Source: Actinomycetota bacterium (GTDB lineage: Bacteria > Actinomycetota > Acidimicrobiia > Acidimicrobiales > UBA8592). Taken from it: DNA of 64,000 bases. The notes below the pieces were generated by a model. That model was not told the DNA's origin. It ran no database searches and was given only the letters and a program-made list of their open reading frames with translations. Positions 1 through 64,000 of this stretch are shown one piece after another. The stretch spans positions 1-64,000 of the forward strand of contig CACFFD010000001.1 in the NCBI GenBank assembly GCA_902565595.1, written 5' to 3'. Numbering within the stretch: position 1 is the stretch's first letter; every line of letters begins with the position of its first letter. Made by a program: the position numbers and the translations under genes.

Positions 1-81
1 TCAGAGGAACCTGAAGTAGCAGAAGCAGCTACAACAGACGATTCCGCTGAAGAATCTGGGGATACAACCAGTAACTGGTAA
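1..81 (+). CDS. 3' end of a truncated gene, possibly DNA gyrase subunit A
   Basis: Reading frame 1 is open from the first base to a TAA at 79-81 and encodes a 26-residue Glu/Ala/Thr/Asp-rich tail ending in Ser-Asn-Trp. The frame enters from outside the window, so only the C-terminus is seen. No domain can be recognised. GyrA is a guess: acidic low-complexity tails occur on GyrA, and the fha/pknB/crgA block that follows lies close to gyrBA in actinobacteria. Any other protein with an acidic tail would fit equally well. A stem-loop follows the stop at about 99-122. Confidence 0.5.
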   Translation, partial: SEEPEVAEAATTDDSAEESGDTTSNW

Positions 82-98
82 TCCATTAGAAAAAGCTC

Positions 99-122
99 GC
101 GAGGAGCCTCAGGGCTCCTCGT
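99..122 (+). terminator. stem-loop terminator after the left-edge gene
   Basis: An 8-9 bp GC-rich stem (GAGGAGCC at 101-108 with GGCTCCTC at 113-120, extended by C100-G121) closes a TCAG tetraloop 18 bases after the stop at 81. The T-run after it is weak, so this is a plausible rather than strong intrinsic terminator. It sits between the left-edge gene and the PPOX gene. Confidence 0.55.
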
Positions 123-160
123 TCGCGTATAAATCACCTCAAAGAAGGAAGGTACAAGAT

Positions 161-559
161 ATGGCAGAGATTACGCTCTCTTCGGAGAATATGGAATTTG
201 TGACAGAACGTCACCTTGCTTCCCTTACGATCGTCACTCCTTCGGGTCGCCCCCACGTTACCCCGGTGGGATTTACCTGGGACCAAAAAGAAAATCTTAT
301 CCGGATTATCACATGGGCAGGAAGCACAAAGGCAAAGCTACTAGATCGATCACCAGAGCCTCTCAGAGCAGCTGTATGCCAAGTGGATGGCGGTCGATGG
401 ATTACATTCGAGGGAAATGCAACAGTTACAGGGGATCCTGAACGGTGCGAACAAGGAACTTCTAGATACGCCGAACGTTACTCACCCCCTAAAGACAGAG
501 GTGAAGATAGGCGTGTCATAGAGATTCACGTTGACCGAATCTTAGGACGAAACACTTGA
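161..559 (+). CDS. PPOX-class F420/flavin-dependent pyridoxamine 5'-phosphate oxidase-like protein
   Basis: This 132-residue protein has the split-barrel layout of the PPOX family: an early beta strand pair with Gly-Arg-Pro-His-Val-Thr-Pro-Val near residues 29-37, a Trp-Ala-Gly-Ser-Thr-Lys-Ala stretch near 52-58 where the flavin/F420 phosphate is usually bound, and a barrel-closing Gly-Gly-Arg-Trp-Ile-Thr-Phe-Glu-Gly segment near 77-85. The length fits the small single-domain F420-binding members common in actinobacteria. These reduce or oxidise varied substrates with F420 or flavin, so the substrate is unknown. The ATG is preceded by an AAGAAGGAAGG-like ribosome site. A second PPOX gene lies at 31763. 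Confidence 0.8.
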   Translation: MAEITLSSENMEFVTERHLASLTIVTPSGRPHVTPVGFTWDQKENLIRIITWAGSTKAKLLDRSPEPLRAAVCQVDGGRWITFEGNATVTGDPERCEQGTSRYAERYSPPKDRGEDRRVIEIHVDRILGRNT

Positions 560-646
560 TATTATCTACAATTATTAGATCAGAGAAACATATGGCCGCT
601 TTTTTGCTGCGAATAGCAGTTCTCCCGATACCCTCCTTTTCTAATC

Positions 647-730
647 GCGCGAGTGGCGGAATTGGCAGACGCGCAGGCTTCAGGTGCCTGTGTCCTTCGG
701 GATGTGAGGGTTCAAATCCCTCCTCGCGCA
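647..730 (+). tRNA. tRNA-Leu (CAG)
   Basis: The full cloverleaf is readable. A 7-bp acceptor stem GCGCGAG (647-653) pairs with CTCGCGC (723-729), discriminator A730. The anticodon stem-loop carries anticodon CAG, there is a long variable arm typical of class II tRNA-Leu, and the T-loop is TTCAAAT. The 3' CCA is not encoded. Confidence 0.95.
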
Positions 731-754
731 CCCCACAAAAAGAAAATTCGTTAA

Positions 755-3280
755 ATGAATTACCGATCTTTACATTTTCAACTACAGCTTTATAGAAGTA
801 CATGTCAAATCGCTTTAGCATTGATCCTTGGACTCCTACTAGCATGTATCAGTGTTGTTGGTAATGAAATTACAGCACAAGCAGAAGTAACTTCTGCATC
901 CGATAACTCCAGCAGTGTCGGGCCAGACTTTAATGGCGATGGGTATGCAGACCTTGCTGTTGGAGCAACAGGTGAGCGATTCGGTGATGCCAATGCAGCT
1001 GGGGCGATAACGATTCTCTATGGTCACTCTGAGCAGACACCTAAAAATAGCACCTTCATTCATCAAGGCATGCAATATGTTCCAGACTCTGACGAATATC
1101 GTGACAATTTTGGTGCGCGTTCGACATTTGGTGATTTCAACGGTGATGGGTTTGATGATTTAGTAGTCAGTGCACCCGATGAAGATATTGGCACCATATC
1201 TGATGCGGGGAGGATATGGGTCTTTTCAGGTTCACCTCAAGGGGTTGGGGAAACCGAAATAGGAAAAACTTTTCATCAAGAGTCTTCAAACCTATCTGGA
1301 AAAAATGAGGTAGGAGATAGATGGGGTTCAATGTTATCCGTTGGTGATTTCAACGGTGACGGTTTTGAGGACCTTGTAGTAGGAGCACCTGAGAAGGATA
1401 AAGATGGAACGGCCAATGTTGGGAAACTGACTATCCTATACGGTTCAGGTTCTGGTCTTTCGGCAACCAAATCACAAGACATAGATCAAGAAACAAAAGG
1501 AGTTCCAGATAGAGGCGAAGAAAATGACAAATGGGGTTGGGCTTTAGCATCTGGTGATTTTAATAATGATGGTTTTACTGACTTAGCTGTAGGTGCCCCA
1601 GGAGAAAATTATGGCCAATTCTTGGAAGTAGGAGCAGTAACGCTTTTGTATGGAAGTCCATCAGGTATTACAACTACAAAGTCAATGCGCATACATCAAA
1701 ATATTCCACTTATTCCAGATAGGAATGAGGCATATGACCATTGGGGAGCTGTTCTGACATCTGGTGATTTTAATAATGATGGTTTTGCTGACCTAGCGAT
1801 TAGCGCTCCAAATGAAAGTAGCGGGAAGAAAGAACAAACGGGTTCCGTAACAGTCATGTACGGCTCAGAGCAAGGACTCAATGCAGAGAGATCATCTCGC
1901 CTTCATCAAGGTAGTTTCAACGTATCGGAAAGAAATGAACAAGGAGATAGATGGGGTTCAGTTTTAACTACCGGAGATTTCAATGGCGATGCGTATGCGG
2001 ATCTTGCAGTTGGCGCTCCTGCTGAAAGTCTGGATTCGGTCCAAAGAGCTGGGGCAGTCACAATACTCTTTGGTAACGCTAATGGGATATCTGGTAATGG
2101 ATCAATAACTATCAATCAAGATACCGACGGATTCAAAATAGGGGCTGAGCCTGCAGATCATTGGGGGGATGCGTTAGCAGCTTTAGATATGAACGGTGAT
2201 GGAAAATCAGAACTTATTGTTGCTGCCAGTGGAGAGTCTCTAGGGACACAGTTCGATACAGGGTTACTAACACTTTTCTGGGGAACCGAGACTGGAATTA
2301 GTCCTAGTCTTTTCCTTACGCTCGATCAAGATACTTATAACGTGCCAAATGAGAACAAGAGTCTTGATTATTGGGGGCGGCTTGGTACTACTTCCCAACT
2401 AGATTTAGAAAGACCACCATGGGGCTTAACCACGACGACCGGAGTCAATACTGTTGTCTTAGCAGAAACAGATAAAGGGTATATTGTTCGGTCACCATGT
2501 GGATATGCTGTCCCAGTTATTGGAGGAACCCTCGTTACTGATGTTCAAATAGCTATTGATCCAGGTCATGGCGGAATAGATGGTGGAGCTTATTACTCAG
2601 GTATCTGGGAAAACGCTATTAACATGGACGTGGCTGTAGCACTTCTAGAAGAATTAGCAGATAGAGGGATCACATCATTTTTAGTTCGTACAGAGAACTA
2701 CCATATACCTCTTTCATCTCGCGGACTTTATGCAGACCATCTACAAGTAGAAGCCATGATCTCTATTCACCATAATGCTCCAATGATCGCCCCATCTTCT
2801 GACCCAGGGGCAGAAGCTTTTGTTCAAAGCAACTCAGTCAAATCAGCTAGATTAGGAACCCTAGTATATGAAGCTGTCTATGAAGCACTTGACAAGTTCT
2901 CGTGGGTTTCGTGGACAAGTCAATATGATGCTGGAGTAATTCGAGTCTTAAATAACCGTGGAACAGATACTTATGGAATGATGTCTCGCCCCAAGACTCC
3001 AACGACTCTGATAGAACTTGCTTATTTAGCGAATCCTTCTGAAGCAAGATTACTTAGATCACCCGAATACCTTCCCGCAGTTTCTGCTGCATTAGCCGAT
3101 GCAGTTGAGGAATTCCTCCAAACTCCATCGATCGGAACATACCCAACTACCGTTCGAAACTTCACGGCGGCAGATGCTCCAGGCTACAACGTATGCAGGG
3201 ATCCGGAGCTAAATGCGCCGATAGTATTTGATTTCCCATCAAGGGAAGAGTTGATCGAATTAGGCCTCATTGGAGAATAA
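755..3280 (+). CDS. Secreted FG-GAP beta-propeller fused to N-acetylmuramoyl-L-alanine amidase (Amidase_3)
   Basis: This is an 841-residue protein. A hydrophobic signal segment lies at about residues 18-40. Seven FG-GAP/integrin-alpha type repeats begin near residues 58, 126, 198, 267, 337, 407 and 478, each with an Asp-Phe-Asn-Gly-Asp-Gly calcium-binding loop and the last more divergent; seven repeats fit a complete seven-bladed propeller. A C-terminal Amidase_3 domain (about 597-790) keeps the zinc ligands His605 (in DPGHGG), Glu619 and His672 or His673 (in SIHHNA), plus catalytic Glu754 (in LIELAYL). Family knowledge says such amidases cut the lactyl-Ala bond of peptidoglycan. The propeller may bind wall polymer or protein; that is inference. 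The gene stands just upstream of the wall-growth operon. The ATG at 755 follows the tRNA-Leu by 24 bases. Confidence 0.85.
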   Translation: MNYRSLHFQLQLYRSTCQIALALILGLLLACISVVGNEITAQAEVTSASDNSSSVGPDFNGDGYADLAVGATGERFGDANAAGAITILYGHSEQTPKNSTFIHQGMQYVPDSDEYRDNFGARSTFGDFNGDGFDDLVVSAPDEDIGTISDAGRIWVFSGSPQGVGETEIGKTFHQESSNLSGKNEVGDRWGSMLSVGDFNGDGFEDLVVGAPEKDKDGTANVGKLTILYGSGSGLSATKSQDIDQETKGVPDRGEENDKWGWALASGDFNNDGFTDLAVGAPGENYGQFLEVGAVTLLYGSPSGITTTKSMRIHQNIPLIPDRNEAYDHWGAVLTSGDFNNDGFADLAISAPNESSGKKEQTGSVTVMYGSEQGLNAERSSRLHQGSFNVSERNEQGDRWGSVLTTGDFNGDAYADLAVGAPAESLDSVQRAGAVTILFGNANGISGNGSITINQDTDGFKIGAEPADHWGDALAALDMNGDGKSELIVAASGESLGTQFDTGLLTLFWGTETGISPSLFLTLDQDTYNVPNENKSLDYWGRLGTTSQLDLERPPWGLTTTTGVNTVVLAETDKGYIVRSPCGYAVPVIGGTLVTDVQIAIDPGHGGIDGGAYYSGIWENAINMDVAVALLEELADRGITSFLVRTENYHIPLSSRGLYADHLQVEAMISIHHNAPMIAPSSDPGAEAFVQSNSVKSARLGTLVYEAVYEALDKFSWVSWTSQYDAGVIRVLNNRGTDTYGMMSRPKTPTTLIELAYLANPSEARLLRSPEYLPAVSAALADAVEEFLQTPSIGTYPTTVRNFTAADAPGYNVCRDPELNAPIVFDFPSREELIELGLIGE
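922..2250 (+). repeat. Seven degenerate FG-GAP-coding repeats
   Basis: The DNA repeats a block of about 200-215 bp seven times inside the propeller-amidase gene. Each copy contains a near-constant segment of the form GGTGATTTCAACGGTGATGG, seen near 1129, 1342, 1552, 1762 and 1972, with divergent first and last copies. The repeats are degenerate at DNA level, so they reflect old internal duplication rather than recent tandem expansion. Confidence 0.8.
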
Positions 3281-3306
3281 TCCTTGTAGAGGACTAAAAT
3301 AGATTT

Positions 3307-3966
3307 GTGGTAATCAAGAAAATAGAAAACAAACTTGAAAATCTTATTGAGGGAACATTCGCGAAATTCTTCAGTAGTGAACTCAAACCTGTCGAGATAA
3401 GCCGAAGAATCGTTAGGGAGATCGAGCTAGATCGAAGTATTGGTGTACATGGTGACTACCTTGCACCCAATGATTTTGATGTAGTCATTTCAGAAACCGA
3501 TTATCAAAATTTAGTTGATGCAAAAGAGCCATTAGAGCAAGAGTTAGAAGATACTATTCGCGATTACTGTTATCAGGAAAATTACATTTTCCTCGGATCC
3601 GTTAATGTAAGCATAAAGAGTGAAGAGCGTTTACGAACGGGGACACTTCGCATTGATGCTCGTTTAAAACAAAACGACAATGGATATCCGCCTGGTGCTC
3701 TCGTCTTACCTGATGGTAAACGGATACTGTTAGGCGGTAGTGACGTAAGCATTGGTCGCCTTCAAGATTCTACGATCTATATTGATGATCCAAGTATTAG
3801 TAGAAATCAGGCAAAGATAGACCTAAGAGAAAATGGCTACCTACTATCAGACCTTGGGTCGACTAATGGGACTTTTGTGAATGGGAATCGAATATCTCAG
3901 CATTTACTTACAGACCATGACCAAATTGAGTTTGGTACATACAAGATTCGATTCGAAGCAAGCTAA
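3307..3966 (+). CDS. fhaA: FHA domain protein with DUF3662 N-terminus (FhaA)
   Basis: This 219-residue protein has an N-terminal DUF3662 domain (about 1-115, beginning with the family's Glu-Asn-Lys-Leu-Glu pattern) and a C-terminal FHA domain (about 140-210). The FHA phosphothreonine-binding residues are visible in IGRLQDS, SISRNQA and LGSTNGTFVNG. In mycobacteria FhaA binds phosphorylated partners of PknB, including the lipid II flippase MviN, at the cell pole or septum. It is shorter than mycobacterial FhaA because the long low-complexity linker is absent. GTG at 3307 is the only reasonable start, 26 bases after the amidase gene. It heads the fhaA-fhaB-pstP-rodA-pbpA-pknB series. Confidence 0.9.
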   Translation: MVIKKIENKLENLIEGTFAKFFSSELKPVEISRRIVREIELDRSIGVHGDYLAPNDFDVVISETDYQNLVDAKEPLEQELEDTIRDYCYQENYIFLGSVNVSIKSEERLRTGTLRIDARLKQNDNGYPPGALVLPDGKRILLGGSDVSIGRLQDSTIYIDDPSISRNQAKIDLRENGYLLSDLGSTNGTFVNGNRISQHLLTDHDQIEFGTYKIRFEAS

Positions 3967-3968
3967 TC

Positions 3969-4748
3969 ATGACAAGCCCTCCGGTTACATATAAACAAGA
4001 AGGAAATGTGGTCACCATTAGCTATAACCGGCCCGATAATCTCAATACGATAAACGGAGCTATGCGTGAAGCCCTCAATACTGCATGGAAAAAGTTCTTA
4101 GAAGATGAAACTGCATGGGTTGCCATTCTTACAGGAGCTGGTGACACGTTTTGCGCTGGAGCAGACTTGAAAGATATACACGGAAGTGCTGGCACATTCT
4201 CAGGGACTTTTTGGGAAAAACCCACTATAAATAGTTTTGAGAGCGGATTAGAATTGTTTAAACCTGTTATTGCTGCAGTAAATGGCCCATGTATTGGGTA
4301 TGGCTTAACTGCAGTTACATTTTGTGATTTCGTCATAGCTAGTGATCGTGCCTCATTTGCATATCCTGAAGTACGAATTGGAATCCCAACAATTGTGGGA
4401 TCTATACGACTTCCTAAAAAACTTAATTGGTCGCATGCGATGGAGCTACTGCTATTGGGAGAAACAATCACCGCTGAACGGGCTAAAGAAATCGGACTTG
4501 TTTGGGAAATTTATCCCCACGAAGATTTACTCGAAAAGGCGAATGACCTAGCTCATCGCCTTTGTCGATCTGCTCCTATTGCATCACGAGCAACTAAAGA
4601 AGTAGCTATTAGGACTCAAGATATGAGTTGGGTAGAGGCAGTAAGGTTTGGTGAAACAATGCGCATCGTCGCTAGCCAAACGGAAGATGCTAAGGAAGGT
4701 CGAAAGGCATTTAAAGAGAAACGCGATCCAGAATGGCAAGGAAAATAG
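3969..4748 (+). CDS. Enoyl-CoA hydratase/isomerase (crotonase) family protein
   Basis: This 259-residue crotonase-fold protein carries the FCAGADLKD oxyanion/CoA segment (near 61-69) and the second oxyanion segment AVNGPCIGYGLTAV. Of the two acid residues of classical hydratases, the Glu164 equivalent is kept (in FAYPEVRIGI). The Glu144 position is Thr, so simple enoyl-CoA hydration may not be its reaction; isomerase or other crotonase chemistry is possible. The gene lies 2 bases after fhaA and 43 bases before fhaB, an unusual place, because these FHA genes are normally adjacent. Co-transcription with the wall-signalling genes is likely from spacing alone. Confidence 0.85.
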   Translation: MTSPPVTYKQEGNVVTISYNRPDNLNTINGAMREALNTAWKKFLEDETAWVAILTGAGDTFCAGADLKDIHGSAGTFSGTFWEKPTINSFESGLELFKPVIAAVNGPCIGYGLTAVTFCDFVIASDRASFAYPEVRIGIPTIVGSIRLPKKLNWSHAMELLLLGETITAERAKEIGLVWEIYPHEDLLEKANDLAHRLCRSAPIASRATKEVAIRTQDMSWVEAVRFGETMRIVASQTEDAKEGRKAFKEKRDPEWQGK

Positions 4749-4791
4749 AACCACTGACATCAATCCCTATATAAAAAGTAGATACAACATA

Positions 4792-5235
4792 ATGTCTGAA
4801 CAATTTTTAGAGCTCTTAAAGTTTCTTTTCTTAGCGCTTCTTTACGTCTTCTTTATTTGGGTTGTCATTATGTCAATATTTCAGATTCGGAAACCACAAA
4901 AACCAGAACGTTCTAGAAAAGATGGCCAAGAATCATCTCAACCAGAGCGAGTAAAATCTTTATTAACTATTGAACCCCAAGAAAATAAGGGAGTCGAGTA
5001 CTCTCTTGAAGAAGAAATTTTCCTCGGCCGAGATGAAGAATGTGAAATAATCATTAGTGACACATTCACATCTCACAGACATGCTCGGATTTTCCTAGAA
5101 GAAAATATTTCGTATCTTGAAGATTTAGCATCGACAAATGGAACATATGTTAATGGAGAGAAAATAGAACAACCCTATTTGTTACAGCAACGAGACCGTA
5201 TACAAATCGGAAATTCAGTATTTGAGGCCAAATGA
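4792..5235 (+). CDS. fhaB: Membrane-anchored FHA domain protein FhaB/FipA
   Basis: This 147-residue protein has one N-terminal membrane helix (about 6-30), a polar linker, and an FHA domain (about 75-145) with the FLGRDEE, TSHRHA and DLASTNGTYVNG phosphothreonine-reader signatures. This is the layout of mycobacterial FhaB/FipA, which links PknA/B phosphorylation to division. The ATG at 4792 is chosen because the longer in-frame start at 4648 lies inside the enoyl-CoA hydratase gene and would lose the N-terminal membrane anchor. The stop overlaps the start of pstP by four bases (ATGA), which indicates translational coupling. Confidence 0.9.
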   Translation: MSEQFLELLKFLFLALLYVFFIWVVIMSIFQIRKPQKPERSRKDGQESSQPERVKSLLTIEPQENKGVEYSLEEEIFLGRDEECEIIISDTFTSHRHARIFLEENISYLEDLASTNGTYVNGEKIEQPYLLQQRDRIQIGNSVFEAK

Positions 5236-6464
5236 GTGAAGACCGGAGCATAGCAAATCCTAAGAGTCCCTCTTCTATTTTCGATTGGGGGTTCGTAACA
5301 GACGTTGGAAAATTACGGAAGATGAATCAGGATTTTCTTGCAGTTAGTGACTCTCTCTTCATAGTCACAGATGGTATGGGAGGTCATCGTGGCGGAGAAG
5401 CTGCATCTGAAATTGCTACGAAAAAGATCTTCGAGATACAACGATATTCAACTGTTCAGTCATTTCGAGATCAAGTAATTAAGGCAAACACTGCCGTGCG
5501 GTCAGAAGGAGAAGCAAACTCTGAGCGCGAAGGCATGGGTACAACATTTTGTGGAATTGCCCTTCTTACACCCAATGAAGGAAATCCTAAACAACTCGCT
5601 TTAGCGAATATTGGAGATTCCCGAATTTATCTTCTATCTCAAGGCTCCTTTTCTCAAATAACTACAGATCATAGTCTCGTCGAAGAAATGAAACGTGAAG
5701 GAAAAATAACTGAACATGAGGCAGAACTTCATCCTCATCGAAATATTATTACGCGTGCTCTCGGAATCGGAATAGAGGCAAATGTAGATTGCTGGGAGGT
5801 CCCTATACACAAGGACGATCGCTTTCTTTTGTGTACAGATGGATTAAGCAATGAAGTATCTTCAGTTGAAATTCGCAACATCCTTGAGACAACTCAGAAT
5901 CCTCAGAACGCAGCCGAGCTTCTCGTTGACCTCGCTAATTCTAATGGGGGAAATGACAACATAACAGTTGTTGTCGTCGATGTGAATGAAGGTGACGTGT
6001 ATCCCGAAGCTTCGAGTGTTTGTTCTGTTCTCCTACCTACCCAAATTGAAAGCTCAATTAGCCTTTCCCCAGATGATTCAGAAAATAAACCCAATAAAGA
6101 CGGGGAATGGGAAGCAACTCCAGAAAACATTAGAAAACTTCTAATCACTGTTCTGGTAATGGTTCTAGTTATTGGTTTGTTCATCGGCCGCTACGCTCGG
6201 GATAATTATTTCGTTACCTTTGAACAAGTAGGTGATACGCCCATAGAGAATTCACAGGTACTGCTGTATCAAGGGAGAACGAATAGCATCCTATGGTTTG
6301 ATCCAACAATTGAAGAACGAAGACCGATTCTTGGACGGGACCTGGATGAAAGCACTATTGAGGAGCTTAAGCAAAAACCTCAGTTCGAAACTCTAGAAGA
6401 AGCAATTCAATATTTAGATGCGCTTCAAGAAGAGATATCCGTGAAGCAAAATAACCCCGATTGA
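5232..6464 (+). CDS. pstP: PP2C-family Ser/Thr phosphatase PstP
   Basis: This 410-residue protein has a cytoplasmic PP2C domain (about 15-255) with metal-binding motifs VTDGMGGHRGG, NIGDSRIY, CTDGLSN and GGNDNITVVVV. A linker and one membrane helix (about 298-318) lead to a short extracellular tail of about 90 residues. In actinobacteria PstP is the single phosphatase that reverses PknA/PknB phosphorylation, matching its place between fhaB and rodA. It overlaps fhaB by four bases and ends at or near the rodA start. No catalytic residue appears to be missing. Confidence 0.93.
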   Translation: MSEDRSIANPKSPSSIFDWGFVTDVGKLRKMNQDFLAVSDSLFIVTDGMGGHRGGEAASEIATKKIFEIQRYSTVQSFRDQVIKANTAVRSEGEANSEREGMGTTFCGIALLTPNEGNPKQLALANIGDSRIYLLSQGSFSQITTDHSLVEEMKREGKITEHEAELHPHRNIITRALGIGIEANVDCWEVPIHKDDRFLLCTDGLSNEVSSVEIRNILETTQNPQNAAELLVDLANSNGGNDNITVVVVDVNEGDVYPEASSVCSVLLPTQIESSISLSPDDSENKPNKDGEWEATPENIRKLLITVLVMVLVIGLFIGRYARDNYFVTFEQVGDTPIENSQVLLYQGRTNSILWFDPTIEERRPILGRDLDESTIEELKQKPQFETLEEAIQYLDALQEEISVKQNNPD

Positions 6465-6475
6465 CATTTATAAAA

Positions 6476-7783
6476 ATGAAATCCCGAAATCGTAACGTCG
6501 AATTCTTCCTTCTCCTTTTCGTTGCCATTCTTGTTGTAACTGGGTATGTCCTAGCCAGTCTAGGAAGGTCATCTTCGATCCCTGCAAATATAGTTCCTTT
6601 CCTAGTAGGAATACTTTTACTTCTCCTTATAGCTCATCTTGCAGTAAGAAAGTTTGCTCCTCGAGCAGATTATTCTTTGTTGCCACTGGCGGGCCTTCTA
6701 AATGGAATTGGCTACTTTGTCATTGCTCGTCTTGATAAAGATCTAGCTGGACTTCAGGCAACATGGACATTGATCGGCGTTGGTGCATTTGTTGCCACTC
6801 TTGTTTTCATTCCTCAAATTCGTCGGCTAGAGCAATATCGTTACGTACTGATGACTATTGGCGTGGTTTTTCTTATCATGCCTTTAATCCCAGGGTTTGG
6901 GAGAGAAATCAATGGCGCGAGAATCTGGGTGTCTTTAGGGTCGATCAACTTCCAACCAGGTGAATTTGCAAAGATTGTTTTAGCTGTCTTTTTTTCAGCA
7001 TATATTGTTGAAAAGCGTGATGTTCTAGCAGTGTCAACCGGTCGTCGTTTCGCTGTAGCGGTACCAGAGCTTCGACACATTGGCCCGATACTTCTTGCTT
7101 GGGGAGTTTCCTTGCTTGTCATGGTCGCAGAAAAAGATCTCGGCTCTTCCCTTCTTTTCTTTACGCTTTTTGTTGCATTACTTTGGATTTCAACTGGAAA
7201 AGCATCGTATTTGGTAATGAGCGCAATTCTTTTTTTTGGAGGAGCTTTATTAGCTTGGAGTCAATTCTCGCATGTGCAGGAACGAGTCGATATATGGATT
7301 AGACCCTTTAATGACCCAACCGGTGATGGATATCAAATAGTTCAGAGCTCTTTTGCTTTAGCTGAAGGAGGACTCACAGGTACCGGCTTAGGAGTCGGTA
7401 ATCCTGAGAACATTCCAGCAGTTGAAACAGATTTTATTCTCGCTGCTATTGGAGAAGAGTTGGGGCTTATTGGAACAACAGCGGTTTTAATCCTTTTTTT
7501 ACTTATGGTTGGATCTGGTCTAAAAATTTCTCTTACCTCTATTCGACCATTCGAAAAACTCCTATCAGCAGGACTAACAACTCTGCTTGGATTCCAAGCT
7601 TTTATCATTATCGCTGGTGTTGTTCGTCTTCTTCCGCTTACAGGTGTCACTCTCCCATTTGTAAGTTACGGGGGTAGTTCTCTCCTAGCGAACTGGATTC
7701 TTCTGGCACTCCTTCTCAGAATTTCCCACGAATCCCATAGAGGTCAAATAGGTGAGAGTTCAAGTATGGCGGGGGAAAAATGA
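6476..7783 (+). CDS. rodA: SEDS peptidoglycan glycosyltransferase RodA/FtsW
   Basis: This multi-pass membrane protein of about 435 residues has the SEDS family pattern: PGFGREINGARIWV, GEFAKIVLAVFFSAYI, EKDLGSSLLFFTLF, the FILAAIGEELGLIG loop with its conserved Glu pair, and the C-terminal PFVSYGGSSLLANW. SEDS proteins polymerise lipid II into glycan strands with a class B PBP, here the next gene. Two starts are possible: ATG at 6476, used here, or TTG at 6461, whose TTGA overlaps the pstP stop. Neither has a strong ribosome site. Position next to pbpA supports the RodA (elongation) rather than FtsW role. The stop overlaps the pbpA start (ATGA). Confidence 0.92.
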   Translation: MKSRNRNVEFFLLLFVAILVVTGYVLASLGRSSSIPANIVPFLVGILLLLLIAHLAVRKFAPRADYSLLPLAGLLNGIGYFVIARLDKDLAGLQATWTLIGVGAFVATLVFIPQIRRLEQYRYVLMTIGVVFLIMPLIPGFGREINGARIWVSLGSINFQPGEFAKIVLAVFFSAYIVEKRDVLAVSTGRRFAVAVPELRHIGPILLAWGVSLLVMVAEKDLGSSLLFFTLFVALLWISTGKASYLVMSAILFFGGALLAWSQFSHVQERVDIWIRPFNDPTGDGYQIVQSSFALAEGGLTGTGLGVGNPENIPAVETDFILAAIGEELGLIGTTAVLILFLLMVGSGLKISLTSIRPFEKLLSAGLTTLLGFQAFIIIAGVVRLLPLTGVTLPFVSYGGSSLLANWILLALLLRISHESHRGQIGESSSMAGEK

Positions 7784-9309
7784 ACCGTAACATACGAATT
7801 TTAGGAGTGGCACTCATTCTCTGCTTTGCCGCTCTATTTGTGCAATTAAACAGAATACAGATCTTTCAACAAACAGAACTTCAGGAGAACCCTAACAATA
7901 TGAGATCTGTAATCCGTGACTTCAATCGTGAAAGAGGAGAAATTTACACAATAGATGGAGAGGTAATCGCAAAGTCCCAAAAAATTGACGGCCAGATCAA
8001 ATATGAACGCCAATACCCATATGGAGACTTATATGCACACTCGACTGGCTTTTTTTCATTTCAATATGGAGCTGACGGATTAGAGCGTTATTACAATGAT
8101 CAACTTGCTGGGCAGAAAGAGACACAAAAATATAGCAGTTTCAAAGATATTTTCACCGTTACCGACACATCAGCGGACTTGACCATAACGATTAATCATT
8201 CTGTGCAACAAGCTGCAAAAGAAGCTCTCGGGGAGCGAAACGGTTCTATCGTTGTGCTTGATCCAAGAACAGGTGCTGTTCTCGCGTTTTGGAGTTACCC
8301 ATCGTATGATCCAAATATTTTAGGATCATCGAACCTGCAGGCAGGTGAGAAAGCTTGGGAAGAGTTTTCAGCACTTCCGACATCAGAAGACCCACGTCTA
8401 CCAAAGATGTATAGGGAAATCTTCTTTCCAGGTTCAACATTTAAGCTTGTTACAGCAACAGCGGCATTGACGTCAACCTCCGCTACCCTTACTGAACCTG
8501 AGTTCGAAGTAAGGACCACATATACGCCGCCTCTGACTACACTTCCACTTCAAAACTATGCAGGCAGTACATGTGGTGGAGATATCCTCGAGGGTTTACG
8601 TGTCTCTTGTAATACGACATTTGCTGAATTAGCAGCAGAAGTAGTTGGGGCTGAATTCTTAATTGAAGCTTCTGAAAAATTTGGTTTTAATTCATATCTC
8701 CCAATAGACCTCCCTTCACCTGCTGTGTCCATCTTTCCAGATGATTTCGGAAGCCAAGTAGGTGAAACTGATGCTGAACCTCCCATTCCTATCCTTGAGA
8801 ACACACCTGCCCTTGCCCAGTCAGGAATTGGCCAATTTAATGTCAAAGCTACTCCGCTGCAAATGGCTCTAGTCGCAGCTGCCATTGCAAATGATGGGAT
8901 TTTGATGAAGCCTCACCTGATGAGTTCTTTTACGAATCAGGAAGGAGAGACTATCGAAACGTATAAACCAGTTATATGGCGAACTGTGCTTTCACGACAA
9001 GACGCACTTAGTCTTCAACTCGCTATGGAAATAACTGCTACTGCGGGAACAGCGACTAATTTGGCAATTCCCGGAGTAATTGTTGGTGGTAAAACAGGAA
9101 CTGCGCAAGTTGACGCTGACCGCCCTGACGATACCCATGGGTGGATTATTGGTTATGCCGGGCCAGAAGGCGGTGATCCAACATTAGCTATTTCTGTAAT
9201 CGTTGAGTCCGTTCCTGGGCAGGGGCAACTAACAGGCGGTACCGACGCAGCTCCTATCGCTAGAGAGGTTCTTTCGGTAGCCCTAAGAATTCAAGGGATT
9301 TTAGAGTAA
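7780..9309 (+). CDS. pbpA: Class B penicillin-binding protein PbpA (transpeptidase)
   Basis: This 509-residue protein has one N-terminal membrane helix (about 5-25), a pedestal domain, and a transpeptidase domain with all three active-site motifs: Ser219-Thr-Phe-Lys222, Ser276-Cys-Asn278 and Lys438-Thr-Gly440. It cross-links peptidoglycan outside the cell with the SEDS protein encoded just before it; the genes overlap by four bases. The length matches mycobacterial PbpA. A 95-base gap follows before the pknB start, so pknB may also have its own promoter. Confidence 0.94.
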   Translation: MNRNIRILGVALILCFAALFVQLNRIQIFQQTELQENPNNMRSVIRDFNRERGEIYTIDGEVIAKSQKIDGQIKYERQYPYGDLYAHSTGFFSFQYGADGLERYYNDQLAGQKETQKYSSFKDIFTVTDTSADLTITINHSVQQAAKEALGERNGSIVVLDPRTGAVLAFWSYPSYDPNILGSSNLQAGEKAWEEFSALPTSEDPRLPKMYREIFFPGSTFKLVTATAALTSTSATLTEPEFEVRTTYTPPLTTLPLQNYAGSTCGGDILEGLRVSCNTTFAELAAEVVGAEFLIEASEKFGFNSYLPIDLPSPAVSIFPDDFGSQVGETDAEPPIPILENTPALAQSGIGQFNVKATPLQMALVAAAIANDGILMKPHLMSSFTNQEGETIETYKPVIWRTVLSRQDALSLQLAMEITATAGTATNLAIPGVIVGGKTGTAQVDADRPDDTHGWIIGYAGPEGGDPTLAISVIVESVPGQGQLTGGTDAAPIAREVLSVALRIQGILE

Positions 9310-9404
9310 TTTTAGCTTTAGCGGCACTCCGAAGATTACTTTTATGTTACTGAGTTCTTAGGGTGAACCTATCATCCCCTTGTTCGCTATTAAACTTTGT
9401 CCCT

Positions 9405-11495
9405 ATGTCCGAACAAGGGCCAATAATCCTAGGTGGAAGATATGAACTGCATCGGCGGCTAGCCCGCGGAGGCATGGCTGAAGTTTTTCTCGCGCAAGAC
9501 CAACTTCTCGGTAGGCCTGTTGCTGTAAAAGTTTTATTCCCTGAATTTGCTACGGATCCCGCTTTTGTAGAGCGATTTCGTCGCGAAGCCCAAGCAGCTG
9601 CAAATTTAAGTCACCCAAATATTGTTGGAGTCTATGACTGGGGAAGAGAAGGAAAAACATACTACATAGTTATGGAGTATGTTGAAGGGAGAAGCCTTTC
9701 TGAGATTATTCGTACTGAAGGTCCTCTCCCAGCTGTACAAGCTGCAGAAATTGCGAAGGAGATAGCATCGGCTCTTGGGTTTGCCCACAAGAATGATGTA
9801 GTCCATCGAGACATGAAATCAGGAAATGTGATTGTTTCGAATACAGGTCAAATAAAGGTAGCTGACTTTGGTATAGCAACTGCTATCTCCGGAAATGGAC
9901 AAACCGACTTGACCCAAACTGGAGCTGTAATGGGAACAGCAACTTACTTTTCTCCGGAGCAAGCACAGGGAAAGCCTTTAGATGGCCGGAGTGATCTATA
10001 TTCACTCGGAATTGTTATGTATGAAATGCTTACTGGGACTCCCCCGTTTAGTGGTGATAGCCCAGTCTCAATAGCGTATAAGCATGTGCAAGAACAACCC
10101 GAGCTTATTTCTGCAAGGCGTCCTGGTGTCGCAGAAGCTCTTCAGGCAATAACCGCAAAGCTATTAAATAAAGAACCTGATCAAAGGTACAGTAGGGCTG
10201 AAGACCTACAATCTGACTTAGAGAAATTTCTTTCTGGCTGGCATTCTTTAGGACCAGCAGGACTTTCAGAAACAACTGAGGTTACAAATGTTGTAGACCC
10301 TTCGGAAGTTGAAGCTACTCAAGTAAATCCAATTCAGACAAATCAGGGTACGTCGGACCCTAACTATCCAGGACCTCCATATCCACCTCAGTACTTTGAC
10401 CCTTATGGGCGGAACGATCGACGGATTTGGCTTTGGGGGCTTCTTACTGTAGGTCTTCTTGTAGCCCTTGTGGCCCTTATTATTGTCTTGGTGAATGCAA
10501 TTGGGGATTCTTCCAACTCAGATTCAGAACCCGTTCAAACCGGAACACCCACAGCTGTTGTTTCTGAAGTAGTAGTAGTTCCCCTAGTTGTAGACTTAGG
10601 GAGAGACCAGGCAGTTGCTATGTTGCAAGACAGGGGATTAGAAGTTGGGCGCTTAACTACTGAAATCAGAACAGACATACCTTCCGATAGGGTTCTCAGT
10701 CAAACCCCCCTACCCGGCACCGAGATAGAACCTGGTGAAGCTGTAGACCTTGTAGTAAGTGTTGGACCAGAAGCAAGGCAAGTTCCGGTTGCCGTAGGTT
10801 TAACGCAGGAAGAAGCACTTAATCGTTTACAAAACGAAGGCTTTCAAAATATTGAAATCTATACAATTAAAACAAACGATTATGATCTCGGTGTGGTTGC
10901 TGAACAAGAACCGGAAGCAGGTTCAGCTCTGGAGCCAAATAACGTGGTAATAATTCGAGTTTCTGATGGTCGGATAAGCGACGTTATTCCTAATTTGATT
11001 GGAAGGGATTCAGAAGATGCAATTAATGATCTTACTGACACTGGTTGGACAGTGGTCATTGAAGAAGTATCGGACTCTGAAGTTGAAGTAGGGCGCATTA
11101 TCGAAATTTCACCTGAACCTGGAACTGACCATAGCCTTGAAGACGTTGTTACCGTCCAAGTTTCTGTCGGTCCGTCTTCAGTTATTGTTCCATCGGTGGT
11201 TGGGCAGACAGCTGAAGCAGCTGCAGTTCTTTTGGATGATGAAGGGTTATTTGTAGCTCCTCCGAATGATTGTGAAGTCGATCCGGAGTCTCCAAGCATT
11301 GGAAGGGTAGTTTCACAGACTCCAGAAGCCGGAACTTCGGTGGATCCAGAAAGTACAGTTTCTATATGTATTGGGGTTGCTTCTGAACCGGAGCCGGAAG
11401 CTACACCTGAACCGGAGCCGGAAGCTACACCTGAACCGGAGCCGGAAGCTACACCAGAACCGGAACCTGAACCGACCCCTACGCCTGAGGAGTAG
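9405..11495 (+). CDS. pknB: PASTA-domain Ser/Thr protein kinase PknB
   Basis: This 696-residue protein has a cytoplasmic Hanks-type kinase (about 10-275) with Gly-rich loop, Lys42, catalytic HRD at 134-136, DFG at 154-156 and a Thr-rich activation loop (LTQTGAVMGTATY). A Pro-rich juxtamembrane linker, one membrane helix (about 341-365), and four extracellular PASTA repeats (about 385-670) follow, with a Glu-Pro-rich tail. PASTA domains sense muropeptides or lipid II, so the kinase reports wall state to FhaA/FhaB. ATG 9405 is chosen over the in-frame GTG 9363 because the kinase fold starts soon after and family N-termini are short. No pknA is present. The gene is convergent with pabA. Confidence 0.94.
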   Translation: MSEQGPIILGGRYELHRRLARGGMAEVFLAQDQLLGRPVAVKVLFPEFATDPAFVERFRREAQAAANLSHPNIVGVYDWGREGKTYYIVMEYVEGRSLSEIIRTEGPLPAVQAAEIAKEIASALGFAHKNDVVHRDMKSGNVIVSNTGQIKVADFGIATAISGNGQTDLTQTGAVMGTATYFSPEQAQGKPLDGRSDLYSLGIVMYEMLTGTPPFSGDSPVSIAYKHVQEQPELISARRPGVAEALQAITAKLLNKEPDQRYSRAEDLQSDLEKFLSGWHSLGPAGLSETTEVTNVVDPSEVEATQVNPIQTNQGTSDPNYPGPPYPPQYFDPYGRNDRRIWLWGLLTVGLLVALVALIIVLVNAIGDSSNSDSEPVQTGTPTAVVSEVVVVPLVVDLGRDQAVAMLQDRGLEVGRLTTEIRTDIPSDRVLSQTPLPGTEIEPGEAVDLVVSVGPEARQVPVAVGLTQEEALNRLQNEGFQNIEIYTIKTNDYDLGVVAEQEPEAGSALEPNNVVIIRVSDGRISDVIPNLIGRDSEDAINDLTDTGWTVVIEEVSDSEVEVGRIIEISPEPGTDHSLEDVVTVQVSVGPSSVIVPSVVGQTAEAAAVLLDDEGLFVAPPNDCEVDPESPSIGRVVSQTPEAGTSVDPESTVSICIGVASEPEPEATPEPEPEATPEPEPEATPEPEPEPTPTPEE
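11385..11456 (+). repeat. Three tandem 24-bp repeats in the pknB 3' end
   Basis: A 24-bp unit coding for Glu-Pro-Glu-Pro-Glu-Ala-Thr-Pro occurs three times in a row (11385-11408, 11409-11432, 11433-11456). The first two copies are identical, the third differs at the last base, and a degenerate fourth part follows. Such near-identical tandem copies can change in number by slippage, altering the length of the extracellular Glu/Pro tail. Confidence 0.9.
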
Positions 11496-11498
11496 CTT

Positions 11499-12071
11499 TT
11501 ATTTTGATAGAAAGTTTTGTATTAGAGCTAATCCATTTTTAGTGAGGATGGATTCTGGGTGAAATTGAACACCTTCTATAGGATATTTTTTATGACGTAG
11601 ACCCATGACAAGTCCGTCATTAGTTTTGGCTGAGATTTCAAGCTCATTTGGAAGAGAATCAGCTTCTACGATTAAGGAATGATAACGAGTAGCGCTGAAC
11701 GGGTTTGGTAGTCTGTCAAAAACTCCTCTTTCATCATGACTAATCTCAGAAGTCTTTCCATGCATGATTTCTGGAGATCGTATTATCTTTCCACCAAAAA
11801 CTTGCCCTATACATTGCAAGCCTAGGCATACTCCAAGAATTGGACATATGTCTTTGAAATGGTTAATTATCGAATTAGAAATTCCGGCATCATCCGGAGT
11901 GCCTGGTCCCGGACTAATTAAAATTCTTTCTGGATTAAGACCAATCGCATGATCGAGTGAGATTTTATCGTGCCGAAGAACTACGGGCTCTGCACCTAGC
12001 TCACCAAGATATTGAACAAGGATGTAAACAAACGAATCATAATTATCGATTACAAGAACTGGACTAGTCAT
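11499..12071 (-). CDS. pabA: Glutamine amidotransferase of anthranilate/aminodeoxychorismate synthase (PabA/TrpG)
   Basis: This 190-residue class I glutamine amidotransferase has the catalytic triad Cys82 (GVCLGLQ), His171 and Glu173 (FHPES), and the VIDNYDSF start and SPGPGTPDDAG oxyanion segments. It supplies ammonia from glutamine to a chorismate-using partner for folate (PabB) or tryptophan (TrpE) synthesis. No partner gene is nearby, so which pathway it serves is unclear. The same gene sits beside pknB and crgA in mycobacteria, so the location is conserved rather than functional. It reads against pknB, with three bases between the two stops. Confidence 0.9.
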   Translation of the reverse strand: MTSPVLVIDNYDSFVYILVQYLGELGAEPVVLRHDKISLDHAIGLNPERILISPGPGTPDDAGISNSIINHFKDICPILGVCLGLQCIGQVFGGKIIRSPEIMHGKTSEISHDERGVFDRLPNPFSATRYHSLIVEADSLPNELEISAKTNDGLVMGLRHKKYPIEGVQFHPESILTKNGLALIQNFLSK

Positions 12072-12149
12072 TAATGCGAGGTTAGTAGAATCCTAACTAA
12101 ATATGGCGGGAAATATCATTTCTGCCCTTCGTCTTCTATTATTACACTT

Positions 12150-12437
12150 ATGGGAAAACCTCCAAAAGATCGTAAAAGTAATAGCCGAATTACAGAAAAA
12201 GGGACGCGGCCATCGAATCTCCCTCCGAGTGGGACAACATCGATGGGGTATATTCCTTCAAAGAAAATTAGCTCACGGTGGGTTGCGCCAACGATGTTTG
12301 CATTACTTGGTTTAGGGACGTTAATGATTATTGTCAACTACGTTGACCTTTTACCTGGAGGGACAAGTAATTGGTATTTGTTAGGCGGCCTTGGAATGGT
12401 GCTTGCAGGAATCATCACGGCTACCCAGCTTCATTAG
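12150..12437 (+). CDS. crgA: Cell division protein CrgA
   Basis: This 95-residue protein has a basic, polar N-terminus (about 1-35) and two membrane helices (about 42-62 and 72-92) joined by a short loop, the CrgA/UPF0233 layout. The second helix region has the family's WYLLGGLGMVLAG pattern. CrgA helps place FtsZ and recruits PBPs and FtsI to the septum, fitting the neighbouring kinase and wall-synthesis genes. It is divergent from pabA. ATG 12150 gives the expected short basic N-terminus. Confidence 0.93.
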   Translation: MGKPPKDRKSNSRITEKGTRPSNLPPSGTTSMGYIPSKKISSRWVAPTMFALLGLGTLMIIVNYVDLLPGGTSNWYLLGGLGMVLAGIITATQLH

Positions 12438-12611
12438 TTTCTATGTTGAATGAGCTTTTAAAGTGTAAGTTACACAAGTGTAATTATCCCCATTTTTACT
12501 CACACCCTGTGGATAACTTACTATTTCCCCATGTCAAACATCTTTAACATAAACAACATAGTCCACAAGATTCTTATACCAAGCACTGATTTAATCGACA
12601 AAATTTACAAG
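12438..12611. promoter_or_regulatory. AT-rich gap with DnaA-box-like sites
   Basis: This 174-base gap between the convergent crgA and 12612 genes holds one perfect DnaA box on the minus strand (TTATCCACA, 12518-12526) and two 8-of-9 matches on the plus strand (TTATCCCCA 12484-12492; TAGTCCACA 12559-12567). Just before them is AAGTGTAA twice (12461-12468 and 12476-12483), with the inverted copy TTACAC between. Because both flanking genes end here, a promoter role is unlikely. A DnaA-binding locus is an inference from box matches only. Confidence 0.4.
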
Positions 12612-12914
12612 TTACTCTTGAGAAATAAGGTCCATTTCAGCCATACAGTGACGTGGTGGCTCAGGATCTTCAGCAGTAGCAACGGTCATCCTCACCTCAC
12701 TGCCACATAAAGAACACAGGTAGTTCAGCTTTACTTTTCGGAGTTCACCTGCAGGAGGCGGTTCAGGTAAGGGTGTAGAAAGAATTCGTAGAATACTTAT
12801 TCCAATCTTGAGAATTGCGAAGCCCATAGCAATAGCCGCAAGAACAAATAGGATCGTAACCAACACAAGTTCTATCGTAGAGGTAGAACGTAACTCTTGT
12901 GGTTGATTCAGCAA
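12612..12914 (-). CDS. Small membrane protein with zinc-ribbon-like tail, function unknown
   Basis: I do not recognise this 100-residue protein. It has one strong membrane helix (about 17-45), a Pro-rich spacer (LPEPPPAG), and a C-terminal part with CSLC (about 69-72) and a later PRHC, a pattern that could bind one zinc through three or four Cys/His residues. The stop lies next to the DnaA-box gap; the start faces doxX across 138 bases, giving a divergent promoter region. Composition matches its neighbours, so it appears to be a real gene. Confidence 0.65.
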   Translation of the reverse strand: MLNQPQELRSTSTIELVLVTILFVLAAIAMGFAILKIGISILRILSTPLPEPPPAGELRKVKLNYLCSLCGSEVRMTVATAEDPEPPRHCMAEMDLISQE

Positions 12915-13052
12915 TCAAGTAACGGCTCTGAAAGTAAAGTTTGGAAGATAAACATCAAGAGTTAGATGACTGTATCTCTCAGACTCAGCATTCATGAACG
13001 AAATGTGGCAATCTTTTAATACAAACACGCTGATTAGAAAGTATTAACCACA

Positions 13053-13559
13053 ATGGAAATAGATTTAGCTTTAATCATCCTTCGAGTTTCTCTGGGACTT
13101 ACTCTTGCTGCACATGGGTACAACAAATTCTTTAAAGGGGGAAAGATTGATGGAACCGGACGATGGTTTGACAGTATGGGTATGCGCCCTGGGAAAATGC
13201 ACGCATACTTTGCTGCATGTGGTGAAATAGGATCAGGTCTTCTTTTAGCAGCAGGATTTCTTACTTCTTTCGCAGCCCTAGGTTTTGTTGGTTTGATGTC
13301 GGTGGCGTACTGGACAGTCCATAGTAAAAATGGATTTATGGTACTCAATGAGGGATGGGAATATGTCTTTGTTTTGGCGATTGGCGCTGTAACTGTTGCA
13401 ATGCTTGGACCCGGTGAATGGTCAATTGACCATGGAATAGGGTTAGCCGACGACCTCGACGGGTACGTAGGTCTGATTATTTCAGCAGGCGGTGGAGTAG
13501 CAGCAGCACTAAGCCTGCTAGGTCTTTTCTATCGGCCGCCGAAACCTGAATCGTCGTAG
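13053..13559 (+). CDS. DoxX-family membrane protein
   Basis: This 168-residue protein has four predicted membrane helices and the DoxX N-terminal signature LRVSLGLTLAAHGYNKFFKGG, followed by a helix rich in Gly/Ala (CGEIGSGLLLAAGFLT). DoxX/MmpS-associated proteins are linked to redox and thiol stress at the membrane and to quinol oxidation in archaea, but most bacterial members have no defined reaction. The gene stands alone between a divergent small membrane protein and a convergent alcohol dehydrogenase. The ATG at 13053 starts directly at the first helix. Confidence 0.85.
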   Translation: MEIDLALIILRVSLGLTLAAHGYNKFFKGGKIDGTGRWFDSMGMRPGKMHAYFAACGEIGSGLLLAAGFLTSFAALGFVGLMSVAYWTVHSKNGFMVLNEGWEYVFVLAIGAVTVAMLGPGEWSIDHGIGLADDLDGYVGLIISAGGGVAAALSLLGLFYRPPKPESS

Positions 13560-13566
13560 TTGAGAT

Positions 13567-14742
13567 TCAGCGTTTTTCCCCACGAAGATCAAAAGCGACC
13601 TTAATAGCTCCCAATGAGCCAGCTTCCGCCGCATGACGAATAGCTTGTTTATACCTATCAAGCGGATACAAATCTGTTACGAGTTGATCTAGTCGCATTT
13701 CTCTAACTAGTTCGAAAGCTAGTGCATAACTATTCGTTACTGTTCCATCGGGAAGGGTTTCGGTTCCATAGGTGTAAGACCCAACCATTTCTATTTCACG
13801 ATGCCATAAGGGGGTTAGATCAACCTTGGTAACCCCAGGCATACCAAGCATTACTAGCCGACCTCTAGGTCTAGTTATTTCTAATGATGTTTCTATGGAC
13901 GATGAGCTTCCCACGGCATCGATTGTGACGTTACTTCCACCAGATAACGAATTTCCGATCATTCTACATCCCGTTATTTGTCGCACAGCTCGCTTCAACT
14001 CTGATGGTTCCACAACAATATCTGCACCGAATTCTTCTGCTAACGAACGTTGAAGAGGGTACTTTGCGGCAGCTATGACCGTTCCTGCGTCAGTGAACTT
14101 TCGGATAGCAGCGATGCTACAAAGACCCATAGTGCCTGACCCCTGTACTGCCACAACATCTCCAGGTTGGATCTGTGCCTTTAGCGCTGTGTGGACACCG
14201 CCTGCAGCTGGTTCAAGAATTACCGCTCCTTCGTCTGAAATATCTTCGGGAACTTCATGGATTTGTGATTTATGTGCAATTAATTCTGTACTCCACCCGC
14301 CACCGGTGCCTGCACAATATCCGATTTGAATTCCATCTCCTATGGGTCCGCTAAGCAGGTATCCGTAATCATCGCCATCCCCGGGTGAAGCCCCATCAAA
14401 TGCCGGCCCTTCGCCTCTGCTTTCCGGCCCTAAAACGGGTTCCAGCGCTACTCTTGTCCCATCTTCAAGCTCCCCGACAACTTCATGTCCCGGAACAAAT
14501 GGGAATGAAACGAGAGGTTCAAAATAGCGACTAGATTTACCATCAACTGTTGCTAAGTCGCTACCACAGATTCCCGACAATAGAGGAAAAACTCTGACCC
14601 ATCCTTCCCCAGCTATTTCGGGCGGGTCAATATCTTTAAGACGAAGAGGTCCAACTTGTGAACCGATACCGGGGGAGACGCGTGATCCTATCGTCGCTGC
14701 TGCATACCGTAACTCTTTACGTTCAAATACGAGGGCCTTCAC
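13567..14742 (-). CDS. Zinc-type medium-chain alcohol dehydrogenase
   Basis: This 391-residue MDR-family protein has the catalytic zinc site GICGSD (Cys and Asp near 57-62) and PGHEVVGEL (His near 82), and a Rossmann domain with VQGSGTMGLCS in place of the usual GxGxxG. The structural-zinc four-Cys lobe is not evident. An unusually long lobe (about 95-150) is rich in Gly, Asp and Ser. Substrates of this family are alcohols, polyols or aldehydes with NAD(P); this one is not identifiable. It reads toward doxX with seven bases between the stops. Confidence 0.8.
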   Translation of the reverse strand: MKALVFERKELRYAAATIGSRVSPGIGSQVGPLRLKDIDPPEIAGEGWVRVFPLLSGICGSDLATVDGKSSRYFEPLVSFPFVPGHEVVGELEDGTRVALEPVLGPESRGEGPAFDGASPGDGDDYGYLLSGPIGDGIQIGYCAGTGGGWSTELIAHKSQIHEVPEDISDEGAVILEPAAGGVHTALKAQIQPGDVVAVQGSGTMGLCSIAAIRKFTDAGTVIAAAKYPLQRSLAEEFGADIVVEPSELKRAVRQITGCRMIGNSLSGGSNVTIDAVGSSSSIETSLEITRPRGRLVMLGMPGVTKVDLTPLWHREIEMVGSYTYGTETLPDGTVTNSYALAFELVREMRLDQLVTDLYPLDRYKQAIRHAAEAGSLGAIKVAFDLRGEKR

Positions 14743-14932
14743 ACTCGCAACGTTAGAGGATTTCTTTCACTTTTGAACATTGAACACAAAATTTCCGGTA
14801 TTGATGTATCAATTTCTCCACGTTTGGTAATACATTGTTTCAATTCTTTTCGAGGAACTATGTTCATGAATTCCACTAACGGCGATCCTGTGCCAATCTA
14901 CATATAGGTTCACTGACCGTAAGGGGGTGCAG

Positions 14933-15697
14933 GTGGATTTTCAAGACTCAGAAGGCTATGCGCTAGTCACTGGCGGAACAGGGGGCATCGGCTCAGCTGT
15001 TTGCCGTCTTCTGGTAGAACAAGGAAGCAAGGTTGCTTTCACCTATTTTCAAAATGAAGAGGCCGCTGAGGAGCTTGAAGCGACCCTTCACTCACTTGAA
15101 ACCGCCCCGATTTCTAGACCATTAGATTTACGGAACGCAGATGCGATCTCTTCCTTTGTTGATTTCCTCGAGGAAAAGGGCGGAATCCACACTCTTGTTC
15201 ATACAGTAGGTCCTCAGGTGCCTCAGACGCATTTGTCTAAAGTATCCCCTGCACTTTTTAAAGAACATGCAGAGCTAGAAATAAATGGTTTTTTTAACAC
15301 TGTTCAAGCTGTTCTCCCCTGCCTTCGTGCAAGTAAGGGAAGCATCGTAGCTGTTACATCTGCTGCAACTGATAGATATCCAATTCGCGATGGATTGTCA
15401 GCGGGCCCAAAGGCTGCAGTTGAGATGTTAATTCGCGGTCTTGCAGCAGAAGAAGGGAGGTATGGGGTGAGAGCAAATGCTGTAGGGCCCGGAATGCTTT
15501 CGGATGGTATGGCCGAAGACCTTATTGCTAAAGGCGAGTACAGCCAGCAGGATCTGGATATAGCCACAAAAAATATTCCGCTAAGCCGATTCGGGAAAGC
15601 TAGTGATGTAGCAGAGGCTGTGTGTTTCCTAGCTTCCGACCGGGCGAACTATATCAGCGGCCAAATTTTAAACATTGATGGAGGCTATACGGCTTAG
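14933..15697 (+). CDS. SDR-family oxidoreductase (FabG/enoyl-ACP reductase-like) without the usual active-site Tyr
   Basis: This 254-residue short-chain dehydrogenase has the cofactor motif TGGTGGIG (near residues 12-19), the TSAA Ser segment and a C-terminal NIDGGYTA. At the YxxxK site the Lys is present (SAGPKAAVEM), but the residue four before it is Ser; a Tyr occurs only eleven residues upstream (RYPIRDG). Activity may be altered or absent. The start is set at GTG 14933, not the in-frame GTG 14927, because the ribosome site AAGGGGG covers 14921-14927 and lies five bases before 14933. An inverted repeat ATTGATGTATCAAT lies upstream at 14800-14813. Confidence 0.8.
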   Translation: MDFQDSEGYALVTGGTGGIGSAVCRLLVEQGSKVAFTYFQNEEAAEELEATLHSLETAPISRPLDLRNADAISSFVDFLEEKGGIHTLVHTVGPQVPQTHLSKVSPALFKEHAELEINGFFNTVQAVLPCLRASKGSIVAVTSAATDRYPIRDGLSAGPKAAVEMLIRGLAAEEGRYGVRANAVGPGMLSDGMAEDLIAKGEYSQQDLDIATKNIPLSRFGKASDVAEAVCFLASDRANYISGQILNIDGGYTA

Positions 15698-15699
15698 CT

Positions 15700-16404
15700 C
15701 TAACTATTGTTTCGAGCAAGCGCTTCATCGAAGACCTCTTGTAAACGCACAGCTAGGTCATCAGAAAAATTTTTCCGTTGCGGGGCGGAAACTCGTCCGC
15801 CTTCAGGGTTGGATAGTTCCATCGGCTCTCCCACGACACAACACACTTGTGTCCGTTTCGGAAACTTGGAACCTGACGGGAGTGCATCTTCTGTTCCTGC
15901 GATGCCAACCGGGATAACTCTTGCTCCCGTTCGAGCTGCTAAAAAAGCTGTACCATCAAAAACTTGGCCAACCTTACTTCCCTTCTGTCGAGTACCTTCA
16001 GGAAAAACGACAATAGATTCCCCTTCCTCAATAAGAGTCTGGGCAGCCTTTAATGCTTCTCGATCGCCAGCCCCTCGAGAAATTGGTATTCCTCCGAGAG
16101 CTGACATAAACCATCCAAAAGCTCTGGGGGAGAATAATGACTCCTTTCCCAAGAAATGAAACATTCTTGGATTAAGGGTTACTAGCAAGGGAGCATCAAG
16201 ATTTGACCGATGCGTCGGAGCAACAATGACCGGATTAGTAGTATCAAGATACTCTTTACCAACTCCATTCACCTTGCAATAGAAACGTCCAAAAACATAG
16301 GTCAGAAAATACCATACAAACTTTCGAAATCGTTTCCCGTTCTTCGAGGAAGCTATGGCTAGTGCATCCTCCAAACCAGTTCCTTTTTTATTTGGAGAAG
16401 TCAT
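15700..16404 (-). CDS. plsC: 1-acyl-sn-glycerol-3-phosphate acyltransferase (PlsC-like)
   Basis: This 234-residue protein has the four acyltransferase blocks: HRSNLD (His65, Asp70), GGIPISRG, VVFPEGTRQKG with the phosphate-binding Arg, and VIPVGIAGT. A hydrophobic segment (about 28-42) can sit on the inner membrane face. The family adds the second acyl chain to lysophosphatidic acid in phospholipid synthesis. It is convergent with the SDR gene, two bases between stops, and 37 bases downstream of the IMPDH-like gene, with which it may be co-transcribed. Confidence 0.88.
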   Translation of the reverse strand: MTSPNKKGTGLEDALAIASSKNGKRFRKFVWYFLTYVFGRFYCKVNGVGKEYLDTTNPVIVAPTHRSNLDAPLLVTLNPRMFHFLGKESLFSPRAFGWFMSALGGIPISRGAGDREALKAAQTLIEEGESIVVFPEGTRQKGSKVGQVFDGTAFLAARTGARVIPVGIAGTEDALPSGSKFPKRTQVCCVVGEPMELSNPEGGRVSAPQRKNFSDDLAVRLQEVFDEALARNNS

Positions 16405-16441
16405 TCAGTTCCATTCGCCATATTGATATTTTTTTATTCAG

Positions 16442-17515
16442 TTAAGACTCAAAAGTCGCATGCGGTTGATTTTCCCTCAAACCAGTAGGGGTAACTTTTA
16501 TGAACTCAGCTTTTTCCCAAAATTCAGGGATTGTACGAGCATTGCTGTAGCTCATTCCACTCTTTAAACCGGCAACAAGTTGGGCGATAACTTTTGAGAC
16601 CTCTCCTTTATAGGGGACAACACCTTCGACACCTTCAGGTGCTCTTTGTTCAAAGTATTCATCATCAACAGGTTCACCGAATCTATGGGCGCGAGCTTCG
16701 ATAGCTTCAAAACTTGCCATCCCTCTAACCCGCTTCACTAGCCCTCTGGGTGAAGATTCAACATCGCCAGGGCTTTCCTTGGTCCCCGCGAACATTGACC
16801 CGATCATTACACTGTCGGCGCCAGCGGCGATTGCCTTTGCGATGTCACCAGAAGATTTAATTCCGCCGTCAGCTATCACTGGGATAGGGATATCACTAGC
16901 AGAAAAAATTGCAGTTAATTGTGGGACACCAACCCCAGCAACCAGTCTTGTTGTACAAACACCTCCCGGGCCAACTCCCACCTTTATTGCATCTGCTCCC
17001 GCTTCACAAAGGTCCTCAGCTCCAGCTTCAGTTGCGACATTGCCGACAACTACCTCAGTTTTCGGGAATACATCCTTGAGTTCTTTAAGCGCATTTATTG
17101 AGTGTTCTGCATGCCCGTGAGCAATATCGAGTACCAGAAGATCCACACCGGATGCTACAAGGGCTTTACTCCGAATAACCGCGTCATGGTCAGTACCAAC
17201 TGCAGCACCAACAATGAAAGAACTATCTTCTTCTTTTACGTTCTCTACCATTTTTGCTTGCGCATCAACTGGCATAAAACGGTGAATTATGCCCACACCA
17301 CCTAATCTCGCTAGTGCAAGAGCCATTTCCTCTTCACACACCGTGTCCATGTTTGCAGCGAGAATAGGGAGATTTATATTGAGATTCCGTGTAAGACGAG
17401 TCTTCAATGAAACGTCTTGGCGACTCCTAATCGAAGAACGCCTAGGGACAAGGAGTACATCATCGAACGTCAGTCCGGTCTCTAATCTTTCTAATCCCTT
17501 TTTTCCTAATGTCAC
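16442..17515 (-). CDS. IMP dehydrogenase/GMP reductase family protein lacking CBS domains
   Basis: This 357-residue TIM-barrel protein has the family's TFDDVLLVP start, catalytic loop [11 protein letters not shown] (Cys187), the phosphate-binding [13 protein letters not shown] segment, and a C-terminal [12 protein letters not shown] flap region like that of IMPDH. The pair of CBS domains found in typical IMPDH (about 490 residues) is absent; the barrel runs through without the insertion. CBS-less IMPDH forms and GMP reductases both have this size. The PEGVEG flap favours IMPDH. Without the rest of the genome it cannot be said whether this is the only guaB. GTG start at 17515. Confidence 0.8.
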
Positions 17516-17668
17516 GTTGGCTCCAGTCTTAGAAATTTCCCCGAAGAGAAGAGTATCGCAGTAACAGGCTTAACGCTTCAAATTCTGATATTCAACAGAG
17601 ATTTCGAGATAGATCAGTTCACCTTAAGGTTTCAGCTCGACAAATAGGGTCTAAAGTTAAATAACAAT

Positions 17669-18637
17669 ATGGAAACAGATGGCCCCTACTACGAGGAAAT
17701 GACACCGGGACTGGTGTTCCCATCCCCTCCTGCTGTTACCTTGGACAGCGGTATAGCTGCCGCATACCAGTCAATAGCAGGGGAAGCTTTCCCGCTCATA
17801 CTTGACCAGCAGCTTTGCAGCGACGTGACTGGATCACCATCGAGACTTGCAAGTCCAGGGTTATTACTTCACCTTTCAATCGGAGCCAGTACAGTAGCGA
17901 CCAAAAATGTGATAGCGAATCTTTTTTATAGGAATGTCAGAATCCTCCGTCAAGTTTTTCTTGGCGAAACCATTGAGACAGTCACGAAGGTTGTTTCCAT
18001 GAGTGACAGTGCTCCTCGTAAAGGAAGAGAACCACGAGGAAAGGTCTTACTAAATATAACTACAACTGCAGATGGACAACCTGTGCTTGATTATCAACGT
18101 TGCCCGTTGATTCGTCTAAGAAATGAGACCCTTCCAGGTTTTAACGATGATTTAGGCCAGAATCCGGACTTAGAAATCGAGACATATATTGATGACTCGA
18201 TTTTAGATTGGAATTTACAACATCTTGATTCGCCTGAGATTGAAATCGGGGTCACGGTTAAAGATCCTCTACGCGATATAGTCACACAACCATCAAGTCT
18301 CGTCCGGCTCACCCACAATTTAGCAGCTGTTCATCGTGATGCTGAGGTTTCACCATATTCCAAACCTCTTGTATATGGTGGCCACACAGTTGCCCTTGCC
18401 CAAGCTTCACTTAGCAGGATGTTCCAAGGGGTAGCTTCGATAGTGGGGTGGCATACATGTGATCATGTTGGCCCTGTCTTTGAAGATGATCTCCTATCAT
18501 TTGAACATAAGCCGATGGAAGAAATTGCTACACAAAATGGCCGACTTGTTGCAGTCCAAGTCAAAGCATTCGCACACAGAAAAGATACGGAGCCAATCGA
18601 AGTTCTTGATTGGATCCCGGTTCTTTTCATGCGTTAG
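17669..18637 (+). CDS. MaoC-like double hot-dog dehydratase
   Basis: This 322-residue protein contains two hot-dog-like halves. The first (about 1-150) includes YYEEMTPGLVF and ILRQVFLGETI, which resembles the FRP(V)xxGDTL MaoC motif. The second (about 190-320) includes a typical R-hydratase element RLTHNLAAVHRDAEVSPYSKPLVYGGHTVA, with candidate catalytic Asp and His. MaoC members hydrate enoyl-CoA or dehydrate hydroxyacyl-CoA. It is followed after 17 bases by two SDR genes, suggesting an acyl-CoA modifying operon (hydratase plus two dehydrogenases). Confidence 0.8.
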   Translation: METDGPYYEEMTPGLVFPSPPAVTLDSGIAAAYQSIAGEAFPLILDQQLCSDVTGSPSRLASPGLLLHLSIGASTVATKNVIANLFYRNVRILRQVFLGETIETVTKVVSMSDSAPRKGREPRGKVLLNITTTADGQPVLDYQRCPLIRLRNETLPGFNDDLGQNPDLEIETYIDDSILDWNLQHLDSPEIEIGVTVKDPLRDIVTQPSSLVRLTHNLAAVHRDAEVSPYSKPLVYGGHTVALAQASLSRMFQGVASIVGWHTCDHVGPVFEDDLLSFEHKPMEEIATQNGRLVAVQVKAFAHRKDTEPIEVLDWIPVLFMR

Positions 18638-18654
18638 AAAGATAGGAAGAAATT

Positions 18655-19422
18655 ATGTCCGACCCGTTGCAATCATTTCGACTTGATGGCAAAGTCGCGA
18701 TTATTACTGGCGCTTCAAGTGGCATAGGAGAACAGACGGCCAAACTCTTTTCATCGGTAGGAGCAACTGTTGTTGCTGCAGCTCGAAGAGCTGACCGGCT
18801 AGAGAAACTCTCTGCTGAGACTACTAATGTTGTTGCCTGTGCATGTGATGTTACAAGTGATGCCGATTGTGAAAATCTTGTGCAAATCACTCTCGAACAA
18901 TTTGGAAGAATAGATGTTCTAGTAAATAACGCAGGTATAAGTGACCCAATAGCGGCTATTGATGAGGATTTGGAAGAGTTCCGACGAGTAATACAGGTAG
19001 ATCTCATTTCCTGTTTTTATTTGGCGCAGTTATCAGCAAGAATTATGCAAGATCAGGACACTGGGGGCAGCATCATAAACGTAGCTTCGATTCATGGATT
19101 TGTAGGGTCTGCTCCCAATAATCAACCAGGTTATTCAGCTGCAAAGGGCGGTCTTGTAAACCTAACTAGAGAATTGGCTTTAGAGTGGGCGCGATATGGA
19201 ATTCGAGTAAATGCTCTCGCTCCTGGGTATGTGGCAACTGAACTGACTGACGAAATGATCGCTGGCGATAGCGGAAGGAAATGGATTGAGCGTAATACGC
19301 CGTTACGCCGTCCTGCAGCAGTCCACGAACTTGATGGTGCCATGCTCCTACTTGCGTCAGATGCAGGAAGCTACATCACTGGAGAGACAATAGCGATCGA
19401 TGGTGGCTGGTTAGCGCGTTAA
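18655..19422 (+). CDS. SDR-family dehydrogenase (FabG-like)
   Basis: This 255-residue classical SDR has NAD(P) motif TGASSGIG (about 18-25), NNAG, active-site Ser in NVASIHG, YxxxK as YSAAKGG, and a C-terminal TGETIAIDGGW. All catalytic residues are in place. The sequence is a generic 3-oxoacyl-[ACP/CoA] or alcohol dehydrogenase; the substrate is unknown. It lies 17 bases after the MaoC-like gene and 27 bases before another SDR, so the three form a probable operon for acyl-CoA or steroid/alcohol oxidation. Confidence 0.85.
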   Translation: MSDPLQSFRLDGKVAIITGASSGIGEQTAKLFSSVGATVVAAARRADRLEKLSAETTNVVACACDVTSDADCENLVQITLEQFGRIDVLVNNAGISDPIAAIDEDLEEFRRVIQVDLISCFYLAQLSARIMQDQDTGGSIINVASIHGFVGSAPNNQPGYSAAKGGLVNLTRELALEWARYGIRVNALAPGYVATELTDEMIAGDSGRKWIERNTPLRRPAAVHELDGAMLLLASDAGSYITGETIAIDGGWLAR

Positions 19423-19449
19423 CAGACGAATTCTGGTAAACATGCATGT

Positions 19450-20220
19450 ATGAATCAGAATCCTGTATCCGAATCTTTAGACCTAGGTGGAAAAGTTGCA
19501 ATTGTTACTGGAGGAAGCCGCGGCATAGGTCGATCTATTGCTCTCGGCTTCGCACAACATGGGGCGAGTGTAGTTATAACAAGCCGTGATCAAAGTACTT
19601 GCGAAAAGACTGTGAGCGAAATCACGGAAATCGGAGGTAAAGCTGTTCCCATAGCAGCTCATATGGGAAAGTTACCGCAGATCGAAAATCTTATTTTAGA
19701 GACGGTAGAAGCATATGGGACGATAGATATCATCGTGAACAATGCAGCGAACCCATTGATGCTAGGCGTTGGCGATATCACTCCAGAAGCATGGGAGAGA
19801 GCACTGAACACAAATTTACGGGGTCCAGTATTTCTTGTGCAAGAAGCATTGCCCTATCTAGAAGCAGGTTCAGGCGGGTCAATTATAAACATGCTAAGCA
19901 ACGCAGCGTTTATGTATCCCCCAAATCATCTTCTCTACTCCGTCGCTAAAGCTGGATTAGATGCAGCAACGAGGTCAATGGCTGCCCAGCTAGCTTCAAA
20001 AAATATCCGTGTCAATGCGATGGTTCCTGGAACAGTTGACACCGATATGGTGCAAGCAATGCCGGAATCATTTCAAGAAATGGCAGCTAAAGGATCACTT
20101 CTTCGAAGAGCAGCAGAACCTCATGAAATGGTCGCTATGGCATTAGTACTGGCATCTGATGCAGGGAGTTTTATGACAGGGCACACTTATTTCGTTGATG
20201 GAGGACAGAGTTACAGGTGA
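19450..20220 (+). CDS. SDR-family oxidoreductase (FabG-like)
   Basis: This 256-residue classical SDR has TGGSRGIG (about 21-28), NNAA, NMLSNAA with the active Ser, YSVAKAG supplying Tyr and Lys, and a terminal TGHTYFVDGGQ. The protein is similar in build to the preceding SDR but clearly diverged, so it is not a recent tandem copy. Its TGA stop overlaps the GTG of the downstream permease by four bases, implying translational coupling between the two. Confidence 0.85.
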   Translation: MNQNPVSESLDLGGKVAIVTGGSRGIGRSIALGFAQHGASVVITSRDQSTCEKTVSEITEIGGKAVPIAAHMGKLPQIENLILETVEAYGTIDIIVNNAANPLMLGVGDITPEAWERALNTNLRGPVFLVQEALPYLEAGSGGSIINMLSNAAFMYPPNHLLYSVAKAGLDAATRSMAAQLASKNIRVNAMVPGTVDTDMVQAMPESFQEMAAKGSLLRRAAEPHEMVAMALVLASDAGSFMTGHTYFVDGGQSYR

Positions 20221-21023
20221 ATCACCCGATCTTCTGCTTCATAATCGCATCGGTAGATGTTGGCTGGCTTGAACTATTAGCCTCTCTAGCCCTTCTCGCT
20301 GTCACATTAGTTATTTCAGCTGTACTGAAACTCGAAATCGAAAAATCTGTTATCGCGGCTAGTTTCCGCGCTGCCATCCAGCTCTTAGCAGTTGGATTTC
20401 TCTTTACGGCTATCTTTGACCATGACCTTGCCAAAACATGGGCTTGGATTTGGGTAGGGCTGATGATCGTCATCGCAACTCTCGTTGTGGAACGAAGAGC
20501 CCCTGAAATTGGCGGAATAAGAGCTCCAACCTTTCTATCAGTAAGCGCTTCTGTCGCTACGACGCTTGGAATAATTTTCCCGCTAGGGATATTTGATGCG
20601 GAAGCGGTAAATATCGTAGTCATTGCTGGTATAACAATTGGGAATATCATGCCTGCTACCGTGCTCGCTGTTCAAGAACTCCAAAATCAGTTTCGGCTTC
20701 GAAAAGGAGAAGTGGAATCTCTAATGGCACTTGGAGCAGATATGACAAAGATTCGAAAATTTCTCTGCCCAACCATTATTAAATTAGCAATCACGCAACA
20801 AATTGAAAGGACAAAAGTTGTGGGGCTAATCGCATTACCGGGCGCTATGACAGGTCTCCTTCTTGCAGGCGTTGACCCTATAGACGCAGTAATAATACAA
20901 CTGATTGTGATGTATATGATTCTCGGAGGGACTGTTGTAACAGCGAGCATCGTTGTCTGGTTTGGTTCACGGAATGCATTTACGACCGACCAGAGATTAT
21001 CTAGCTGGACAGATTTCAGTTAA
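20217..21023 (+). CDS. FetB/UPF0014-family ABC transporter permease
   Basis: This 268-residue integral membrane protein has about seven hydrophobic segments and the UPF0014 (FetB/YbbM) family core: RAAIQLLAVGFL, a coupling segment LRKGEVESLMALGAD, and IERTKVVGLIALPGAMTGLLLAG. FetAB of E. coli exports iron; plant relatives handle metals or UDP-glucose. The ATPase partner FetA normally encoded alongside is not next to it, and no ABC ATPase is visible in the window. GTG 20217 overlaps the preceding SDR stop. Confidence 0.82.
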   Translation: MNHPIFCFIIASVDVGWLELLASLALLAVTLVISAVLKLEIEKSVIAASFRAAIQLLAVGFLFTAIFDHDLAKTWAWIWVGLMIVIATLVVERRAPEIGGIRAPTFLSVSASVATTLGIIFPLGIFDAEAVNIVVIAGITIGNIMPATVLAVQELQNQFRLRKGEVESLMALGADMTKIRKFLCPTIIKLAITQQIERTKVVGLIALPGAMTGLLLAGVDPIDAVIIQLIVMYMILGGTVVTASIVVWFGSRNAFTTDQRLSSWTDFS

Positions 21024-21036
21024 CTCTCTTGAAGAA

Positions 21037-21579
21037 TTATTCCCCCTCGGGGAGAAGACGATTACTTATTTCTGCTGCAATTTCTGAAGGTGTTCGACCG
21101 GCAGTATCTACCTGCTCAAATACTGAGTATGAAGCAACCCTCTGAGAGTAAATTTCTGCGAGTCGTTCTTCAAAATCGTCTGAATCTAACAGAGGTCTTT
21201 TAGAACGACCTTCTTTAAGAATTCGTTCGATAATCTGATCAAGTGGAGCAGAAAGACAGAATATCCTTCCGTTAGCCCCAAGCAACTCAACGTTCGTTTG
21301 GTCTAGCAATAACTTTCCACCAGTAGCTATGACAAGGTTTTCCTTAAGTTCTAATTGCTCACTAATCTCTCGTTCATATTGCCGGAAAGCCTCTTCGCCT
21401 TCACTCTTGAAAATTTCTGGAATAGGGCCACGTATCTGCTCGATCATGGTGTCTGTATCAACAAATTCCCTATCTAATTCACTTGCCAAGAGAGCTCCTA
21501 CTGTGCTTTTCCCTGATCCCATAAATCCAGTCAGTATGATATTTCTGCTTTGCTGATCACTGCTCATAGATACTCCCAT
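21037..21579 (-). CDS. aroK: Shikimate kinase
   Basis: This 180-residue P-loop kinase has Walker A GFMGSGKST (about 18-26), the shikimate-binding Asp pair in FVDTDTMIE, the FRxxE element EEAFRQYERE, the GGK motif in VIATGGKLLLD, and the lid Arg in GRSKRPLL. It phosphorylates shikimate on the route to chorismate, which PabA/TrpG partners use. The gene is isolated rather than in an aro cluster, and its end is convergent with the FetB-like gene. The start could be the first ATG or the one four codons later. Confidence 0.92.
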   Translation of the reverse strand: MGVSMSSDQQSRNIILTGFMGSGKSTVGALLASELDREFVDTDTMIEQIRGPIPEIFKSEGEEAFRQYEREISEQLELKENLVIATGGKLLLDQTNVELLGANGRIFCLSAPLDQIIERILKEGRSKRPLLDSDDFEERLAEIYSQRVASYSVFEQVDTAGRTPSEIAAEISNRLLPEGE

Positions 21580-21678
21580 ATTAGGTGCCTTCTAGAGTTT
21601 GAAGAGCGAAATAATGAGATAGTAAATATACATCTTCGCTTATTACCCAGATCATCTATAAGGAGCTAAGTTCTTTCT

Positions 21679-22125
21679 ATGATCATCGGCCTTCATCATG
21701 TAGCAATATCCGTACCCGACCTCGATAAGGCGATAGCGTTTTACGAAGAAACGTTGGGTTTTGAAAGAATCTTTCTTAATAGTTGGGATGGAGACCGGAC
21801 TCAAGCTGATCGTGTGATTGGAGTTTCAAAGACTAGCGCACGTGTAGTTATGCTGCGGGCAGGTAATGCGTATATCGAACTCTGGGAATACCACAACCCT
21901 CAACCAAAATCGTTAGATGATCAATATTCGCCAGCCGATCATGGTTTTGCTCACATTGCTTTGCAAGTAAGCGGCATTCATGAAGAGTATGAGCGGCTAA
22001 TTGAAGCAGGCATGACTTTTCATGAACCACCGGTTGAACTTGGAGGATCTTTGGCTATTTATGGACGTGATCCGTTTGGAAATATTGTGGAATTATATGA
22101 ACCTTCAAAAGAGCGATCGATTTAA
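21679..22125 (+). CDS. VOC-family protein (glyoxalase/methylmalonyl-CoA epimerase-like)
   Basis: This 148-residue protein has two beta-alpha-beta-beta-beta halves of the vicinal oxygen chelate fold. Candidate metal ligands are His6 or His7 (GLHHVAIS), Glu in AYIELWEY, His in HGFAHIALQV and Glu in NIVELYEP. Family members include epimerases, glyoxalases and dioxygenases, and this sequence lacks a decisive signature. It is a separate gene just before tRNA-Ser. A closer match to methylmalonyl-CoA epimerase lies at 30357. Confidence 0.82.
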   Translation: MIIGLHHVAISVPDLDKAIAFYEETLGFERIFLNSWDGDRTQADRVIGVSKTSARVVMLRAGNAYIELWEYHNPQPKSLDDQYSPADHGFAHIALQVSGIHEEYERLIEAGMTFHEPPVELGGSLAIYGRDPFGNIVELYEPSKERSI

Positions 22126-22229
22126 TTCAAAGCAGTTATTTCTTTCAAATATTCACAAATTCGGAAATTGGCTTCTTCAATGTTCCCTGAATGCATTATT
22201 TCACTCTAAATGTCGGTACCCTCTAGTGC

Positions 22230-22320
22230 GGAAGGTTGCCAGAGCGGACGAATGGGGCGGCCTCGAAAGCCGTTGTGGCGCTTAGCGTCACCGTGGGTTC
22301 GAATCCCACACCTTCCGCCA
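22230..22320 (+). tRNA. tRNA-Ser (CGA)
   Basis: Acceptor stem GGAAGGT (22230-22236) pairs with ACCTTCC (22310-22316), discriminator G22317, and CCA is encoded at 22318-22320. The anticodon loop CTCGAAA gives CGA, and there is the long variable arm of class II serine tRNAs and a TTCGAAT T-loop. Confidence 0.95.
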
Positions 22321-22322
22321 AA

Positions 22323-23540
22323 CTATTTCTTAGCTCGGGTACGCCTGAGTAAAGGATCGGCTGTCGCAAGAGCTTTATCAGCAAAGCGTAAGACTCTGCC
22401 AGCTGCTCCCGGAGTTGAACTATCTACCAAGTTCCCCATGACTTGAAGAGTCATATTTGCCATAAACTCATTTGAAACCGCGACCCTAAGTCCTGAACGG
22501 AGTATTAACGGATGCCCAATCAGAAAAGAGAAGCGTCGACCAGTTCGAAGAAACCCATCAAACCTTTCACCGATGATTCTGTCGTATCTATCTGGAGCTG
22601 TTTGCGGGTCCTTGAGATAAAGGTCAGAGATCAGCATTCCTGACTCGAGACTGTAATCTATTCCTTCCCCGTTCATGGGATTGATGAGACCAGCAGCATC
22701 CCCTACAGCGACCCAGCCATTTCCATGCCTTTTTTGAGACGTCATCGGCAAACGCCAAGCACGTGGTTTCTCCAAGTATGGGCCTACCTCCCACTCGTCA
22801 GCTATTGAGTCTCTATAAATATCACAGAGAGTATTGAGGTTTAATTTCCGGAACCCTTTCATCGTCGACAAGGCGCCAACTCCTAGATTCACCGTTCCAT
22901 TTCCTGTTGGGAACATCCAACCATACCCAGGTATTGGAGTTCCATTAGCGTCACGCATAGCGAGAGACGCTTCTAAATATTCATCCGCATGGCGAGGGCT
23001 TTCAACGTATGTCCTGATAGCCAGTCCGTAAGGCTCATCTGTCTTTCTCTCTGCTCCTAGCATTCTTGCGACTTTTCCAGGAGCTCCAGATGCAGCTACT
23101 ACTAGATCCGCTGTCCATTTCTCAGATCCGTTAGTTACTCCAATTACCTTGTTATCAACAAACTCAGGTAGAGCTTCGGTTTCGTAGAAGATTTTTGCCC
23201 CTGACTGTGAAGCCGTTTCAAGCAGGTGTGAATCTAACTCCTTGCGTGTCCAGACAGCCCCGAAAGGGGGGAAACTTCCACCGGTTGGCCACTTGAGCTC
23301 TCTTCGAGTTTTGCCGGCGATCATTCGAAGACCAGTAATCTTGTGAATACCTTCCAAGTCAATATCAAGTTCCTGAAGAGCGCCAATGGCTCTTGGTGTG
23401 AGACCATCCCCGCAAACTTTATCTCGCCCGATAGGAGCTTTTTCGAAAATAGCTACAGACGCGCCGCCCCTTGCGGCTTGTATGGCGGTTGCGGCGCCTG
23501 CTGGGCCTCCACCAATTACGATGATGTCAAAATCGTTCAC
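22323..23540 (-). CDS. Geranylgeranyl reductase family FAD-dependent oxidoreductase
   Basis: This 405-residue flavoprotein has an N-terminal dinucleotide-binding GGGPAGAATA (about 11-20), the family's CGDGLTPRA motif (about 43-51), and the second FAD motif VAVGDAAGLINPMNGEGI (about 270-287). This is the geranylgeranyl reductase family. In mycobacteria a relative, MenJ, saturates one isoprene of menaquinone; others act on archaeal or chlorophyll lipids. Menaquinone side-chain reduction is the likely role in an actinobacterium, but this is inference. It reads towards tRNA-Ser with two bases between them. Confidence 0.83.
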   Translation of the reverse strand: MNDFDIIVIGGGPAGAATAIQAARGGASVAIFEKAPIGRDKVCGDGLTPRAIGALQELDIDLEGIHKITGLRMIAGKTRRELKWPTGGSFPPFGAVWTRKELDSHLLETASQSGAKIFYETEALPEFVDNKVIGVTNGSEKWTADLVVAASGAPGKVARMLGAERKTDEPYGLAIRTYVESPRHADEYLEASLAMRDANGTPIPGYGWMFPTGNGTVNLGVGALSTMKGFRKLNLNTLCDIYRDSIADEWEVGPYLEKPRAWRLPMTSQKRHGNGWVAVGDAAGLINPMNGEGIDYSLESGMLISDLYLKDPQTAPDRYDRIIGERFDGFLRTGRRFSFLIGHPLILRSGLRVAVSNEFMANMTLQVMGNLVDSSTPGAAGRVLRFADKALATADPLLRRTRAKK

Positions 23541-23602
23541 TAAATCTAGGGTGCCTGTTGCTTAAGAATAATCCGCACTTTAGAAGAAATTTTTTCTGGT
23601 CA

Positions 23603-24055
23603 TCAGTCACGCTTGTCAGTAAAGAACTTAGTGAGTAAATTTCCACATTCTTCCTGCAATACCCTTGGCGTTACAGCAAATTCATGATTCAAACGAGGAT
23701 CTCCCCCCAACTGGTAAAGACTTCCTAAAGAACCAGCCTTTGGGTCCTCAGCCCCAAAAACGACGTGACTGATCCTAGCTACAAGGGCAGCACCCGCGCA
23801 CATAGGACAAGGTTCAAGCGTTGTCACTAATGTCGCTTCATCCAAACGAGAAGTTCCCAAGGCTTTCGCTGCATCTCGGATAGCAAGCACTTCTGCATGC
23901 GCAGTCGGGTCTCCTTGCAACTCTCGTTCATTATGCCGTGAAGCTATTATCTCTCCGTTAGAAATGACTAGTGCTCCAATCGGAATATCATTGTGTGCCA
24001 GAGAGAGCTTCGCTTCAGCTATCGCGAGCCGCATCCATTCTTCTTCACTGCCCAT
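23603..24055 (-). CDS. tadA: tRNA-specific adenosine deaminase
   Basis: This 150-residue cytidine/adenosine deaminase fold protein has the zinc site HAE (His53, catalytic Glu55) and PCPMC (Cys83, Cys86). The EEEWMRLAIAEA start, NDIPIGALV and the EPCPMCAGAAL segment are typical of TadA, which makes inosine at position 34 of tRNA-Arg(ACG). It is 8 bases downstream of an NTF2-like gene in the same direction, so the two may share a transcript. Confidence 0.93.
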   Translation of the reverse strand: MGSEEEWMRLAIAEAKLSLAHNDIPIGALVISNGEIIASRHNERELQGDPTAHAEVLAIRDAAKALGTSRLDEATLVTTLEPCPMCAGAALVARISHVVFGAEDPKAGSLGSLYQLGGDPRLNHEFAVTPRVLQEECGNLLTKFFTDKRD

Positions 24056-24063
24056 AACTCGTG

Positions 24064-24678
24064 TCAGATCTCCTTCGTCTTCAATAATCTTGATTCCAGT
24101 TCTTTATCAAGGTATCTTCCGCTCTCTTCAACATGAGCGATTAGCGATCGGAAATACCACTTTCCTTCTCTTCGGATATACTCATCTTCGTAGTGTCCGA
24201 TAATTCTCACAAAAGAACCGTCAATATGTGAATACACCATAAGAAAGCGCCACGAACCCTTTGCCTCATCACCAGCAACATCTATAACCGGATTCGTGAC
24301 CATATGCGCTGAATGGCGAATAAAGCCAGCGGATCGAAGAGAAAACATAAATTCAGCTATTGAACTTCTCCCTGATTTTGGTTCTCTCCCTGCTGACCCG
24401 ATTTTTCCGGCTTGTTGCCAGATTCCGTCTTCTACAAATAAGGCAGCAACAGCTTCACCATTATGATCGTCATCACATGCAGCACAATAAGCTGCTTTCA
24501 ATCGTCGTATTTCTTCGATATCTTCCAACCTCTGAAGTCGATCATCGTGTTTTCTAGGATCTAGTGTGTGGCTCACTAGTTTAAGAATTCGCTTACCAGC
24601 TATTAGTTCCGAGCGGTTTTTTAATTGTTTTAATCGATTCATGTGACGTTTACCTAGTGATCTTCTAAAGTGTGTCAA
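24064..24678 (-). CDS. SnoaL/NTF2-like fold protein
   Basis: This 204-residue protein has an N-terminal basic extension (about 1-50) and an NTF2-like cone (about 51-180). The latter starts with the SnoaL_4 pattern IEEIRRLKAAYCAACD, then VAALFVEDGIWQ and a strand pattern ending IIGHYEDEYIRREGKWYF. Such proteins are steroid isomerases, dehydratases, hydroxylase-type beta subunits or ligand binders; the catalytic residues do not decide. It precedes tadA by 8 bases and is divergent from the serine hydrolase at 24744. Confidence 0.75.
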   Translation of the reverse strand: MTHFRRSLGKRHMNRLKQLKNRSELIAGKRILKLVSHTLDPRKHDDRLQRLEDIEEIRRLKAAYCAACDDDHNGEAVAALFVEDGIWQQAGKIGSAGREPKSGRSSIAEFMFSLRSAGFIRHSAHMVTNPVIDVAGDEAKGSWRFLMVYSHIDGSFVRIIGHYEDEYIRREGKWYFRSLIAHVEESGRYLDKELESRLLKTKEI

Positions 24679-24743
24679 CGGGGCTTGGTGTATAAGTAAC
24701 TTACAATAATCTTTCCCGATTTCCCTAACGAAAGAGATAGACG

Positions 24744-25910
24744 ATGATAGAAATTTCCGGCCACTATGAGGATCGCTTCAGTGGCGTTGTAGACGCAATG
24801 CAGGCGAATTTTGAAAATCATGGCGAAGTCGGAGCTTCCGTCGCCGTAGTTCATGAAGGAGAAATGGTTGTTGATATCTGGGCAGGGCATACCAGCGCTG
24901 AGAAAACAGAGACATGGCAAGAAGACACCATTGTCAATGTCTGGTCAACAACGAAAACAATGATGGCAATCACAGCGCTCGTCCTTGCCGACCGTGGAGA
25001 GTTAGACATGTTCCGCCCTGTAGCTGATTACTGGCCAGAATTCGCTGCAAATGGGAAAGAAGAAATCGAAGTTCGCCACCTCATGTCACACACATCAGGG
25101 ATATCGGGATGGGCAGAACCACTCACGATGCAAGAGGTCTGCGACTGGGAAAAATCCACGGCTATGTTAGCGACTCAAGAACCATGGTGGGAGCCAGGAA
25201 CAGCATCAGGGTATCACATGTTAAATCAAGGTCATTTAGTTGGAGAGGTAGTCCGAAGAGTGACTGGACAGAGCCTTGGAACGTTCTTTGCACAAGAAAT
25301 AGCTAGTCCGCTCAACGCAGATTTCCATATAGGACTAAGCGAAGATGAATTTCACCGTATCTCCAATGTAATGTATCCATCCGGAGACTCTACAGATCAA
25401 CTTGAACTCTTCAGAGAAGCTGTGGAGGTCCATAAGATGAATCCGGAAGTTGCTATGAAGACATTCATGAATCCAGCGCCAGATGCGAATTCTGCCTGGA
25501 CGGACTGGTGGAGGAAGGCAGAAGTTCCCGCTGCAAATGGCCATGGAAATGCTAGATCCGTTGCAGCAATTCAAGGTCTTATTTCTAATGGGGGAGAGAT
25601 GAACGGAAAGAAGCTCCTTTCTGACGAAACCATCGATCTTATTTTCCAGGAACAATCAAATGGAATAGACCTTGTTCTGTTTACGCCGCTACGTTTCGGG
25701 ATTGGATATGGTCTACCAGTTGATGACTTTCCATTTCTTCGTAAAGACGGGCGCGTATGTTTTTGGGGTGGTTGGGGAGGTTCTTTGATCATCAATGATG
25801 TGGATAACAACCTAACTATTAGTTACATGATGAATCGAATGCTCACTTCAGTCATGGGAGATGAACGAGGAGCGGCGATCGTAGAAGCAACATATAAAGC
25901 ATTCGAATAG
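24744..25910 (+). CDS. Beta-lactamase-fold serine hydrolase (class C/esterase type)
   Basis: This 388-residue protein has the serine beta-lactamase fold with nucleophile motif Ser68-Thr-Thr-Lys71 (NVWSTTKTM) and LMSHTSGISGW. At the second motif the sequence is YHML instead of YxN, as in many esterases of family VIII. No signal peptide is present, so it probably acts in the cytoplasm as an esterase or acyl hydrolase rather than in beta-lactam resistance. It stands alone between a divergent SnoaL gene and a convergent tRNA-Ser. Confidence 0.83.
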   Translation: MIEISGHYEDRFSGVVDAMQANFENHGEVGASVAVVHEGEMVVDIWAGHTSAEKTETWQEDTIVNVWSTTKTMMAITALVLADRGELDMFRPVADYWPEFAANGKEEIEVRHLMSHTSGISGWAEPLTMQEVCDWEKSTAMLATQEPWWEPGTASGYHMLNQGHLVGEVVRRVTGQSLGTFFAQEIASPLNADFHIGLSEDEFHRISNVMYPSGDSTDQLELFREAVEVHKMNPEVAMKTFMNPAPDANSAWTDWWRKAEVPAANGHGNARSVAAIQGLISNGGEMNGKKLLSDETIDLIFQEQSNGIDLVLFTPLRFGIGYGLPVDDFPFLRKDGRVCFWGGWGGSLIINDVDNNLTISYMMNRMLTSVMGDERGAAIVEATYKAFE

Positions 25911-25921
25911 CCGTAAGTGTT

Positions 25922-26009
25922 TGGCGGAGGAGGTGGGATTCGAACCCACGGTGGGTTGCCCCACACACGCTTTCCAAGCGTGCCGATTCGGCCGCTCTCG
26001 CACTCCTCC
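25922..26009 (-). tRNA. tRNA-Ser (GGA)
   Basis: On the minus strand the acceptor stem is GGAGGAG (26009-26003) with CTCCTCC (25932-25926), discriminator G, and CCA encoded at 25924-25922. The anticodon loop TTGGAAA gives GGA; a long variable arm and TTCGAAT T-loop are present. Confidence 0.95.
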
Positions 26010-26149
26010 ATTTAGAACTCAAGAGTACTAAATGAATTTTCAGGCTATCGCTCGATGCCAATATGCACACGCGTCAAAAGTGTTTCCAGTAATGAATTAA
26101 GTCATAAATCTCAAAGTCACGCGCAAGAATGGTGAAATACGTTACACCG

Positions 26150-26157
26150 TATACGAT
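26150..26157 (+). promoter_or_regulatory. Candidate -10 element for the SRP RNA
   Basis: TATACGAT lies 11-12 bases before the predicted 5' end of the SRP RNA at 26169. This matches the spacing of a sigma-70-type -10 element to its transcript start. A -35 match is not clear. Confidence 0.4.
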
Positions 26158-26168
26158 GGAAATCACAT

Positions 26169-26298
26169 CCGTTTCGGAATGTGACGATTGGGTTCTGTGC
26201 AATCAGTGCCCGTGAACCGAGTCAGGGCCGGAAGGCAGCAGCTCTCAGCGGAATCACAGATGTGCCGCAGGTAGCCTGATCGTCACTTTCGGGAACGG
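26169..26298 (+). ncRNA. ffs: Signal recognition particle RNA (bacterial small/4.5S type)
   Basis: The conserved SRP RNA apical core GTCAGGGCCGGAAGGCAGCA (26221-26240), with its GGAA tetraloop, binds Ffh. It is flanked by long complementary arms: GTGACGAT (26181-26188) pairs with ATCGTCAC (26279-26286), and the outer part of the arm (26169-26179 with 26288-26298) pairs with a few mismatches. The whole is one hairpin of about 130 nt, slightly longer than the usual 95-115 nt; the outer limits are estimated from pairing. It lies directly upstream of dnaX, a common location. Confidence 0.92.
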
Positions 26299-26377
26299 AT
26301 GTTTTAATTTGTAGAAATATTTGCGTAGAACTCCGATTACTTCACCTGATGACCTATAGCAAGACTAGGATTCCTAC

Positions 26378-28018
26378 ATGGCATATCAATCCCTTTATCG
26401 TCGGTACCGGTCAGGCCGATTTAATGAATTGGTTGGACAAGAACATGTTGTCACCGCATTGAAGAATGCAATCGCTGATAACCGTGTAGGTCACGCCTAC
26501 CTATTTAGTGGGCCAAGGGGAACTGGGAAGACCAGCACCGCCCGGATACTTGGAAAAGCGTTGAACTGCACCTCTCTTGAAGATGACGGTGAGCCATGTT
26601 GTAAATGCGATTCCTGCCTCTCTTTTGCTGAGGGCATTTCCTATGACCTCCATGAATTAGATGCTGCCTCGAATAACGGGGTTGAGGCTATTCGCGACCT
26701 TATTTCAAAAGTTGCGCTTGGTTCACCTGGACGAACGAAGGTGTACATACTTGATGAAGTCCATATGTTGACATCTGGCGCTGAGAACGCATTACTTAAG
26801 ACCTTAGAGGAACCTCCTAGCCATGTTGTTTTTGTACTTGCAACAACTGAACCACAAAAGGTTGTTTCAACAATCCGAAGTAGAACGCAGCACTTTGAAT
26901 TCGAATTGATTCCCGCGAACCTTTTAGGAGATCACCTTCGCTGGGTAGCTGATGATGCTGGTCTTACTGTGACCGACGAAATGATCGACTATGTCTTACG
27001 AGTAGGTGGCGGTTCAGCTCGTGACGCCTTATCTGCATTAGAACAAACACTTGCTAGAGGTGGAACTCCCGATGATGACACAGCTGTCGACGAGGTTCTC
27101 GAAGGAATAGTCCTTGGAGATCCAAACGTGGTCATAAGCGGTTTAAGTAAGGCGATTCAATCAGGCCGTTCTCCTCGAGTCATAGGAGAAATTCTTATAG
27201 ATCGACTTCGAAATACCTTTCTTACAGCTATGGGAAATTCACCCGACCACCTTTCTGATCATCAAGTAGAAATTTCGAAGAATCTTTCTGAGCGGATGCC
27301 ACTAGCCACAATAACCAGGTCACTTGAAACCATCGGAAGCGCTCTGGTGGGGATGCGTCAATCTCCCGATCCCAGAATTGACCTTGAGGTAGCTGTCCTT
27401 AAACTTTCACATCCGAAACTACAAACTGATTCTGACGTGGTCTTGAGTCGTTTGGAAAGGATTGAGCGGCACCTACAAGAGCTCGATGGCCCTTTCATAA
27501 GTAGCTCTTTACCTGCGGATGAAACCACTTCAGCTATAGAAAATGAAGATACATCTCCTCTGCCGAACCAAACCACGCCTCCAGTTAAGAAAGTTGACCC
27601 TATCGAAGAAAACCTCCCTTCTTTGCAAGAAGTGGAATCAGTATGGCCTGATATTAAGAAAAGCTTATCTGGAAAGGCAAAGGCACGTTTTAGCGGAGGT
27701 AGGTTCATATCTGTTGACACTGATGGAGTTGTTTTTGCCTTGCCTAATGAAATCCACCGTGATCGGTGCGCCGAGTGTCTTAGTGAAGTTGAAGAGTCAC
27801 TGTCAGAAAAATTACATCGGAAAACTAGGGTGAATCTTATTGTTGATTCCGGAGGGGCAGAGACAAGGCAGCAACAAGAGAGGCAGACTTCGGCAACCAT
27901 AAATAATGATGAGGATCTAGATCTGGATTCTCTAGACGATGCTGAGGCAACAGCAGGCGATGGACTTTCCTTAGTCGTAGATAGCTTTCCAGGTGCAAAG
28001 ATCGTCGATGATGAATAA
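26378..28018 (+). CDS. dnaX: DNA polymerase III gamma/tau subunit
   Basis: This 546-residue clamp-loader ATPase has Walker A GPRGTGKTSTAR (about 45-56), four zinc-binding Cys (C64, C74 or C75, C77, C80), the DEVHML Walker B (about 125-130) and the SRC-type motif as STIRSRTQHF. Domain III (about 220-350) follows, then an acidic linker and a tau-like C-terminal region from about 400. It loads the beta sliding clamp and holds polymerase cores together. No slippery frameshift heptamer was obvious. It lies 80 bases after the SRP RNA and 45 before recR, without the usual ybaB between. Confidence 0.93.
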   Translation: MAYQSLYRRYRSGRFNELVGQEHVVTALKNAIADNRVGHAYLFSGPRGTGKTSTARILGKALNCTSLEDDGEPCCKCDSCLSFAEGISYDLHELDAASNNGVEAIRDLISKVALGSPGRTKVYILDEVHMLTSGAENALLKTLEEPPSHVVFVLATTEPQKVVSTIRSRTQHFEFELIPANLLGDHLRWVADDAGLTVTDEMIDYVLRVGGGSARDALSALEQTLARGGTPDDDTAVDEVLEGIVLGDPNVVISGLSKAIQSGRSPRVIGEILIDRLRNTFLTAMGNSPDHLSDHQVEISKNLSERMPLATITRSLETIGSALVGMRQSPDPRIDLEVAVLKLSHPKLQTDSDVVLSRLERIERHLQELDGPFISSSLPADETTSAIENEDTSPLPNQTTPPVKKVDPIEENLPSLQEVESVWPDIKKSLSGKAKARFSGGRFISVDTDGVVFALPNEIHRDRCAECLSEVEESLSEKLHRKTRVNLIVDSGGAETRQQQERQTSATINNDEDLDLDSLDDAEATAGDGLSLVVDSFPGAKIVDDE

Positions 28019-28063
28019 GGAGAATTTTAACCGAGCTAATTCTGATCAGTTTGGAGAGGGTTT

Positions 28064-28672
28064 GTGAGTATCTATACGCCAGCAGTTCAAACGCTTATAG
28101 ATGAATTAGGAAAGTTGCCCGGAGTAGGCCCTAAGTCAGCTCAACGTATTGCCTTCCATCTGGTGAAGTTAGCTGAAGAGGATGCGATCCGGCTTTCAAC
28201 TGCTATTCGTGAAGCGAAGGAGAAAGTACGATTTTGTGAGAAGTGCTTCAACATGAGCGATGAAGCAATTTGTGAAATTTGTGCTGATTCTAGACGGGAC
28301 CCTACGCAGGTCTGTGTAGTTGAAGAACCAAGAGATATTGTTGCTGTTGAAAGAACTCAGGAATATAAGGGCTTCTACCATGTTCTACAAGGCGCGATTA
28401 ACCCCATTGATGGAATAGGTCCTGAGCAGCTCCGAGTAAAGGAATTGCTCGCACGGCTTCAAGAAGACCCTATTTCAGAGGTGATTCTATGCACGAATCC
28501 CAATATTGAAGGTGAAGCAACCGCCATGTACCTTGCTCGTTTGTTGGAGCCTCTAGGTTTGTCAGTTACCAGAATTGCGAGTGGCTTACCTGTTGGTGGT
28601 GATCTTGAATATGCGGATGAGTTAACTCTTGGGAGAGCTCTGGAAGGTAGACGTCAAGTCGAGGTCGATTAG
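28064..28672 (+). CDS. recR: Recombination mediator RecR
   Basis: This 202-residue protein has an N-terminal helix-hairpin-helix ([19 protein letters not shown], about 11-29), a Cys4 zinc finger (CEKC...CEIC, about 58-74) and a Toprim domain with VVEEPRD and [15 protein letters not shown]. It works with RecF/RecO to load RecA at gapped DNA. The length is normal for the family. GTG 28064 is preceded by GGAGAGG with about five bases spacing. A structured, probably transcribed stretch and an intrinsic terminator follow the stop. Confidence 0.94.
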
Positions 28673-28675
28673 CTT

Positions 28676-28850
28676 TCAAAGGAATCTTTGAGAAACACTC
28701 ACGTGACTGACGAGTGGTGGTTCTCGTCAGTCACCTGCGGTGGGAGGGGTGCATCGCAGTTGTTTGAGTGTTGCATTTTGTCCAGAAGAATTGGGGATAT
28801 CTTTCACTCGAAGAGCGTATCTTTAAAGAGGAAAAACCTCTTTTTATTTA
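28676..28850 (+). ncRNA. Predicted structured RNA downstream of recR (three-way junction, unassigned)
   Basis: No gene fits this gap of about 350 bases (28673-29020). The first half folds well. An 8-bp helix P1 (AACACTCA 28694-28701 with TGAGTGTT 28765-28772) closes a junction holding a perfect 12-bp hairpin P2 (GTGACTGACGAG 28703-28714 with CTCGTCAGTCAC 28723-28734, loop TGGTGGTT) and a 5-bp hairpin P3 (CTGCG 28735-28739 with CGCAG 28755-28759) with a G-rich loop. A small hairpin (CAAAG/CTTTG, 28677-28690) precedes it and an intrinsic terminator (28825-28848) follows. It may be a small RNA or the structured recR 3' end. Known families I could recall (6S, tmRNA, RNase P, riboswitches) do not fit. 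The strand is inferred from the terminator. Confidence 0.5.
28825..28848 (+). terminator. Intrinsic terminator after the recR region
   Basis: AAAGAGG (28825-28831), loop of five A, CCTCTTT (28837-28843), followed by TTATTT. This is a textbook rho-independent terminator for transcripts from recR or the structured RNA. The remaining bases to 29020 hold nothing else I can identify, apart from a short GACAA/TTGTC inverted repeat near 28900. Confidence 0.85.
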
Positions 28851-29020
28851 GCCCTGTGGGTGAAACCAACTCTAAAGTTACATTTATGTTACATTACGAC
28901 AATTATGTTGTCAAATAGGCTAATTTAGCGAGTTTAAAGATCGCAAACCTAAAGAATCCATTGTATTTAGACGTAATATTTGCGTTATCTTCACTTAAGA
29001 GATGTGAAATAGTGGTCTAG

Positions 29021-30211
29021 TTAACCCACCGTCTTCAAAATTAATGCATCGCCTTGTCCGCCACCACCACACAGGGCGGCAGCTCCGATTCCACCGCCTT
29101 GGCGACGAAGTTGATATGCAAGCGTGAGCGCTAGACGGTTTCCAGACATCCCGATCGGATGACCCAGAGCAATCGCACCCCCGTTAACGTTTACCGCAGA
29201 ATCGTCAATTCCCAGATCTGACATTGAGGCAACAGAGACAGCAGCAAATGCCTCGTTAATTTCAAAGAGATCAATATCTGATAACGTCAGCTGACCTTTC
29301 GCGAGAGCATCTGAAATTGCACGAGATGGTTGCGTGAGCAAACTAGTATCTGGTCCCGCAACTTGACCATATGAAACCAACTCAGCCAAAGGTTGGGTAG
29401 AAAGTCGATCAGCTACATCAAGAGAGGTCACCACAACAGCAGAACCACCATCAGATATTTGACTAGCATTCCCAGCTGTAATGTTCCCGCTTTCCGAAAA
29501 AGCAGGGCGGAGCTTTTGGAGTCCCGCTAAATCAGTTCCAGGTCGAACACCTTCATCATGCTCAAATACAATAGGTTCTCCACGTCGCTGTGGGATTTCA
29601 ACTTGAATGATCTCTTCGGATAAATTCCTATTTTCAATTGCTGAAGAAGCTCTTTCATGAGATTTTTGCGCAATGATGTCTTGACTTTCACGAGCAATAT
29701 CAACAGAAGCGGCGTATCTTTCCGTCCCCTCGCCCATAAGTTCTTTCTCTAAGGCACAAAACAATCCATCATGCTGAATGACATCCATCATTTCAGCATT
29801 TCCATACTTGTAGCCTCCTCGGGCCTTAGGTACGAGATAAGGAGCGTTTGTCATCGATTCCATTCCTCCAGCAACAACAATTTCTGCATCGCCATTTTCG
29901 ATCATTTGTGCAGCTAAATAAATTGCATTCAACCCAGACAAACAAACCTTGTTAATTGTGATTGCAGGTGTGCTCATCGGTATCTCAGCGGAACAGGCAG
30001 CTTGACGTGCAGTCACTTGACCAGTACCAGCTTGAAGAACCTGCCCCATGATCACGTAATCCACCATGTCTGGCGAAAGCCCAGCACGATCTAGAGCACC
30101 AGAGATGGCGATACCACCCAAGTCGGATCCAGAAAACGAAGACAGAGCGCCAGAAAGCTTACCTATCGGAGTTCTAGCTCCCGCAAGGATTACTGTATTT
30201 TCCATTGTCAC
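29021..30211 (-). CDS. Acetyl-CoA C-acyltransferase (thiolase)
   Basis: This 396-residue thiolase has the acyl-accepting Cys90 (NKVCLSGLNA), the NEAFA segment, the active His in GGAIALGHPIGMSG and the second Cys in ALCGGGGQGDAL. The length and the GHPIGMSG motif fit the biosynthetic/degradative acetyl-CoA acetyltransferase group, common in fatty acid oxidation or acetoacetyl-CoA formation. It is divergent from a methylmalonyl-CoA epimerase gene; a palindrome suitable for a regulator lies between them at 30259-30276. Confidence 0.93.
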   Translation of the reverse strand: MTMENTVILAGARTPIGKLSGALSSFSGSDLGGIAISGALDRAGLSPDMVDYVIMGQVLQAGTGQVTARQAACSAEIPMSTPAITINKVCLSGLNAIYLAAQMIENGDAEIVVAGGMESMTNAPYLVPKARGGYKYGNAEMMDVIQHDGLFCALEKELMGEGTERYAASVDIARESQDIIAQKSHERASSAIENRNLSEEIIQVEIPQRRGEPIVFEHDEGVRPGTDLAGLQKLRPAFSESGNITAGNASQISDGGSAVVVTSLDVADRLSTQPLAELVSYGQVAGPDTSLLTQPSRAISDALAKGQLTLSDIDLFEINEAFAAVSVASMSDLGIDDSAVNVNGGAIALGHPIGMSGNRLALTLAYQLRRQGGGIGAAALCGGGGQGDALILKTVG

Positions 30212-30258
30212 TCCTCAAAACTATTTCAGCCGAATACACCGAGTTCTAACTTTCTTAG

Positions 30259-30276
30259 AAGTTTGAATACAAACTT
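30259..30276. promoter_or_regulatory. Palindromic operator candidate between thiolase and epimerase genes
   Basis: AAGTTTG (30259-30265) and CAAACTT (30270-30276) form a perfect inverted repeat around AATA, in the 145-base divergent promoter region of the thiolase and the epimerase. Its size and symmetry suit a TetR-family dimer. No regulator gene is adjacent, so the binder is unknown. Confidence 0.4.
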
Positions 30277-30356
30277 ACAAATCAAACCTAGAAATAAACC
30301 TAGCTATCTCATGACCCATTTACACTGGGGTAGCGACCAATTTGTTGGAGTGGAAA

Positions 30357-30758
30357 ATGATTTTAACTGAAATAGACCATGTGGCGATTGCCGTACACGA
30401 CCTTGAAGAGGCGGTTAATTACTACCAGCAGGCGTTTGGTGCTGAAGTTCACCACCGAGAAGTCGTCGAACGTGATGGAGTAGAGGAAGCACTCATCAAA
30501 GTAGCTGATAGCTATATTCAACTCACCACCGCAACTCGAGATGACTCACCGATAGCAAAATTTCTACAAACTAGAGGTGAAGGACTCCATCACATTGGAT
30601 ATCGGGTACAGAACTGCCAAGCAGCACTGCAAGCAATGATAGACGCAGGTGCCCGCCCAATAGACGAAGTGCCTAGACCCGGATCAAGAGGAACAACTGT
30701 TGCCTTTATCCACCCAAAGGGGTCACATGGCACACTCATCGAACTTGTAGAAGAATAG
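30357..30758 (+). CDS. mce: Methylmalonyl-CoA epimerase (VOC family)
   Basis: This 133-residue VOC protein has IDHVAIAVHDLEEAV (metal ligand His), YIQLT, GEGLHHIGYRV (second His) and GTLIELVEE (Glu), the ligand set and spacing of methylmalonyl-CoA epimerase. The enzyme converts (S)- to (R)-methylmalonyl-CoA in propionate metabolism, which would follow the acyl-CoA carboxylase at 37055. The ATG at 30357 is preferred over the in-frame TTG at 30342 because GGAG at 30347-30350 gives a proper six-base spacing. It is divergent from the thiolase. Confidence 0.88.
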   Translation: MILTEIDHVAIAVHDLEEAVNYYQQAFGAEVHHREVVERDGVEEALIKVADSYIQLTTATRDDSPIAKFLQTRGEGLHHIGYRVQNCQAALQAMIDAGARPIDEVPRPGSRGTTVAFIHPKGSHGTLIELVEE

Positions 30759-30789
30759 ACTTAATTATTACAAGAGCTCGGATAGGAAG

Positions 30790-31668
30790 ATGAAAGTTCA
30801 CTTAGTAGACGGAACCTATGAACTTTTCCGACACTATTTTGGAGCTCCATCCCATATAACAAGTGAGGGCCATGAAGTAGGAGCAACTCGAGCAGTCCTA
30901 GCAAGCATGCTTTCACTACTAGAACAAGGCGCAACGCATATTGGTATAGCTACAGATCATACGATTACCTCATTTAGAAACGACCTCTACGAAGGTTACA
31001 AAGATGGTTCTGATATTGATCCTGACATATCAGGACAATTCCATATGCTTGAAGATCTACTCGAAGCTGCAGGGTTCATCATCTTTCCGATGGTTAAGTA
31101 TGAAGCTGACGATGCCCTAGCCTCCGGGGCGAAACGGTCAATGATGGACGAAAGAGTAGATCAGGTCGTTATCTGCACCCCCGATAAAGATTTAGGCCAA
31201 TGTTTAACTTCGGACCATAAGATCGTCCAATATGACCGTCGAAAAAAACTACTAATGAATTATGAATCCATAATTGAAAAATTTGGTATTCCTCCTGAAT
31301 CAATCCCTGACTATTTAGGTCTGATGGGTGATACAGCTGATGGCTTTCCAGGTTTACCGGGATGGGGAGCCAAATCATCTGCAAATGTTTTAGCTTTTTA
31401 CAACCACATTGAACAGATACCCGACGACTCCGAAAAATGGGAAGTATCTGTTCGAGGGGCACAAAAATTAGCTGAAACACTCAAAGAGAATCGATCTCTC
31501 GCTCTTCTTTTTCGTGAAATAGCAACACTCAGATACGATGCACCCACATTTGGATCCATTGATGAGCTCCATTGGGAAGGCCCTGGAAGCGATTTTGTTC
31601 AAATTGCTGAAAAGCTAGACGCTACACGACTGATCGAACGCGCTGAACTATTAGCAGGAAAGATCTAG
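30790..31668 (+). CDS. 5'-3' exonuclease (flap endonuclease family)
   Basis: This 292-residue protein resembles the N-terminal 5' nuclease domain of DNA polymerase I as a stand-alone gene. It has the acidic metal sites LVDGTYELFR, KYEADDALAS and CTPDKDLGQC, and a helix-hairpin-helix (LPGWGAKSSANVL). Stand-alone members remove RNA primers or flaps in replication and repair. The polymerase domain is missing by design, not truncation. It starts 31 bases after the epimerase in the same direction. Confidence 0.88.
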   Translation: MKVHLVDGTYELFRHYFGAPSHITSEGHEVGATRAVLASMLSLLEQGATHIGIATDHTITSFRNDLYEGYKDGSDIDPDISGQFHMLEDLLEAAGFIIFPMVKYEADDALASGAKRSMMDERVDQVVICTPDKDLGQCLTSDHKIVQYDRRKKLLMNYESIIEKFGIPPESIPDYLGLMGDTADGFPGLPGWGAKSSANVLAFYNHIEQIPDDSEKWEVSVRGAQKLAETLKENRSLALLFREIATLRYDAPTFGSIDELHWEGPGSDFVQIAEKLDATRLIERAELLAGKI

Positions 31669-31762
31669 GTACAGAGATCTATCGGGTTCCTTAACCGTTG
31701 ATGTTACTTGACATCGTTTCTGCTACCTTGAAGTTTTCGTAACTCGCTGGAAGAATAATGAA

Positions 31763-32182
31763 ATGGAACTAGATGAAGCACTTGCATGGGTAGCGGAAAA
31801 AACTCATGGAATATTAATCACCATCCGTCGTGACGGGAGAGCGCAATCCTCCGATATTTCCTTCACATTGAAGGATGGAAAATTCTGTATTTCAGCGACT
31901 GCGTCAAGAGCAAAGACCCGGAACCTTTTGAGAGACGACCGAGCTGTTCTCCACGTCACATCTCCAAAAACCTGGTCATATATTTCTTTCGATGGAACGG
32001 TTGAAGTTACCTCACCAGCTCAGAGTAAGAACGATGAAGTCAATCAGGAACTAGCAGAAATATATCAACGGATTCTTGGGGAAGAACATCCGAACTGGGA
32101 AGAATTTCAGCAGGCGATGATCAACGATGGGCGATTGGTCCTCCGGTTTGTCCCACAGAGTGCAGTGGGGATGGTGAATTGA
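31763..32182 (+). CDS. PPOX-class F420-dependent oxidoreductase
   Basis: This 139-residue split-barrel protein has ILITIRRDGRAQSSDISFTL, RAKTRNLLRDDRAVLHVTS and YISFDGTVEV, the pattern of F420-binding PPOX proteins of the TIGR03618 type. Members reduce quinones, mycotoxins or biliverdin-like compounds with F420H2. It is followed by a PhyH gene whose alternative start overlaps its stop. It is distinct from the PPOX protein at 161. Confidence 0.83.
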   Translation: MELDEALAWVAEKTHGILITIRRDGRAQSSDISFTLKDGKFCISATASRAKTRNLLRDDRAVLHVTSPKTWSYISFDGTVEVTSPAQSKNDEVNQELAEIYQRILGEEHPNWEEFQQAMINDGRLVLRFVPQSAVGMVN

Positions 32183-32184
32183 GT

Positions 32185-33006
32185 ATGGATCTAACCAAAC
32201 ATCATCAAGAGCTTAATGACGTAGGTTTCACGATCGTAGAGAATCTTATTGATCTAGACTTCATCGATGAATTGACAGCTGACGTCGCCCGACTGGAAAA
32301 GAAATTAAACCGCACTCCGGACAACAACAGATTCGAAGGGAACAAGACCACTCGCACATATAACCTTCTCGCCCACGGTGAAATTTGGCAAAAGATACCC
32401 GTCCAACCTCAAGTCCTCGAACTTATTGAAGGAGTCCTTGGGGAACAATGCCTAGTGTCATCACTGGCATCTATTTCACTTGCACCTGGAGAAACCGCTC
32501 AAGTCATCCACGCTGATGATCAAATTCAACCTCTAGAAAAACCTCACGTAGCCACGGTTTGTAATTCCATGTGGGCACTAACAGATTTCACAGAAGAGAA
32601 CGGGGCTACTCGTGTTGTCCCTGGTAGCCACCGTTGGCAGAATCCGGACTATTTCGGAGACCAGAGTGATATTGAAAGCATTCCGGCTGAAATGCCAAAA
32701 GGGTCCGTTCTTGTGTGGCATGGAAGTACCTGGCATGGAGGAGGCGCGAATACTACCGAAGACGACATTCGTATTGGCATAGCAATGAATTACTGCGCTG
32801 GCTTTATCCGTCAACAGGAAAATCAGCATCTCGGGATACCTCCAGAAATAGTTTCGACATTCTCACCTCAACTCCGCCAATTATGCGGATTCGGAATGTA
32901 TAGAGGTCTCACCGGAAATATCGAAAAACACAGCCCAGCGCACCTGCTCTATGGCGACCCTATAGAAACTCAGCTTTGGGATTATGACCCGATAAACCAC
33001 GATTAA
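32185..33006 (+). CDS. Phytanoyl-CoA dioxygenase (PhyH) family protein
   Basis: This 273-residue cupin-type non-heme Fe(II)/2-oxoglutarate oxygenase has the HxD pair in VIHADDQ (about 113-117), a distal His in GSTWHGGGANTTEDD and an Arg a few residues later for 2-oxoglutarate. PhyH enzymes hydroxylate lipids, small molecules or secondary metabolites. The ATG 32185 is chosen; TTG 32179 would overlap the PPOX stop (TTGA). It is 20 bases before an epoxide hydrolase. The set PPOX-PhyH-epoxide hydrolase looks like one catabolic transcript. Confidence 0.85.
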   Translation: MDLTKHHQELNDVGFTIVENLIDLDFIDELTADVARLEKKLNRTPDNNRFEGNKTTRTYNLLAHGEIWQKIPVQPQVLELIEGVLGEQCLVSSLASISLAPGETAQVIHADDQIQPLEKPHVATVCNSMWALTDFTEENGATRVVPGSHRWQNPDYFGDQSDIESIPAEMPKGSVLVWHGSTWHGGGANTTEDDIRIGIAMNYCAGFIRQQENQHLGIPPEIVSTFSPQLRQLCGFGMYRGLTGNIEKHSPAHLLYGDPIETQLWDYDPINHD

Positions 33007-33026
33007 AGAGAGGCGAGGAAAGCTTT

Positions 33027-34163
33027 ATGGAAACGATCACCCCATTCACAATTGATATACCCGATCAGCAGCTCGAAGACCTTCGGAAAAGGATAGAACT
33101 TACTAGATGGCCTGAAGAAGAATGTGTTGATGACTGGACTCAAGGTATACCGCTTTCATATACAAAGGAGCTAGCAGATTACTGGGTAAACGAATATGAC
33201 TGGCGGCAACGCGAAACACAGTTAAATCGGTTCACCCAATTCATTACGAATATTAACGATCTTGATATCCACTTTGTTCATCAGCGTTCACCTCACGAGA
33301 ATGCTATGCCACTACTTATAACGCATGGATGGCCCGGGTCTATTGTTGAATTTCATAAAGTCATAGAGCCTCTTACCGATCCAACGTCCTTTGGCGGAAA
33401 GGCCGAAGATGCGTTCCATGTCGTCTGCCCAACTCTTCCCGGTTATGGCTTCTCAGGAAAGCCAACGAAGACAGGATGGGGAGTAGAGAAAATAGCTACA
33501 ACTTGGGACGATCTGATGGTTCGGATCGGATACGAACAGTATGGAGCACAAGGAGGTGACTGGGGTGCCGCAGTCACCACACAGATCGGCAGAAATGTTG
33601 GACACTGCGTAGGTATCCATTTGAATATGCCAATAGGTAGACCAACTCCTGAAGCTCTTCAAAATCCCTCGGAAGACGACAGTCACGCCCTTGAACGTTT
33701 GACCTACTATCAGGAATGGGATTCTGGTTATTCAACACAGCAAAGAACCAGACCACAAACTTTGGGTTACGGGCTAGTTGACTCACCGGTAGGGCAGATG
33801 GCTTGGATAATTGAGAAATTCTGGAGCTGGATGGATTGCGATGGGCATCCAGAGAATACGCTTACTCGCGATGAACTTCTTGACAATGTAATGTTGTATT
33901 GGCTTACAGCTTCGGGAGCTTCATCCGCAAGGTTGTATTGGGAAAGCTTTGGCGGAAGCTTCGGAGGTGGAGAAAAAGTTGAGATACCAACTGGTGTCGC
34001 CTCATTTCCAGAGGAGATACTCCAATCTCCAAGAACATGGTGTGAAGGAAGCTATAACGTCACCCATTGGACACGGATGCCCAAAGGAGGGCATTTCGGG
34101 GCATTTGAGCAACCCGAGTTATTCGTCGAAGACGTTCGAAAATTCTTCGCATCAATTCGATAA
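33027..34163 (+). CDS. Epoxide hydrolase with EHN domain
   Basis: This 378-residue alpha/beta hydrolase starts with the epoxide-hydrolase N-terminal domain (PFTIDIPDQQLEDLRKRI, about 6-23). It has the HGWPG oxyanion motif (100-104), nucleophile Asp178 in GAQGGDWG, and His356 in PKGGHFG. Such enzymes open epoxides to diols. With PhyH, P450 and FAD monooxygenase genes close by, a role in breakdown of oxygenated organics is likely but not proven. It converges with the FAD monooxygenase gene across a palindromic terminator. Confidence 0.9.
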   Translation: METITPFTIDIPDQQLEDLRKRIELTRWPEEECVDDWTQGIPLSYTKELADYWVNEYDWRQRETQLNRFTQFITNINDLDIHFVHQRSPHENAMPLLITHGWPGSIVEFHKVIEPLTDPTSFGGKAEDAFHVVCPTLPGYGFSGKPTKTGWGVEKIATTWDDLMVRIGYEQYGAQGGDWGAAVTTQIGRNVGHCVGIHLNMPIGRPTPEALQNPSEDDSHALERLTYYQEWDSGYSTQQRTRPQTLGYGLVDSPVGQMAWIIEKFWSWMDCDGHPENTLTRDELLDNVMLYWLTASGASSARLYWESFGGSFGGGEKVEIPTGVASFPEEILQSPRTWCEGSYNVTHWTRMPKGGHFGAFEQPELFVEDVRKFFASIR

Positions 34164-34172
34164 GTCAGAGGT

Positions 34173-34198
34173 AAGGAAACAGCTTAAGCTGTTTCCTT
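34173..34198. terminator. Bidirectional palindromic terminator
   Basis: AAGGAAACAGC (34173-34183) is followed by TTAA and GCTGTTTCCTT (34188-34198), a perfect 11-bp stem. It lies between the converging epoxide hydrolase and FAD monooxygenase genes, overlapping the end of the latter, and would stop transcription from both sides. Confidence 0.75.
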
Positions 34199-35599
34199 CA
34201 GCCCAAGGAGATCTATCATTTCATCTCTTCCGGGACCCAAAGGAGGAGGGATAGGTCGTTCATCCCGCTTTTCCCACATCTCTAGAACATCGGCCATTAT
34301 TTCTGGCTCATTGAGGCTTTTCGGCGGAGCAAGAAGATTCATCATCCGCATGAAAGCACGCCAAACCTTTGCAGAGGTTTGCGTAGCTGGCAGCAAACCA
34401 TTCTGAAGAATCGACTTCCGCGTTGACCCTTCTCCAGTAACTCCGCTTTCAAACTCTCGATTATTCCTATCTGAGTCCACCGACGCCTGATACCAAGGAA
34501 TAATATGCTCGTCAATATCCTGTGCAAAGATCTCCGCTTGAACAACAAAGTCATCAGGACTTTGTTCAATCGCTTTCGTGAGCAGATGAGCTTGCCAAAA
34601 TCCTGTAGAGCATCCTCTTCCATATAAGGGATTAGTACAAATAAGCGCATCCCCAATCATGTGAAATCTCTTTATCTTCAGACCATTCTCGTCACTTAGG
34701 AATCTTCGCCGGTTTAGTAGACCAGCCATCGAATGAACTTGAGTAATTGGATCAGCGCCTAAGGTGACCCATTCAGCAGCAGCTGGGATCTCTCTAACTA
34801 CCTGATCAAATATTTCCGGATCACGAACTCCCCAAAATGTTTTGTCTTTGTCGGAAGTAGCTAAGGTAATCGAAAACGTTCGATTATCACCCCAAAAAAC
34901 CCCATACTTTAAATATCCGAGATCCCCAGCGATGAGACGATCGCTAAAGGGTAATTCTTGGTCTTCGTTGACTCGGAAAAAACGTGAATAGTACACAATT
35001 CCGGTATCTTCCACTTCTTCAGCTATATCAATGCCAATAGCCTTACACCACTCAGGCGCTTGGGATCGCCGTCCATTTGCAGCAATAACAAGATCAAAAA
35101 ATTCTGATCCACCATGGTCAAAAACCAAACCTTGGACCTCTGAAATATCATCATCGCTTGTTATAAGTCCAGTGACCCGCTCACCTGTCCTAATTACAAC
35201 ATCCGGGTTCTCCATCACAATCTGCCGAAGAACCCATTCAAAAGTTGTCCGACGAGCTGCGATCATAAAGAGATCCTTATCATTAGGATGCGGATTTAAA
35301 TCATCGAGGGTGTCTGGCATATGTTGTGCTAAATCTATTTCTGTAGCTCCGACATCAAGGAGCATCTTAAGAACTTCAGGATGAAAATCTCTAAGTAAAT
35401 TATGAAGTCTTCCCAGAAGAGCATGCGAATGCCGAACCTGAGGGGCGCCACGTCGGTTCCAACTGAAAGCTTCCTCAGGGGAGACCGGCATAGGGGTTGC
35501 GTCACTTTCAAAAACCGTTACCTGAAAACCGATCTTTGATAAAGAAAGAGCAGTAGCAAGCCCAGTTACTCCTCCACCGACGATTCCAACATGAGCCAT
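34184..35599 (-). CDS. FAD-dependent monooxygenase/oxidoreductase
   Basis: This 471-residue flavoprotein has the ADP-binding motif VGIVGGGVTGLATALSLSKIG (about 4-24), an acidic strand end (VFESD) and the second FAD motif HMIGDALICTNPLYGRGCSTGF. It resembles PHBH-fold hydroxylases and halogenase-like flavoproteins. The halogenase WxWxIP signature is not seen, so I do not call it a halogenase. The C-terminal part (about 390-471) is unique and helix-rich. It is 46 bases downstream of the P450 gene in the same direction, suggesting joint oxidation of one substrate class. Confidence 0.78.
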   Translation of the reverse strand: MAHVGIVGGGVTGLATALSLSKIGFQVTVFESDATPMPVSPEEAFSWNRRGAPQVRHSHALLGRLHNLLRDFHPEVLKMLLDVGATEIDLAQHMPDTLDDLNPHPNDKDLFMIAARRTTFEWVLRQIVMENPDVVIRTGERVTGLITSDDDISEVQGLVFDHGGSEFFDLVIAANGRRSQAPEWCKAIGIDIAEEVEDTGIVYYSRFFRVNEDQELPFSDRLIAGDLGYLKYGVFWGDNRTFSITLATSDKDKTFWGVRDPEIFDQVVREIPAAAEWVTLGADPITQVHSMAGLLNRRRFLSDENGLKIKRFHMIGDALICTNPLYGRGCSTGFWQAHLLTKAIEQSPDDFVVQAEIFAQDIDEHIIPWYQASVDSDRNNREFESGVTGEGSTRKSILQNGLLPATQTSAKVWRAFMRMMNLLAPPKSLNEPEIMADVLEMWEKRDERPIPPPLGPGRDEMIDLLGLKETA

Positions 35600-35645
35600 A
35601 TTGCGTTACTTTCTTACATCAACCTTTGATAATTCATCAATCATC

Positions 35646-36917
35646 TTATGCCTGATCGTATTCAATAAGGACTTCTAGAGGAGAGCGAGTACCACTCTTC
35701 ATGATAAAAGCTGTATCAGCTCCAGGAGCAAGATGAGGATTTTTCATCTTTTCACACAGCAACGTTGAACCCATAACAGCTTCAACCCTCGCCATTTCAT
35801 ATCCCAAACAGAAATGCTTCCCTAACCCAAATCCAAGATGACCATATCGGCCTTCTTCTCCATGGTGCCCCATTTTACGTTCCTTGCTTAAATGCAGATC
35901 ATCCCGATCTATCTTGAATGATCTTGGATCTGAAAAGACCGTTTCGTCATTATTTGCTGATGCCAATTGGATATAGACGGCTTGATTAGCGGGGATGGTG
36001 ACACCACTAAACGTAACTTCGTTTACCGAGTATCTTAATTGACCAGGAACGGGCGGCGAGTGGCGCATCATCTCAGAAAATGCTGCGTCAAAAAGGTTAT
36101 TGTCGTCCAAAACCGCTTCAAGTTGATCAGGGTTTAATAGAAGCTGAGTCCACATGTTAGCAATACCTTTATCCGTGGTTTCACCTCCGGCAACGAGAAG
36201 AAGAGAAATGAATGCTTGGATTTCAGTCATAGTTAATTTCTGGCCTTCAGCTTCGGCATGGACAATTTTAGAAATTAAATCATTAACAGGACATGACTTT
36301 CTATCTTCAATAATAGGTTCCACATATTCAGCTAGTTGCTGATGAGCTAAAACTCCAAGATTTTGCTTTTCTGAACTGAATTGGCTTTCAAGAAGATCTT
36401 TCACAGATAAGCCAGCCATCATGGTGGTATACCAGTCATGGAATCGGTCATGGTCACTTTGATCCATCCCTAACATATCGACAATTACATTTACAGGAAG
36501 ACGAGTAGTAAATGCATTAACCAGATCAACTATTCCATAGTCCGGAAATTGATCGATTAAATTACGAGCATTTCGTTCTATAGCTTCGTAATACGGTTCG
36601 AAGCGCTTACCCACAAATTCTGGAGCAACAATTCTTCTTTGAACGACATGTTCATGACCGTCCTTATCAAGCATCGTGGGGCCAAACACTACACCCAGAG
36701 TTTTCGAGTAAAGCTGATTAGAAAAATCCGTATGGTTAGAGAAAGCTTCTACACAATCCCCGTATCGAGTAAGTAACCAGGCGTTTAATCTTTTGTCGTA
36801 GAACACTGGGGCTTCATGACGCATACGTTTCCATAGTGGATACGGATCGGCATAATGCTCTTCGCTATAAAGAAGCTCATCGATACTTCGCTGTGTCTCC
36901 ATAACAAAAACATACAT
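35646..36917 (-). CDS. Cytochrome P450
   Basis: This 423-residue P450 has I-helix oxygen-binding AGGETT (243-248), the ExxR as EMMR (282-285), and the heme-binding loop FGLGKHFCLG with Cys370. It is soluble, of the bacterial class I type that needs ferredoxin partners. No ferredoxin or ferredoxin reductase gene adjoins. A second ATG five codons in (36902) is also possible; neither has a clear ribosome site. The next gene in the direction of reading is the FAD monooxygenase. Confidence 0.93.
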   Translation of the reverse strand: MYVFVMETQRSIDELLYSEEHYADPYPLWKRMRHEAPVFYDKRLNAWLLTRYGDCVEAFSNHTDFSNQLYSKTLGVVFGPTMLDKDGHEHVVQRRIVAPEFVGKRFEPYYEAIERNARNLIDQFPDYGIVDLVNAFTTRLPVNVIVDMLGMDQSDHDRFHDWYTTMMAGLSVKDLLESQFSSEKQNLGVLAHQQLAEYVEPIIEDRKSCPVNDLISKIVHAEAEGQKLTMTEIQAFISLLLVAGGETTDKGIANMWTQLLLNPDQLEAVLDDNNLFDAAFSEMMRHSPPVPGQLRYSVNEVTFSGVTIPANQAVYIQLASANNDETVFSDPRSFKIDRDDLHLSKERKMGHHGEEGRYGHLGFGLGKHFCLGYEMARVEAVMGSTLLCEKMKNPHLAPGADTAFIMKSGTRSPLEVLIEYDQA

Positions 36918-37054
36918 TACACAAGAATTTTCACGAATTTATCAAGAACGAAACTACTATTTCCGCAGGTCAGAAGAGTTATGGTCAACTTTTTTTACGT
37001 TCAGGCCGAATAGTTATCGATCTATACCCGAAACACAGTACCCTTACCACCACG

Positions 37055-38611
37055 ATGGCTGATTACACAATGGAACAACGAATCGAAGAACTCGAGCGTC
37101 GGAAACAAGAAGCTTTGCACGCTGGAACAGAACGCTCGATAGAGCGACAGCACGAAAAAGGTAAACTTCTTGCCCGAGAACGCATAGATTACCTTCTCGA
37201 CCCCGGTTCATTCCACGAACTCGACATGCTCGCAAGACACCGTGCCCATGAAGCCGGACTGGATACAAGACCGTACACAGATGGTGTAATAACTGGATGG
37301 GGCACTATAGATGGCCGTCAAGTCTTTGTCTTCAGTCAAGACTTTACAGTTATGGGCGGCGCGCTAGGAGAAGTCTTCGCCGAAAAAATTCATAAGGTAA
37401 TGGATCTCGCTTTGTCAACCGGAGCTCCAATGATTGGACTCAATGACGGAGCAGGGGCACGCATACAAGAAGGTGTAGTCAGTTTGGATAGCTACGGAGG
37501 CATCTTTCACAGAAATGTGCAATCGTCAGGAGTCATCCCTCAGATAAGCGTTATTTTAGGCCCATGTGCCGGAGGAGCCGTTTACAGCCCAGCGATGACT
37601 GATTTCATTTTCATGGTTCGAGAGAAATCACACATGTTCATTACGGGACCAGATGTGGTGAAAACAGTTACAGGAGAAGAAGTAACTCTTGAAGAACTCG
37701 GAGGTGCCGCTAGTCATGCGAGCAAATCAGGCGTCGCTACATTTGTGAGCGAAAGCGAAGAAGAGATTCTTGACGCAGTTAAGACACTTCTTTCTTTCCT
37801 CCCTTCAAACAATATGGAAAATCCTCCAAACTTCGAACCAACAGATGACCCTGAAAGGTTATGCCCGGAACTCTCAGAGATTATGCCTCAGAGCCCAAAT
37901 CAGCCTTACGACATGCGCCAAATCATCGAGTCCATTCTCGATGATGGAAACTTCATGGAGTACTTCCCTTCTTGGGCTCAAAGTATCGTATGCGGGTTCG
38001 GCCATCTTGACGGGAAAGTAGTAGGAGTTGTCGGAAACCAACCATTAGTTCTCGCTGGTGTGCTCGATATCGAATCCTCATCTAAAGCAGCCAGGTTTGT
38101 TAGAACCTGCGACGCCTTTAATATCCCCCTCCTCACGCTTGTAGACGTCCCAGGGTTTTTACCAGGTGTCGATCAAGAATACGGAGGTATTATCCGGCAC
38201 GGTGCAAAACTCCTTTATGCGTATTGCGAAGCAACCGTTCCAAGAATTCAAGTTATTACCCGCAAAGCATATGGAGGGGCTTACGTTGTTATGGACTCTA
38301 AATCCGTAGGCTCAGACATTTCCTTTGCGTGGCCAACAGCCGAACTAGCTGTGATGGGACCTCAGGGAGCAGTAGAAATTATTCACCGAAGAGAAATTCA
38401 GTCCGCCGCTGACCCAGAGCAACGGAAGAACGAACTGGTAGATGACTACACCGAGCGCTTTGCTAACCCGTATATAGCGGCGGAACGAGGGTACATCGAT
38501 GATGTAATTAACCCTGCAGACACTCGAAGGAAAGTAATAGCAGGTTTCGCAGCTCTCCAGAAAAAACGTGAGGAACTTCCCCAACGAAAGCACGGAGTTA
38601 TTCCCCTATAG
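37055..38611 (+). CDS. Acyl-CoA carboxylase carboxyltransferase beta subunit (AccD/PccB)
   Basis: This 518-residue protein has the crotonase-like carboxyltransferase fold: the oxyanion motif LNDGAGARIQEG (about 130-141), GPCAGGAVYSPA, and a C-terminal half with VDVPGFLPG and RKAYGGAYVVM. It transfers carboxyl from biotin to acetyl- or propionyl-CoA to make malonyl- or methylmalonyl-CoA. The biotinylated alpha subunit is not in the window. Its downstream neighbour is a small epsilon subunit, the actinobacterial arrangement. Length is normal. The methylmalonyl-CoA epimerase at 30357 is a plausible partner in propionate use. Confidence 0.93.
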   Translation: MADYTMEQRIEELERRKQEALHAGTERSIERQHEKGKLLARERIDYLLDPGSFHELDMLARHRAHEAGLDTRPYTDGVITGWGTIDGRQVFVFSQDFTVMGGALGEVFAEKIHKVMDLALSTGAPMIGLNDGAGARIQEGVVSLDSYGGIFHRNVQSSGVIPQISVILGPCAGGAVYSPAMTDFIFMVREKSHMFITGPDVVKTVTGEEVTLEELGGAASHASKSGVATFVSESEEEILDAVKTLLSFLPSNNMENPPNFEPTDDPERLCPELSEIMPQSPNQPYDMRQIIESILDDGNFMEYFPSWAQSIVCGFGHLDGKVVGVVGNQPLVLAGVLDIESSSKAARFVRTCDAFNIPLLTLVDVPGFLPGVDQEYGGIIRHGAKLLYAYCEATVPRIQVITRKAYGGAYVVMDSKSVGSDISFAWPTAELAVMGPQGAVEIIHRREIQSAADPEQRKNELVDDYTERFANPYIAAERGYIDDVINPADTRRKVIAGFAALQKKREELPQRKHGVIPL

Positions 38612-38618
38612 GAAAATC

Positions 38619-38813
38619 ATGTCTGAGGAATCACAAATACGAATTCTTATTCGTCCAGAACCAACAGAATTGGAAAGACAGGCGATCATCAAAGCCATGG
38701 AACAGCTATGGCCTAGTGAACCTATTCAAAAGTTGTCAACAAGATGGCGATTCAGTGGACGCTGGTGGTCAAAACAAACAGATTGGGAGATCGACTCGAA
38801 GCGCTGGCAATGA
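38619..38813 (+). CDS. accE: Acyl-CoA carboxylase epsilon subunit
   Basis: This 64-residue basic/Trp-rich protein has the actinobacterial epsilon-subunit look: an early RILIRPEPTELERQAIIKAME helix segment and a Trp-rich end (WRFSGRWW). Epsilon subunits stabilise the carboxylase complex and tune its substrate preference. The start at 38619 (ATG, AAAATC before it) is 7 bases after accD; the open frame from 38568 lies inside accD and is not used. It shares a four-base ATGA overlap with the next gene at 38810. Confidence 0.8.
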   Translation: MSEESQIRILIRPEPTELERQAIIKAMEQLWPSEPIQKLSTRWRFSGRWWSKQTDWEIDSKRWQ

Positions 38814-39250
38814 TGAGAGATTATCTGTCACATGTAGAGCAAACAATCGCTGGTGCTAGTGGCCGCTGCCTTTTGCTGGGGCCCAGAGAAAACATTGATG
38901 GAACCTTTCCCTCCTCAGTGACAAGTATCACCGAATGGCACGAATATCCCGAAATCGATGGAGTATTTGACACACTTGTATCCATTGAGAACCTTGCGAG
39001 TTCGAAAAATCTAAGTAGCACGCTGCAAACTCTTCTCATGTTTACTCACCCTGATTCACTTTTGCTGTTTTGCGATCAAACAGCAACACCTTTCCGTAAT
39101 GCGCATACGAGCCGTCAAGATATCACAGGTCTAATGTGGAGTAATGGCTGGTCAGTGATCGAATGCAGTAGAAATACCATTGGAAAAGGAAGACGTCCCA
39201 GCGCATATGTATCTGGAAGAGCCCGCCCCAAGCGTCTTTCAAACCACTAA
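38810..39250 (+). CDS. Hypothetical protein coupled to accE
   Basis: I do not recognise this 146-residue protein. It lies in an accD-accE operon by position: ATG 38810 overlaps the accE TGA (ATGA), which favours this start over the longer frame from 38744. It has beta/alpha-type alternation (RCLLLGPREN, FDTLVSIEN, LLLFCDQTATPF) like a class I methyltransferase core, but no clear SAM-binding Gly motif. A small or degenerate methyltransferase-type protein is one option. The C-terminus is basic. Confidence 0.6.
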   Translation: MMRDYLSHVEQTIAGASGRCLLLGPRENIDGTFPSSVTSITEWHEYPEIDGVFDTLVSIENLASSKNLSSTLQTLLMFTHPDSLLLFCDQTATPFRNAHTSRQDITGLMWSNGWSVIECSRNTIGKGRRPSAYVSGRARPKRLSNH

Positions 39251-39323
39251 AATTACCATCTGTGACAGATTCCCTACATAAATATCACACCAATGGCACA
39301 AGGTGCGACTACCGTAAAAACTT

Positions 39324-40541
39324 GTGAGTTTAATAGTTCAAAAATTTGGTGGAACTTCCGTCGCAAATGCCGACAGAATGCGTGAAGTCGCGGATCATGT
39401 AAAACGAACCCGTGATCACGGCGACGACGTCGTTCTTGTTGTGAGCGCAATGGGTAAAGAGACAGATGAATTACTTCGTCTAGCAAGGGAGGTCTCAAAT
39501 ACTCGTCCAGCTCGCGAAATGGACATGCTTATAACCGGAGGAGAAAGAAAAAGCATTGCCCTTATGTGTATGGCCCTCCATGATATGGGAGTTCCTGCTG
39601 ATTCTTTTACCGGAAGTCAAGCAGGGTTCTTAACAGATACCAATCACCAGAATGCAAAAATTCTTACTATAAGCCCACAACGAATACATGAAACTCTCTC
39701 TGCTGGAAGAGTCGCAGTCGTAGCAGGATCTCAAGGAGTTTCTACCGACCATAATGTTACCTTTTTAGGTCGTGGCGGTTCAGACACCACTGCAGTTGCG
39801 CTCGCTCATGGACTTGACGCTGATGCTTGCGAGCTCTACACAGATGTCTCCGGCGTTTTCACTACAGACCCTCGTGTCTGCGGAGCAGCAAGAAAAATCC
39901 CCAATATAAGTTTCGATGAATTACTAGAAATGACAGCAGTAGGATGCCCGAAGCCAGCAATGCGGTCGGTCGAGGTAGCAAGATCATACGATGTTCCTTT
40001 ACATGTACGGTCTGCCTTTACCTGGGAACCAGGAACATGGGTTTCAAAGGAGGAACCAAACATGGAAAAACCAATTATCTCAGCAGTTGTGCCTGACACC
40101 TCACAATCAAAAGTCACTGTATATGGAGTACCAGATAAACCAGGTATCGCAGCATCTCTCTTTCGCCCATTGGCGGATCAAGATGTAAATGTTGACATGA
40201 TTGTTCAAAATACTTCAGAACAGGGAGTCACTGATATCTCGTTTACAGTACCTTCTGAACAACTTGAAATCGGGAAAGAAATCACCTCTGAACTAGCAAA
40301 TGCGATTGGTGCACAAGGTGTTGATACAGACAGTACCGTCGGTAGGGTTTCCGTCGTTGGAGCAGGAATGGCCAGCAACCCTGGCGTTGCAGCAACAATC
40401 TTTGAAACTCTTTCCAACGAAAGCATAAATATAGGAATGATCTCTACTTCAGCTATCCGCGTTTCATGCGTAGTCGCAAGAGAGGACGTTGAACGGGCTA
40501 CAGTAGCGCTTCATCAGGCGTTCGAATTAGATAAAGGCTGA
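39324..40541 (+). CDS. lysC: Aspartokinase
   Basis: This 405-residue protein has the amino acid kinase domain (VQKFGGTSVANADRM at about 4-18, GRGGSDTTAVALA near 150) and two C-terminal ACT domains (about 265-400) for feedback control by lysine and/or threonine. It makes aspartyl phosphate, the first step to lysine, threonine, methionine and diaminopimelate for peptidoglycan. GTG 39324 is the start. Met at KEEPNMEKPII could start a separate beta subunit as in some class II enzymes; this is not shown. The asd gene that usually follows is separated by two helicase-system genes. Confidence 0.94.
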   Translation: MSLIVQKFGGTSVANADRMREVADHVKRTRDHGDDVVLVVSAMGKETDELLRLAREVSNTRPAREMDMLITGGERKSIALMCMALHDMGVPADSFTGSQAGFLTDTNHQNAKILTISPQRIHETLSAGRVAVVAGSQGVSTDHNVTFLGRGGSDTTAVALAHGLDADACELYTDVSGVFTTDPRVCGAARKIPNISFDELLEMTAVGCPKPAMRSVEVARSYDVPLHVRSAFTWEPGTWVSKEEPNMEKPIISAVVPDTSQSKVTVYGVPDKPGIAASLFRPLADQDVNVDMIVQNTSEQGVTDISFTVPSEQLEIGKEITSELANAIGAQGVDTDSTVGRVSVVGAGMASNPGVAATIFETLSNESINIGMISTSAIRVSCVVAREDVERATVALHQAFELDKG

Positions 40542-40634
40542 AGGCCAATCGTTGACCAAACTTCACAAGCTTCCCTGCATGTAACTTGGGTAGAAAATAA
40601 TGTAGTTTTTTGGGGCTGGGAGAAAAATCAGCCT

Positions 40635-43487
40635 ATGCCCAGCAGAAGCCTGCGCCGTCTAGCAGCGGCGTTCCTAGGAAATCAATGGTCCACTCGCGAT
40701 GCAAGAGTTGACACCTTTGATTTAGAGATACCTGGATACGGGAAAACTTCAGTGGGGGGCCTCATTGCAGAACCATCTGAAGTTGTTCAACTTCTTGCCT
40801 CGAAGCATCCGACAAGTCGCTGGTCTCCATCCTTACGGTGGTTACATGCATCCGTAGAGCTTTCTATTGACCTTGTTGTTAGTGGATATGTTATTCCCGA
40901 ACTTGAAAACGATGGCCTCCACTGGAAAGCCTCATGGGGTTGCATCACCGATTCAGTTGTTTCAGCACACATTGAAAAATTGGAACAATCCAAGCCCCCA
41001 GTGGTTGGATCCTCAGGTAAAGTATCAGCTTATTTCGTTGTCCAAACCTTCATAGACGCATCATGTCGGATTGGGCTTAAATATTCAGGCTGGAAACCTT
41101 CATTTCCTCGAACACGAAATTCATCTGTAACTGCTTTACGACGAATTATGGCCGGCCTCTATGATCCCATCGGCCATATAGAAGGAGATACTGAACAGCA
41201 TGAGATCACATTTTTAAAAGTCAGCTCAGATTTAGGACATGTCAAAGCCCATCTGGAAGGATCGCCGTCAATCAAATGTAGAGGACGACTTATTCCGGAA
41301 AACGATGAAGATCTTTGGAACTTAGAGTTCGAGGCCTACTCTGCAGAGGACCCTTCATTAGTTATTTCGTGGAATGAGTGTTGGGAGGAAACTTCCTCAG
41401 CTAAACAAATAGCGAATGGAAAATCTATAGATTCTTTAAGAAATCATATTCTTCAAATTTCTCGAAGATTATCGAATTCTGTACCTGGCTTAGACAGACT
41501 TGAAACGGAAGCCCATGTAGGTCAATTGGAGTTAAGTTTTTCTGAAGCATCAATCTTATTACTTGATGGTTTAGATTTATGCGAAACCGTAGGAGTTCCT
41601 ATTCTTGTCCCAAAGGGCCTGTTACGGAAACAGTTCAAACTCGTAGGAGAAGCAACTCAGAGCGAACAAGGAGGAGTGTCCTCAAACCTCGGCGTAACGA
41701 TGATAGATGTTGACTGGAACATCGTTCTTGGTGATGATCCCCTCGACGAAGATGATCTTAAAATTCTTGCTGAAGCGAAAACCGGTTTGATCCAATTAAA
41801 AGGGCAATGGGTGAATATTGATGCTCATCAGGCTCAAACAGCGTTGGAGGCCCTATCGCAAAGAAAGAAACAAGCCAATCTATTATCACCAGCCGAGTTG
41901 TTGCGCTTTAGTTCAGAAGAAACCACGGAGGAGCATCCAGATGAGATGCAAGCTGAATCATTCATTACAGAAACCACAGCTGCAGAAAAATGGATTGTTC
42001 AACTCTTAGAAGGATTACCTGATGAATCTCTTGAAGAAGCTACCGAACCTGCGCTCTTCTCAGGAGATCTTCGTCCATATCAGCGACGAGGGCTGGCGTG
42101 GCTTCAGTTTCTCGGCAAACTAGGATTAGGAGGTTGCCTTGCTGATGATATGGGACTGGGAAAGACACCGACAGCTCTGGCCCACATTCTAAATCGAAGA
42201 TCTACACGTCCGACATTGGTGATATGTCCGCTCTCAGTGGTTCATAACTGGGAGTCTGAGGCAAAGAAATTTACTCCGAGCCTTAAAGTGTTTGTTGCAC
42301 ACGGTGGTGGGCGCCCAACAGGACCATCGTTGATTCAGTCTATTCAAGACTCAGATATTGTCGTGACCACATATGCCACAGCGACCCGTGACATTGCTGA
42401 CTTAGCTCAAGTCCAATGGGATCTATTGATCTGTGATGAAGCTCAATTTATAAAAAATCATCATACTCATGCGGCGGCAGCCGTTCGAGAGATACAAGCT
42501 AATCAAAAAGTAGCGTTAACAGGAACACCAGTCGAAAATAGGCTTTCAGAGTTATGGGCGATACTTGATGCTGTAAATCCGGGGATGCTGGGAGGGATTT
42601 CATGGTTCAGAGACAACTTTGCAACACCTATCGAAACTCGGAAAGATATGGCAGCACTAGAAAATATGCGGCGCCTTACCGACCCTTTTATCCTCAGAAG
42701 GACGAAAGATGATAAGAGTCTCGTCCCTGATCTACCTGAGAAAATTGAACAGGTTGCCTGGGCGAAACTGACTCACGAGCAAGCTGCATTATATAAAGCA
42801 GTTCTTGACGATTTTCTAAAGGAAGCTTCACAGAGTGAAGGAATGAAACGAAAAGGGCTAATTCTCGCAACCCTTACGAAATTAAAGCAAATCTGTAACC
42901 ACCCAGCCCAGTTTCTATCAGATGGAAGCACCATTGCTGGCAGGTCCGGAAAACTTACAAGATTAGAAGAATTACTCGTTGATATCTTGGCATCTGACCA
43001 ACAGCTTCTCATTTTCACCCAGTACCGAGAAATGGGTGAACTCCTAGTTGATCACTTAGCTGGAATTATTGGACAACAACCATCATTTTTACATGGAGGT
43101 GTTCCTAGAGCGAAGCGTGATTCCATGATTTCATCTTTCCAATCTGGAACAGATACACCTATCCTTCTCGTTTCTCTCAAAGCTGGTGGAACTGGATTGA
43201 ATTTAACTGCAGCAAATCGGGTTATCCACTTTGACCGTTGGTGGAATCCAGCTGTCGAAGATCAAGCTACAGATAGGGCATGGAGGATAGGTCAAAACCA
43301 AACAGTCTTTGTCCACAAACTTGTATGCCAAGGAACCCTTGAAGAGAGGATAGATCAACTTCTCGTCGATAAAAAAGAACTCGCTGACAGAAGTGTCGGT
43401 ACAGGAGATGAATGGTTTACCGATATGGATACAGATCAACTTCGTGAAGTACTCTCTCTTAACCTCTCACAGGCGGTAGATGGATGA
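40635..43487 (+). CDS. SNF2-family DEAD/DEAH helicase (HelZ-like)
   Basis: This 950-residue protein has an N-terminal region of about 480 residues of unknown fold, and a two-lobe SF2/SNF2 ATPase (about 490-940). Motifs are Walker A DMGLGKT (near 503), DEAQFIKN, TGTPVENRLSELW, HGGVPR, VSLKAGGTGLNL and the motif VI DRAWRIGQ. SNF2 proteins in bacteria remodel RNA polymerase or nucleoprotein; mycobacterial HelZ is a relative. It overlaps the following SWIM gene by four bases. Neighbouring genes belong to aspartate-family synthesis, so the pair looks inserted. Confidence 0.9.
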   Translation: MPSRSLRRLAAAFLGNQWSTRDARVDTFDLEIPGYGKTSVGGLIAEPSEVVQLLASKHPTSRWSPSLRWLHASVELSIDLVVSGYVIPELENDGLHWKASWGCITDSVVSAHIEKLEQSKPPVVGSSGKVSAYFVVQTFIDASCRIGLKYSGWKPSFPRTRNSSVTALRRIMAGLYDPIGHIEGDTEQHEITFLKVSSDLGHVKAHLEGSPSIKCRGRLIPENDEDLWNLEFEAYSAEDPSLVISWNECWEETSSAKQIANGKSIDSLRNHILQISRRLSNSVPGLDRLETEAHVGQLELSFSEASILLLDGLDLCETVGVPILVPKGLLRKQFKLVGEATQSEQGGVSSNLGVTMIDVDWNIVLGDDPLDEDDLKILAEAKTGLIQLKGQWVNIDAHQAQTALEALSQRKKQANLLSPAELLRFSSEETTEEHPDEMQAESFITETTAAEKWIVQLLEGLPDESLEEATEPALFSGDLRPYQRRGLAWLQFLGKLGLGGCLADDMGLGKTPTALAHILNRRSTRPTLVICPLSVVHNWESEAKKFTPSLKVFVAHGGGRPTGPSLIQSIQDSDIVVTTYATATRDIADLAQVQWDLLICDEAQFIKNHHTHAAAAVREIQANQKVALTGTPVENRLSELWAILDAVNPGMLGGISWFRDNFATPIETRKDMAALENMRRLTDPFILRRTKDDKSLVPDLPEKIEQVAWAKLTHEQAALYKAVLDDFLKEASQSEGMKRKGLILATLTKLKQICNHPAQFLSDGSTIAGRSGKLTRLEELLVDILASDQQLLIFTQYREMGELLVDHLAGIIGQQPSFLHGGVPRAKRDSMISSFQSGTDTPILLVSLKAGGTGLNLTAANRVIHFDRWWNPAVEDQATDRAWRIGQNQTVFVHKLVCQGTLEERIDQLLVDKKELADRSVGTGDEWFTDMDTDQLREVLSLNLSQAVDG

Positions 43488-44236
43488 TTAGACCGCAGAC
43501 AGAAGCAGGTAAAGCGATGAAAAAACTGGTATCGGCTCTGGCTGACTACCGCGATCCGCTAGGGCCTGGTGTCGGTATTCAACGCCGAGGAGCTGTTCAT
43601 GACATGTTCGTCGAATCAGGAAGTGTATCGTTCGAAGTCTTCGATGGTCGTGAACGCGGATTCGAAGTTACGATTCATGTCAGCCCAGCAAACGAAAATG
43701 TTCACAATGCTGTTAGAGATGGAAACGTTCATGAAGCAGTACCGAAAGTAGGAGATGTGCAAATTCATCATGTTTGCCCAGAGTGGGCGTCACCATGTAA
43801 ACATGAAATCGCAGCGCTTCTAGAACTAACAAAAGCTATAGACGATGACCATAATGTTCTCTTGAGTTGGCGAGGAATTAACAAGTCTGAGTCAGGAATC
43901 TCTATCGATACAAGGGACACTTCAGAAGATCAATGGAATTCCATACGTCGAGTCGATGGAGAAAGAAAAAAAACAATCGAATCTCTAAGGAACCAATTTC
44001 CACAACAATTCGTTCTACTCGAAGAGGCTCCTACGAAAAAGTCACAACACAACTCAGAGGAACTTTCAGAATTCTTCGCAGGTAACAACAGTGATGGAGA
44101 GATTTTAAAGTTAGAGAGAATTTCTACAATAATTGAGGCGCCACTTGAAGCTCTTCCAAAAGATTCAGAGACTAATTCAAGACTAATCCTAGAAGAGGCG
44201 TTAGAAACGATTACCGAATACTGGTTATCCAGATAA
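43484..44236 (+). CDS. SWIM zinc-finger protein
   Basis: This 250-residue protein has a SWIM-type zinc motif (HHVCPEWASPCKHEIAALL, about 86-104), with the Cys and the final Cys-Lys-His visible. The remainder is acidic and helical with no other motif. SWIM proteins are repeatedly paired with SNF2 helicases in bacterial genomes, and here the ATG overlaps the helicase stop (ATGA), so they are translated together. The SWIM finger probably binds nucleic acid or the helicase; this is inference. Confidence 0.82.
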   Translation: MIRPQTEAGKAMKKLVSALADYRDPLGPGVGIQRRGAVHDMFVESGSVSFEVFDGRERGFEVTIHVSPANENVHNAVRDGNVHEAVPKVGDVQIHHVCPEWASPCKHEIAALLELTKAIDDDHNVLLSWRGINKSESGISIDTRDTSEDQWNSIRRVDGERKKTIESLRNQFPQQFVLLEEAPTKKSQHNSEELSEFFAGNNSDGEILKLERISTIIEAPLEALPKDSETNSRLILEEALETITEYWLSR

Positions 44237-45322
<1,086 letters not shown>

Positions 45323-45329
45323 AATTTCT

Positions 45330-45353
45330 CAGGTTGGTAATCTCAACAACCTG
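45330..45353. terminator. Weak terminator candidate between asd and mazG
   Basis: CAGGTTG (45330-45336) and CAACCTG (45347-45353) form a 7-bp stem around a 10-base loop between the converging asd and MazG-like genes. The T-run is poor on both sides, so this is a weak candidate. Confidence 0.35.
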
Positions 45354-45382
45354 TAATGTTGTACTCCATAAAATGCATGTAA

Positions 45383-45661
45383 CTACGGAGGGGTATCAAT
45401 ATAACGTTGGACCGCTTCTTCAATATTTACACCTACTTGGTTAGCAAGTGAAAAAGTCCAGGCTAGAACATCTCCGAATTCATGAACTCGCTGATCGTGA
45501 GTCCCCTTTCGTATAGCCTGTGCTAACTCGCCAACCTCTTCAGCCAGCCATGCCACGCTCATAGCGACGCCTCGCTCTCGATCACTCTCACCATAAGTTT
45601 CTTCTATATGATCCTGAAATTCCTTAAAATCCATGCCGCTCCAAGTCAAATTTCTACCCAA
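45383..45661 (-). CDS. MazG-like nucleotide pyrophosphohydrolase
   Basis: This 92-residue single-domain protein has the MazG acid pairs: EEVGELAQAI (ExxE, about 49-58) and HEFGDVLAW (ExxD, about 67-75). These bind magnesium and hydrolyse NTPs or other nucleoside triphosphates to monophosphate and pyrophosphate; small members often clean unusual nucleotides. The real start may be the internal Met nine codons in (45634), since the residues before it do not look conserved. It converges with asd. Confidence 0.82.
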   Translation of the reverse strand: MGRNLTWSGMDFKEFQDHIEETYGESDRERGVAMSVAWLAEEVGELAQAIRKGTHDQRVHEFGDVLAWTFSLANQVGVNIEEAVQRYIDTPP

Positions 45662-45711
45662 AGTTAATTGTGATTACAAGAGAACACAGTAACCCTGTTT
45701 GAAGGTCACTG

Positions 45712-46464
45712 CTATGAAATGTTTGCGATATTCGAAGATTTGGTCACTGGGCCGTCGATGATGATGTCAGGCGTCATATAGTCAACTTCCGAATCTAATT
45801 CGATCAGATCTATGTTGTTATTTTTTACGAAATCTTTTGTTGTAACTGCTAGAGCATGACAATCCAATGAACTGAAGTAATTTCCACACTTTCCGGTTTC
45901 AATAAATAGAACCGCATCAGCGAATAGTTCAGTTTGTATTTTCTGAGTTGAAGCTCCCTCTAATATCACAGATGAGAGTTCCTCAGAGATAAATGTTGAG
46001 TAGAGTTTCTCTTTCAGTTCTTCTTCCCAGAAGAAATAGTTGTACTTATCAGCTGCATGAGCTAGCTCATGGATGTAGGTTGAAGAATCAGCTCGGCGTT
46101 CGATGATGATGAGATCTTCCTGACTAAAATACACACCTGTGACTTGGTTACTATCTAGAAAGACATATTCTGCAACCACAAGTTCCGTTCTTGCAGATAA
46201 GTCCTCCACCCATAATGAATAGCTTCTATGGTCGCCTTCATCCCCAGTAATTGCTTTGAAAGGTAGATAGATCGCTACGGCAAGGATGATAAGAATAAAG
46301 ACGCCTGTTAAAAATATCTCCTTTAATGTTACTTTTTTCGGGAGTTTTGCCTCAAGAGCTTCCTGCTCCCGCGCCCGAACCCATTCGAGGTATTCAACAT
46401 CTTCTGTAAAAGGATCTATGTCCATCGGATCTTCAGGTGAAGATTGTTCATTGCTCTCTTTCAT
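45712..46464 (-). CDS. Membrane-anchored protein with HExxH metallopeptidase-like motif
   Basis: This 250-residue protein has an acidic cytoplasmic N-terminus (about 1-45), one membrane helix (about 50-68), and an outside domain with HELAH (132-136) and a downstream TELFAD (Glu179) that could complete a gluzincin-type zinc site. A pair of Cys (193 and 202) might form a disulfide. I do not recognise the family. The HExxH plus Glu pattern suggests a membrane-bound zinc peptidase, but short motifs can be misleading. It stands alone between a MazG gene and tRNA-Pro. Confidence 0.65.
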   Translation of the reverse strand: MKESNEQSSPEDPMDIDPFTEDVEYLEWVRAREQEALEAKLPKKVTLKEIFLTGVFILIILAVAIYLPFKAITGDEGDHRSYSLWVEDLSARTELVVAEYVFLDSNQVTGVYFSQEDLIIIERRADSSTYIHELAHAADKYNYFFWEEELKEKLYSTFISEELSSVILEGASTQKIQTELFADAVLFIETGKCGNYFSSLDCHALAVTTKDFVKNNNIDLIELDSEVDYMTPDIIIDGPVTKSSNIANIS

Positions 46465-46557
46465 ACTGATAGCACTTTAGTGCCCTAAACGGTGTCTTGT
46501 TGCGCTGAGATTTTTCAGATAACTATGGGTATCATCGGATACCATCTACGCAACAGA

Positions 46558-46631
46558 CGGGTAGTGGCGCAGGTTGGTAGCGCGCCTCGTTCGGGACGAG
46601 GAGGTCGTGGGTTCAAATCCCGCCTACCCGA
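46558..46631 (+). tRNA. tRNA-Pro (CGG)
   Basis: Acceptor stem CGGGTAG (46558-46564) pairs with CTACCCG (46624-46630), discriminator A46631. Anticodon loop TTCGGGA gives CGG; the D-arm and TTCAAAT T-loop are normal. CCA is not encoded. Confidence 0.95.
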
Positions 46632-46659
46632 CAAAATAATTGACAATTCCTTCAGGATT

Positions 46660-47028
46660 TTATGTGGTAAGCAAGATATCTGTGGTTTTTCGAAGTTTCA
46701 TAGCATTTAACGGCTTCACGAGTTCAGCATCAACCTGTGCTTCAGTAGCTATCCACTTGTCGACCTCTCGATCGAGTAGCATGACAATCTTAACTTCCTT
46801 GAGTCTTCCCGCTTGGGCTTCATGACGTAAGTCGATGCTGGTTGCAACTCCGCCCATATTTCCAATTTGGAGATCCAGAATAACTAGATCAGGCTCGAGT
46901 TCTTTCACGACTGGACGCACATCCTGCCCTTTTCGTACCCTACTTACAGTTGTGCCAAATGTTGCCAGAGCGGAGAATGTTTCTTCGGCTACATCATCTG
47001 AGTCTGTCGCAACCAAAATATGAGGCAT
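46660..47028 (-). CDS. Stand-alone response-regulator receiver domain protein
   Basis: This 122-residue protein is a CheY-like receiver. It has the acidic pocket (Asp9, Asp11 or Asp12), phospho-acceptor Asp52 (VILDLQ) followed by an NMGG turn, and the conserved Lys in ELVKPLNAM. There is no output domain, so it would act by protein contact. No histidine kinase is close. The downstream STAS gene is divergent, separated by 137 bases, and might be functionally related, but that rests on position alone. Confidence 0.8.
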   Translation of the reverse strand: MPHILVATDSDDVAEETFSALATFGTTVSRVRKGQDVRPVVKELEPDLVILDLQIGNMGGVATSIDLRHEAQAGRLKEVKIVMLLDREVDKWIATEAQVDAELVKPLNAMKLRKTTDILLTT

Positions 47029-47165
47029 ACAAGGAGACTACTCTGATAGAACCCTTAGCTCCATGTTTTCCTTAAACCTTTAGCAGGTAATAATCTTTCT
47101 TTTCTTGTGTGTTCTTGCGTAAATGCGAGTATCATCCGCGCCTAAGGGATCTTTGTGGAGGCATT

Positions 47166-47513
47166 GTGTTAGATATTCATATAGAAGGTGACGGAAACTT
47201 CAGTATCTGCCGCCCAGCTGGAGAAATAGATTCGTATACTGTCGATTCTTTCAGAGAAGCTTTGTCAGGTCTTGTTTCTGTCTCTCAGTTGTTGATTGAT
47301 CTTAGCGAAGTTCCATTTATGGACTCCGCAGGATTAGGAGCACTTATTGGGGTGATACGAAAAGCTGGTGATAATGATGGTGTCGTGGTAGTTTCATGTG
47401 GCAGAGCATCGCTAATGGGACTACTTCGTACAACAGGGTTCGATCAGATCGTAACGGTTACAGAAACAGTCGAAGAAGCCATGGAAGCTTTGGGTAGAAC
47501 CGAGCAGGAATAA
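47166..47513 (+). CDS. STAS-domain anti-sigma factor antagonist
   Basis: This 115-residue SpoIIAA-like protein has the fold pattern of STAS proteins. Ser54 in FMDSAGLGAL is at the position phosphorylated by a partner anti-sigma kinase. GTG 47166 is used as start because GGAGG (47157-47161) precedes it by four bases; the longer frame from 47109 has no ribosome site and a sequence unlike STAS. No anti-sigma kinase is visible nearby. It is 10 bases upstream of an NfeD-like gene. Confidence 0.82.
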   Translation: MLDIHIEGDGNFSICRPAGEIDSYTVDSFREALSGLVSVSQLLIDLSEVPFMDSAGLGALIGVIRKAGDNDGVVVVSCGRASLMGLLRTTGFDQIVTVTETVEEAMEALGRTEQE

Positions 47514-47523
47514 CCTATAAGAA

Positions 47524-48711
47524 ATGATTTTCCTCCGGATTCTCTCAGCTCAACGCCGAGCTATTAGCTGGATGCTCGCTACACTCTTGTGCTTTTCGTT
47601 CTTTTCTTCTGTGTATCTCTCTGCTGCCAGTGCCCAGGACTCTCAGGTTCAGAATGCCGGATTTGTAGAAGTTTTTGAAGTGAGCGGTCTTTTAGATGAA
47701 GTATTGTTAGATGCTCTCTTAGAAGCAATTGATGAAGTTCAAAAAAATGGAGCGAGCGCTTTGATTTTGCAGGTCAATTCAAAGGAGGCTGTGATTTCTG
47801 ATGATGAGTTAAATCATCTAGCGCATCAGATCGTGAATTCCGTAGTACCAATAGATGTTTGGATTGGACCATCAGGGTCGTCTGCTTATGGAAAAGTTGC
47901 TCAAATTATTAGCGTTGCAGATTCTGTTGGGGTTTCTATAGGCTCAAGCATTGGAGATACAGGTGAGCAAGTTCTTGACCCAGTAATCTACGGAAAGATC
48001 TGGGGAGAGAATCACGAACTCCTTCAGTCTTCGACTCTTAATTGGGAGCAGGCGATTGGGGAAGGAATTGTCCAGTGCGAAAAAGTCGCAGTGGATGAAT
48101 TGGGAAACTCTTTGACGCCTCAACAGCAGTTAGCTCGCTGCGCTAATCCAACGCTGGGAGACTTTCTTGTATCCAGAGATAGTTTTATATCTGAAGTTAT
48201 TGAAACCGATCAAGGTCCTCGTCTTTCGCCATTAACTCAAACAAAGATTCGAGGCCTGTCACTTCTAGATCAGCTGATGCATACAGTTGCAAGTCCTCCC
48301 GTGGCTTACCTTCTATTAATTTCTGGTCTTATTCTCCTTTTGTTTGAGTTCTTCTCTATTGGAGTAGGTATTGCTGGTGCGATCGGAGCAGTAGTCCTAG
48401 CTCTTGGCAGCTATGGTTTAGCTGGATTGCCGATACGTTTATGGGCTCTAGCTTTGATACTTATTTCGATGGTTGCTTTTGCAGTAGATATACAAACTGT
48501 TGTTCCTCGGTTCTGGACATTTGCTGGTGAGACTATGTTTATTTTGGGTACAGTTTTCCTTTATCCTGAGCCCAATGTCCAAATGTCTTGGATCCCGATG
48601 ACAGTAGGTATTGTAGGAATGTTTATTCTGATGTTTCGGGGGATGCCAATTATGATTCGGGGACGATTTGCGACGACAAAAATCGTCCCTAGTCAAGTAT
48701 TAAACAGCTAA
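47524..48711 (+). CDS. NfeD-like membrane protein with ClpP/SDH-type domain
   Basis: This 395-residue protein has an N-terminal signal/anchor (about 13-36), an exported ClpP/crotonase-like domain (about 45-200), and four or so membrane helices (about 255-375). The domain order is that of NfeD1b proteins, which cut stomatin-family partners. The PSGSSAYGK segment corresponds to the family's Ser site, but the match is weak and a catalytic Lys is not sure. The C-terminal OB-fold domain is short or absent. No stomatin gene is nearby. Confidence 0.75.
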   Translation: MIFLRILSAQRRAISWMLATLLCFSFFSSVYLSAASAQDSQVQNAGFVEVFEVSGLLDEVLLDALLEAIDEVQKNGASALILQVNSKEAVISDDELNHLAHQIVNSVVPIDVWIGPSGSSAYGKVAQIISVADSVGVSIGSSIGDTGEQVLDPVIYGKIWGENHELLQSSTLNWEQAIGEGIVQCEKVAVDELGNSLTPQQQLARCANPTLGDFLVSRDSFISEVIETDQGPRLSPLTQTKIRGLSLLDQLMHTVASPPVAYLLLISGLILLLFEFFSIGVGIAGAIGAVVLALGSYGLAGLPIRLWALALILISMVAFAVDIQTVVPRFWTFAGETMFILGTVFLYPEPNVQMSWIPMTVGIVGMFILMFRGMPIMIRGRFATTKIVPSQVLNS

Positions 48712-48778
48712 ACAACGACCTATGTCTTCTCGCCTGTCTTCTCGCCCTTTACAATAACATCTTTGAAAATCTTCCCAG

Positions 48779-48796
48779 TAATGTTTTCAAACATTA
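48779..48796. promoter_or_regulatory. Inverted repeat upstream of the WhiB gene
   Basis: TAATGTTT (48779-48786) and AAACATTA (48789-48796) are perfect inverted copies around TC, 133 bases upstream of the WhiB start. A 12-bp tandem repeat (TGTCTTCTCGCC twice, 48723-48746) precedes it. An operator is possible; the long distance to the start is against direct -10/-35 overlap. Confidence 0.35.
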
Positions 48797-48929
48797 TGGG
48801 ATGCCATAAATAAGCTGGGTTGAGTTGAAAGTACGCGTTTTTTATATTTTCTACACTTTTTATGTGAAATTTTCTTTTTTTTCTTGCCATAAGGTACTAA
48901 CGCTGACTAGGTTCCCGTTTAAGGGGGTC

Positions 48930-49199
48930 ATGTTGAGTGCTCTATTAGATGATTTAGGCTGGCAATTCAGGGCAGCATGTCGAGGTCCGCAAATTCATGT
49001 CTTTTTCCCTCCTCCACATTTTGAACGTAAAGATGCAAAAAGAGTGCGAGAACGTAGAGCAAAGTCCATATGTAATTCTTGTAGCGTAAAAACAGATTGC
49101 CTTTCCTACGCTCTTAGTATTCGAGAGCAGCATGGTATATGGGGAGGGCTCAACGAAATGGAACGAAAAAACCTTCTTCCAGAAAAAACTTTGAACTAA
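48930..49199 (+). CDS. WhiB-family Fe-S regulator
   Basis: This 89-residue protein has the four cluster-binding Cys of WhiB proteins (Cys17, Cys48, Cys51, Cys57; the last three as CNSCSVKTDC) and the GIWGGLN turn (69-75) before a basic end. These proteins bind a 4Fe-4S cluster and region 4 of the main sigma factor in actinobacteria, controlling division, redox or stress genes. ATG 48930 is chosen; AAGGGGG at 48921-48927 is the ribosome site, and the in-frame TTG at 48933 is an alternative. A 218-base gap before it contains an 8-bp inverted repeat at 48779-48796. Confidence 0.92.
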   Translation: MLSALLDDLGWQFRAACRGPQIHVFFPPPHFERKDAKRVRERRAKSICNSCSVKTDCLSYALSIREQHGIWGGLNEMERKNLLPEKTLN

Positions 49200-49928
49200 C
49201 TATTTTCCTGCCTGCGCTGAAGCAACTCCTAGAGCTATTGTAACCATCTCTTCAAAAGTATTTTCTCTGTCGGCAGAGCTCATTACTTCATTTCTCACAA
49301 TGTCATCGCTCACTGTCAGTAGCGCTAACGCTTTCGCACCTTCGAGAGCAGCAATAGTAAAAAGCCCTGCGACCTCCATCTCAACTCCTAAGATTCCTCT
49401 TGATCCGAGATCTTCAAATATTTTTGTACTTGGCCCATAAAAGAGGTCCGAGGTGAAAACCGGTCCAGCTACCATCGGTATCTCCTTTAGTTCAGCAACG
49501 CTCATAGCCGAGGCCAACAGGTCCCAATTTGGAACTGAAGGCAAAGTAAGGCCGCTATTTAAAGTCGAAATAGCAGCAGAATCAGTTCCAGCACCTGTAG
49601 GGCAGATAATATCGCCCAACCTTACAGACTCTGATAACCCTCCACAGCTACCCACCCGGATTAATGTTTGTACTCCATAGAACCGAATCAATTCAGTGTA
49701 GTAAATCGCAGCTGAGGGAACTCCCATTCCTACTGCTTGAACTGAAATCGGAATGCCACTAAACGTACCTGTAAAACCATCTGCACCTCGGACACTATTT
49801 ACCTGCTTGACTTCGTCTAGATAGTTCTCAGCTATAAATTTGGCCCGTTTTGGGTCACCAGGTACAAGGACGATAGGGGCATAATCTCCTTTTTGACCCT
49901 CAAGGTGTGGAGTTGGTCCATTATCCAT
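49200..49928 (-). CDS. Purine nucleoside phosphorylase/uridine phosphorylase (DeoD-type, NP-I family)
   Basis: This 242-residue protein has the NP-I phosphate-binding pattern VPGDPKRAKFIAE (about 22-34), AVGMGVPSAAIY, RVGSCGGL (about 91-98) and the substrate-site GVEMEVAGLF (about 180-189). These split nucleosides with phosphate in salvage. The Asp near 204 (TVSDD) typical of the purine-specific form is present, which favours purine nucleosides. The stop abuts the convergent WhiB stop with no bases between. Confidence 0.85.
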   Translation of the reverse strand: MDNGPTPHLEGQKGDYAPIVLVPGDPKRAKFIAENYLDEVKQVNSVRGADGFTGTFSGIPISVQAVGMGVPSAAIYYTELIRFYGVQTLIRVGSCGGLSESVRLGDIICPTGAGTDSAAISTLNSGLTLPSVPNWDLLASAMSVAELKEIPMVAGPVFTSDLFYGPSTKIFEDLGSRGILGVEMEVAGLFTIAALEGAKALALLTVSDDIVRNEVMSSADRENTFEEMVTIALGVASAQAGK

Positions 49929-49993
49929 GACAGTTCCTTGTTTCAGTTCAACGTATGTATCAACTCTATGGTAGAGCTAATTCATAAACGACT

Positions 49994-51718
49994 TCAATCG
50001 ATGTCCGGCATACGTTTTCCAGCTATACGAAAGTCTCCTCTGCGGACCGTTATTCCTGAATTATCAAGGTGCGCTAAAATAGGTAGGACATATTTTCTCG
50101 TTGTTCCCAATTCTTCCCTAATCTCACCAACTGTGATACCTTCTGGAGCTTTCTGAAGCATCTTCCTGACTGCAGTGGTCGCTTCCTCAATAGCCATAGG
50201 AGAGAAATAAATCCCTTCTTCTTCTACGATTAGTCCCCTACGGACTAGTTCTCGAAGTTCTGGTTGAGTTATAGAAATAGGTTCGGGTGGCTTGAACAAG
50301 TTCTTATCTAGGGCACTGAGAAATCTGTGGCCTGCAAGATTATCCTCACCTGCTTTTCGAAGGTAGGTCCCTTCTAAAATAACATTTGGAAGTAGATCAA
50401 CAATGTTTCGCTGGTTCTGATTAAGGTCAGAAAGATTCACGCCAAGTGCTCCACCTTCTTCAACCAATTGAAGTACTTCACCTTTCAACTCGTCGAGAAG
50501 TGGAGGATGGACAATCCAGTCTTTCACCGTCGGACTGCGAATTTCACCAGTTAGTGCTTCCAAATGACTTGTCGTAATCCAACCGTGTTCAGAAATAATC
50601 CTATCAATGTCCGAATTAGGCTTAGCAGCTGAAGACTTAACTAAAGGTTCTGCATCAAGAATATTTCCCCCTCCTATTGTTTCTCCGCGTCCGCTATCGC
50701 GAAGGATGTATCTATCACCGAGCATCAATGGCAGTTCATCTTCTATGAATATACGAACGTTGCCTTGCTCACCAGGAGAGAGACTCTTTGGTCCTAGTAC
50801 GCGTAATTTCGCTGGATACTCCCCAGATCCTAAATAAACTAAATAGGCTCCTCGGCGCGAAACATCGTGGTCGACGGCATTGAGTACAAACAGATCCCCA
50901 TCAAACTTTGAGGTAAGGTGCCACTGTCCAGACCTAGTGAGAACAGCTCCTCTGTAAAGGTCATTGTGGTCTATACCTGCAAGATTGACTGCAATCCTTG
51001 CCCCCTGAGTAGCTATATCTAATTCTTTATGGTGTGATTGCAATGCGCGGATACGAACATGCTGTTTGTTAGGGGATACTAGTAATTCTTCACCTACTTC
51101 AAGTGACCCACCTCCCAAAGTACCTGTAACTACCGTTCCTGACCCTTTGGCAGCGAACACTCGATCTACCCACAAACGAGGTCTCTTACTATCAGGACTT
51201 GATGGGGTTCCCTCTAAGACAGAGTCAATTTCAGCAACTAAAGAATCCATACCTTTTCCTGACAAAGCATCAACACGTACAATTGGTGCAGAGCTTAAAA
51301 AAGTTCCATCTAGATGATCAACAATTTCCATTTCTGCAAGATCACATAATTCCTGATCAGTTATATCAACTTTCGTTAAAATAACGATTCCTGAAGAAAC
51401 ACCTAGTAGATCAAGGATTCGCAAGTGTTCTTCAGATTGGGGTTTCCACCCTTCGTTTGCAGCAACTACAAACATACATGAATCAACTGTTCCGACACCC
51501 GCCAGCATGTTTCTAATGAATCTTTCATGGCCTGGAACATCAATGAAGGAAACGGTTTTTCCACTTGGAAGTTCGAACTGGGCAAATCCTAAATCGATGG
51601 TTAATCCACGTTCTTTTTCCTCTTCCCAACGATCTGGGTCGGTTCCAGTTAAAGCATTAATAAGAGTAGATTTTCCATGGTCTACATGCCCGGCAGTACA
51701 GACGACATAATTAACCAC
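49994..51718 (-). CDS. selB: Selenocysteine-specific elongation factor SelB
   Basis: This 574-residue GTPase has GHVDHGKSTLINAL (G1, about 9-22), DVPGHERF (G3) and TKVD (G4), EF-Tu-like domains 2 and 3 (about 175-340), and a C-terminal winged-helix array (about 400-574) that binds the SECIS hairpin. SelB brings Sec-tRNA to a UGA codon. It is 3 bases after selA, so the two form an operon. The protein is slightly shorter than the E. coli form but complete by domain order. Confidence 0.92.
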   Translation of the reverse strand: MVNYVVCTAGHVDHGKSTLINALTGTDPDRWEEEKERGLTIDLGFAQFELPSGKTVSFIDVPGHERFIRNMLAGVGTVDSCMFVVAANEGWKPQSEEHLRILDLLGVSSGIVILTKVDITDQELCDLAEMEIVDHLDGTFLSSAPIVRVDALSGKGMDSLVAEIDSVLEGTPSSPDSKRPRLWVDRVFAAKGSGTVVTGTLGGGSLEVGEELLVSPNKQHVRIRALQSHHKELDIATQGARIAVNLAGIDHNDLYRGAVLTRSGQWHLTSKFDGDLFVLNAVDHDVSRRGAYLVYLGSGEYPAKLRVLGPKSLSPGEQGNVRIFIEDELPLMLGDRYILRDSGRGETIGGGNILDAEPLVKSSAAKPNSDIDRIISEHGWITTSHLEALTGEIRSPTVKDWIVHPPLLDELKGEVLQLVEEGGALGVNLSDLNQNQRNIVDLLPNVILEGTYLRKAGEDNLAGHRFLSALDKNLFKPPEPISITQPELRELVRRGLIVEEEGIYFSPMAIEEATTAVRKMLQKAPEGITVGEIREELGTTRKYVLPILAHLDNSGITVRRGDFRIAGKRMPDID

Positions 51719-51721
51719 TGG

Positions 51722-52981
51722 TTAATCCAGATTCTGTAGCGAAGCAGCTACCATTTCATCGTGGCTTGGGTTAATTGTTCGAAAATCTAAATACGTATCT
51801 CCATCCTGAACACGAGTAATGATTGGTAGTCCTCCGTTAAAACCACGACGCAGTTCTTTACTTCGATCTCCCGGTAGTTTTAATCCGACTGATGGGATGA
51901 CAACTGTAGGAAGAGTTCCACCACCAGGAATAGAGTCCATACTAACGATTTGTCCAGTGTTCATCTTTTTGATACGTGGTAGTAATTCATCTTCATTAAG
52001 ACACGCCATCTTCCAAAATGGGATACGGTCCCCATCTCGATGAAGGTAACGAAGTGCTAATTCTTGAAGCGAAACAAGCGTATGACTTCCCGGTCGAAGT
52101 ACTCTTGCAAATGGGTGTCGAAGACACTTCTCAACTAAATCTGCCTTTCCAGCGATGATTCCGGCTTGTGGTCCTCCAAGAAGTTTATCTCCTGAGAAAG
52201 TCACAAGATCAGCTCCATTTAAGAGAGTCTGTTTCGCTGCAGGTTCCCCTGCCAACCATTTAGGAGCGCCGGAGTTAAGCCAAGGACAATTCGAATCTAA
52301 CAAACCAGATCCAATATCAACGACAAGTGGAATATCTAATAAGGCGAGCTCATCTACGGTTGTTTCTTCTGTAAAACCAACAATTTTATAGTTTGATTGA
52401 TGTACTTTGAGAGTCATGCCAGCATTCCGGTGAGCATCTATGGCTTTTTGGTAATCAACTGCTCGTGTTTTATTTGTGGTACCAACTTCGATTAGATGTG
52501 CACCTGATAGTTCAAGAATTTCTGGGACTCTAAATGAACCGCCAATTTCGACCAGTTCACTGCGAGATATTACTACTCCTTTATTTGAAGCTAGAGCAGA
52601 TAGGACCAGCAAGACTGCCGAAGAGCAGTTGTTAACGACCATTGCAGATTCGCTTCCGCACAATTGTGCGAACAGATTACCAATGTTTGTCTGTCGAGAC
52701 CCTCTATTGCCGTTTTCTAGATCTAATTCAATATTTGATGAAAAGTTTGAATGTGGAATTCCCCAAGAAGCTCTTCCAAGATTCGTATGAAGAAGCACCC
52801 CAGTTGCGTTTATAACAGGTTGAACAAATGAACGTTGAAGACGTTCCACGCGTTCTCCCATATTTTCCCAGTCGCCTTCAGAAATAGCTAACCTTGCTTC
52901 TCTGACTAAAAGATCGTGCGGTATTCCTGAATCTTGCATAGATAATGCCAAGTCGTTTACCGAAGGAGGCTTCTTTTCCAT
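51722..52981 (-). CDS. selA: L-seryl-tRNA(Sec) selenium transferase
   Basis: This 419-residue PLP enzyme has an N-terminal helical domain that binds tRNA-Sec (about 1-60), the INATGVLLHTNLGRA motif (about 58-72), and the PLP-binding Lys in FSGDKLLGGPQAG near residue 275. It turns seryl-tRNA(Sec) into selenocysteinyl-tRNA using selenophosphate. SelD and tRNA-Sec are not seen in the window. ATG 52981 fits the normal N-terminus. Confidence 0.93.
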   Translation of the reverse strand: MEKKPPSVNDLALSMQDSGIPHDLLVREARLAISEGDWENMGERVERLQRSFVQPVINATGVLLHTNLGRASWGIPHSNFSSNIELDLENGNRGSRQTNIGNLFAQLCGSESAMVVNNCSSAVLLVLSALASNKGVVISRSELVEIGGSFRVPEILELSGAHLIEVGTTNKTRAVDYQKAIDAHRNAGMTLKVHQSNYKIVGFTEETTVDELALLDIPLVVDIGSGLLDSNCPWLNSGAPKWLAGEPAAKQTLLNGADLVTFSGDKLLGGPQAGIIAGKADLVEKCLRHPFARVLRPGSHTLVSLQELALRYLHRDGDRIPFWKMACLNEDELLPRIKKMNTGQIVSMDSIPGGGTLPTVVIPSVGLKLPGDRSKELRRGFNGGLPIITRVQDGDTYLDFRTINPSHDEMVAASLQNLD

Positions 52982-53101
52982 ACTTTGACTCTAGAACTGA
53001 TTATCCTCTGATCCATCAAGGATTCCGAATGGTTTTATTTTTTTCCTTTTGTGTTTCCCTCAAAAGTCAAAGCAGTCAGTTCATCTCGTAGAATATAAGA
53101 G

Positions 53102-53608
53102 ATGTTTTTTCTGCTCCTTCTTCTATTTCTCGCGGTGCCTTTGGCTGAAATTTTGGTGATTGTTGAAGTCGCGCAGAAAACAGGAATATTTGAAACTATT
53201 GCCCTTTTACTGATCGTAAGTGTTCTTGGAGCTTGGTTAGTGAAATCTGAAGGTATGGGAGTTATCAGAAAAATACAATTCCAACTAGTTCAAGGGCAGA
53301 TTCCAAATAAAGAACTGTTAGATGGGGGTTTAATTCTTATTGCTGGTGTTCTCATGCTTACTCCAGGGTTCATCACAGACGTAGTCGGTTTACTTCTTCT
53401 TTTCCCATTAACTCGTCCAATAATTCGCCGCCTCTTTTTTAGGCGAATCGTTAACCAGCCTTTCAGCGCAGCAAGGTCGAATACGAAGCAAAGTAATTTT
53501 AACTTCAGTCGTAGTTCATTCTTCCATGTGGAAAATAGTGATATCGAAATCGTGGATTTACGTCGAGAAGATGACGATCTTCGTGACCCCCCTTCACTGG
53601 AGAACTAG
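53102..53608 (+). CDS. FxsA-family membrane protein
   Basis: This 168-residue protein has about three membrane helices (about 3-20, 26-46, 75-100) in the FxsA order, with AVPLAEILVIVEVAQKTG, GAWLVKSEG and LTPGFITDVVGLLLLFP, and a polar C-terminal tail. FxsA of E. coli affects F-exclusion by phage T7; the molecular role is unknown in other bacteria. One base separates its stop from the start of the next gene, suggesting co-transcription. Divergent from selA. Confidence 0.85.
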   Translation: MFFLLLLLFLAVPLAEILVIVEVAQKTGIFETIALLLIVSVLGAWLVKSEGMGVIRKIQFQLVQGQIPNKELLDGGLILIAGVLMLTPGFITDVVGLLLLFPLTRPIIRRLFFRRIVNQPFSAARSNTKQSNFNFSRSSFFHVENSDIEIVDLRREDDDLRDPPSLEN

Positions 53609-53609
53609 C

Positions 53610-54437
53610 ATGGGTAAGAAGATCAAAGTATTGCGAGAAGATGAAGAAGAAGAACTAGGTCCCGAGCCTATAGTTCCTGGGGTAGCCAGAGCGCTTAGTC
53701 CGCTTGTTCGCCGGATACTTGGTTTGAATCCCAGTCCCCGTACTTCATATGGGACAAACACATACCTTGTTGGTATTGATGAAATAGTTGTTATTGATCC
53801 CGGCCCAGAAAATAGTGCTCACTTGGACTCAGTTGTCGGCTGTGGTGGTGACCGAATCCGATGGGTTACCACAACATGCTCTGACCCCGCTCACGCTGGT
53901 GGTGTTAGTGCAATGATTGATCGTACAGGAGCTGAATGGTTTGACCCTAAAGACGGAAACACAATCCTCGGAACTGAATTTCGACTCACTGCCCATGAAA
54001 TGGGTGGACCTACAACAGATCACCGGACCTTTTTATTAGAAGAAGAAAGAACACTGTTGTGCGGCCAATTAATCGCTGAAGAATGGTCAGTCCCATTAGT
54101 ATCTGGGCAAGCGGACCTTACGGTAGCTCTAGAAAGCATCAATAAAGCTGCAAAAATGCGCCTTCGAAGAATCGCCCCAGCCTTCGGACATGTCATCGAG
54201 GATCCTAAAGCAGCCATTACTACGACATTGGAACGATACTCAGCAACTGATGATTTGATCGTTAAAGCACTTAAAGGAGGTGCTACATCATCGGAGGAAG
54301 TAGTTGCATCTCAATTCTCGAAGATTAATGACCCCACAGAAATCGATCTTCTCATCAGCAATGTAGAAGTACATCTTGAAAAACTAGCATCCGAGAAGAC
54401 GGTGAAACAGCTCAAATCTGGATGGAAGGTTCGATAG
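53610..54437 (+). CDS. Metallo-beta-lactamase-fold protein with altered metal motif
   Basis: This 275-residue protein has the layout of LACTB2-like MBL hydrolases: SYGTNTYLVG, VVIDPGPEN (about 58-66), a metal-loop region and a C-terminal winged-helix-like part (about 205-270). In place of the HxHxDH motif the loop reads TTTCSDPAHAGG, so most canonical ligands are replaced by Cys, Asp and Ala; only the last His is kept. It may be catalytically different or inactive. ATG 53610, one base after fxsA, is chosen over the frame from 53526, which lies inside fxsA. Confidence 0.72.
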   Translation: MGKKIKVLREDEEEELGPEPIVPGVARALSPLVRRILGLNPSPRTSYGTNTYLVGIDEIVVIDPGPENSAHLDSVVGCGGDRIRWVTTTCSDPAHAGGVSAMIDRTGAEWFDPKDGNTILGTEFRLTAHEMGGPTTDHRTFLLEEERTLLCGQLIAEEWSVPLVSGQADLTVALESINKAAKMRLRRIAPAFGHVIEDPKAAITTTLERYSATDDLIVKALKGGATSSEEVVASQFSKINDPTEIDLLISNVEVHLEKLASEKTVKQLKSGWKVR

Positions 54438-54450
54438 ACTTATCGAGTTT

Positions 54451-55614
54451 CTATCTATTTAGTTCAACGGCAGTTTCTTGCTCAATATAGGCAGAACAGT
54501 CAGTAATCTTGTTCAAAGGAACAGCGTCGTTGATAATTACGTCAACGATGCCATTGAGTGCTACTGAGGCCTGTCCATCACCCAGAATTACTGGATTCCC
54601 TTGATCAGATCCCTTGCTCACGTTCTCGTCGATGGGAACTGAACCTAGAAGAGGAACACCCAATTCACCTGCGAGCTCTTTTCCTCCACCTTGGCCAAAG
54701 ATAAAGTATTTCTCCCCATCATTGTTAACGAAGTAGGACATATTTTCGATAACTCCAGCAATACGGAGATAGTAGCTTCTCGCCATATTTGCTACTCTCG
54801 CAGCCACATTTTGAACAGTCTTTGATGGTGTAGTAATAACAATCATGTCAGAACGAGGCAGCATTTTTGCTAATCCCATTTGGACATCGCCTGTTCCCGG
54901 AGGCATATCAATAATTAGATAATCAAGGTGCCCCCATTCCACGTCTTCGAGAAAGTGACGGACTGCACGATTGAGGATTAGTCCACGCCAATTTAAAGAA
55001 GATGACTCCTCATCGATTAGAAATCCCATTGAAATAATTTTTAGAACCCCAGCTCCGGATTTTCTTTCAATAGGCTTTATCTTTCTGGTCTCGTCGTCAC
55101 CTTCTAATCTCCCAGAGAGACCTAACATCTGTGGAATAGAGAACCCCCAGATATCAGCGTCAAGGACCCCTACGGTGAAACCACGTTGGGCAATGCCCGA
55201 AGCGATGTTGGCACTGATAGAAGATTTTCCTACTCCACCTTTTCCTGAAGCGATCATAATCGACTTTGCTGTTCGGGGAATTTGAGTCACTGTTTCTTCT
55301 TGCGAAATATTTAATCTGGCACGAGCCATAACATCCGACTTTTCATCCTGAGTAAGTTCAGTCCAGTTAATCTTTATCTTGGTAATTTCTTGAATGTGAG
55401 AAAGTTTTGAGTGAATATCTCTTTGGATTTGCGCGCGTAGGGGGCACCCAGACGTTGTTAGTGCGACGGTGATAAGTACGTGGCCATCATCATGATGATC
55501 AACACCTTTGACCATTCCCAAATCAACGATGTCCGATCCAAGCTCGGGGTCTACGACGCCTTGAAGTTGGTTCAATACCTTTGATTCAATTTCGGAAAGG
55601 TCAGATAGTTCCAT
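54451..55614 (-). CDS. Mrp/ApbC-type P-loop iron-sulfur carrier ATPase
   Basis: This 387-residue protein has an N-terminal MIP18/DUF59 domain (about 1-95, with TTSGCPLRAQI), a linker, and the ParA-like ATPase (about 115-360) with the deviant Walker A SGKGGVGKSSIS. Family members carry and deliver Fe-S clusters. The CxxC after ENMSYF that usually holds the bridging cluster is missing (the sequence continues VNNDGEKYF). It is divergent from an A-type Fe-S carrier gene at 55714, which supports an Fe-S role. Confidence 0.85.
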   Translation of the reverse strand: MELSDLSEIESKVLNQLQGVVDPELGSDIVDLGMVKGVDHHDDGHVLITVALTTSGCPLRAQIQRDIHSKLSHIQEITKIKINWTELTQDEKSDVMARARLNISQEETVTQIPRTAKSIMIASGKGGVGKSSISANIASGIAQRGFTVGVLDADIWGFSIPQMLGLSGRLEGDDETRKIKPIERKSGAGVLKIISMGFLIDEESSSLNWRGLILNRAVRHFLEDVEWGHLDYLIIDMPPGTGDVQMGLAKMLPRSDMIVITTPSKTVQNVAARVANMARSYYLRIAGVIENMSYFVNNDGEKYFIFGQGGGKELAGELGVPLLGSVPIDENVSKGSDQGNPVILGDGQASVALNGIVDVIINDAVPLNKITDCSAYIEQETAVELNR

Positions 55615-55713
55615 ATAGAAATAGTATCTCGAAAAATTTTCAACCCTTCACCCTTCTCCTCCAACGAGATCGACATTATAATAAATCTCAGAGATTACTT
55701 GAGGAGCGAAAAG

Positions 55714-56034
55714 ATGATAACCCTTACTGATGCAGCTACCACCAAAGTTGATGAACTGATAAAGGAAGAAGCTGAAGAAGGCTTAGCTTTACGAGTAGCT
55801 GTCCGACCAGGTGGCTGTTCAGGTTTCAGCTATGAGATGTTTTTCGATACTGATATAGCAGACGACGACCAGACAGTTTCATACGGTGAGGTTAGAGTGG
55901 TTGTAGATCCATCGAGTTCTATGCTGCTCGAAGGAGCAACTCTGGATTATAAAGATGGGTTAGATCAGTCTGGCTTTAGTATCGATAATCCAAATGCCCA
56001 AAAGACATGCGGCTGTGGACAAAGCTTTAGCTAA
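55714..56034 (+). CDS. A-type iron-sulfur carrier (IscA/ErpA/HesB family)
   Basis: This 106-residue protein has the three invariant Cys of A-type carriers: Cys in PGGCSGFSY (about 33-41) and CGCGQSFS at the end (Cys99 and Cys101). These hold a 2Fe-2S or 4Fe-4S cluster and pass it to apo-enzymes. ATG 55714 follows GAGGAG by about eight bases; the in-frame TTG 55699 overlaps that ribosome site and is rejected. Imperfect inverted copies (CTAAGGAT near 56031, ATCCTCTTAG near 56059) after the stop may act as terminator for both converging genes. Confidence 0.9.
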   Translation: MITLTDAATTKVDELIKEEAEEGLALRVAVRPGGCSGFSYEMFFDTDIADDDQTVSYGEVRVVVDPSSSMLLEGATLDYKDGLDQSGFSIDNPNAQKTCGCGQSFS

Positions 56035-56064
56035 GGATTCACGCTCACCATTGCATTAATCCTC

Positions 56065-56991
56065 TTAGGTCAGCAGATCTAACGCTTTTCTCATTTCATT
56101 TTTGTCGAAAGCGTAATCCAACCTTGCTTTTACCCTGTTGTCACTTCCAGCAACTATGAAACATGGTTCAAAATTCATGCCATATGTTTGTATAACTGGT
56201 GATATGAGCTTTTGAAGATCTGTTCCTTCAGCAATTTTCTTAGGCTCGGTGTATACCTCAGCATGGATTACGTCCCACTTTGGATCTTTTGGAAGTTCGA
56301 TCAAGAGTTCAAGAACAGGCCCGCAGACAGTTGTTTGACAGAACCCTGGAGTAGAGACCAACAGAATAGTTGGGCGTCCATTATTGAGCGCATCTCTGAG
56401 ACTGATGTTATGAAATGAACATGGCTCATATCGAGTGCATAGTGGATCAAAGCCAGCGCTATTAGTGAAGGTTGGGGTATCAACAACGCGCATCGTTTCT
56501 CCCACTTGAATCAGGTCGGTTTCGGTCTGAGCTATAACCCGAAACTCGACAATTTGAGTTAACTCCTGACTATCAACTTGTAATTGGCAGATCCCTATGT
56601 TCTCCTCAGAAATTTCAAATTCCAAAAGAAAATAGGGAGTAGGAATCCCTTCACTATGTTGCGATAGCAAAACTTTCTCTGATCTTCCTGAAGGAAGTAT
56701 GAGTTCTCCACTAATTTCCAAAGGGAGGCCGTTTACGACCGGAAGGCCATCCGCACCATATAGAAAAAATGGAGCTCGTTGGGGTCGACCAGTAACAAGT
56801 GTCGAGGGCATCGTAAAACCATCAGCAAAACCTGCTCGTAAGAACCGGACGTTATCGATAGGAACTGAATTCTTTGATGATTCTCCTTGCTGGCTCGAAC
56901 ATGAAGAAAGTAAGAAGGCGCATCCCGCGCTAGCTATGAACGATCTCCTAGGTATTGAATGTTTTTGCAGTTCAGAAAACAATGGAGCCAT
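56065..56991 (-). CDS. Tat-exported lipoprotein with thioredoxin-like domain
   Basis: This 308-residue protein has a twin-arginine motif (Arg15-Arg16, PRRSF), a hydrophobic segment and a lipobox LSSC ending at Cys31, pointing to a lipoprotein on the outer face of the membrane. The middle part (about 40-165) is beta-rich. The C-terminal part (about 175-308) looks thioredoxin-like with LVSTPGFCQTTVCGP, a CxxxxC instead of CxxC. Redox or metal (Sco1-like) work is plausible. ATG 56991 is used rather than the upstream start at 57027 since it places the RR motif correctly. Divergent from ridA. Confidence 0.72.
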   Translation of the reverse strand: MAPLFSELQKHSIPRRSFIASAGCAFLLSSCSSQQGESSKNSVPIDNVRFLRAGFADGFTMPSTLVTGRPQRAPFFLYGADGLPVVNGLPLEISGELILPSGRSEKVLLSQHSEGIPTPYFLLEFEISEENIGICQLQVDSQELTQIVEFRVIAQTETDLIQVGETMRVVDTPTFTNSAGFDPLCTRYEPCSFHNISLRDALNNGRPTILLVSTPGFCQTTVCGPVLELLIELPKDPKWDVIHAEVYTEPKKIAEGTDLQKLISPVIQTYGMNFEPCFIVAGSDNRVKARLDYAFDKNEMRKALDLLT

Positions 56992-57082
56992 AAAAATAAA
57001 CGTAATTGCAAACTCACGTACTGTCACAGTTATAAGGTTCTATCCCCACCTGCGTTTCATATTTTTAGCTACGCTAGAGGTG

Positions 57083-57427
57083 ATGGAAAAAACAGCAGGA
57101 CCCTACACTCCAATCGTGCGATCAGGTGATTGGATTATTGTGTCTGGCCAAGTTGGACACCTCGATGGCGTCATAGTTGAAGGCGGTCTGGAACCTGAAC
57201 TTCGGCAGCTCTTTGTTAATCTCAAACGTTTACTCGCTTCGGAGAACGCTACTTTGGATAATGTTCTCAAAACAACTGTTTTCCTTACTGATATAAACGA
57301 TTATGACCAAATGAACGAAATCTACATGGAAGAATTCGGGGGACACCGTCCTGCAAGATCAGCCGTTGCCGTAGCGTCTTTACCTCTCGGTGCGATTATT
57401 GAGATTGAAGCCTGGGCTAGAATATAA
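57083..57427 (+). CDS. ridA: RidA-family enamine/imine deaminase
   Basis: This 114-residue protein has the RidA pattern: IVSGQVG, NLKRLLASENATLDNVLKTTVFLTD and the Arg of RPARSAVAVASLPLGA, with a C-terminal VEIEAWA-like end (IIEIEAWARI). It clears reactive 2-aminoacrylate-type intermediates. ATG 57083 is used. The long frame from 56699 runs antisense through the lipoprotein gene, so it is rejected. It is 34 bases before a small membrane protein gene. Confidence 0.9.
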   Translation: MEKTAGPYTPIVRSGDWIIVSGQVGHLDGVIVEGGLEPELRQLFVNLKRLLASENATLDNVLKTTVFLTDINDYDQMNEIYMEEFGGHRPARSAVAVASLPLGAIIEIEAWARI

Positions 57428-57461
57428 CTAAAGGAAACAAGTTCTGTAGAATGGAGAAACT

Positions 57462-57635
57462 ATGGCAGGAACAGTAGTAATTATTATCATTCTCTCGGTA
57501 CTCGTTCCCGTCGCAATCATTATGACCGGACTCCTTTTCAGTGGAATTCTAGGAACCATCCTTCAAAAAGATGTAGATAGAGAACATGAGGGTTCAGAAC
57601 TCTTTGAGTTAAGTAGGAAAGATTTCAGCAATTAA
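57462..57635 (+). CDS. Small membrane protein, function unknown
   Basis: This 57-residue open frame is below usual size limits. It starts at ATG 57462 with GGAG (57453-57456) five bases before, has one long membrane helix (about 5-37), and ends in a polar acidic tail (QKDVDREHEGSELFELSRKDFSN). Good ribosome site and composition argue it is real. Function is unknown. It follows ridA by 34 bases and converges with the regulator gene. Confidence 0.65.
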   Translation: MAGTVVIIIILSVLVPVAIIMTGLLFSGILGTILQKDVDREHEGSELFELSRKDFSN

Positions 57636-57677
57636 CTAACTCAAGGAATCTACCAAACGATAGAGACCCTGATAATT

Positions 57678-58358
57678 CTAAGATCCCCACCTTGATTGGC
57701 CAAAACTGTAACCAACTGAGCGAACAGTTTGGATAAGCCCTGCATATTCCTCACCTAATTTTGATCGCAAGCGACGAACGTGAACGTCAACTGTTCGAGC
57801 TCCACCAAAATAGTCATATCCCCAAACACGTGATAGAAGGGTTTCGCGGCTAAAGACTTTTCCAGGATGCGAAACAAGAAACTTCAACAATTCGTACTCC
57901 ATGTAGGTAAGGTCAAGTGGTCGGCCTTGGATTACAGCTTGATACGTTTCCACGTTTAAGACCAGATCACCATACGAAATAGTATTCCCTCGAGTGCCCT
58001 GACCACCTTTCCAAAAGAGGTGATTAAGCCGCGCATGAAGTTCCTGAGGATGGAATGGTGTCAGACAGAAGTCATCGTACAAGTCATCGCGAAGCTCTAA
58101 TTGGTTCAGCTGACCTCCATTAATCAATATCAGAATATTGGAAATCGGATCAGAACGCTTCTTCAAAGCTCGAGCAAGCGAAAAGGCAGCATCTGGATCT
58201 TTATCAGCTACTAATATCGCACCGCCCCATTCATCATGAATCTCGTACTCTTCCGCAGCCACGGCATTAGCTACTGCTTTCCAGGCATATCCAGCCATGT
58301 CCAGAGACTGAATTAATTCTGGAGGTGGAGGATCTGGAAAGAGAAGAATCGGGGCCAT
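57678..58358 (-). CDS. GlnR-like winged-helix response regulator
   Basis: This 226-residue OmpR-type protein has an atypical receiver (about 1-120) and a winged-helix DNA-binding domain (about 128-222) with LTYMEYELLKFLVSHPGKVFSRETLLSRVWGYDYFGG and RSVGYSF. The receiver lacks the conserved Lys (the position reads TPF), and no histidine kinase is adjacent, as in the actinobacterial nitrogen regulator GlnR. Its place beside glnA and glnII supports that role. It probably binds a GlnR box between those genes. Confidence 0.8.
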   Translation of the reverse strand: MAPILLFPDPPPPELIQSLDMAGYAWKAVANAVAAEEYEIHDEWGGAILVADKDPDAAFSLARALKKRSDPISNILILINGGQLNQLELRDDLYDDFCLTPFHPQELHARLNHLFWKGGQGTRGNTISYGDLVLNVETYQAVIQGRPLDLTYMEYELLKFLVSHPGKVFSRETLLSRVWGYDYFGGARTVDVHVRRLRSKLGEEYAGLIQTVRSVGYSFGQSRWGS

Positions 58359-58451
58359 CAGGTCTTCAGCTTACGGTGAAAAAGATCGGAAAACCGACGT
58401 TCTGTCCCCCGATTTTCAATACAGTTACCAAGTGATCAACAGGAATTACGT

Positions 58452-59777
58452 CTACCAAATCGGCAAATACCTTTCTATTTCATAGGGTGTGACATGTCGT
58501 TGGTATGTTTCCCATTCTTCGCGTTTATTTCGAAGGAACCATTCAAAAATATGCTCTCCAAGGACATTCCGGACTAATTCAGATTCTTCCATCAAGTCCA
58601 AAGCCTCTCGAAGGTCTTGGGGTAATCGTTGTAAGCCAACGGTCTTGGCTTCATCTCGATTTAACGACCATAAATTCTCGGCAGCTTCATCGGGTAGTTC
58701 ATACCCATCCTCTATCCCCTTAAGACCTGCAGCGAGAATAACAGAGTATGCAAGATACGGGTTTGCGGCAGAATCTAACGCTCGGTATTCAATTCTTGTA
58801 GAGGAAGCCTTGCCTGCCTTATGGATAGGAACCCGAACAAGGGCGGATCGATTATTACGGGCCCAGCTTACATAAACCGGAGATTCATACCCTGATACCA
58901 TCCTCTTGTAACTGTTGATTAGTTGATTTGTTACTGCGGTAAATTCTGGAGCGTGATACAAAATTCCGGCCATAAATTTTCTTGCGACATCAGATAAGCC
59001 AAGAACATCCCCCGGATCATGAAAAACATTAACGTCTCCTTGAAAGAGCGACATATGCGTGTGCATGCCTGACCCTTGCCCTTCATCTATTGGTTTTGGC
59101 ATAAAAGTCGCATGGATACCGGCGTCTAGTGCAATCTTTCTGACAACAAGGCGCAATGTCATTATGTTGTCTGCCATATCTAGCGTTTCGGTATAGCGAA
59201 GATCGATTTCATGTTGGCTTGCGTTGTCTTCATGAAATGAATATTCAACAGGTATTCCCATTGCTTCTAACATGTGTAATGTTCGGCGTCTAAGGCCACT
59301 ACCTAAATCAAGCGTTGTTAAATCGAAATATCCTGCATTATCCAGTGGCTTCCGTTCGTTTGCGTTATTGAAATAGAAAAACTCGATTTCTGGGGCAGTG
59401 AAGAATGTAAATCCTTTGTCATGTGCAGCTTTGAGATTTCGTCGAAGGACTTGACGCGGATCCCCCTGAAATGGTGATCCATCCAGATTCTTAATATCGC
59501 AGAAAATTCGACCCGTTGGTTCTGAAGGGTCTACCCAAGGTAGAAGCTCAAAACTATTTGCGTCAGGTACAGCTAAAACATCGCTTTCTTGCACTCTGCT
59601 GTAGCCATCAATTGCAGATCCGTCGAATTGGAGACCTTCTTCGAAAGCGCCTTCAAGTTCCGCAGGCGATATAGCTACAGACTTGAGCTTTCCTAAGACA
59701 TCCGTGAACCAAAGGCGGATAAGGCGAACCCCTCGTTCTTCAACTGTCCGAAGTACATATTCTTTCTGTGGTTCCAT
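58452..59777 (-). CDS. glnA: Glutamine synthetase type I
   Basis: This 441-residue GSI has the DGSAIDGYSRVQESD segment, the metal and substrate residues in FFTAPEIEFF and MPKPIDEGQGSGMHTHMS, the NRSALVRVP loop (Arg for glutamate), and the EYRALDSAANPYL end. It makes glutamine from glutamate and ammonia. The usual adenylylation-site Tyr loop of GSI-beta is not evident, so it may be the GSI-alpha type of about 440 residues. It is 93 bases upstream of the GlnR-like gene, in the same direction, and divergent from glnII. Confidence 0.94.
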   Translation of the reverse strand: MEPQKEYVLRTVEERGVRLIRLWFTDVLGKLKSVAISPAELEGAFEEGLQFDGSAIDGYSRVQESDVLAVPDANSFELLPWVDPSEPTGRIFCDIKNLDGSPFQGDPRQVLRRNLKAAHDKGFTFFTAPEIEFFYFNNANERKPLDNAGYFDLTTLDLGSGLRRRTLHMLEAMGIPVEYSFHEDNASQHEIDLRYTETLDMADNIMTLRLVVRKIALDAGIHATFMPKPIDEGQGSGMHTHMSLFQGDVNVFHDPGDVLGLSDVARKFMAGILYHAPEFTAVTNQLINSYKRMVSGYESPVYVSWARNNRSALVRVPIHKAGKASSTRIEYRALDSAANPYLAYSVILAAGLKGIEDGYELPDEAAENLWSLNRDEAKTVGLQRLPQDLREALDLMEESELVRNVLGEHIFEWFLRNKREEWETYQRHVTPYEIERYLPIW

Positions 59778-59827
59778 ATTCTATTTCTAACGACTAAATT
59801 CAGAAATACTTTCTATTTGGGTACCGA

Positions 59828-59844
59828 TTTAACACTCTGTTAAC
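59828..59844. promoter_or_regulatory. Candidate GlnR box between glnA and glnII
   Basis: Two TTAAC copies (59829-59833 and 59840-59844) are separated by six bases, so starts are 11 bp apart. On the minus strand they read GTTAA-n6-GTTAA, matching the 5-plus-6 spacing of GlnR half-sites. They sit in the 175-base divergent region of glnA and glnII. Match to the full consensus is partial, so this is tentative. Confidence 0.45.
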
Positions 59845-59952
59845 ATATCTCAGCGAAGGTGCAACTAGAGTTCAGAATGCAGTAATGAAGTTGATGAGAG
59901 AAAGACTCGGAAAAATCTGTTTCTTGCTCTCCTAAAGATAATGGAGAATATT

Positions 59953-60966
59953 GTGACATATCGGGCAGAGTATTTGTGGATTGATGGTACCGAACCAACA
60001 GCCGAAATTAGATCCAAGACGAAAATACTAGCTGATGGAGATGAACCAGGTATTTGGGGTTATGACGGTTCATCTACAAATCAGGCTACAGGTGATAATT
60101 CTGACGTTGTTCTAAAACCCGTTTTTCAATGCCCCGATCCAATTCGCGGTGGTGACAACATACTTGTTATGTGTGAAACATTCCTGACTGATCAGGAAAC
60201 CCCCCACCCGACGAATACAAGAGCACTTGCAAGGGCGGCTGAGGAAAAATATGGAGATCAAGATCCCTGGTTTGGGCTTGAGCAGGAATACACAATGATC
60301 GACCCAGGAACTGGATGGCCTGCGGGATTTCCACCCAACGGATTCCCAGCTCCCCAAGGACCCTACTATTGCGGTGTTGGTGCTCTCAAGATACATGGCC
60401 GTGCAGCTGTGGAACAACACACCACCCTGTGTATCGATGCTGGTCTTAAAATTTCAGGAACAAACGCAGAAGTCATGCCCGGTCAATGGGAATTCCAGAT
60501 CGGTCCTGCAGGAACTGTAGAAGTAGGAGATCATTTATGGATAGCGCGCTATTTGCTCTATCGCGTGGGTGAAGAACATAACGTTGAAATCAGCATAGAA
60601 GCCAAGCCGATGAAAGGGGACTGGAATGGTGCTGGTATGCATACCAACTTCTCAACTCAGGCTATGCGGGAAGGCTTTGATGCGATAACAGCAGCATGCG
60701 AATCCCTCGGAGCTCCAGGAATTCCTGAAAAACACCTTGCAGGATATGGAGTTGGTATCGAAGACCGCTTAACCGGAGAACACGAAACCCAACGCTATGA
60801 CCAGTTCAGTTACGGTGTCTCAGATCGTGGAGCTTCCATCCGTATACCTTGGCAGGTTTCACAAGATCAAAAAGGATACATAGAAGACCGTCGGCCTAAT
60901 GCCAATGCTGACCCCTATGTTGTCGCAGCTCTTATGACTGAAACAGTAGGTGCTGCGTTAGCCTAA
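59953..60966 (+). CDS. glnII: Glutamine synthetase type II (eukaryote-like)
   Basis: This 337-residue GSII starts with TYRAEYLWIDGTEPTAEIRSKTK, the standard GSII N-terminus, and has WGYDGSST, FGLEQEYT, NAEVMPGQWEFQIGP and GDWNGAGMHTN. It also makes glutamine; GSII occurs in some actinobacteria and rhizobia beside GSI. GTG 59953 is used because the family protein begins there and GGAG at 59943-59946 lies six bases before; the in-frame ATG 59941 would cover that ribosome site. Divergent from glnA. Confidence 0.93.
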   Translation: MTYRAEYLWIDGTEPTAEIRSKTKILADGDEPGIWGYDGSSTNQATGDNSDVVLKPVFQCPDPIRGGDNILVMCETFLTDQETPHPTNTRALARAAEEKYGDQDPWFGLEQEYTMIDPGTGWPAGFPPNGFPAPQGPYYCGVGALKIHGRAAVEQHTTLCIDAGLKISGTNAEVMPGQWEFQIGPAGTVEVGDHLWIARYLLYRVGEEHNVEISIEAKPMKGDWNGAGMHTNFSTQAMREGFDAITAACESLGAPGIPEKHLAGYGVGIEDRLTGEHETQRYDQFSYGVSDRGASIRIPWQVSQDQKGYIEDRRPNANADPYVVAALMTETVGAALA

Positions 60967-60988
60967 TTTACTTCTTGAAAAAAGACAG

Positions 60989-61402
60989 TCAGATAAAACG
61001 AAGATCAGTATCTGTATCAATGCTGCGGTAGTAGCAGCTTGATCGGGCCGTCCCGTCATCACTTTTTGTATGGCATGCTCCTTGACCCTGTGGGCGAACT
61101 AGATATAAAAGAGAATTCTGCTCACAGTTCACTCGGACCTCGACAAGAGACAGAGTATCCCCTGATGTAGCTCCTTTGTGCCAGATCTCATTCCTAGAAG
61201 TACTAAAAAATACAGCTTCTTTTCGTCTGAGGGTTTCTCGTAATGCTTCTTCATTTGCGTATGCAAGAATTAGTACTTCTCCTGATTCATTATCTTGAAC
61301 TACAACGGGAAGAACAGAAAAACCTGCATTCCCTATTTCGTTTATCTTTGAAAAATCAAGAGAAAGTGTCGTTCCCTTCTCAACGTCATCATGGCTATCC
61401 AT
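60989..61402 (-). CDS. hisI: Phosphoribosyl-AMP cyclohydrolase
   Basis: This 137-residue protein has the HisI pattern: VVVQDNESGEVLILAYANEEAL, FFSTSRNEIWHKGATSGD with the zinc-bound Cys-type region later in VRVNCEQNSLLYLV, and the GACHTK end. It opens the ring of phosphoribosyl-AMP in histidine synthesis. The HisE pyrophosphohydrolase domain often fused to it is absent, so HisE must be elsewhere. It converges with glnII and is not in a his operon here. Confidence 0.92.
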   Translation of the reverse strand: MDSHDDVEKGTTLSLDFSKINEIGNAGFSVLPVVVQDNESGEVLILAYANEEALRETLRRKEAVFFSTSRNEIWHKGATSGDTLSLVEVRVNCEQNSLLYLVRPQGQGACHTKSDDGTARSSCYYRSIDTDTDLRFI

Positions 61403-61540
61403 TGCCTCAGGTTACCCAATAAGCGACATCAGTGAGATAATTAACCTTAATTCATACAAAACTGCTGTTATTGTCCTGTATTTCATAACTTCTCGGTATC
61501 TAAATTCTCAGGAAGGCCACAATAGCCCTAACCTGCTGAT

Positions 61541-63253
61541 ATGGATTCATTACGGATAGCTGCATGTCAACTGAATTTTCATGTAGGAGATTTAGATGGG
61601 AATAGAAAGAAGATCATTGCTGCATACCAACAAGCTGAGGCTGAATCAGCAGATATAGCGATATTCCCAGAATTGGCAGTATGTGGGTACCCCCCTGAAG
61701 ATCTTCTATTGAAATCTGCTTTCGTTAAGGAAGTACAAAAAACCCTTAATGTGATTACTGCAGAAGTTAACTCATGTGTTGCAGTGATTGGTTTCGTCTC
61801 CGGTCAAGAGGCTGCCGCCGATCCAATTAAACGAACATCTAATTCTGCTGCAATATGCGCTAATGGAAAAATTTATGGAGTGTATGACAAAAGAGCACTC
61901 CCAGATTACGGAGTTTTTGACGAAGAACGGTATTTCACGCCTGGGAAAGGGAAAGCGCCAATATTTGAGATCTGCGGAGTAAATGTAGGTGTAACTATTT
62001 GTGAGGATATATGGCTTGCGAACGGAGTCATTAATGAACTAGCTACAAGCGGAGCTCAAGTCATACTTAATTTGAACGCCTCTCCATATGAGCAAGGAAA
62101 AATATTCTCCCGACAGAATATTCTGCAGCACCGTATCAAAGAATCCAAAATTCCAATCGTGTACGTCAATCAGGTGGGTGGTCAAGATGAACTAATTTTC
62201 GATGGCGGATCAATGGCGATGGATGCAGATGGAGAGATCATCTCAAGCGCCCCTCAATTTGAGGAAAGTATCATGATTTCTGACCTTGAACTACCAAAGA
62301 AAACTTCTAGCCAATCAGTTATTAAGATTCCCTTGGATCCCAAAACATACGAGCCCCCAAAAGGCCAAATCGAAAAGAGCCCCTTTCTTCCTCTTGAACC
62401 ATTATCTGAAATATGGAAAGCATTGTGCCTCGCTACCCGCGATTACGTCACTAAAAGCAGCTTCACTGACGTCGTGATTGGTTTGTCTGGTGGAATCGAC
62501 TCGGCAATTGTCGCAGCAGTCGCAGCGGATGCGTTAGGACCCGATCACGTCCACACTGTCGCTCTTCCATCACGTTTTTCGAGCTCTCACTCTATTGAGG
62601 ATGCCGCCTTATTGGCAGCTAATTTGGGATGCGACCACAGAGAAATTCCGATTGAACTAGCCCACAAAGCGTTTCTAGATACGCTCTCAGAATCTTTTTC
62701 AGATTTTCCGGAAGATACCACCGAAGAGAATCTCCAATCTCGGATCCGTGGGACTATTTTGATGGCATTATCGAATAAATTTTCATGGCTCGTTCTCACG
62801 ACAGGAAATAAAAGTGAACTTGCCGTAGGGTATTCAACACTCTATGGAGATACAGCTGGAGCTTATGCGGTCATAAAGGACGTCTGGAAAACACAGGTCT
62901 ACGACCTTGCCCTATGGAAAAACTCAACAAGCGGAAACGAAATAATTCCAACTTCAATTATTGAGAAACCTCCCTCAGCTGAACTCAGGCCTGATCAGTT
63001 TGATGAGGACTCACTTCCCCCATATGACGTTTTAGATAAGCTCTTACGAGACATCATTGAAGGAGACAAGGTAGTCAGCCAACTCATCCAAGAAGGATAT
63101 GAGCCTGACATGGTCAGGCATATCACCAGATTGGTTGACCTAGCCGAATACAAAAGAAGACAGAGTCCAATTGGGCCAAAGATCTCGTCAAAAGCATTCG
63201 GTAGAGACAGAAGAGTTCCAATCGTTAACGCCTACAACCGTAATACACAATAA
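61541..63253 (+). CDS. nadE: Glutamine-dependent NAD+ synthetase
   Basis: This 570-residue protein has an N-terminal nitrilase-type amidase (about 1-260) with Glu44 (FPELAVCGYPP), Lys in YDKRALPDYG, and the nucleophile Cys in GVTICEDIW. A C-terminal NAD synthetase (about 290-560) follows with the SGGIDSA ATP loop and GNKSELAVGYSTLYGDTAGAY. It amidates deamido-NAD with glutamine nitrogen, linking to the glutamine synthetases nearby. It is a single gene after a 138-base gap divergent from hisI. Confidence 0.94.
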   Translation: MDSLRIAACQLNFHVGDLDGNRKKIIAAYQQAEAESADIAIFPELAVCGYPPEDLLLKSAFVKEVQKTLNVITAEVNSCVAVIGFVSGQEAAADPIKRTSNSAAICANGKIYGVYDKRALPDYGVFDEERYFTPGKGKAPIFEICGVNVGVTICEDIWLANGVINELATSGAQVILNLNASPYEQGKIFSRQNILQHRIKESKIPIVYVNQVGGQDELIFDGGSMAMDADGEIISSAPQFEESIMISDLELPKKTSSQSVIKIPLDPKTYEPPKGQIEKSPFLPLEPLSEIWKALCLATRDYVTKSSFTDVVIGLSGGIDSAIVAAVAADALGPDHVHTVALPSRFSSSHSIEDAALLAANLGCDHREIPIELAHKAFLDTLSESFSDFPEDTTEENLQSRIRGTILMALSNKFSWLVLTTGNKSELAVGYSTLYGDTAGAYAVIKDVWKTQVYDLALWKNSTSGNEIIPTSIIEKPPSAELRPDQFDEDSLPPYDVLDKLLRDIIEGDKVVSQLIQEGYEPDMVRHITRLVDLAEYKRRQSPIGPKISSKAFGRDRRVPIVNAYNRNTQ

Positions 63254-63428
63254 GAACGGGTTTGCCCTAACGACTCCATAGAGATTCTCTCAACCCTGCG
63301 ATAAAAAAAATTTAGAAACAATAAAGATATGTCGAAATTTGGTAGCCGCGCTGCACGGATCTCGGTATGGTGAAACTTGCGGAGCGTGGTGCAGTAAGTA
63401 GTACCACAAATATTGAAAAGAGCGTACC

Positions 63429-64000
63429 TTGCCTAAAGAGCGAGTAGAGCGAGATGAAGAAGACCTCGTAAGGTTATATCTCACCGATATCGGACAATAC
63501 CCGCTCTTAACAAAGGATGACGAAGTCCGACTGGCCCAAGCGATCGAAAAGGGCGTTGAGGCTAGGCAGAAACTTGAATCATCAGAAGAAATCACCGCGG
63601 TTGAAAAACGAGATCTTAAACGTAACGCTCGTAATGGCGAAAAAGCTGAGCGGCAATTCGTCCAATCGAATCTTCGCCTAGTCGTCTCCATAGCAAAGAA
63701 ATACCAAGCTTCCGGACTTCCCCTTCTCGACTTGATTCAAGAAGGAAATCTAGGCCTTATGCACGCAGTAGAAAAATTCGATTGGCGGAAAGGCTTTAAA
63801 TTCTCCACGTACGCGACTTGGTGGATACGACAGGCTATAACTCGTGGAATAGCGAACACAGGACGGACTATTAGGCTTCCGGTTCATGCTGGAGATACAC
63901 TCGCTCGGCTACAGAAGGCACGATCTAGACTCGAACTCAAATATGGTCGCCCTGCAACGTTGACTGAACTCGCTGCAGATGTCGAAATGCCAGAAGACAA
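63429..64000 (+). CDS. RNA polymerase sigma-70 factor, group 1/2 (partial)
   Basis: The frame runs off the right edge. It encodes region 1.2 ([28 protein letters not shown]), region 2 with the -10-binding [15 protein letters not shown] and TIRLPVH, and the start of region 3. This is a principal or principal-like (HrdB/SigB) sigma. TTG 63429 is the only start: an in-frame TGA at 63414-63416 lies just upstream, and no ATG or GTG occurs in frame before region 1.2. The N-terminal region 1.1 is absent, as in many actinobacterial group 2 factors. A WhiB protein at 48930 could be its partner. Confidence 0.92.

Follow-up and report, generated by a model that had tools for sequence, protein, structure and literature searches.

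A small RNA gene, read from the minus strand, occupies the gap separating recR from a thiolase gene in the window, by which we mean the whole 64,000-nucleotide stretch of Acidimicrobiales DNA that was analysed, and its existence is well supported. We consider it probable that this RNA has a promoter of its own, belongs to an order-wide family, and carries a C-rich loop which most likely pairs with ribosome-binding sites and lowers translation; its transcription, action in trans, base pairing and repression are things that we infer. The recR-linked RNAs are best read as a new family of small RNAs with C-rich loops. The features of the locus are the following.

28064 to 28672, plus strand: recR, convergent with the minus-strand RNA.
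28689 to 28879, minus strand: predicted small RNA of about 190 nt, with z -6.2 as a whole, kept in 11 of the 11 genus genomes with recR.
28690 to 28695, minus strand: 3' U-rich end UUUCUC, weak in the window (UUUUUU or UUUUU in the relatives L010-L012).
28694 to 28772, minus strand: three-way junction, P1 (28772-28765/28701-28694) around P2 and P3, from the MFE structure and the alignment of relatives.
28703 to 28734, minus strand: P3, a perfect 12-bp hairpin with loop AACCACCA, the conserved core of the family and the base of the minus-strand terminator.
28735 to 28759, minus strand: P2, a hairpin with the C-rich loop AUGCACCCCUCCCAC (CCCCUCCC at 28749-28742).
28787 to 28873, minus strand: 5' domain, a long imperfect stem GAGUUGGUUUCAC.../GUGAAA...CCAAUUCUU, predicted by RNAalifold from five close relatives.
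28825 to 28850, plus strand: intrinsic-terminator-like hairpin and T-run, for recR transcripts.
28886 to 28891, minus strand: -10 box TAACAT, inside a conserved GTAATGTAACATAAATGTAAC stretch.
28909 to 28914, minus strand: -35 box TTGACA (10 of 12 consensus matches together with the -10 box, 17-nt spacer).
29021 to 30211, minus strand: acetyl-CoA acetyltransferase (thiolase) gene, 5' of the RNA and codirectional with it, the usual second neighbour.

Three helices had been placed behind recR by a preliminary description made from the letters of the DNA, namely P1 (28694-28701/28765-28772), P2 (28735-28739/28755-28759) and P3 (28703-28714/28723-28734), and all three are present exactly where they were put. 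Together they form both the MFE and the centroid structure of the minus strand from 28774 to 28689, which is far more stable than chance: its energy is -36.4 kcal/mol, shuffled sequences average -17.4 (z -6.35), and 0 of 200 shuffles were as stable. The fold of the whole RNA consists of the 5' stem and the three-way junction, and the stretch first described corresponds to its 3' domain. The same description took the RNA to be a plus-strand transcript 3' of recR, ending at an intrinsic terminator at 28825. The helices are inverted repeats and hence possible on either strand, there is indeed a terminator-like site at 28825, and against dinucleotide shuffles the segment reaches z -4.0 on the plus strand and z -6.4 on the minus strand; however, the plus-strand MFE structure keeps P2 and P3 only and replaces P1 by other pairing, and the hairpin at 28825 is eroded among relatives, being almost lost in L012 and absent in L032. 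Also against it is the alignment of P3 in the genus, which on the minus strand holds 110 Watson-Crick, 13 G-U and 2 A-C cells, while read as the plus strand the 13 G-U cells would become A-C mismatches, with only 2 G-U cells. The same asymmetry appears in the order-wide family described below, with 150 G-U against 13 A-C on the RNA strand. A plus-strand RNA is in our view extremely improbable, and the minus strand is taken as the RNA strand because of this asymmetry together with the promoter. Since the hairpin with its T-run at 28825-28843 lies on the plus strand and is the only terminator-like site of the region, it is the candidate terminator of recR, whereas the conserved RNA ends elsewhere.

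A single promoter-like site is present in 28600-29030, and it lies on the minus strand (TTGACA-N17-TAACAT, 28914-28886); a plus-strand promoter was sought in the same interval and none was found. From the position of the -10 box the RNA is predicted to start at about 28879, both transcript ends being predictions; the lengths predicted for relatives run from 75 to 200 nt. The TTGACA-N17-TAA portion is invariant in all 11 genus copies, and a search pattern derived from family promoters matches once in the 64-kb window, both strands counted, at the RNA gene, with a background of 0.015 per 330 nt. The promoter of the order-wide family, from 41 aligned copies, reads TTGAC/TTGTC-N17-TAAYRT followed by AANNGCAAC; the window RNA has a promoter of this TTGAC-N17/18-TAAYRT form, and the promoters of the genus and of the order have a GTAATGTAAC core in common. 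Most family members repeat a motif TGTAAC / GTAAYGTAAC-NN-GCAAC at the RNA promoter, between about -10 and +10; in the window it is located at 28870-28914 on the minus strand, and it could be an operator.

Within the genus the RNA goes with recR. Eleven of 18 genomes hold recR, and the element stands 10-30 nt behind it in every one of the eleven; in the remaining seven recR, the RNA and the adjoining thiolase gene are all absent, a joint absence which indicates a missing contig. Strong matches of R1, a covariance model of the RNA 3' domain, were obtained in these 11 genomes only, with E-values from 1e-12 to 1e-18 and each beside recR, and the element is single-copy in its own genome, by which a dispersed repeat or mobile element was ruled out. 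Common to the 11 on the minus strand are the promoter, a leader, a C-rich stretch and a hairpin of 10-12 bp with an invariant CACC-(A)ACUCG. CCCCUCC is likewise invariant in 11 of 11 RNAs, lying either in the P2 loop or unpaired. The three-way junction is the MFE structure of the minus strand in the window, but P1 and P2 are confined to one subclade (the window, L010-L012 and L032). Neither helix is present in six relatives (L013, L014, L016, L017, L019 and L020), which retain P3 together with CCCCUCCUCC; in them UUUCCCCUCCU is exposed without P2 and P3 is lengthened by CCG/CGG. The 5' domain is mostly invariant among the five close relatives, its stem being an RNAalifold prediction, and a different stem stands at this position in the other subclade. 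A U-run follows P3 in most relatives, the one of the window being short (UUUCUC).

Compensatory changes, by which the preliminary description proposed to judge the fold, are only partly borne out at this level. P1 does not vary in the five genomes that carry it, compensation in P2 is limited, and the variation in P3 is mainly G-U exchange, with 98.4% of the cells in the genus alignment paired; it is the order-wide hairpin of this locus that covaries strongly. On both strands the longest reading frames differ in position and length among the 11 relatives, so that none is conserved, which agrees with the absence of an ORF noted before and rules out a protein-coding stretch.

At the level of the order, the recR gap of four GC-rich relatives, located by position, contains a hairpin with the loop GGUC-NN-GNCCGCCCGC-NCCC. 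A model built from these four copies without any recR information (R2) was run over 248 genomes of the order and matched in 22, and the confirmed loci are nearly all beside recR. The refined covariance model, R3, at a threshold of E<=0.01, matches at least 65 of 397 order genomes in 34 genera, a count which is a lower bound because the stricter filters applied in searches over 40 genomes lose weak copies; the genomes searched are mostly metagenome assemblies. In 58 of the 66 R3 loci recR lies no more than about 1.5 kb away, the RNA facing it in 54 of the 58, and wherever the thiolase gene is visible (37 loci) it is codirectional with the RNA. The predicted helix is supported by covariation: in a plain MAFFT alignment not fitted to structure, compensatory changes affect 20 of the 24 predicted pairs, and in the model-fitted alignment two-sided changes number 67 where 22 would be expected (0 of 500 shuffles). 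The C-rich apical loop contains CCGCCCGC in 49 of the 66 copies, and in copies of family f35 (e.g. L139, L171) a single hairpin follows the promoter immediately. A further C-rich run in the leader was rejected as a family feature, its frequency (9 of 27, with 4.3 expected and a maximum of 9) not exceeding chance. Outside the order R3 gave no match in a class sample of 198 genomes and a phylum sample of 346, only order members being matched.

In four members (L121, L187, L189 and L190) the RNA lies on the strand of recR, unlike the other members with recR in view, and the RNA gene has therefore survived local rearrangement. This bears on the reading that the element is an elaborate bidirectional terminator or insulator between convergent recR and thiolase, without a separate RNA function. 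The two genes are convergent, a strong hairpin lies close to both gene ends, a plus-strand terminator is present at 28825, and a hairpin with a U-run between two gene ends is what intrinsic terminators of convergent genes look like. But the recR-linked RNA differs from such terminators in its own promoter, which lies 3' of the thiolase stop and is conserved across genera, in its whole structured leader, in its invariant loop sequence and in the G-U asymmetry favouring one strand; it also persists where it lies on the strand of recR, as in the four members just named, and away from the thiolase gene. An insulator of this kind is very unlikely as compared with a separate RNA gene.

The relation of the genus RNA to the order-wide RNA is argued from position. 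R3 gives no match at E<=10 to the window and ten same-genus loci, and R1 none to the order-wide copies. A single R1 match outside the genus falls below 1e-3 (L086, in G135), and it did not resemble the RNA; the R3 match of G135 lies elsewhere, beside recR. That neither model detects the other group is the point in favour of two unrelated small RNAs which by chance share an intergenic gap. Yet the gap, the strand, the neighbour order, the promoter type with its GTAATGTAAC core, the terminal hairpin beside recR and an exposed C-rich motif are common to both, the window RNA adjoining and facing recR and running codirectionally with thiolase as order-wide copies do, and L015 and L121, from two other genera of the same family, carry the order-wide form. 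A chance coincidence is thus unlikely on the evidence, and orthology is suggested by position, strand, promoter and general layout. Because L015 and L121 have the order-wide form, it is simplest to suppose that in the AT-rich genus the RNA was replaced or diverged rapidly. In L034 (G035) R3 matches nothing in the recR gap, which still has a C-rich leader and, on the same strand, TTGACA-N18-TAACAT; it possibly holds a third divergent form of the RNA.

No known family accounts for the RNA. Rfam gave no match in the window at the gathering cut-off or at E<=10, and a known Rfam family is ruled out, which upholds the earlier statement that a structured RNA without a known family follows recR; the RNA is conserved in related Acidimicrobiia. 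The nearest likeness is to 6C RNA (RF01066; B11 or ncRv13660c in mycobacteria), likewise a small actinobacterial RNA with its own promoter, having hairpins with C-rich loops of which the last is the terminator and a loop capable of pairing with ribosome sites rich in G, as is predicted for the recR-linked RNA. A 6C RNA, however, has two hairpins with about six or more C per loop, while the loops of the window are AUGCACCCCUCCCAC and AACCACCA, its longest C run is four, and the first hairpin is absent in one subclade of the genus. RF01066 was not found at E<=1 in the genome of the window (G000) or in L013, L015, L016, L018, L029, L030 and L034, and where the order does have true 6C RNAs (L039, L040) the loci are different ones. 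That the recR-linked RNA is a true 6C was accordingly ruled out by the covariance model and the loop composition; it would at best be 6C-like in its working and is not classed as a 6C RNA. A few genomes of the order carry a true or near-true 6C RNA away from recR (L039, L040 and L041, in G072, G045 and G087), and G045 has both a 6C RNA above the cut-off and a recR-linked RNA. 6S RNA and the 6S-like actinobacterial RNAs Ms1 and scr3559 are similar in being about 190 nt long, single-copy and highly structured, but the recR-linked RNA is without the long rod with a central bubble, the open-promoter mimic, and has no Rfam match.

A trans-acting small RNA is suggested because the gene has its own promoter, a terminal hairpin, no ORF and an invariant C-rich loop. 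On the proposed mechanism, the RNA would be transcribed alone from the sigma-70-type minus-strand promoter, and the transcript would end at the strong hairpin followed by the U-run, leaving the constant C-rich stretch exposed in a hairpin loop. Acting in trans, this loop may then pair with mRNAs at their G-rich ribosome-binding sites, CCCCUCC masking GGAGGGG-type sites by analogy with 6C/B11, and translation of the paired mRNAs would be reduced as with mycobacterial 6C/B11. The C-rich loops of 6C/B11 repress translation by pairing with ribosome-binding sites, as mutations of loop and target in M. abscessus showed (PMC10470900). An aside in the preliminary description, that the C-rich minus strand could pair with ribosome sites, has turned out to be its better reading, and complementarity of the C-rich loops to such sites is possible from their letters, although the order-wide CCGCCCGC is not an exact anti-Shine-Dalgarno sequence.

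The search for targets leaves room for another function of the loop. Among 58 gene starts in the window, GGAGG stands upstream of three and GAGGGG of none. Pairing of the loop with the start regions of recR and thiolase is good in four close species and lost in the others, and regulation of these neighbours in cis was rejected on that account. GGAGGGG-N(2-11)-ATG occurs 18-35 times per genome, about 1.5x the reversed-pattern control overall, and a Rieske-type oxygenase is the only gene with a GGAGGGG start region in four or more genomes. In several same-genus genomes (L298, L324, L356, L398) a Rieske-type oxygenase gene has GGAGGGG directly before its ATG; this start is a candidate target, and only a lead, Rieske-type genes being plentiful and GGAGG nothing unusual in a start region. 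On another reading the minus-strand RNA gene is real but its loop would bind a protein (Rho, RNA polymerase, or a cold-shock or other C-binding protein), the RNA being a decoy or regulator of that protein and mRNA pairing not its function. A conserved ribosome-site target was not established among the window starts, the neighbours or the genome-wide GGAGGGG starts, the apical loop CCGCCCGC of the order family is more constant than antisense to varied ribosome sites needs, and the RNA is single-copy with its own promoter. Against this, the motif shifts between lineages and still stays C-rich (CCCCUCC, CCGCCCGC, CCCCCCGCCC), which suits G-rich sites, the 6C/B11 precedent is one of pairing (PMC10470900), and Rfam gives no match to 6S or other protein-binding RNAs. 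Protein binding as the function seems to us rather unlikely, and pairing with ribosome sites remains the preferred reading.

More tentatively, and with some doubt, the order-wide RNA might be a global translational regulator of Acidimicrobiales-type bacteria, a counterpart of mycobacterial 6C/B11 whose loop (CCGCCCGC, CCCCCCGCCC or CCCCUCC) drifts with the ribosome-site sequences that it controls. The Acidimicrobiia branch deeply and are mostly uncultured, and their small RNAs seem to have received little description; searches of an open paper library returned none. In this group, where true 6C RNAs turned up only here and there, the recR-linked RNA offers a specific candidate for a main riboregulator, and with its stable recR/thiolase address, strong covariation and promoter it can be called from genome sequence in dozens of genera.

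The gene order on the other side of recR also varies. In the window the SRP RNA, dnaX and recR are consecutive at 26186-28672 and no ybaB separates the latter two, whereas in L018 and L029 a YbaB-like ORF does.
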